Virus record (IMG/VR): IMGVR_UViG_3300030102_001981 | Span: 1-25,735 of that record | Direction: 5' to 3' (one strand) | DNA from: a virus | DNA length: 25,735 nt | Part shown: one piece after another, positions 1 to 25,735 of the stretch | Position numbering within the stretch: position 1 is the first letter of the stretch | Layout of the letters: the number at the start of each line of letters is the position of its first letter | Made by a program: the position numbers and the translations under genes | The notes under the pieces: model-generated | The model's database searches: none | The model's input: only the letters and a program-made list of their open reading frames with translations | Told to the model about the DNA's origin: nothing

Positions 1-99
1 TTCTTTTTTTAAATCTTTTACAAATCTCATTTGTTTAGCTGTTCTGTTCATCTCAGCTATGTAATCTAAAACTTTTTTAGTGATTCGTCCCGTTGCCAT
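1..99 (-). CDS. Partial small hypothetical protein (N-terminus only)
   Basis: An ATG at 99-97 opens a frame that stays open to the left edge of the window and gives 33 residues beginning MATGRITKKVLDYI and ending KDLKKE. It is rich in Lys and Arg and looks helical. Its first 23 nt overlap the end of the 141-residue membrane protein gene in another frame, the tight packing seen throughout this operon. The C-terminus is outside the window and I do not recognise the family. The Shine-Dalgarno sequence is weak (GAGAGA at some distance), so the start is likely but not certain. It appears to be the next gene of the leftward operon. Confidence 0.5.
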   Translation of the reverse strand, partial: MATGRITKKVLDYIAEMNRTAKQMRFVKDLKKE

Positions 100-502
100 T
101 GTATTTTATCTCTCTATTTGCATCTTTTAATTTTTCAATATCTACCAAAACTTTATCCATTTGCTTTGTTAAAAATTCGATGTTCACTTTATTTAAAGCC
201 ATGTCCTCAATATGTTTGTTGATACGATCGGTAGTCTTGTACAAATCCTCCAACATCATGTACTGCTCAGAATCCGCGGGAAGTGATCCCATTTGGCCCC
301 GTGGCCATTTTATTCTGAACTCTGTGTTCTGTTCTACATCCTGTTCCATTATCTTAATCTTGGTGTCAGCGATGTTTAACCTCTCAACCATCTGAAAGTA
401 ACCCATGGTGCCGAGTGCCACGATAATTATCAGACTGGCAACCGTCTTCATTGGCATCTGCACAGCGGCAGATTCAGATATTGTTAAAGGTTTATTGGAC
501 AT
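77..502 (-). CDS. Small membrane-anchored coiled-coil protein (possible i-spanin-like or unknown)
   Basis: The 141-residue product has a short N-terminal polar segment, one hydrophobic transmembrane segment at about residues 20-38 (VASLIIIVALGTMGYF), and then a long charged helical region to about residue 130 with heptad-like spacing, typical of a membrane-anchored coiled coil. The ATG at 502 has a strong Shine-Dalgarno sequence (GGAGG at 512-508, 5-nt spacing). An N-terminal anchor plus an extracytoplasmic coiled coil is the architecture of inner-membrane spanins, and a 30-residue lipoprotein-like frame overlaps its start. This makes a role in disrupting the outer membrane conceivable, but I cannot assign it from sequence. 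Local GC is about 46% in 241-480, clearly above the 25-30% counted in several other genes. An ordinary phage membrane protein of unknown function is equally possible. Confidence 0.85.
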   Translation of the reverse strand: MSNKPLTISESAAVQMPMKTVASLIIIVALGTMGYFQMVERLNIADTKIKIMEQDVEQNTEFRIKWPRGQMGSLPADSEQYMMLEDLYKTTDRINKHIEDMALNKVNIEFLTKQMDKVLVDIEKLKDANREIKYNGNGTNH

Positions 503-584
503 GTGGGCCTCCGCAGAAAGCCAGGAGAGTTAACATTACGATCAGTAAACCTGTAAAGTAGTAATTCATCCTGGCCGTCTCCAT
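492..584 (-). CDS. 30-residue lipoprotein-like/membrane microprotein
   Basis: The frame runs METARMNYYFTGLL and on to a C-terminus of CGGPHVQ. It holds a short cationic start, a hydrophobic stretch of about 15 residues (LLIVMLTLLAFC) and a cysteine followed by two glycines, resembling a bacterial lipobox with an unusual Phe at the -1 position. The start could be the ATG at 584 or the second ATG at 569, where a GGAG lies about 9 nt upstream. Its last 11 nt overlap the start of the 141-residue gene. The Cys-Gly-Gly codons contain that gene's GGAGG Shine-Dalgarno sequence, so part of the lipobox resemblance may come from the ribosome site. A tiny outer-membrane lipoprotein (o-spanin type) is one reading; a non-translated leader is the alternative. 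Confidence 0.45.
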   Translation of the reverse strand: METARMNYYFTGLLIVMLTLLAFCGGPHVQ

Positions 585-586
585 TA

Positions 587-634
587 TTATCCCCAAAACC
601 AACTTTTAATTTTTTTCCAAATTTTTTTTAACAT
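587..634 (-). CDS. Possible nested 15-residue cationic amphipathic peptide (internal in-frame start)
   Basis: Inside the zinc-ribbon gene, in the same frame, an ATG at 634-632 is preceded by AAAGGAGG with 5-nt spacing from GGAGG, one of the strongest Shine-Dalgarno sites in the window. The product would be MLKKIWKKIKSWFWG: five Lys alternating with Ile, Trp and Phe. Such a pattern gives an amphipathic membrane-active helix and resembles short cationic antimicrobial or lysis peptides. That the codons for L-K-E-D upstream happen to create a perfect ribosome site is either chance or selection for independent expression. Translation of the short form is an inference. Confidence 0.4.
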   Translation of the reverse strand: MLKKIWKKIKSWFWG

Positions 635-739
635 ATTATCCTCCTTTAATACTAAAGGCTCTAAGTTACATCCACAAATAGAACATAACATTGCCCCACG
701 ATGTGCATGTCCACATAGATTGCAAAGATTTAAACTCAT
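587..739 (-). CDS. Zinc-ribbon-like microprotein with cationic tail (50 aa)
   Basis: This 50-residue frame starts at an ATG overlapping the stop of the upstream 215-residue gene (ATGA) and has a GAGGAG 8 nt upstream. The N-terminal half carries paired cysteines, CNLCGH at 6-11 and CSICGC at 19-24, with two histidines (H11 and H13) between them. This spacing suits a compact zinc knuckle or ribbon. The C-terminal third (residues 36-50) is a Lys/Trp-rich amphipathic helix. The zinc-binding half could contact nucleic acid or a host protein; the function is unknown. A strong internal Shine-Dalgarno sequence suggests that the tail is also translated alone (see the nested entry at 587-634). Confidence 0.7.
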   Translation of the reverse strand: MSLNLCNLCGHAHRGAMLCSICGCNLEPLVLKEDNMLKKIWKKIKSWFWG

Positions 740-1383
740 TTTTTCTTCTCCTCAATCTCATAAAAGAACTTATCCGTATCTTCTGTACGCCAAGCCTTAC
801 TATCTTCTACGTTCCACTCATTCGTTTGCACTTTCCAATCAGGAGTTTCATCCTTTACTGTAAAAGATGGTATGTCCCATATACATCTGTTGTTTGGTTG
901 TGCTGCAAAATTGCCATCATCTAACGCAATTATGTGTGCGCACTTATGTTCGTGCGGTATCTCCGAATGATCGGTATCTAATATATTAGACTCTGGATGT
1001 GCAAAGTCAACAGTAAATAAATACTTACCTGAATGCCATTTTTTGTCTTTACCTATGTATTTACCCGCTTGTCCGTCTAAAATATCCCAACGATTGACAG
1101 AAGGATAATAACTGAAACAATTCCAAAGCTGAAGTTCATCAAGTCGTCTTGTGGGCACTCTGGATGGCTCAAATCCCTTTTGAATAAACGCGCTAATTGG
1201 TAAGCGATAAAATATTGCACCGTTTTCCATAATAGCATGAAATAATATGGCCCTTCCCGTAAGTGCAGATAGACCGAAGATAATACAATCTTCAACTTCT
1301 CCATGATGTTTTTTAAGATCATATAAATATTCTCTTTTTATCTGTGCATATGTAGGTGGTATATTTACATTTAAATATGCCAT
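736..1383 (-). CDS. Hypothetical phage protein (215 aa)
   Basis: A 215-residue soluble protein starting MAYLNVNIPPTYAQIKREYL and ending in an acidic-then-basic tail (YEIEEKKK). It has no signal peptide, transmembrane segment or motif that I can name. It is rich in aromatic residues and His, including a DTDHSEIPHEHKCAH stretch at about residues 136-150 that could bind metal. It follows the polymerase and a 34-residue membrane protein and ends in a 4-nt ATGA overlap with the zinc-ribbon gene. The composition and packing support a real gene. I recall proteins of this type from uncultured marine phages only as unknowns, so no function is given. Confidence 0.85.
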   Translation of the reverse strand: MAYLNVNIPPTYAQIKREYLYDLKKHHGEVEDCIIFGLSALTGRAILFHAIMENGAIFYRLPISAFIQKGFEPSRVPTRRLDELQLWNCFSYYPSVNRWDILDGQAGKYIGKDKKWHSGKYLFTVDFAHPESNILDTDHSEIPHEHKCAHIIALDDGNFAAQPNNRCIWDIPSFTVKDETPDWKVQTNEWNVEDSKAWRTEDTDKFFYEIEEKKK

Positions 1384-1389
1384 AGATCA

Positions 1390-1494
1390 TTATATTATAA
1401 TAGCACCAACAATAAAACCAACAGCAAAGAAAACTATTTCTCTTCTATTGTGTAATTGCCATACCATAAATTTATCATAGTATTTTTTAATCAT
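1390..1494 (-). CDS. 34-residue single-span membrane microprotein
   Basis: The frame gives MIKKYYDKFMVWQLHNRREI followed by a hydrophobic segment (VFFAVGFIVGAIII) to the end, a basic cytoplasmic N-terminus with one C-terminal transmembrane helix. The ATG at 1494 has a GGGGAG Shine-Dalgarno sequence 6 nt upstream, located in the last codons of DNA polymerase, and overlaps the polymerase stop by 8 nt, so it should be translationally coupled. The following 215-residue gene starts 6 nt after its stop. The positive-inside charge pattern is clear. The role is unknown; tail-anchored microproteins like this occur near phage replication and lysis genes. Confidence 0.7.
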   Translation of the reverse strand: MIKKYYDKFMVWQLHNRREIVFFAVGFIVGAIII

Positions 1495-3349
1495 ATATAT
1501 CTCCCCAAGTTTTTCCGTGTTCGTAATCTACTTTATTAGGAACCTCTAGATTAACAGCATTCTCCATAATTTCAATTATCTTTTTCGCCTGTTCATCTGT
1601 TTCTATGGAGACATCTAATTCATCATGTATTTGTATATGAGGAATTACACCTTCCTTGTATAAATCAACCATTGACTTTTTAGTCATATCTGCAGCTGAA
1701 CCTTGTATTAATCTATTCAATGCTTTGTATGTCATTGCTCTCTTAATTCCTGGGCCATATTCTCTTTGTGCATCGTCATGAGGTAAAGGTTTATGTAGAC
1801 CAAAATGGTTAGGTTCCCATAGATGAAAACGACAACGTCTACCTAAAAGAGTTCTTATCTTACCAGAATCTTGCGCTCTTCTAGAAACAGCATCCATTAA
1901 TTCTCTAACAAAAGGAACCTTGTTATGGTATTGTTGAAATAGTTCTTCTGCTCTAGACTTACTAACACCTAACTCTGCTTGTAATTTATTTTTACCCATA
2001 CCATAAAACAAACCAAGATTAATTGTTTTTGCTTGTGTTCTAGGTATCTCTGCCATTTCAGCAACGATTGTATGAAAGTCTGCGTCACCATCTTTATATG
2101 CTTCTAGCACATCTTCAACTCCTAACAATTTTTGTAACGATGCATAATGAACCACCAACCTCGGCTCTTGTTGCGAGTAGTCAAAACAACCCCACTTGCA
2201 CCCCTCTTCAGGTATAAATAACGATCGGATCAATGGCCCTAAATCTTTATTTCTTGCAGGGATTTGCTGTAGGTTTGGATTAGAATAACTAAATCTACCT
2301 GTTACAGTTCCTCCTTGGTCTGATCTAAGTTGATTGATGTCTGCATGTATCCTACCTTTATGCTCATGCTTTAATATAGTATCTATAAAAGTTGTGTGCG
2401 CTTTGTTTATTTCTCTAGCCTGTGCTATTTGTTTAACCAAAGGATTAGAATGATTTTGTAAAAAATTTTTCGTAAAACTTGGTGCCTTTGATTTTTCAGT
2501 TCTATCATAAGGTAGTTTTAATTTATCAAATACTTTTGCAATAGAAGCTGCAGCCCATATCTCTACATCAATACCTGTTTCTTTTTTAAGATTCGATAAA
2601 ATTTGTTTCTCTTTTGTTGCTAGTTGATTCTTCGTTTGATTCGCTTTTTCAACGTCAACGCGAACTCCTTTAAACTTCATATCCACAAGACAGGGGAAAA
2701 CTTCTTTTTCTAAATCAAATACATTTTGTAAATCTTGTTCTCTTATTTCATTTTTAAATATTGTCCAAAGTCTAAATGTAAGTTCAGCATCTTTCTCTGC
2801 ATACTTACCAACATACATCGCAGGTAGTTTCCACATCTCTGCTTTTGGATCTAAACTCCACTCCTTTGCTGCATTGTTTAATTCTACTTCGCTTTTTCTC
2901 TCTTTTAAAAATTCATAAGATATAGCGTTTAGGTTGTAAGAATATCTATTTTCGTCAATAAGACTAGCGGCTATCATTGTATCTACTATGTCACCATTTA
3001 TTTGTAAGCCCATGGCTCTTATCCAACAGACATCGTACATTGCATTATGAAATATTTTTGTAGAGGGTGTTTTTAAAACATCTTTAAACCATGACAGAAC
3101 TCTGTTTCTATCTAAGTTACCACCACCTAAGTGATCAAATGGAAAGTAACCGCACCAATCATGAGTTGCTACAGCGATACCAACTACTTTACCATCACCA
3201 ACCACTGACCCCGAACCACGTGTCTTGATGTTTGGATCGCAGGTTTCTAAGTCAATTGCTATTTCATCGTAGCCATTTAAATCTTTAAATTCTGAAGGTG
3301 GCACCCATTCTGTTTGTGGTGCGAACAAAGGTTGTTGTAATCCTCTCAT
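1487..3349 (-). CDS. Family A DNA polymerase with 3'-5' exonuclease (Leu at the Phe762 position)
   Basis: The 620-residue phage replicative DNA polymerase. An N-terminal DEDDy proofreading exonuclease is intact: Exo I D33-L-E35, Exo II N102-x3-D106 and Exo III Y183-x3-D187. The C-terminal polymerase shows the TGR motif at about 350-352, motif A D390-YSQQEPR, motif B with K441, L445 and Y449-G450, the LIQGSAADM segment at about 547-555, and motif C HDE at 575-577. There is no 5'-3' exonuclease domain, as expected for phage enzymes. The residue equivalent to E. coli Phe762 is Leu445, a variant linked in published marine virome work with slower or temperate replication. The gene starts in an ATGA overlap with the DUF3310 gene and overlaps the next gene by 8 nt. 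Confidence 0.98.
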   Translation of the reverse strand: MRGLQQPLFAPQTEWVPPSEFKDLNGYDEIAIDLETCDPNIKTRGSGSVVGDGKVVGIAVATHDWCGYFPFDHLGGGNLDRNRVLSWFKDVLKTPSTKIFHNAMYDVCWIRAMGLQINGDIVDTMIAASLIDENRYSYNLNAISYEFLKERKSEVELNNAAKEWSLDPKAEMWKLPAMYVGKYAEKDAELTFRLWTIFKNEIREQDLQNVFDLEKEVFPCLVDMKFKGVRVDVEKANQTKNQLATKEKQILSNLKKETGIDVEIWAAASIAKVFDKLKLPYDRTEKSKAPSFTKNFLQNHSNPLVKQIAQAREINKAHTTFIDTILKHEHKGRIHADINQLRSDQGGTVTGRFSYSNPNLQQIPARNKDLGPLIRSLFIPEEGCKWGCFDYSQQEPRLVVHYASLQKLLGVEDVLEAYKDGDADFHTIVAEMAEIPRTQAKTINLGLFYGMGKNKLQAELGVSKSRAEELFQQYHNKVPFVRELMDAVSRRAQDSGKIRTLLGRRCRFHLWEPNHFGLHKPLPHDDAQREYGPGIKRAMTYKALNRLIQGSAADMTKKSMVDLYKEGVIPHIQIHDELDVSIETDEQAKKIIEIMENAVNLEVPNKVDYEHGKTWGDIYD

Positions 3350-3603
3350 TTCTTTTTCTTCTCCTCTTCTTCTTTTAAATGACTTATCTCTAAATCACAG
3401 TAGTGTTTTATTTTTTCTAAGTCTTCAATTGCTTTACCCTTTGTAAGGTATCTACATACATATCTTATTATATTTGCTTGAAGTGGGTTGAGGCCATTCT
3501 TTCTTATAAATGTCCATGGCTGAATAATAAACTGTTTGTAATGAGATCCTCCGACTTGTTTGTCGTCTGGAAATGCTTCGTCGAATATATCTTTGTTTGT
3601 CAT
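3346..3603 (-). CDS. DUF3310 family small protein
   Basis: The 85-residue product matches the DUF3310 pattern: GGSHYK at 18-23, IQPW at 27-30, NGLN at 36-39, IRYVCRY at 46-52, KGK, and EDLEKIKHY at 60-68, ending in a low-complexity acidic/lysine tail (KEEEEKKKK). This family is common in phages, is often placed beside replication or nucleotide-metabolism genes, and is sometimes annotated as nucleotide kinase-like without proof. Here it sits between helicase and polymerase with 4-nt ATGA overlaps on both sides, so its product is probably made in step with the replisome. The family call is firm; the molecular function is unknown. Confidence 0.9.
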   Translation of the reverse strand: MTNKDIFDEAFPDDKQVGGSHYKQFIIQPWTFIRKNGLNPLQANIIRYVCRYLTKGKAIEDLEKIKHYCDLEISHLKEEEEKKKK

Positions 3604-5102
3604 ATTGGATAACTCATGTCAAATGATTTTGGTTCAACAACATGTAATTGTTTCTTTGCTCTTGTTGCTCCAACGTAAAATAATCTATTCTCATCGTCTG
3701 GAGTTTTTTCAAAGTTACGCATTGTGTTTTCTGTAAGATCACTTAACAGTACAACATTATCACATTCACCTCCTTTCATACCGTGTATGGTTGATAATTT
3801 TATTCTAGGTTCTTGTTTCAATAATTCTCCATTTCTTCTCATTGCTCTTATATACTCTTTTGTTTTAAAATCAATCTCATCCAACGATTCATACCAAACA
3901 TCTTTTGTCTTTAATCCATAATCATTCATGCAATCTTCAATAATATATGTTTGTTCTTTTAGTAATGTCTTTCCTAATTTATGTGCTTGATTAATTTTAT
4001 TAGAACTCATGTGTCCATAAATATTTTTTACAGAATCATAATTTAATTCTTGACCTTTACGCCAATGTTCCCAATCTGTTATAGCTTTGAAAGTATCTTC
4101 GTTTATTGATTTTTCATTTTTAAAATTATAATACCAACCACGCTCCTCGCAAAAATCTTTAGTATCTTCTAATAAATATTTTGTTCTAGCTAATACTAAC
4201 CACTCACCCGATGACATATCTAGTTGTTGTATGTCACCATGATACCGTAATACTCCTTCTGAACTTTTTGGTTTCCATATTTTATCACGTCTGTTTGCAA
4301 TTCTATTTGCTAGACCAATTGATAAGTTGTGTATATCACCTGAAGGTACACGGTAAGACTGATCTAACACTATTGTTTTTCCTTTCAATGCTATGAACGA
4401 ATCAACATCTGCTCCTGCCCATCTAAATATAGCTTGATCATCATCTCCTGCTACAAATACCTGATCACACTTACTCCACATTTGTTTGACCATCTTCCAT
4501 TGTAACAAACTAAGATCCTGTGCTTCATCTATAAACATAACATCTAACTTTGGTGCCACATCTTTTTGTGTAAATTTTAAAATCATATCTGTGTAATCAA
4601 TCAAACCTATTTCTTTTTTATATCTCTCAAGTTCATTGGCTATGATAATTAGTTTATCTCTCTCTATATCTGCTTCGTGTTCATTTAAATCAAACTGTTC
4701 TTCAACAGGTATCCCTCGAACTCTAGCAAGAGATATTAAATTTAAGTAATCACTATCCGATGAAAAGTATCCACCGAAATCATCTTGATATGATGCGTAA
4801 GCTACTGAAAAACCTAGTTTTTTTCCAAGGTCTTGATAGTGAAATTTTTTCATAACTTGATTTTTATTTATTGATAATCTTCTAAATGCAAGTGAGTGTA
4901 GTGTTCTAAAATATGGAAGATCATCCTCTGACAAATTAAATTTATGCATCGCTCTTGATAATGCTTCGTTTGCAGCCTTTCTTGTAAAAGCAAAGTAACC
5001 TATCCTACTTGGATGTATTTTCTTTGATAGGTATTCTTCGACAAGTGATAATAATTTTTCTGTTTTACCTGTACCAGGTGGGCCCAGTATTATTGTAATC
5101 AT
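3600..5102 (-). CDS. UvrD/Rep-like superfamily 1 DNA helicase
   Basis: A 500-residue SF1A helicase with its motifs in order: Walker A GPPGTGKT (7-14), Ia AFTRKAA (38-44), II DEAQ (192-195), III GDDDQAIFRWAGA (219-231), IV QSYRVP (248-253), V STIHGMKG (437-444) and VI NRLFYVGATRAKK (472-484). It hydrolyses ATP to move 3'-5' on single-stranded DNA and would unwind duplex for the polymerase. At 500 residues it is much shorter than UvrD (about 720), so the 2B and C-terminal regions are reduced. It is the only canonical DNA-unwinding helicase here, with no DnaB- or T7 gp4-type hexamer visible, so it may be the replicative helicase. It starts in a TAATG junction with the primase gene. Confidence 0.95.
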   Translation of the reverse strand: MITIILGPPGTGKTEKLLSLVEEYLSKKIHPSRIGYFAFTRKAANEALSRAMHKFNLSEDDLPYFRTLHSLAFRRLSINKNQVMKKFHYQDLGKKLGFSVAYASYQDDFGGYFSSDSDYLNLISLARVRGIPVEEQFDLNEHEADIERDKLIIIANELERYKKEIGLIDYTDMILKFTQKDVAPKLDVMFIDEAQDLSLLQWKMVKQMWSKCDQVFVAGDDDQAIFRWAGADVDSFIALKGKTIVLDQSYRVPSGDIHNLSIGLANRIANRRDKIWKPKSSEGVLRYHGDIQQLDMSSGEWLVLARTKYLLEDTKDFCEERGWYYNFKNEKSINEDTFKAITDWEHWRKGQELNYDSVKNIYGHMSSNKINQAHKLGKTLLKEQTYIIEDCMNDYGLKTKDVWYESLDEIDFKTKEYIRAMRRNGELLKQEPRIKLSTIHGMKGGECDNVVLLSDLTENTMRNFEKTPDDENRLFYVGATRAKKQLHVVEPKSFDMSYPI

Positions 5103-6622
5103 TAAAATGCATCCTCTTCTTTATACTTTGGTTTATCAAAGGTAGCATTTTGTTTTTCCATAGCCTTCATTACCCACACTCTAACTCTCTTACCGTCTAT
5201 GTTTAAAGTTTTTTCTGTTGTACTAAATATATCTTCTATCATTGAACCTGTCTTTCTAATATCAAATGACCATTTCTGTCTTTCTAAAAATTTTTTTAAA
5301 TCTTTCCATCTAAACATGGTTTCACCATCAGCAGTATATGGCACCCCTCGAAGTATATCACTCTTTTGTCTACCTTGTGCTCTTCTAACTGCAAAGTCTT
5401 CAATCAAATCTTCTAACTGATTTTTAATTAATAAACTTTCAGGTGGTTCAATTATCTGTATTGCTGAAAACAAAACTCTTAACAAAGTATCCCACTGTCT
5501 ATCTGATACTCTAGGTATAATCATATTTAATTGTTCCATGCATGCTTTTTTAAATCTAGCTTGTATTTGTAAATCGTCTGTTTCTAATTCTAATCTTTCT
5601 CCATCAACATTAACAAACCATTGTGGTTGTGGCTTATGATTTATTTTTGTTAGGTTGCTTATTTCAGGTAGCGCTGTATTACCATATCCAATACCATGTT
5701 TCCTTGTCCTACATACTTCTCTATTACAAAAAGAATTTATTGGTTGTTCATTACACCCATAATTATAATCTTTTTTACGTAATGATTTTTTTACATTCTC
5801 TACTTCTGCATTACTAAGTGGTGGATTTAAATATTTTCTATTGTAATCCTCTATTAAATTCTCCCACTCATCGGGTGCAGATTTTTTTAAATACACTCCA
5901 ATATTATATAGTCCATTATTTCTAGTCCCTTGCGGAAAGCCTTGTGAACAAAGAACCTCTAAACAAGGTGGCCCATTAGATACTGCTTTAGCATTGTCAT
6001 TTAATTCTACTTTTATTTCAGATAATTTTGTAGGTTCTACGCCATATTTTTCATACATAGAATAGAATGATTCTAAACTAGCAGCAGAACCATCATCATT
6101 AATAGCGTATTTAGTACCTGTTTTATGCTTGTAGTATGGTAGACTACAGAAGTTACCCCTATCGTTTGTCTCTACGTTAATTTTAGTTTGCTGTGGAAAT
6201 ATTTTATCTTTTCTAGTTACAAGTCCAAGTGATGCTGTAAGACTTAATAAGGTTTGTCTCATGTCTTTTGCATCTACAAAGTCTTTTGTGAATAAATATA
6301 GGTGTGCTCCACCACTTGTTGACCTGCAAACAATGAGAGGTATCTTTAAATCTCTCATTCTTTGTGTAAATTCTTTATGATTAAATGTGTATTCGTCTAT
6401 GTCTATTGCACCCCACTTACATTTATTTTCTTCATTGATTGGTACAATACCTAAATTATCTCCAGTGCCATCAAGATGACCCTGTACTATTTCTTTTGTT
6501 AATTCTTTTTCAACCCAACGATGACTTGACTCTACCTTACCCTGTTCGGATACATTCCCTCGTTTAGTTAAACCATAACCAAGACGTAAGCCTTGAAATA
6601 TTTCTATAAATTTCTCTACCAT
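5102..6622 (-). CDS. AEP-type (TOTE-like) DNA primase with zinc motif
   Basis: The 506-residue product has an N-terminal archaeo-eukaryotic primase core: the metal-binding hhhDhD motif AIDID with D74 and D76, the sGGxH motif SGGAHLY (103-109, H107), and KIFPQQ (140-145) followed by RGNF (155-158), as in TOTE-type primases. A Cys cluster at C290, C299 and C304 with H309 (pattern C-x8-C-x4-C) probably binds zinc. The C-terminal 170 residues look helical and lack Walker motifs, so no helicase is fused. It would make primers, or act as a primase-polymerase, for the neighbouring family A polymerase. Its ATG lies only 8 nt after a GC-rich hairpin and lacks an obvious Shine-Dalgarno sequence, suggesting structure-controlled expression. 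Confidence 0.85.
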   Translation of the reverse strand: MVEKFIEIFQGLRLGYGLTKRGNVSEQGKVESSHRWVEKELTKEIVQGHLDGTGDNLGIVPINEENKCKWGAIDIDEYTFNHKEFTQRMRDLKIPLIVCRSTSGGAHLYLFTKDFVDAKDMRQTLLSLTASLGLVTRKDKIFPQQTKINVETNDRGNFCSLPYYKHKTGTKYAINDDGSAASLESFYSMYEKYGVEPTKLSEIKVELNDNAKAVSNGPPCLEVLCSQGFPQGTRNNGLYNIGVYLKKSAPDEWENLIEDYNRKYLNPPLSNAEVENVKKSLRKKDYNYGCNEQPINSFCNREVCRTRKHGIGYGNTALPEISNLTKINHKPQPQWFVNVDGERLELETDDLQIQARFKKACMEQLNMIIPRVSDRQWDTLLRVLFSAIQIIEPPESLLIKNQLEDLIEDFAVRRAQGRQKSDILRGVPYTADGETMFRWKDLKKFLERQKWSFDIRKTGSMIEDIFSTTEKTLNIDGKRVRVWVMKAMEKQNATFDKPKYKEEDAF

Positions 6623-6630
6623 ATATAAAA

Positions 6631-6662
6631 GTGGGCGGATCCACTCTCGCTTAACCGCCCAC
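6631..6662 (-). promoter_or_regulatory. GC-rich hairpin just upstream of the primase start
   Basis: GTGGGCGG at 6631-6638 pairs perfectly with CCGCCCAC at 6655-6662 across a 16-nt loop. In the transcribed (minus) sense the stem is followed by TTTTATAT and then the primase ATG at 6622. The stem is unusually GC-rich for this genome and sits in one of only two gaps of about 50 nt. It could be a partial intrinsic terminator, an RNA-processing or stability element, or a translational control site. The U-run is only four long, so complete termination is unlikely and the essential genes downstream argue for read-through. Confidence 0.7.
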
Positions 6663-6676
6663 TACCTAGGATTCGT

Positions 6677-7489
6677 TTAATATGGTGAATCAGATGTTGA
6701 TTCACTGACCTTATCCTCTTCGTACTTAGCACTAACTGCACCCTTAGAGACACCCTCTGAGAATTCTTTTGCAGTTTTGTAAGCATTTGGATCTGTCAAT
6801 GGCCCAACTTTTGTAATACTCCAATTATAAAACTCACCCTTACTGTTTGATTGTAAGACAGTTTTTAAATTGTAAACATGACTAAAAGCAGGCGGCTTTA
6901 TGATACTGCCATCTTTTTTCATATGCTTGTTACTTGTGATCATGGTATTCCACTCTCTACTCTTTACAAGCTGTGAAAATGACATTGCTATCAAGGCACT
7001 TTCAGTAACCATATTACCATCTAACATCAACACATAGTGATTAGCAGTATTAGATAGATAGTTACCACTAGGTAATCTATCTTTTCCTAACTGATCTCTA
7101 GTTGTTTTTGTTATGATATCACTGTTAGCAGGATATGTAGCGACAGGTGCGCTGTCACCTTTACCTCTATCTTGCCACTCTACGAACTCTCTTTTGTAAT
7201 AGCATCGTAGAACATTGATACCTTTTCTGCCATCGTAAAGTTTTTTAGACACAGAGTTAATAATCATACCAGGTTTTGCACCTTGTATGTATTCCCCTTT
7301 GCCCTCTTTAACTTGTGGAGATAGATCTTGTAAGATTCTTAAAAATGGAATCTTAACATCTTCTGATCCTACATTCTCCATGCCCATACCTGCATCTGCT
7401 TCAAACATTGCAGTAAGTTCACTAGGCAGATTTGCTTCTTTTTTCGCTAGTTTCTTTTCACTAGTATCTGTCATTGCTTCTTGACTCAT
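6677..7489 (-). CDS. Hypothetical phage protein, possible ssDNA-binding/recombination-associated (270 aa)
   Basis: A 270-residue protein with a charged, disordered-looking N-terminus (1-20) and an acidic, Ser-rich C-terminus (DKVSESTSDSPY). The core includes the pattern DVKIPFLRILQDLSPQVKEG (44-63) followed by YIQGAKPGMIINS, which I have seen in many phage proteins lying next to replication and single-strand-binding genes but without an established function. An acidic C-terminal tail on a beta-rich core is compatible with a single-stranded DNA-binding protein, and the position before primase, helicase and polymerase fits. This is inference, and I see no diagnostic OB-fold motif. The start codon is ATG at 7489, 2 nt after the stop of the upstream gene. 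Confidence 0.85.
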   Translation of the reverse strand: MSQEAMTDTSEKKLAKKEANLPSELTAMFEADAGMGMENVGSEDVKIPFLRILQDLSPQVKEGKGEYIQGAKPGMIINSVSKKLYDGRKGINVLRCYYKREFVEWQDRGKGDSAPVATYPANSDIITKTTRDQLGKDRLPSGNYLSNTANHYVLMLDGNMVTESALIAMSFSQLVKSREWNTMITSNKHMKKDGSIIKPPAFSHVYNLKTVLQSNSKGEFYNWSITKVGPLTDPNAYKTAKEFSEGVSKGAVSAKYEEDKVSESTSDSPY

Positions 7490-7491
7490 TG

Positions 7492-8079
7492 TTATTTACT
7501 CCTCTTTATTTTGGTTTGGTTTCCTACAAACATGTTAAATAGTTCGGAAGGCACCTCAAGTCCTTTTTCAAGGCGCTCCCTAAATGCAGCAACAAGGACT
7601 CGGTTATGAACATCTACCTTTTGCGTAGGTAAATAACCTTTTTGCTGTGCAAGGCTAGCGTATTCCACTGCCTTGTTATCTTCGCCACGACCAAAGGAAA
7701 CTGTGATATTGTTTTGAATAATATCACCATGGCCGTTATCTCGAAGCCAGTTAAACGCTTTTTCTCTACCTTCGGGATCCTTATCCGCTTTAGGTAGATA
7801 TGCGTTAATTACTTTTCTTACTTCAACTACAGTTCCGTCGTGTAGTGTCAGTTTTTCTATACCTTTTTCAGCCAGAAGGTCTGGTATTTCTTCGTAAGAA
7901 ATCTTTTTTATTTCTGCTTTTAACTTGTCAACTTCTTCTACAAGTTGCTCTAACTTATCCTCATATCCTTCTAACTTTTTTACTTTCTTATTTAACTCTG
8001 CTAGGTCACCACCACCTTCTTGCAGAGTATCACTTTGGTCTTGTTCCCAAAGTTTTTCCATATTACTTTCTTTACTCAT
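7492..8079 (-). CDS. Hypothetical coiled-coil phage replication-region protein (195 aa)
   Basis: I chose the ATG at 8079 (MSKESNMEKLWEQ) over the one at 8094 because it has GAGG 5 nt upstream and the usual 8-nt overlap with the previous stop; the longer form would have 200 residues. The product has a coiled coil at about 25-65 (LNKKVKKLEGYEDKLEQLVEEVDKL split by charged heptads), then YEEIPDLLAEKGIEKLTLHDG, FNWLRDNGHGDII and a C-terminal RERLEKGLEVPSELF. This arrangement is familiar from replication regions of T7-like and other phages, where the function is unknown. Local GC is about 40-45%, higher than in the helicase and primase genes. It probably acts with its 270-residue neighbour. Confidence 0.85.
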   Translation of the reverse strand: MSKESNMEKLWEQDQSDTLQEGGGDLAELNKKVKKLEGYEDKLEQLVEEVDKLKAEIKKISYEEIPDLLAEKGIEKLTLHDGTVVEVRKVINAYLPKADKDPEGREKAFNWLRDNGHGDIIQNNITVSFGRGEDNKAVEYASLAQQKGYLPTQKVDVHNRVLVAAFRERLEKGLEVPSELFNMFVGNQTKIKRSK

Positions 8080-8464
8080 CTGTACCTCTTTCATACATAT
8101 TAATTGAAATAGGATAGTATTGTCTTTCTTGCCTGTCCCATTTCAAAAGTTTATATTTACCATTGTTCGTTTCAGAAACAATAGAACAAGCTACACCTAT
8201 CATAGCAGGATCACCTGTTAATAACAAGTAATCATCATCTGAAAAGTCTTTTAACATCCTTTTCATTTTTCTAATCATAGGTGCAGGACTAAACATTATT
8301 TGTTTGTCCTCATCTAACAATACCTTAATTTCGCCAAACTCTTGTGCTCCAACAATATTTATTTTTGGTGCACCGTCACGTGTTCCAGGTACTGCTTGAA
8401 TTACATAAACAATAGATTTGTTTTGAAATTTATCGTTCAATGCTTTTGCTAAACTTTCTGTCAT
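8072..8464 (-). CDS. Hypothetical protein, first gene of the leftward replication operon (130 aa)
   Basis: The frame is open upstream to 8560, but that would cross the divergent promoter and the SNF2 gene start, so the ATG at 8464 (MTESLAKALNDKF) is the likely start. The 130-residue product contains YVIQAVPGTRDGAPK, IMFSPAPMIRKM, DYLLLTGDPAMIG and a C-terminal KWDRQERQYYPI. It looks like a compact alpha/beta protein. I recall similar unknown proteins from marine phages but know no function. It lies 7 nt from the palindromic promoter. Depending on which hexamers are used, its mRNA would be nearly leaderless or have a leader of about 20 nt. Being first, it may be an early protein. Confidence 0.85.
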   Translation of the reverse strand: MTESLAKALNDKFQNKSIVYVIQAVPGTRDGAPKINIVGAQEFGEIKVLLDEDKQIMFSPAPMIRKMKRMLKDFSDDDYLLLTGDPAMIGVACSIVSETNNGKYKLLKWDRQERQYYPISINMYERGTDE

Positions 8465-8470
8465 TTCTAC

Positions 8471-8503
8471 TTGACATATAATACATCGTAAATTATATGT
8501 CAA
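8471..8503. promoter_or_regulatory. Perfectly palindromic divergent promoter/operator
   Basis: The only divergent gap in the window (8465-8518) holds a 33-bp inverted repeat: TTGACATATAAT at 8471-8482 and its exact reverse complement at 8492-8503, with a 9-nt spacer. Each arm gives a consensus -35 TTGACA for one direction. With a 17-bp spacer, the opposite arm supplies TATATG as -10 on both strands. Each arm also contains a consensus TATAAT hexamer that could act alone. Transcription would start the replication operon leftwards and the SNF2 unit rightwards. A dimeric regulator could also bind the dyad. Confidence 0.8.
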
Positions 8504-8518
8504 TACAAGAAAGAAAAA

Positions 8519-9979
8519 ATGTTTAAATATAAATTTAAAACTAAACCGTTTGAGCATCAATTAATTGCGCTTGAAAGAAGTGCTTTTGAAAAAAATTTTG
8601 CGTTGTTTATGGAAATGGGTACAGGTAAATCTAAGGTATTAATAGATAACATTTCTATATTGTATGACAACGGAAAGATAGATGGTGCATTAATTATAGC
8701 ACCTAAAGGTGTATATAAAAATTGGTATTCAGAAGAGATACCAACGCATATGCCTGCTCATGTAAAACATAAAATGGTTATGTGGCAACCAAACCATACT
8801 AAAAAATTTAAAAAACAATACGAAAATTTATTAAAAGTTGATGATGATTTGCATATATTTATTATGAATGTTGAAGCATTGTCTACTCAAAAAGGTGTGG
8901 ATGCTGCGCAAAAGTTTTTAAGAACACACAAAGCTATGATGGCCATAGACGAAAGCACAACAATAAAAAACCCAGGTGCTGCTAGAACTAAAAACGTAAT
9001 TAAAATTGCTGATGGTGCAGTGTATCGTAGAATACTTACAGGTTCTCCTGTAACTAAATCTCCATTAGATTTGTTTAGTCAATGTTATTTTCTTGATCCA
9101 TTTTTATTAAACTTTTTTTCTTATGTATCTTTTAGAAATAGATACGCGATAATGCGTAGAGTATTAATCAACGGTAGATCTATCCAGCTAGTTGCTGGTT
9201 ATCAAAGAATAGAAGAACTAGAACGTAGTATTAAACCATTTTCATTTAGAGTATTAAAGGAGGATTGCTTGGACTTACCTAAAAAATTATTTATAAAACA
9301 CAGAGTAGAATTAACTAAAGAACAAAGACAACTTTATGATCAAATGCGAACCACGGCCCTCGCAGAACTAAACTCTAAAGTTATGTCAACTAGCACAGTA
9401 TTAACACAGTTAATGAGATTACATCAGATAACTTGTGGTCATATGAAAACTGATAATGATGAGGTAATAGAGTTAAAAAACAATAGAATAAAAGACCTAC
9501 TTAATTTAATTGAAGACATTGATGGCAAGGTAATTATTTGGGCTAACTATGTTCATGATATTCAAAATATTATAAAAGCTATCTCTCATGAAAAGGATGA
9601 AGAGGGTAACTTAAAGTATGGAAAAGAATCCATTGTTACTTATTATGGTGCAATAAACGCTGATAAAAGACAGGATAATATAAAAAAATTTCAAGATCCA
9701 AACTCTAAGGTTCGTTTCTTTATAGGTAATCCACAAACGGGTGGCTATGGTATAACACTAACAGAAGCTAAAGCTGTTATATATTATTCTAATAGTTATG
9801 ACCTAGAAAAAAGATTACAATCAGAAGACAGAGCGCATCGTATTGGTCAAAAAAACAATGTTACTTATATTGATATGTTAGCAGATGATACTGTAGATGA
9901 GAAGATTGTTGAGTCATTAAGAAGTAAGGTTAATATAGCTACTGAAATAATGGGTGAAGATTTAAGAGAATGGATTTAA
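8519..9979 (+). CDS. SNF2-like DEAD-type ATPase/helicase
   Basis: A 486-residue superfamily 2 enzyme of the SNF2 type. Visible motifs: I MEMGTGKS (31-38), Ia LIIAPKGVYKNW (58-69), II DEST (144-147), III LTGSP (173-177), IV WANY (341-344), V GNPQTGGYGITLTEA (403-417) and VI SEDRAHRIGQ (435-444). Two RecA-like lobes fill the protein; no accessory DNA-binding, chromatin-reading or nuclease domain is seen. Phage SNF2-like proteins are proposed to remodel protein-DNA complexes or assist replication and recombination, but this is not proven. It is on the opposite strand to all other large genes and is driven by the rightward half of the palindromic promoter, with a short leader (AAGAAAGAAAAA) lacking a strong Shine-Dalgarno sequence. 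Confidence 0.95.
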   Translation: MFKYKFKTKPFEHQLIALERSAFEKNFALFMEMGTGKSKVLIDNISILYDNGKIDGALIIAPKGVYKNWYSEEIPTHMPAHVKHKMVMWQPNHTKKFKKQYENLLKVDDDLHIFIMNVEALSTQKGVDAAQKFLRTHKAMMAIDESTTIKNPGAARTKNVIKIADGAVYRRILTGSPVTKSPLDLFSQCYFLDPFLLNFFSYVSFRNRYAIMRRVLINGRSIQLVAGYQRIEELERSIKPFSFRVLKEDCLDLPKKLFIKHRVELTKEQRQLYDQMRTTALAELNSKVMSTSTVLTQLMRLHQITCGHMKTDNDEVIELKNNRIKDLLNLIEDIDGKVIIWANYVHDIQNIIKAISHEKDEEGNLKYGKESIVTYYGAINADKRQDNIKKFQDPNSKVRFFIGNPQTGGYGITLTEAKAVIYYSNSYDLEKRLQSEDRAHRIGQKNNVTYIDMLADDTVDEKIVESLRSKVNIATEIMGEDLREWI

Positions 9980-10179
9980 TATTATTAAGCGATGAATTAT
10001 ATCATTTAGTTGAAGTTACAAAAGAGATGACAAAAGGAATAGAACTGTTAAGTGAAGTGGATTGTTTTGATCTTTGTGATATACTTAGACTACATTTAAC
10101 AACTTACTATGATTATCCTATCAATGCTCACGTTATGAAAGATGGTAGTGGTGATTTGTATGGATGTATTTGTCGTTAA
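9970..10179 (+). CDS. Hypothetical acidic protein (69 aa) coupled to the SNF2 gene
   Basis: A 69-residue product, MDLILLSDELYHLVEVTKEM and on to a C-terminal GDLYGCICR, mostly helical in appearance and acidic, with four Cys (CFDLC in the middle and CIC at the end). Its ATG lies 10 nt inside the end of the SNF2 gene, so it is translationally coupled and may be a partner or regulator of that ATPase. Its TAA overlaps, tail to tail, the stop codon of the endolysin gene on the other strand. No family is recognised. The short length lowers confidence slightly, but overlap, frame and spacing all suit a real gene. Confidence 0.7.
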   Translation: MDLILLSDELYHLVEVTKEMTKGIELLSEVDCFDLCDILRLHLTTYYDYPINAHVMKDGSGDLYGCICR

Positions 10180-10652
10180 ACTAAATCTTTTGCTTTTCCA
10201 ATTACAGGTTTATATTTAGTTTTTCCTTCTGATTTGTATGCATGCAAGAATTGTTTTCTTGGTTGGTCAGTGGTATAGCTGCAATGTATCCATCCACTGT
10301 TCGGCTCACCAGGAGTATAGAACTCTAATATCAATTGATCAAATTCTAAGTTTGCATAAATCCAATCAGCTAACTCAGCATTGTCTGTGCCCATCACTTC
10401 AAAATCCGCCGCCTCTGCTTTTGCATGCTGTGAATTTACAGAGCTACCTATTTTTAGACAGAGCTGTTCTGAACGAAACCCGCTAGTTACTTTTACTCTA
10501 CCAAAGTGATCACGTACGGGTTGAAGAATATTTTCACAAAGTGCTTTTAGTTTTTCTATCTGACCTGAATTTGGATTGTTGTTGATATCCAATCTAATAG
10601 CTGTATCTGATTTAATTAACTCTTGAAGAGTAAAGTTACGTGAAAGATTCAT
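10176..10652 (-). CDS. M15-family peptidase endolysin
   Basis: A 158-residue zinc peptidase of the M15 (VanY/L-Ala-D-Glu or D-Ala-D-Ala peptidase) type. It starts with the family-like FTLQELIKS segment, has VTSGFRS (55-61), the first zinc site SQHAKAEAAD (74-83, ligands H76 and D83) and the second GWIHCS (120-125, ligand H123). The usual glycine in the SQHxxGxAxD motif is replaced by Glu (E80), but the ligands are kept. No signal peptide is present, so release through the membrane by the neighbouring holin is expected. It follows the holin gene through a TAATG junction. Its stop codon overlaps the stop of the convergent plus-strand gene, leaving no room for a terminator. Confidence 0.93.
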   Translation of the reverse strand: MNLSRNFTLQELIKSDTAIRLDINNNPNSGQIEKLKALCENILQPVRDHFGRVKVTSGFRSEQLCLKIGSSVNSQHAKAEAADFEVMGTDNAELADWIYANLEFDQLILEFYTPGEPNSGWIHCSYTTDQPRKQFLHAYKSEGKTKYKPVIGKAKDLV

Positions 10653-10870
10653 TATTTAAATACTAATCCTATTGCAAAAAGTGCTGCAGATCCCGCTGCT
10701 GCTAAGAGAACCCAATAGATCTTGTCTATCTTACCACCCAACTTCTCGACATCTGCATGTATATGTTTGAGATGATTATTTTTAATTGTAGTAATATCTT
10801 TTCTTACACCCGTTATATAACCATATAACGCTACTATGTGTTCTCTTGTTGTTTTCGGTTCTATTGCCAT
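10652..10870 (-). CDS. XhlA-like holin/membrane lysis protein
   Basis: A 72-residue protein with a polar, helical N-terminal part (residues 1-48) including DITTIKNNHLKHIHADVEKL, and one C-terminal transmembrane helix (WVLLAAAGSAALFAIGLVF, about 53-71). This layout matches XhlA-like haemolysin/holin proteins that associate with the membrane and work with an endolysin. It is followed directly by the M15 endolysin gene (TAATG), which supports a holin role in cytoplasmic membrane permeabilisation at the end of the late operon. A structural membrane-associated protein is the less likely alternative. The start is an ATG 2 nt after the stop of the 1404-residue gene. Confidence 0.8.
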   Translation of the reverse strand: MAIEPKTTREHIVALYGYITGVRKDITTIKNNHLKHIHADVEKLGGKIDKIYWVLLAAAGSAALFAIGLVFK

Positions 10871-10872
10871 AA

Positions 10873-13800
10873 TTATTTTCTTGAAGCTATTAACTTCTCT
10901 TCTGGTGATAATAAAAGTTCTTGTGTTTGTGTCAACCCTGATAATGGGTTTACATTTAAGGGTCTATTACCTATATTTGTAGGCATTGCCGTGTTTAAAT
11001 CCTGTTTAAATATACTAGGTATAAATGAACTTTCTCCTTTAGTTCTATCTTTTATGTCATTTAAAAAATCATCTACTTGTGTTTCCTCTTCTAAACTTTC
11101 CAAATTTAAAGGAATAGAACTTACATCAGATATAAATTTATTAATGGTTCTTAGAGAAGTTGGCAGTGGATTATTAAATCCTTTCTCTCTAGCTGTATTA
11201 ACTATTACGTTTATATCTTGAGACGATAATCTAATAGGTGTAAACTTACCAGATAACAGGCCAGCCCTTTGTGTTCTACCTCTAATTCTTTTTATTTGTT
11301 TATTTAAAATTCTTTCATCAACTCCTAATTCTTTTAACGCTTGTATTTGTTGATAAAATTTTTTATCTAATTTATATTTTCTTTTATTTGCTTCAATGAC
11401 TGCTTCTGTTAAATCAAAAGGCGTGACCTCACCACCTCTATAAATTAAACTGTTAATAGGGCCTTTAGTTCTATCTACTGTCTTTCTGTATGCAGTTATA
11501 AAATAAGGAACGGATCTATCAGGATTTGATTCTACTACTCTATATCCAAATAAACCAAATACTTCATTATTGAACATATAATCTTGACCATACTTATCAA
11601 ATTGTTTTATGATATCACTTTCCTCGTCTGCTTGAGTACGAAGTAATCTCAACAATTGTGGGCCACTACCTGGTATTTGTGTTTGTGCTATATGTAACAT
11701 AGATTTGTAAACTTTATCTCCTACACTTTCATCAGGGTCAAATACTCTTTTACCAGTTTTACTTACCCCTCCTCTAGATAAAATATCATTAAACGCTTCA
11801 AAGAATATAGATTCACTTACAAATGGTTGCATAGTTTCAAAAGCAGATTCTACAGATCCTCTTAACAATGATGAAGTTATTTTTTCTGCATCTTGCTCTC
11901 CTTGGGTCACTGCATTTAATACAGTTTGTACTGGTCTAATTAAAGTATCGTATGCATTTGCATGACTAAAATCTATGTATTGTAAGTGTCCTTTATCATT
12001 TCTACCCATAGGTAAAAGAACTGAATTTTTAGACCAATCTGGAACTATTTTTCTTAATGCTTTCATCTCATCTTCAGTTACATCATGTAGTGCTTTCATA
12101 CCTTCGTATAATCCATACGGGACACCTGCAAATGTCATAAATGAATTGATTGCTCTATTTAAACCTATACTAAATGTAGGTGAGTTTGTTGATATCTTAC
12201 CTGTTGCAGGATCTACCATCTCATCAATACTTTGTTTTACAATATTAAAACCAGTTCTAATTATTTCTGCAGGGAAAGAAACAAAGTTACCAAAAGGTAG
12301 ACCTCTTAAATTTTTAATAAATCCTGATACATAATCATAGTTAGGCACTGTGTTTCTTACAATTCTAGCTGCTCGCTGATTTAATGTTTCTACCGCACCA
12401 GTAAATGGATTTCTAAATTGAGGCATCTTACCTCCATATGCTTTCATTAATTTTGCTTTTTCAGAACTAAAATTAATTATTTTCCAAAAGTCATCTTCTG
12501 TAACATATGCATCTTCAGCAGCTTTATAAAATTTTTTAAATGGGTTTAATACTTTAGAAAAAGCCTGATCTGTTAACATTTTACCCTGAAGTATACCTGT
12601 ATCTTCTAACAAACCTGTAACGTCTCCAAGTCTTAAATTTGAGTTTACAACACCTAACTCTAACAATTCATCATATGCATTTTGTGCTGCTTTAGGATTA
12701 GCTAATGCATTTTTCTTAGACAAAGCACTAAAAGAATCTTTAACAGCTTTACCAAATATTGCATAATCACCAGGTCTAACTGGAATTATAGGTAATACAC
12801 CATTTGCTGTAGCAAACGATCCCGCACTAATTAAGTTTCTCATGTGTGTAACAGGAGATAAAACTGTTTTAGCTACCTGTGATGTTGCTTTTGGAAACAA
12901 CATTAAATTTCTATATAACTTTAATAAAGGTTTATTGCCCATATACCAAGCGGTTGTTCCTTCTAATGCTTCTGCAACTTTAGGATGAAACACCATTTCA
13001 CCAAAAGGATTAAATTTATTTGTAGCAGCTGTTGCTCCAAAAGTTTCAAAGAAACTTGGGTCTTTCATAATTACATTTCTATAAAAATCTACACCAGGAA
13101 CCTCGCCTAATATTGCTCTAGCTGTTTCTTTATTACTAAAACCTATTGGTAAATTTCTATCAGCCGCTGACCCTGGTTTAATATCAGCTGCTCTAATAGC
13201 ACCTGCTACAGGAATTTTTGCATCAACTATACCAAACGCAGACTCTGCATTTTTTATAGCGTTTATTACTGATCTACCTAAATTTAATTTAGTATTATAG
13301 TTTGTAAGAGTTTCTACTGTGTTGAAAAATCTAATTCTAATATCACCTTCATCTCCTAATATTTTTCTTAAATTTTTATTACCTAAAAATTCTTTTTGTA
13401 GTGTTGCTTTTGATAATTGTGTTGGTGCAGTAAAATCAATTAATAATGCCTCTGCATCTTCAAAAGGTCTAACTTTTCTAGTTCCTAAAAGATCATCTAA
13501 ACCTTTTGCTTGTCTAACTTGTTCTTTTGTTGCTTGTCCAAATCTTTGTAAAGTATCCTCTACTCCCTGTAATCCTTCTTTGGTGGTAAATCTACCTAAT
13601 TTTATTTCATTTGCTTTTACTATTTGATCTATTACAGAGTCCGCTGTTTCAGGTGTCATTCCATTACCACCATAATCTCTTCTTAAATTTGGATTTGCTT
13701 TACTTACTTTAATTAATTCATCTCTTACTGTTTTAACTGTATCTCTAGAAGGTTTATATTGTAAAAATCTAGCTAAACTTTTTGTTTCTATTAACGGAAA

Positions 13801-15087
13801 CGCAGTTTCAAAAAATGATCCTATTTTATTTTCTACTAATTGTTTATATCTTTTACCTGCTGCCTTTTGAACTAAGTCAGTATTGTAAAAAGTATTTCTA
13901 ACATCATCTGCAACTAATCTAGTGTAATACATACTTTGATATAATCTATCAAAATCTTTTGCTCCTGATGTGCCACGTAATAAATTTTTTAATTTACTTA
14001 CTTGACTTTCATCAAAACCTTTTAATGGATTTTTTAAACTACCACCAAATTCTATTAAACTTCTACCTTTATCATCTTTAATAAGTCTAGATTCACCTGA
14101 CATAACAACTCTACCAACTTGTTTCATTATTTTATCTCTTTGTATTTTTTCTGCTTCAGATAAACTAAATCTAAATTTACCAAATAATTGATTAATACTT
14201 GCATTTAAATTATTTACTGAACGAGTAGCTTCTCTTCTAGATCTAGAAGCTATACCTATTGCTTCTCGTTTTAATTCAAATGCTTCTGGCGATAGTTTTT
14301 CTCTTGCTCTTAAAGGACTTCCTATGTAGTTATCAATAAATTGAAACATTCTATTGTTCGATAAATATAATTCTTTACCATGATTTGCTAAAAGTTTAGC
14401 TGTTGTTCCAACACCCGATATAACACCAGTTAATAATATACTCTCTAAACCAAACTTACCTCTGTTAATTAAAGATTGAAATGCATCTGCTCTTCCTTCT
14501 AAAGAATCGTCATCACCTAACTTAGTAATTCCAAAATCAAAAGTAGTACCAAATGTACCTACATCTTCATCAAATACAGCTATCTCTGCTGCAGTTCCAC
14601 CTGCTATACCAGCTACGAATCTTTTTTTATTATAAAACTTTTCTGCTTTTTTTAATTCTTCTAAACCTTTTAAACCATTGTTTCTTTCTAAATATTTATT
14701 ATTCTTTTTTGCTTTGATAGCTTTACTAGCCATCTTTGAACCTTTGACCCCCGCACTCGCTAATTTAAAACCTGCTGTTCCAGGTATTGCTAATTGAGAT
14801 AATACCTCTGTTACTTTACCTGCAGTTGTTGCCTCTGCTGCTTCATCAAATGGATTTATTTTTTCAAAGTATGCTTCTACTTGCGCTGCAGTATTTGTGT
14901 CAGCACCAAGGTCGATTAGTTCTGCACCTAATGATACTGTATTACCAACAGCTTTAATTAAACCAGAACCTACACCAGATAATACAGATTCCCATGTTGC
15001 TACTTCGTTATCTTTTTCTGCTTCATTAAAGGGTGGGTTTTCTATATTAGAAACACTAGATGTTAGTGCTAAAGGATTAACTCCCAT
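10873..15087 (-). CDS. Giant internal virion/ejection-type protein (T7 gp16-like position)
   Basis: At 1404 residues this is the largest gene here, placed last before the lysis genes, exactly where T7-like phages encode their largest ejection protein. The sequence is mostly helical with several Ala/Gly-rich hydrophobic patches (about 35-60, 95-115, 156-172 and 215-232) and a central conserved-looking stretch around VLSPVTHMRNLISAGSF (about 742-758). No lysozyme or lytic transglycosylase motif is visible at the N-terminus, unlike T7 gp16. The expected role is to leave the capsid with the DNA and help form a channel through the cell envelope; this rests on size, order and composition, not on recognised homology. 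An excellent AGGAGG site lies 5 nt before the ATG. Confidence 0.8.
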   Translation of the reverse strand: MGVNPLALTSSVSNIENPPFNEAEKDNEVATWESVLSGVGSGLIKAVGNTVSLGAELIDLGADTNTAAQVEAYFEKINPFDEAAEATTAGKVTEVLSQLAIPGTAGFKLASAGVKGSKMASKAIKAKKNNKYLERNNGLKGLEELKKAEKFYNKKRFVAGIAGGTAAEIAVFDEDVGTFGTTFDFGITKLGDDDSLEGRADAFQSLINRGKFGLESILLTGVISGVGTTAKLLANHGKELYLSNNRMFQFIDNYIGSPLRAREKLSPEAFELKREAIGIASRSRREATRSVNNLNASINQLFGKFRFSLSEAEKIQRDKIMKQVGRVVMSGESRLIKDDKGRSLIEFGGSLKNPLKGFDESQVSKLKNLLRGTSGAKDFDRLYQSMYYTRLVADDVRNTFYNTDLVQKAAGKRYKQLVENKIGSFFETAFPLIETKSLARFLQYKPSRDTVKTVRDELIKVSKANPNLRRDYGGNGMTPETADSVIDQIVKANEIKLGRFTTKEGLQGVEDTLQRFGQATKEQVRQAKGLDDLLGTRKVRPFEDAEALLIDFTAPTQLSKATLQKEFLGNKNLRKILGDEGDIRIRFFNTVETLTNYNTKLNLGRSVINAIKNAESAFGIVDAKIPVAGAIRAADIKPGSAADRNLPIGFSNKETARAILGEVPGVDFYRNVIMKDPSFFETFGATAATNKFNPFGEMVFHPKVAEALEGTTAWYMGNKPLLKLYRNLMLFPKATSQVAKTVLSPVTHMRNLISAGSFATANGVLPIIPVRPGDYAIFGKAVKDSFSALSKKNALANPKAAQNAYDELLELGVVNSNLRLGDVTGLLEDTGILQGKMLTDQAFSKVLNPFKKFYKAAEDAYVTEDDFWKIINFSSEKAKLMKAYGGKMPQFRNPFTGAVETLNQRAARIVRNTVPNYDYVSGFIKNLRGLPFGNFVSFPAEIIRTGFNIVKQSIDEMVDPATGKISTNSPTFSIGLNRAINSFMTFAGVPYGLYEGMKALHDVTEDEMKALRKIVPDWSKNSVLLPMGRNDKGHLQYIDFSHANAYDTLIRPVQTVLNAVTQGEQDAEKITSSLLRGSVESAFETMQPFVSESIFFEAFNDILSRGGVSKTGKRVFDPDESVGDKVYKSMLHIAQTQIPGSGPQLLRLLRTQADEESDIIKQFDKYGQDYMFNNEVFGLFGYRVVESNPDRSVPYFITAYRKTVDRTKGPINSLIYRGGEVTPFDLTEAVIEANKRKYKLDKKFYQQIQALKELGVDERILNKQIKRIRGRTQRAGLLSGKFTPIRLSSQDINVIVNTAREKGFNNPLPTSLRTINKFISDVSSIPLNLESLEEETQVDDFLNDIKDRTKGESSFIPSIFKQDLNTAMPTNIGNRPLNVNPLSGLTQTQELLLSPEEKLIASRK

Positions 15088-15092
15088 TTAAA

Positions 15093-15098
15093 CCTCCT
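15093..15098 (-). promoter_or_regulatory. Consensus Shine-Dalgarno site for the 1404-residue protein
   Basis: AGGAGG on the minus strand, 5 nt (TTTAA) before the ATG at 15087, overlapping the TAG stop of the upstream gene. Most genes in this block have weak or hidden ribosome sites and appear coupled by TAATG overlaps, so a perfect site here suggests independent, strong initiation of the giant virion protein. Confidence 0.8.
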
Positions 15099-16560
15099 AT
15101 GTTGGACTTACAGATTTTGTTGGTGAATAAACTCTAAACTCGTTATTCTGTATTGCTTTTTGATAGGATTCTAAAGTTGTTATTGTAGTTTCTCCTGTAT
15201 ATTCAAATATAGTTCCATCTGTATTGTAGTAATATGATCCTTTTGTAAAAGCAAAATCATTAAAATCAGGTAATGTTTGTTTTGATTTTTTACCATCATC
15301 ACCTTTTATCGTTGTTTCTTTTGTAGGGATTGCAAACATATTAGCGGCATTTAATGTGCCTGTAGGATCAGTAGCAATTGCATAACCTACTTTTTGAAAT
15401 GTTTGTGCATCTTTTCCTGTAGCATCAGGAAAACCTGCGTTTCTTGCTAATATAGCAGCGTTCTCTTTACCTGCATCTATAAAACCTTTTGTTTGACTTG
15501 ATCCATATGAAGCCATATAACTTTGAGCAGCTGCTCTTGCCTCTGCATCTGTAATTTTATCACCGTATATTGCTTTAAATCTTTGTGTATAGAAATTTTC
15601 CATTTGCATTAATCTGCTAGGGTCTTTTGAAAGTAATTTTGCATCTATTTTCATTTGGTTGATTAACATATCTTTTTCAAAGTCTAATCCTTTTAATGCA
15701 GCAACTCTCTCTAAATCTGCTTTTTCTTTTAATATTTTCTCAGCATCAACTATTGCTGCTTCACCTACAGTAGCTACATCTTTTTTCATTAATCTAAATC
15801 CAGCTTTGGCTGCGGCTAGATATGCTTTTCTTTTTATCTCTGCCTCTTTGGGGCCTAAAAATTTTTCAAACATGGGTATATCTTTACCTGTTAGTGCGCT
15901 TTCTTTTTCAAGATCTGTTAATGCTCCACCAGGATTATTAGCTAAATTTTTTGCAGCTAAATCATCAGCTGTTGCAAAATCGTCTTTACCTGTAGTTTCT
16001 GTATCTTTTAAATCATCTTTAGGTAATTTAGATGTATCAAAATCAGCAACATTTTTTTCTTCTGCTCTTGCATCTATACTTGCTTGTATCTCATCTCTTT
16101 TTGCTTGTCTTTTTTCTTCAAGAACTTCTTTACCTGTCTCACCTAATAAATCTTCTCCTGTAATTGGTCTATCAAATTTAAATCCAAAAATTCCTGGAGG
16201 TTCTTTTTTATCTGTTTTAACTGCAGTTGAACCTGATTCCATTGCAATTTGTTCTGCAATAGAAGCATCACCTAAATTTTCAGATATCATTTTTTCTTTA
16301 GGTTGTAGTACAGATGATAGGTAAGAATCATCAAAGTTAGCCATACCCATAGCAGCGCTAGGTTGTTTCATTTCCAAACCCTGACCTATACCTTGATTCA
16401 TTACGTTAAAACTAGTAGGTGCTTTTGATTCAAATATATCTTTAACAAAAGCGTTACCTGTTCTATTTGGGTTAGTACCAGCACTAAAGTTTCTTCTAAC
16501 TGTTTGCTTAATACCTTCGGCTTGACCGCCGTATTTAAAACTGGGTCTTTTAAAAAACAT
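15097..16560 (-). CDS. Helical virion protein, probable ejection protein (487 aa)
   Basis: A 487-residue protein rich in Ala, Lys, Asp and Glu. It begins MFFKRPSFKYGGQAEGIKQT, a basic N-terminus with a YGG motif that echoes the KGG motifs of neighbouring virion proteins. Residues of about 120-330 are strongly helical (for example EEKRQAKRDEIQASIDARAEE and AAIVDAEKILKEKADLERV) and look like a long coiled or bundled region. The C-terminal part is more beta-like (GSYYYNTDGTIFEYTGETT). By order between a 286- and a 1404-residue protein it would correspond to the T7 gp15 position in an ejection apparatus. This is a positional inference with no motif to confirm it. Confidence 0.82.
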   Translation of the reverse strand: MFFKRPSFKYGGQAEGIKQTVRRNFSAGTNPNRTGNAFVKDIFESKAPTSFNVMNQGIGQGLEMKQPSAAMGMANFDDSYLSSVLQPKEKMISENLGDASIAEQIAMESGSTAVKTDKKEPPGIFGFKFDRPITGEDLLGETGKEVLEEKRQAKRDEIQASIDARAEEKNVADFDTSKLPKDDLKDTETTGKDDFATADDLAAKNLANNPGGALTDLEKESALTGKDIPMFEKFLGPKEAEIKRKAYLAAAKAGFRLMKKDVATVGEAAIVDAEKILKEKADLERVAALKGLDFEKDMLINQMKIDAKLLSKDPSRLMQMENFYTQRFKAIYGDKITDAEARAAAQSYMASYGSSQTKGFIDAGKENAAILARNAGFPDATGKDAQTFQKVGYAIATDPTGTLNAANMFAIPTKETTIKGDDGKKSKQTLPDFNDFAFTKGSYYYNTDGTIFEYTGETTITTLESYQKAIQNNEFRVYSPTKSVSPT

Positions 16561-17420
16561 TATCCTCTTAGTGCTCCTATAATACCTGCACTAGCGATAC
16601 CTGCTCCTAAAGCCTGTTGTAGAGGACTTTGTGTTGGTTGTTCTTGGAATCTTGTTCCATATCCACCACCATATTGTGCAGATAACACATCTTGTGCAAA
16701 ACCTAATCTTTGATACGGTTCAAAAGCTGCCATTCTTGCACCTTCTGCTTCAGCATCTTGTACTGCTTGTCTAAATGCAAAACCTTCAGAACCTAATCTA
16801 CCAATCTCTGCAGCTGTTGCTGATTCTAAACCTGGAACTACTTGGGCTAAATTTGTTTGTTGATCAAAACCTTGAGAAGCTAATGCTTGTGCTTGTTGAA
16901 AGTTTTGTTGTCTTAAACCTGCTTCTAACATTGCTCTGTTAAATAAAGATTCTTTATCAAATTCACCTAGAGCAACACCTTCTCTACCTCCACCAAATGC
17001 ACCTGCTTCAATAGCAGCTTGTCCTATTTGACCTCTTTGTATGGATTGTTGTCTATCAAAACCCTCTAGCGTTTTGTCTATAACTTCTTGTTGATATGGT
17101 GATAAAAATTGTTTGTAAGCATCAGGCCCTGTCATAGCTTTTGCTTGATCTATGAAAGGTTCATAAGCCGCGATCCCCGTACCAGTGCCAACTCCTGTTG
17201 CAGCGCCTGTTGTAGGGTCAAATGTTACTTGACCGAGGCCACCTGCTGTTGCTCTTCTTTGTATAGCTTGTTGTGTAAACGGATCTACTCCAACTACTTG
17301 AGGAGCAAATTTACTTGTATCTACTGGTTTTCCTATTTGATCTACAACTTTTTCTGTAAGTTTTTTACCAAACGCTTCTACGTATGGCGATGGTCTAGAT
17401 ATCGTAGTAGTAGTTGACAT
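16560..17420 (-). CDS. Gln/Ala-rich virion protein, probable ejection protein (286 aa)
   Basis: A 286-residue protein with a central region (about 100-240) very rich in Gln, Ala and Gly, including YQQEVIDKTLEGFDRQQSI, GAFGGGREGVALGEF and QNFQQAQALASQGFDQQTN, and a small C-terminal hydrophobic segment (ALGAGIASAGIIGAL). Ala/Gln-rich helical proteins with a terminal hydrophobic patch are typical of small podovirus ejection proteins (T7 gp14, P22 gp7 type), which enter the outer membrane first. Its place immediately before the 487- and 1404-residue genes supports that reading. Both ends of the gene are TAATG junctions. The functional call is inference. Confidence 0.82.
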   Translation of the reverse strand: MSTTTTISRPSPYVEAFGKKLTEKVVDQIGKPVDTSKFAPQVVGVDPFTQQAIQRRATAGGLGQVTFDPTTGAATGVGTGTGIAAYEPFIDQAKAMTGPDAYKQFLSPYQQEVIDKTLEGFDRQQSIQRGQIGQAAIEAGAFGGGREGVALGEFDKESLFNRAMLEAGLRQQNFQQAQALASQGFDQQTNLAQVVPGLESATAAEIGRLGSEGFAFRQAVQDAEAEGARMAAFEPYQRLGFAQDVLSAQYGGGYGTRFQEQPTQSPLQQALGAGIASAGIIGALRG

Positions 17421-19066
17421 TATGCTTTTCTAGCCTCCAAATTCTTCATTAAATTATACATTCGTTGTGCGCCTTTATTAATGCTACCGCCGCCTGCACC
17501 TCTAACAGCATCAGCTGTAAAGACAAACTCGTTTTTAGATAACATGGCAGGGACATCGTCTGCTTTTTCTTTTATACCGATTGGTACAAAACCACCAGAC
17601 TTCCTGTAATCTAACTCTTTTACACCATATTTGTTGCTTCGTATAGGTATTTTTTTAGGCTGACCACCATCTTTTGCACCTGATCTTAGATCGGCTAATT
17701 TGCCTCCTAGGTTATAAATACCTTTTCCAAGTGATGTTCCCATAAATCCACCTTCATTAATAAAATTAGTAATAGGGTTATTAGAACCAGATCCAAAGTC
17801 ATATTTATCACCACCTAAAGTAACTTTACCTTTTGGATCTATTGAAAAACTACCCGCTCCAAAAGTGGTTGCTATGGAAGCATCCATAGGACTCATGCCT
17901 TTAATACCACTAAAGGTTTTAGTAGGACTACCATAATCTGAATAATCAATCGTTCCTTTTGATGTTCCTTTGCTTTGTATGATTTCATTTAATCTTGCTC
18001 TTTGTGCAGCTGTTAAAGCAGCTTTTACATTAGCTCCTGGATTTTTAAGATTACCACGTAAACCTTTTAAACCTTGGAGAAAAACATTTCCTATTGCTTT
18101 TCCTGTATCGACGATTGTAGGTTTTTTTGTTTTGGTTTTACTACCACCACCTCCGCCGCCACTAGATTTTTTACCTGGTGGTGGATTTCCAAATCCCATT
18201 GATGGTGGTGCTTTAGCTCTTGTGCTTCTACCCCTTCCATAACCACCAACACCTTGATATTTACCGCCCCCTCTAAATTCTGTTCTACCATCAGGTGATA
18301 TTGCCATATCTTCTTCTATAATATCTTTTGCAGACTTATCAGCTATTACATTTAAATTATTTGCTAAATTAATTAATGCTAAACCTTTTTTAACTTTATT
18401 AGGAACAAAAGTACCAAAAGCTGCGTTAACTAAAAAAGGAGATACAAACTTTACAAAATTTGTACCTTTAGTAATAGTTTTTTTTACAAAGCTAGGTTTA
18501 GGTGTAAATGAAGGTGTATAATTTATACCACCTCTAACATTTATTGATTCAGGGTTTTGTGATGGATCACCGACTTTATTAATATCAAACACAGTAGGTG
18601 CATTTGGTATGTTTATTTCTGTTACTTGGGACTTACTAGTATTATCAAATCCTGCATCAGAACCTACTTCACCTGGCCCTGGACTAAAATCAGATTGAGC
18701 AGCATCTTTACCACCTCTAAGACCTACACGTTTTACTTGTCCACCTTTAGCCATTTTAGGTTTTCCTGGTGATCCAACATATTCTCTAAGTCTTGTATTA
18801 ATCATTCCATATATTTCATCTTCAGAATAGCCAAAATTTTCTGATAACTCTTTTACTTTTTCAGGTAGATACTGATCTCTAAAAAACTGATAACCTTTCA
18901 TTGTGCCATCTTCAGGTTCACCTAAACCTGCACTTCCAGGGCCTAACATAATTTTAGCTACATTTTCTATTTCGTTTGGTAATGCATCTTCAGGAATAGG
19001 ATTATATGTTGTAGTATCAATCTGTAATCCTCTTGGTAGATCATCTAAATTGTTTGTTTCAGCCAT
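17420..19066 (-). CDS. Glycine-rich virion-associated protein with KGG and DDVPAMLS motifs (548 aa)
   Basis: A 548-residue protein of mixed character. Residues 1-100 are acidic and helical; residues 105-122 hold MAKGGQVKRVGLRGGKDA. A hydrophobic patch lies around 205-240, followed by a disordered Gly/Pro/Lys stretch with a run of six glycines (SSGGGGGGSK). The last 55 residues, containing KADDVPAMLSKNEFVF and RGAGGGSINKGAQRMYNLM, form a compact block that I recall as a recurrent C-terminal segment in marine phage virion proteins of unknown function. Location among structural genes implies a virion or assembly role. Both junctions are TAATG. No enzyme motif is visible. Confidence 0.82.
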   Translation of the reverse strand: MAETNNLDDLPRGLQIDTTTYNPIPEDALPNEIENVAKIMLGPGSAGLGEPEDGTMKGYQFFRDQYLPEKVKELSENFGYSEDEIYGMINTRLREYVGSPGKPKMAKGGQVKRVGLRGGKDAAQSDFSPGPGEVGSDAGFDNTSKSQVTEINIPNAPTVFDINKVGDPSQNPESINVRGGINYTPSFTPKPSFVKKTITKGTNFVKFVSPFLVNAAFGTFVPNKVKKGLALINLANNLNVIADKSAKDIIEEDMAISPDGRTEFRGGGKYQGVGGYGRGRSTRAKAPPSMGFGNPPPGKKSSGGGGGGSKTKTKKPTIVDTGKAIGNVFLQGLKGLRGNLKNPGANVKAALTAAQRARLNEIIQSKGTSKGTIDYSDYGSPTKTFSGIKGMSPMDASIATTFGAGSFSIDPKGKVTLGGDKYDFGSGSNNPITNFINEGGFMGTSLGKGIYNLGGKLADLRSGAKDGGQPKKIPIRSNKYGVKELDYRKSGGFVPIGIKEKADDVPAMLSKNEFVFTADAVRGAGGGSINKGAQRMYNLMKNLEARKA

Positions 19067-20550
19067 TATTGAATTCCTTGAAAACTAGACATGAAATCTG
19101 TAACTGCAACTTTAGCATCTTCTTCTGGTATTCCCATTTGTATTCTTTGGTTCTCTAACATATCTGCTACGATGTTTTGATCCATACCGCTTCTAATACC
19201 TATAATTGCATTACCAATATTTTTTTGAAATTCTGTTATGGGACTAGCCATACCTTTTTTAGTAAAAGGATTAGATTCTATTGTTGCTACTATCTGTGGT
19301 GCATCTTCTGAATCACTGTCATCTCCTACCATAATTGGGCCTGCCATTATTTTTTCTCTAGGTATATTTGGTGATTTTGTATTTTTTTTATTAAAAACTT
19401 TTTGTGCTAAATCAGTTAATAATCCAGAACGTGTAAGTATTTTTGCAATACCTTGTGGTTCAGCTGTTCCACTAGCTAATTGAACTCTACCACCTTTAGC
19501 TAATTCTACTATACCTTTTTTAATATTATACTCTTCATCTAACATATCCATTTCATCTTGATCTAATAATCTTATGTCTTTGCCAAACATATCAAGAGCC
19601 ATTTGACTTTTTTCAGGATCGTCTGATCCCTCTCCTAATTGAACTCTACCACCTTTTGCATATTTTTTAAGTATTAATCCTATTTCTTGATCTAGTTCTA
19701 TGACTTTATCATCGTCACCTTTTTCCATAGCTTCTTCTCTTAGAGTATATAACTGTTTTAATCTATTGCCACTTGGCCCCGAACCATCGCCATATTTTTC
19801 TCTAGTTTGTGCAATACCACCTGTTTGACCAAAACCTCTATCGAATCCTTCTGAATATTCAGCATAGTATTCATTTACTGCATTGTTGTAATCTTCTTCT
19901 GTAAATTCTATTCCTTTATCTTCTTTTTCTTTTTTCTTAGCATCTATGTATTGAGCAAGTGATACACCACCTGATATTAAAGTTGTAGGACTTGTTATTG
20001 TATCTATTGCAACTTCTTTTATGCTAGCTGTATCTTTACCTTTAGCTAGTGCATCAAATTGTTTACTAGCACCTTTATCTATCTGTTGTGCTAAACTAGT
20101 TCCTCTTAAATCACCTGGTGCTGTTTCTACTCCAGTTGGACTATCCATTGACCCAAATGTTTCTCCTGGTGCTCTTTTACCAAATCCAACTTCTTCTCCA
20201 CCAAACATTCCATATTTAGATCCACCATAACCAACTGGTTTAATACCTTCAAACTTAACGTAAGGTGCAGCTGTCAGTGCTAGTTTCATTGGATCTATAC
20301 CACCTGTAGCTTTTGCTGAACCTGCTGCATAGATTAGTGGAGCGTATGGGCCTAAGAAAGGAGCGGCTACCATCAAAGGTTTAGCTATTTCTTTTGGTAC
20401 TAATTTTTGTGCTACCTTTACAAAAGGCTTTGTAACTTTTTTAAAAGTTTTTTTAAGAAAACTACCAAGTCCATATTGTTCTCTAGGAACAACTCCAAGG
20501 CCACCGCCTCTGTACATTTGTCTTTTCATCATTGTTCTATTGATTGCCAT
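19066..20550 (-). CDS. Glycine-rich virion-associated protein with repeated AKGGRVQL motif (494 aa)
   Basis: A 494-residue protein. The basic N-terminus MKRQMYRGGGLGVVPRE leads into an amphipathic, Lys-rich helix and a hydrophobic, Pro-rich region at about 52-98 that could touch membrane. The middle is charged and helical. Two copies of AKGGRVQL (298-305 and 351-358), each followed by a short Gly/Ser/acid linker, are separated by exactly 53 residues. The C-terminus is a helical region ending in FMSSFQGIQ. A KGG motif also occurs in the following 548-residue protein, suggesting a common interaction or processing signal in this virion. Function is not recognised; a tail or internal virion component is likely from context. 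Confidence 0.82.
   Translation of the reverse strand: MAINRTMMKRQMYRGGGLGVVPREQYGLGSFLKKTFKKVTKPFVKVAQKLVPKEIAKPLMVAAPFLGPYAPLIYAAGSAKATGGIDPMKLALTAAPYVKFEGIKPVGYGGSKYGMFGGEEVGFGKRAPGETFGSMDSPTGVETAPGDLRGTSLAQQIDKGASKQFDALAKGKDTASIKEVAIDTITSPTTLISGGVSLAQYIDAKKKEKEDKGIEFTEEDYNNAVNEYYAEYSEGFDRGFGQTGGIAQTREKYGDGSGPSGNRLKQLYTLREEAMEKGDDDKVIELDQEIGLILKKYAKGGRVQLGEGSDDPEKSQMALDMFGKDIRLLDQDEMDMLDEEYNIKKGIVELAKGGRVQLASGTAEPQGIAKILTRSGLLTDLAQKVFNKKNTKSPNIPREKIMAGPIMVGDDSDSEDAPQIVATIESNPFTKKGMASPITEFQKNIGNAIIGIRSGMDQNIVADMLENQRIQMGIPEEDAKVAVTDFMSSFQGIQ
19476..19659 (-). repeat. Two-copy 25-bp direct repeat encoding AKGGRVQL
   Basis: Copies lie at 19476-19500 and 19635-19659 and match at 24 of 25 positions; their starts are 159 bp apart. 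They encode the core of the two AKGGRVQL motifs of the 494-residue protein. Conservation at DNA as well as protein level suggests a fairly recent duplication or codon constraint. Confidence 0.85.
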
Positions 20551-20552
20551 AA

Positions 20553-20798
20553 TTATTCATCTGATGCAGCACCTAATGGTGGCATCTCCGCTACTTTAAT
20601 TTTAACTGATCTAGTAACATCTGCTCTTACTGTATCTGTTTCTGGGTTTGCAATATCATCTTCTGCTTCTTTATCAGAAGAATACTCATAATTAGTTTTA
20701 GTATTCCTTAAAACTATCTCGGCTTCACACTCAACAACAGGCACTTGTTTGCCGTTTATTGTTTCGTAGCGAACTGAACCTGGTTCTTTAAATGCCAT
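20553..20798 (-). CDS. Hypothetical small acidic protein (81 aa)
   Basis: An 81-residue product, MAFKEPGSVRYETINGKQVPV then an acidic stretch (SSDKEAEDDIANPETD) and a Thr/Val/Lys-rich end (VKIKVAEMPPLGAASDE). It is predicted soluble, with beta-strand-like alternation. It sits between a 109-residue beta-rich protein and the 494-residue virion protein with gaps of 2-3 nt, so it is probably a minor virion or assembly protein. No family is recognised. It starts at ATG 20798, and its TAA lies 2 nt before the next ATG. Confidence 0.75.
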   Translation of the reverse strand: MAFKEPGSVRYETINGKQVPVVECEAEIVLRNTKTNYEYSSDKEAEDDIANPETDTVRADVTRSVKIKVAEMPPLGAASDE

Positions 20799-20801
20799 AA
20801 T

Positions 20802-21131
20802 TTAATCCCTATTCAATTGTAACATAGATAAAATAACATGCAATCTATCTGCAGTTGTAGCTTGCACTTTTATCTGTTCTCCTTCCGTTAAAATTAACGG
20901 ATTTGTTAACAAATCTACTGTACTATTAGCATTAATAGCCTGACTTTTAAACAAATTAAATATACCATCTGAGGTATCCACTATAGTTATCTCTATAGTG
21001 TCATTGTTTGCAGAGTCATTTGATACTATAAAAGACTTAACAATTGCAGTAGTAGCTGCAGGAACTGTAAAAATACTAGTATTTCCAGTAGTTGTCAAAT
21101 CAGACTTTACGTTTGTATATATATTAGCCAC
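20802..21131 (-). CDS. Small beta-rich structural protein (109 aa, GTG start)
   Basis: A 109-residue product, MANIYTNVKSDLTTTGNTSI and so on, with alternating Val/Ile/Thr patterns (FTVPAATTAIVKSFIVSND, TIEITIVDTS, LILTEGEQIKV) that indicate an all-beta sandwich. Such small proteins are common near tail or head-decoration genes of marine phages. The start is a GTG at 21131-21129, overlapping the end of the upstream 55-residue gene by 8 nt; no later ATG would keep the N-terminal strand. A decoration, adaptor or tail accessory role is likely from fold and context, but not shown. It contains an 8-bp inverted repeat at 20979-21000. Confidence 0.8.
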   Translation of the reverse strand: MANIYTNVKSDLTTTGNTSIFTVPAATTAIVKSFIVSNDSANNDTIEITIVDTSDGIFNLFKSQAINANSTVDLLTNPLILTEGEQIKVQATTADRLHVILSMLQLNRD

Positions 21132-21291
21132 TTAAAAACCAAGAAAATCGTTCTTGCTCCTCTTTTATTTCGTTTAAATAGGTAGAATTTAGCTGTTCTG
21201 CGAGACTAGCTAATGATCTATTGATTTGTTTCTGGTTAGAAACATCATATTTCTCTTTAGGTTCTGGTACTCTTATAATAATTTTAGCCAT
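21124..21291 (-). CDS. 55-residue hypothetical helical protein
   Basis: Between the 634- and 109-residue genes a clean frame gives MAKIIIRVPEPKEKYDVSNQ followed by a helix (INRSLASLAEQLNSTYL) and the end EEQERFSWFLSG. It starts in a TAATG junction with the 634-residue gene and ends 8 nt inside the next gene, exactly like its neighbours, which argues strongly that it is real. It has a short beta start, an amphipathic helix and an aromatic C-terminus. It may be a small chaperone or adaptor of the tail assembly; the function is unknown. Confidence 0.75.
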   Translation of the reverse strand: MAKIIIRVPEPKEKYDVSNQKQINRSLASLAEQLNSTYLNEIKEEQERFSWFLSG

Positions 21292-23195
21292 TATCTTCTA
21301 CCATCTGGTTGTATATCTATCTTAAATGTGCCAAATCTCCAAGATTCACTGACAGCATCGTTCTCTATCTTTATATTAACATATCTACCCCTAGCACGTG
21401 TATCTTTTTTATTTGTTGATGGGGTAATTGTAAACGGACTTAGTGAAGTGTTTGTTGAAGATTGTTGTGGAAATCGTTTGACTGCCAAGGTAACTTTTGC
21501 ATTTCCTTGTAGATTTTTAAAATCTGGTATAAATCTTCTAACAGCTAAGAAAAACTCTCCTTCTCCCATTTCTGGATTTGCTATATCAAAGTCAAAAGAT
21601 TGTATAAAAGATGAAATAGTAGTTGTAGTTCCATTTGGATTAACTTGATCTGTTCCTACCTCATGTTCAAAATATGTAGTTTGTCCTAAACCTGATTCAC
21701 CTACGATAGCAGGAAAAGTTCCTGATGCAGAAACATCGTATTTTGTAGCAAAAGGATTTTGATACACAGTTGCATCCATCCAACTTGTTCTAGCTTCTGT
21801 CCCTGTATACCAAGTATTTTCTCCATAATTATATACTACATATTTATCATTATATTCTGATCCACTAGATGGATAGTACCAAATTATTTCTGTGTATAGA
21901 TTATTTAAACCAGCATAAACTTGTTGGCCTTTTGTAGTATCAAAATTATCATAAACAAAATCTTCCACAGTGCATGGTAGTGATTTAACTGTACCATCGA
22001 ATAAAAAGAAACCTTTTGCTGACATCCAAAAAGCAGCACCATCTATTTCTACGGCAGCATTCTTTCCTATGATACCACAGTTTGTACCAACTTGATCAAA
22101 ACCAAATGTAAAAGGAGCACCTACAAATTTCATTGTGTATAGCGCGTTGTCTGTCCAAATTAATATATTTTCTTTTGCTTTAGTTGCAGCTAAAATTTTA
22201 GTTCCATCTTGTAATCTTTGAGACCCTGCTGTATTTGTTGCGGTAGGTGTGTATGTGTTTATAGCTTCTCTATCTGAAAATCGTATAAACATATTGTCTT
22301 GAGTTGATGATGTTCCTATTGTTGTTTCAGTGCCAAGATGAATTAAGTGTCTAGTTGTTGGAGATATTAAAGTAACTCTACTAGCTGTAGGGTTGTTAGT
22401 TGTTTGAAAATTAGATGTTGTTGTTGATGCACGATTTGATAAAGCTGATGCAGCACCTGCATTCCAAGTAAATGTTTTACCATTTCCAATAGTTGCGATT
22501 AATACTTCACCAAAATTACTTAATGACCATAGTCCTGGTTCTAGTGATACGTTAGAAGCTGAAGCTGCTTCACCCCAATTACCTGTGCCCCATGTATCAA
22601 TACCCCAACCATAACCATATGACTGTGCTCTTGGGCCAACAGGTTCAAAAGGTTTTATACTTAAACTACCACCTGTAGATACAGTTGCACTTGCACTACT
22701 AGCTTGTGTAATTGTAAATGTACTTGTTGTGGGTACTGTTATAACTTGAAAGTTTTTATCTTCAAAGTCAGAATTTTGATAACCTGTACCACCTGGTAAT
22801 GTAACATTGTCTAATTGTATAATGTCTCCTATAGCTAAACCATGTGCAGATTTTGTAATTGTACAAGTTGCTGAATTATTTGTAGTAGCAATTGTTGCAG
22901 AAGTTAATGTAGTTTTAAGTGGAGTTATATCATGAAGTTGTCCTTCAAAATATATAAGTAAAAATTTATCTGTTCCTATAGCAACATATCTATTGCCATC
23001 TAGATCTACGAAAGCGTGTTGTGCTCTAGCCACTCCTACTATTGTATCTGTTATAAGAGACGACCAACCACCAACCTTTTCTGGAAGTCCATATCTAAAT
23101 CGTACATTGTCAGAATCTACCCAACTATTTTCTGCACCAACAGATGTATTTTGCTTATCTATTCCAGGTTTAAATTTAAAATCAATGAGAGCCAC
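21291..23195 (-). CDS. Tail/portal-proximal structural protein, stabilisation- or nozzle-like (634 aa)
   Basis: A 634-residue, almost entirely beta-rich protein. It starts MALIDFKFKPGIDKQNTSV and has FRYGLPEKVGGWSS at about 33-46, a pattern typical of phage DNA-stabilisation or tail-nozzle beta-propeller proteins. Around residues 95-185 there is an insert with SAHGLAIGDIIQLDNV and TTSTFTIT, resembling a small E1-FCCH-like beta domain. Propeller-like blades follow (NFGEVLIATIGNG, NILIWTDNALYTMKF, GFFLFDGTVKSL). I infer a tail-hub or nozzle component of a short-tailed phage, comparable in position to P22 gp10 or T7 gp12. The start is GTG (CAC at 23193-23195), 10 nt after the previous stop. Confidence 0.82.
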   Translation of the reverse strand: MALIDFKFKPGIDKQNTSVGAENSWVDSDNVRFRYGLPEKVGGWSSLITDTIVGVARAQHAFVDLDGNRYVAIGTDKFLLIYFEGQLHDITPLKTTLTSATIATTNNSATCTITKSAHGLAIGDIIQLDNVTLPGGTGYQNSDFEDKNFQVITVPTTSTFTITQASSASATVSTGGSLSIKPFEPVGPRAQSYGYGWGIDTWGTGNWGEAASASNVSLEPGLWSLSNFGEVLIATIGNGKTFTWNAGAASALSNRASTTTSNFQTTNNPTASRVTLISPTTRHLIHLGTETTIGTSSTQDNMFIRFSDREAINTYTPTATNTAGSQRLQDGTKILAATKAKENILIWTDNALYTMKFVGAPFTFGFDQVGTNCGIIGKNAAVEIDGAAFWMSAKGFFLFDGTVKSLPCTVEDFVYDNFDTTKGQQVYAGLNNLYTEIIWYYPSSGSEYNDKYVVYNYGENTWYTGTEARTSWMDATVYQNPFATKYDVSASGTFPAIVGESGLGQTTYFEHEVGTDQVNPNGTTTTISSFIQSFDFDIANPEMGEGEFFLAVRRFIPDFKNLQGNAKVTLAVKRFPQQSSTNTSLSPFTITPSTNKKDTRARGRYVNIKIENDAVSESWRFGTFKIDIQPDGRR

Positions 23196-23205
23196 GTCTC
23201 AGCCC

Positions 23206-23925
23206 CTATATTTTATCTTTATATGCCCAGCCTCTAGTTGCATTAACATATACTAAAGTAAACGCTGAACCATTTACACTGACTACTAAGTTAGAAGCTG
23301 CACCTAAAATATTAGATCCATTTCTTGCAATAGTAAGATTATTAGAGTTAACAAAATTACCACTATCAATAAAAGTAACTTCATCACCAACAGCAGGTGA
23401 TGCTGGTAGGGTCACTGTTACAGAACTATTAATACCACCTGAAGAAGTATCAATTAATAATTGATCACCTTTTACAGCTGTATAGGCACCAGGAACAGTA
23501 TAGTAACCTTTTGTTTGTAATTTTCCTGTGATATTTGTGCCATCAGAAAATAATAGCGTCACTGATCCAGCAGGTAATGTAACCCCTGTCCCCGAAACAG
23601 TTTTAACTGTTATAGTGTAACTACTAGATGATCTATTTGTAGCATCCTCTACAACAAAAACTCTTTCTGCTGAGTCTGGCATTGTTACTGTTACATTGCC
23701 AGATAAAGTTCCAGTTAATTTATAATAAAAACTTTTACCATTTGCTGTAGCATGATTTGCTAAAGATAATGCTACTGTGCCAGATGATACTCCTAACGCT
23801 AAAACACCTGTTGATGCTTGTTCTAATATTTGTAAATTTGTATTTGTAATTGTACCCCAGGTACCAGACTTTTCACCTGTGGTAATTAACTCTAATTTTA
23901 AATCACTTGATGTACTCGATGCCAT
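23206..23925 (-). CDS. Tail fibre/spike-like protein (239 aa)
   Basis: A 239-residue Thr/Ser/Val-rich beta protein. The N-terminal SDLKLELITTGEKSGTW followed by GTITNTNL is a pattern I recall from the head-binding part of many phage tail fibre or spike proteins. The rest consists of repeated beta strands (SGNVTVTMPDSAERVFVVED, SYTITVKTVSGTGVTLPAG, SSVTVTLPASPAVGDEVTF) ending in NATRGWAYKDKI. The length is short for a complete receptor-binding fibre, so it may be an adaptor or minor fibre. An AGGAG site lies 4 nt upstream of the ATG. It follows the beta-repeat proteins in the tail operon. Confidence 0.82.
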   Translation of the reverse strand: MASSTSSDLKLELITTGEKSGTWGTITNTNLQILEQASTGVLALGVSSGTVALSLANHATANGKSFYYKLTGTLSGNVTVTMPDSAERVFVVEDATNRSSSSYTITVKTVSGTGVTLPAGSVTLLFSDGTNITGKLQTKGYYTVPGAYTAVKGDQLLIDTSSGGINSSVTVTLPASPAVGDEVTFIDSGNFVNSNNLTIARNGSNILGAASNLVVSVNGSAFTLVYVNATRGWAYKDKI

Positions 23926-23932
23926 AATTCTC

Positions 23933-24178
23933 CTATGGGTTCAATGGGTCTATTGGAACCCATGTCCCTGTTGCGTTTGGATCTATTTCACTCCATCCTA
24001 TCACAGAAACACTACCTGTTGCAAGGTTAAATCTGTTACCTGTAGGCTGAACTCCAAAGCCAACAGTGGTGTTTCCTACGTTAATATTGACTCTTTTACC
24101 GTTAACCAATACTACAACATTTTGAATGCCTACGCCAGCAAAGGTTGTTGATGCAAAAGGTGTTGCTCCAAATAACAT
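23933..24178 (-). CDS. Minimal paralogue of the beta-repeat tail protein (81 aa)
   Basis: I chose the ATG at 24178, which forms a TAATG junction with the upstream gene and gives MLFGATPFASTTFAGVG, matching the MYFGTTPFSAAAFSDVG start of the 217-residue neighbour; a TTG six codons earlier is less plausible. The product is a head segment, two repeat-like units (NGKRVNINVGNTT and TGNRFNLATGSVS) and a Trp-rich cap (PNATGTWVPIDP) that matches PTNATQTWTEIP of the neighbour. It therefore looks like the same architecture reduced to two repeats. It is probably a tail or fibre accessory protein, produced by tandem duplication followed by repeat loss or gain. Confidence 0.82.
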   Translation of the reverse strand: MLFGATPFASTTFAGVGIQNVVVLVNGKRVNINVGNTTVGFGVQPTGNRFNLATGSVSVIGWSEIDPNATGTWVPIDPLNP

Positions 24179-24831
24179 TATGGTATCTCCGTCCAAGTTT
24201 GTGTTGCATTAGTAGGAACGTTTTCCCACATCCTTAATGTAATATCTGAATCAGCTACATTAAATCTATTACCGTCTGGTAATACTTTAGCTTTTGCAAA
24301 TACATCAAAATTACCAGTGCCAAAAGCAGTTGTTGATATATTTAATCTATTACCTGTTACTACAGCAACTGCATTTGCCTTAGGTACCGCATTTCCTACA
24401 GATATATTAACTCTGTTACCCGTTACACTAATATTAGCTTTACCTATAATAGTAATATTACCAACACCAATGTTTGCTCTATTACCTGTTATAGTTGGTT
24501 TAGAGCCAGCTTTTGCTGTTACACTACTAACTGATATCTCAAATTCATTTCCTGTAACTGGTACGTCTTTTGGTATTGCAGCCTGTGCTGTTCCTTTAGC
24601 TATATTTAATCTGTTACCTGTTAATGCAACTAATGCTTTTGCTACAATAGTTGAATCACCTGTTGATATATTTAATCTTTGACCTGTAACTGAAAAATTA
24701 GCGTCAGCTGTTTGTGTTACGTTTCCAATTGATACATTTATTCTTTGGCCTGTTACATTGACGAATGCGTTAGGATTAAATCCTACATCAGAAAATGCTG
24801 CTGCCGAAAAGGGTGTAGTCCCAAAATACAT
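24178..24831 (-). CDS. Tandem 22-residue beta-repeat tail protein (217 aa)
   Basis: After a head segment (residues 1-23), residues 24-200 consist of eight units centred on V-T-G-N/Q-R-x-N-I/V. The first six are exactly 22 residues long, the seventh 27, and the eighth is partial (LPDGNRFNV); a cap of about 17 residues with WENV and TNATQTW ends the protein. Each unit alternates hydrophobic and polar residues, as expected for stacked beta strands, a solenoid or a rod. Similar VTG-repeat proteins occur among marine phage structural proteins. Function is likely in the tail or fibre, as the neighbours are tail proteins. Its ATG abuts a small hairpin that includes the Shine-Dalgarno sequence. Confidence 0.88.
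   Translation of the reverse strand: MYFGTTPFSAAAFSDVGFNPNAFVNVTGQRINVSIGNVTQTADANFSVTGQRLNISTGDSTIVAKALVALTGNRLNIAKGTAQAAIPKDVPVTGNEFEISVSSVTAKAGSKPTITGNRANIGVGNITIIGKANISVTGNRVNISVGNAVPKANAVAVVTGNRLNISTTAFGTGNFDVFAKAKVLPDGNRFNVADSDITLRMWENVPTNATQTWTEIP
24232..24762 (-). repeat. 66-bp coding tandem repeat array (eight units)
   Basis: The DNA behind the VTGNR units: six units of exactly 66 bp, one of 81 bp and one partial. Protein spacing is strict while DNA copies have diverged, so the array is old or selected at protein level. The unchanged unit length suggests structural constraint on a repeating beta fold. Confidence 0.85.
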
Positions 24832-24847
24832 GCGAGATTACCTCGCA
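24831..24847 (-). promoter_or_regulatory. Stop/start hairpin coupling the tail protein to the beta-repeat gene
   Basis: TGCGAG at 24831-24836 is the exact complement of CTCGCA at 24842-24847 with a 5-nt loop. In mRNA sense, TGCGAGGTAATCTCGCATG places the upstream TAA stop in and beside the loop, a GAGG Shine-Dalgarno-like sequence partly in the stem, and the ATG immediately at the stem's 3' foot. A ribosome finishing the upstream gene would melt the stem and free the start site. Confidence 0.55.
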
Positions 24848-25735
24848 GTACAAGGGATATTATTAGATCCTACTAATGATTGACCAAATGCCATGTAAAT
24901 GTATGTTGCACTAGAATTATTTAATCTTCCATCATTATTTTTTATTTTAAAACCATTAGATAAAAAATCTATTCCATTATTATTTGTAGAATTTTGAGCA
25001 GAATCTTGGTTTGGACTCAACATTACTATTGATGGATTACTAGGAGACCTTTTTACATCTTGTAGATTCCAATGTTCTCCAGACGCTGAACCACCACCAG
25101 AATGTTTAATTAAAATCCATTTAGGTTTAAAACCAGTATATATAAATGGCCCATCTACATTTGGATTTGTTCCAGATGCTCCATTACCAGTATAAAAACC
25201 AAACTTGCTGTAACCAGTTTTTTCTGCAAAGCAGTAAGCAACATAAGTTGAGCCACTTGCATTAACTGAAGCATGGTTTCCAAGATAAACTAATGAATTT
25301 GTTGGTGTAGTGTTATTCCATCTATTTGCATCAGTAAATGCTGTTCCAGTACTAGATAATTCTATAACTTTTGTATTACCCAAAGATTGATGATAAACTT
25401 GCCAATGCTCTGTATCATTTGTTCTTTTTATAAGTATTATTTTAGGCACTGCTCCTAATCCATGACCGAATGTTGCTGTTGAACCTGTTCCTGTATATGT
25501 TGATATTGAAAAACCTGCTGTAGTATTAACAGAAGTAGATGTAGTATTTATAGAACCATCTGTATTAGCTGAACCTGCCCCATTTGCTTTCCAGTTCCAT
25601 GAAACATAATTATTACCACTTCTATTTACATTATCGCCCGTTCCTAAAGTATATCCATCAGAATTAAATGAAGTTAATTCATCTGATGTTGTTTGTTCTG
25701 CTGTTGTACCAGATGAACTTAATCTTTTGTTAGCA
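24838..25735 (-). CDS. Partial large repetitive tail protein (DUF7483-like), C-terminal 298 residues
   Basis: The frame is open from the right edge to a TAA at 24840-24838, so the start is outside the window; the GTG near 25449 is internal. The visible 298 residues contain repeated modules with the signature N-x-S-x-x-Y-[VI]-x-x-x-[WF]: NRSGNNYVSWNW, NASGSTYVAYCF and NNSSATYIYMAF. Linking strands include HGLGAVPKIILIK, FKPKWILIKH and LSNGFKIKN. This is the pattern of long marine-phage tail or fibre proteins with DUF7483-type repeats, lectin-like beta domains probably contacting the host surface. The end, SLVGSNNIPCTAR, lies beside the coupling hairpin. Total length and the number of repeats cannot be known from this window. 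Confidence 0.88.
   Translation of the reverse strand, partial: ANKRLSSSGTTAEQTTSDELTSFNSDGYTLGTGDNVNRSGNNYVSWNWKANGAGSANTDGSINTTSTSVNTTAGFSISTYTGTGSTATFGHGLGAVPKIILIKRTNDTEHWQVYHQSLGNTKVIELSSTGTAFTDANRWNNTTPTNSLVYLGNHASVNASGSTYVAYCFAEKTGYSKFGFYTGNGASGTNPNVDGPFIYTGFKPKWILIKHSGGGSASGEHWNLQDVKRSPSNPSIVMLSPNQDSAQNSTNNNGIDFLSNGFKIKNNDGRLNNSSATYIYMAFGQSLVGSNNIPCTAR

Follow-up and report, generated by a model that had tools for sequence, protein, structure and literature searches.

Introduction

Divergent transcription from pseudo-symmetric DNA is known from the bacterial bidirectional promoters studied by Warman, Grainger and colleagues, to which RNA polymerase binds in either orientation, generating divergent RNAs (PMC12825309, PMC10268837). 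These promoters have one shared -10 element. Their start sites are most often 18 bp apart, with 10 and 23 bp also common, and competition between polymerases was seen when the -35 element was strong or had been strengthened (PMC12825309, PMC10268837). A strong promoter, Pc, and a very weak one, Pr, are found together on plasmid pLS20. They occupy part of a 595-bp gap, at a distance of 462 bp from gene 28, and are run by Rco octamer clusters with looping (PMC8014075). Pc/Pr is the closest overlapping divergent system among those compared here.

HTVC023P-type pelagiphages are described as being among the most abundant ocean phages (PMC9599517), and no promoter mapping was found for them in the full-text literature searched. 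The whole stretch of DNA analysed here, referred to as the window, covers 25.7 kb of an IMG/VR viral record of 26 kb; the proteins encoded by the window are closest to those of pelagiphages. Between a leftward replication operon and a rightward SNF2 unit, the window contains an inverted repeat, which is read here, with a probability of about 0.85, as a bidirectional promoter made of two complete, overlapping σ70-type promoters that would point apart.

Results

An inverted repeat in a short divergent gap

The leftward operon begins with a Pam3 gp32-like gene (PF23992; 8072–8464, minus strand). It continues with the genes of Pam3 gp33-like and gp34-like proteins and an AEP primase (5102–8094, minus strand), followed by UvrD helicase and then PolA, to about position 1487. 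The first gene of the rightward unit encodes a SNF2-family DNA helicase (8519–9979, plus strand), which is 53% identical to its counterpart in Pelagibacter phage HTVC027P and 63% to that of phage 023Pt_psg01. The unit ends with a small ORF that overlaps the end of the SNF2 gene (9970–10179, plus strand) and is convergent with an M15 peptidase gene. As had been noted earlier, and in agreement with the ORF list, the gap between the two units is the only divergent one in the window. It measures 54 nt, from the ATG at 8464 (minus strand) to the ATG at 8519 (plus strand), and is mostly occupied by the element at 8471–8503.

The element has the layout TTGACATATAAT-ACATCGTAA-ATTATATGTCAA. Its 12-nt left arm (8471–8482) and right arm (8492–8503) are exact reverse complements, separated by a 9-nt spacer. 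The description "perfect 33-bp palindrome" in the earlier note holds for the arms but not for the middle, as ACATCGTAA is not palindromic. When perfect inverted repeats were sought with a minimum arm length of 12 nt and a maximum loop of 12 nt, this was the only one in the window, and 20 dinucleotide-preserving shuffles of it contained none. The inverted repeat is confirmed as real and non-chance. Further copies of the 12-bp arm, which the earlier note had proposed to look for, did not turn up: neither the window nor its 26-kb record has another perfect one, and matches with two mismatches in the window were at chance level.

Two promoters predicted on the same DNA

Both strands read TTGACA-17-TATATG, so that the hexamers and the spacing previously proposed are borne out on each strand. 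The -35 element of the rightward, SNF2 promoter is TTGACA at 8471–8476 and its -10 element is TATATG at 8494–8499 (plus strand); transcription would start at about 8505–8507. The leftward promoter has its -35 TTGACA at 8498–8503 and its -10 TATATG at 8475–8480 (minus strand), with a start predicted at about 8468 and the ATG following some 4 nt further on. The predicted starts, around 8506 and 8468, were derived from the positions and spacing of the -10 elements and would be about 38 bp apart. The overlap is 2 bp between each -10 and the -35 of the opposite strand, and 25 bp between the two promoter blocks, each of which is 29 bp long. The two promoters thus overlap physically between divergent genes. 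The TATAAT present inside each arm was also considered as the -10 of that arm, and was rejected because it directly abuts the TTGACA of the same arm.

Conservation of the outline and of the -10 elements

Relatives were collected by five IMG/VR scans with the flanking proteins, which yielded 221 distinct regions upstream of SNF2. The outline TTGAC-N23..28-GTCAA, 33–38 bp long, was found in 204 of them (one of which is listed as 43 bp since its GTCAA is repeated), against 0.15 expected from dinucleotide shuffles of the same regions. Within this set, the identity of the SNF2 proteins goes down to about 60% and the interiors of the elements differ widely. The AT-richness of the genome and its many weak promoter-like matches (21 found, 16.5 expected) could have produced a palindrome by chance, with ordinary, unrelated promoters beside it. 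This explanation is close to negligible, as the repeat is absent from the shuffles, and the conservation of the outline in 204 of the 221 relatives already refutes it.

A -10 element was called when a hexamer started with TA, matched TATAAT at four or more of the six positions and was separated by 16–18 bp from the -35 element. Of 170 distinct elements, 149 had a plus-strand -10 by this definition, 144 a minus-strand -10 and 131 one on each strand, compared with 39.9, 41.3 and 9.4 (maximum of 17 for both) when only the interiors were shuffled; because the relatives share ancestry, such controls overstate independence and the ratios serve as descriptions, not as independent tests. The claim that two promoters share this DNA and fire apart is supported by these 131 homologous elements. 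On each strand, the spacer distribution had its peak at 17. In parts of the 33T, 34T and 36-bp classes, the -10 elements at 16–18 bp were poor, and TATA was found at 14 or 15 bp instead.

Position of the start codons and of the GAAAG boxes

The distance between a -10 element and the transcription start is usually 6–8 nt. Of the 140 relatives with a callable minus-strand promoter, 71 have the minus-strand ATG at exactly 7 nt past the -10, and 108 have it at 6–8 nt. Since the ATG sits where transcription would start, a leaderless mRNA is predicted for the first gene on the replication side, and this would usually be so in the relatives. In the window, the ATG is 10 nt after the -10, which gives a predicted leader of about 4 nt. 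On the SNF2 side, the distance is usually 11–30 nt.

A GAAAG box was present 0–6 nt beyond GTCAA on the right side in 169 of the 170 distinct elements, and 0–7 nt beyond it on the left side in 155 of 170 relatives. The right box of the window (8509–8513, plus strand) is located where the SNF2 mRNA is predicted to start and is also Shine-Dalgarno-like. The left box (8454–8458, minus strand) is in the first codons of the minus-strand gene, 12 nt out and beyond the 0–7-nt range. As the left box often falls within coding sequence, GAAAG is not merely a ribosome-binding site.

Origin of the symmetry

The invariant part of the element is restricted to the outer pentamers TTGAC and GTCAA. When a dyad was sought at the homologous gaps, as the earlier note had advised, these pentamers were kept in 204 of 221 regions, but the perfect dyad was not: perfect arms were 5–7 nt long in 136 of the 170 elements, 10–12 nt in 30, and 12 nt in four. 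The length of the element varies from 33 to 38 bp among homologues.

The interior was examined with chimeras in which left halves were joined to the right halves of other members of the same subclass. The interior mirror matches of real and chimeric elements were 5.61 and 6.12 in subclass 34A and 4.17 and 4.55 in 34T. They were 4.14 and 4.25, 7.10 and 7.31, and 2.56 and 2.81 in the 33-bp sets, and 5.22 and 5.53 at the small-terminase (terS) site presented below. In none of these six within-subclass sets did the real elements exceed the chimeras. A slight symmetry of the interior was apparent when length classes were pooled; it disappeared within subclasses.

These results bear on the proposal, made in the earlier note, that the dyad is mainly the operator of a dimeric repressor closing both promoters together, and hence a decision point. 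Two-fold symmetry and overlap with both promoters would suit such an operator, as would the 30 distinct elements with arms of 10–12 nt. A dimer operator is nevertheless expected to keep its half-site spacing, which the variation in length contradicts; the mirror matches are no higher than those of the chimeras in every subclass, so that no symmetry is conserved beyond the promoter hexamers; and some relatives keep the promoters without the dyad. No HTH or repressor family was found among the flanking proteins tested next to the gap (26-kb genome fragment, some window proteins scanned). Neither the repressor reading nor the decision-point reading is supported, and an operator function is quite unlikely. 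Two overlapping promoters account for the symmetry otherwise: since interior matches do not exceed the chimera controls, it stems from both strands needing the same hexamers. That it is a by-product is also indicated by the conservation of the outer pentamers only and by one relative with an inverted element.

Natural variants

This inverted element is that of L154. It is turned round with respect to its tree neighbours L195, L128 and L145, and to L170 and L175, while the flanks are not. Its interior matches those of L195, L170 and L175 at 20 of 22 positions in reverse and at 6 of 22 in the forward direction. Such an inversion of the block is what equivalence of the two directions would predict. 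Repeated inversion was also considered for the orientation phases of the 37-bp class; with six changes on the tree they are suggestive only, as elements are also replaced wholesale.

The SNF2 proteins of L204 and L207 are about 95% identical and the interiors of their elements are unrelated, from which it follows that the whole element is also exchanged, as a cassette. L231 and L238 likewise have closely related SNF2 genes and entirely different element interiors. Compared in sequence, these two pairs suggest cassette replacement or recombination at the SNF2 gap.

The earlier note had staked its case on promoters not persisting in homologous gaps that lack the dyad. In part they do persist: relatives of the L286 type, which is also that of L026–L028, have two separate promoters and no dyad common to both. 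The element is missing upstream of SNF2 in L023, L047, L076, L078 and L162, where the left gene, when measured, is about 199–565 nt away, as if the gap had received an insertion. There is no dyad at the SNF2 gap of HTVC023P. In HTVC027P (MN698241), the SNF2/gp01 gap at the record ends has a single TTGAC and overlapping -10 elements, GTATTATATACC, and has more in common with bidirectional promoters that share a -10. The divergent gap of DSL-LC04 is devoid of the element.

SNF2 homologues in Rhizobium, Vibrio, Pseudomonas and a spring-water phage, from among more distant phages, were set aside, being codirectional with their upstream neighbour, without a divergent gap. In Luteibacter phage Pluto, the SNF2 gene and a left-gene homologue are in tandem on the same strand. 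From these gene orders, the divergent layout looks specific to the pelagiphage-like lineage.

A second site at the small-terminase gene

Twelve long records of relatives were scanned for the outline of the element. A second element, of 34 bp, was present in most of them, and several copies separate the small-terminase gene from a small divergent gene. A scan with a small-terminase protein returned 59 distinct upstream regions, 56 of which hold TTGAC...GTCAA, always 34 bp long. Promoters were found on both strands in 23 of 23 distinct elements at this site, and both flanking ATGs were 1–3 nt outside the element in 22 of the 23. Loci with the terS site are L487, L488, L490, L499, L501 and L528–L607. 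A GTTACCTTAAA-like spacer sequence is strongly conserved on the terS side.

In a further context, the element is between two small divergent genes of about 80 aa each (L387, L407, L419, L425, L429 and L477). A ribosome-binding-like sequence, GAAAGGA(G), was observed at the element in these six loci. Only loci without any SNF2 hit were counted as new contexts, namely the same six and L370. The isolate HTVC027P has TTGATATTTAATACAACTTAATCTATAAATCAA at 15947–15979, between gp30 and gp31. No second element was found among the divergent genes of the window record. A relaxed search for TTGAY...RTCAA across reference phages gave mostly the control rate, and for this reason the count was limited to copies lying between divergent start codons.

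The pac sites of other phages are known to lie at the small-terminase gene. That a second copy of the design adjoins this gene would be consistent with a recognition site for another phage protein, involved in packaging or acting as a replication initiator, the likeness to promoters being secondary. However, the interior varies freely, the copies sit between divergent start codons, and the hexamers, the 17-bp spacer peak and the 7-nt distance from -10 to ATG closely fit σ70 promoters. Recognition by another protein is therefore highly improbable as the main function.

Discussion

The comparative evidence for a bidirectional promoter comprises the outer -35 elements, the 16–18-bp spacing on both strands, the near-leaderless left start codon, the recurrence at a second divergent gap, and the loss of symmetry with retention of the promoters in some relatives. 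In the proposed mechanism, each promoter would have its own TTGACA, and each -10 would be next to or inside the opposite -35. The host RNA polymerase would bind in only one of the two orientations at any time, transcribing the replication operon to the left or the SNF2 unit to the right. The presence of the same hexamers on both strands would account for the palindrome. By analogy with published work on E. coli, the overlapping footprints would imply competition between polymerases. It is presumed from the sequence that transcription does occur, from the predicted start sites, with steric competition and an early timing.

A broader proposal is that this is a widespread design of ocean phages. 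The whole intergenic region would be a minimal symmetric double promoter of 33–38 bp serving two opposed, often leaderless operons. Each initiating polymerase would exclude the other, the output ratio of the two gene sets would be fixed without a regulator, and the symmetric cassette could be turned round or exchanged between lineages and still function. This generalization is tentative, and we consider it possible rather than probable.

For the relatives of HTVC023P-type pelagiphages, the analysis provides a recurring and comparatively tested promoter layout. It predicts either/or initiation at two gaps, opposing replication genes to SNF2 and the small terminase to a small gene, with leaderless messages. 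The near-leaderless start codon on the replication side and the recurrence of the design upstream of the small-terminase gene are new.

Small inversions flanked by hairpins are described in plastid genomes (PMC6824564, PMC12928735). Like those described there, the inversion observed here affects a short stretch between inverted repeats that was turned round in evolution; unlike them, it has arms of only 5–7 nt, and what was inverted is a pair of promoters.

As with Pc/Pr of pLS20, two complete divergent promoters overlap physically. The present gap differs in being about 54 bp long, in having matched promoters and in the absence of any regulator site seen. With the promoters of Warman, Grainger and colleagues, the element shares pseudo-symmetric promoter DNA for divergent RNAs, here predicted from sequence. 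It differs from them by its two separate -10 elements (8475–8480 and 8494–8499) in place of a shared one, and by predicted starts about 38 bp apart instead of 10, 18 or 23 bp. It differs also by its two near-consensus -35 elements, each -10 lying beside the -35 of the other promoter, and by the near-leaderless start codons. As it has neither the shared -10 nor the spacing of starts of that type, the element is classed as a pair of overlapping divergent σ70 promoters, unusually compact and matched. Bidirectional promoters would thus extend from the shared -10 type to a type with fully doubled -35 and -10 elements, for which the inverted and the separated variants serve as natural controls.
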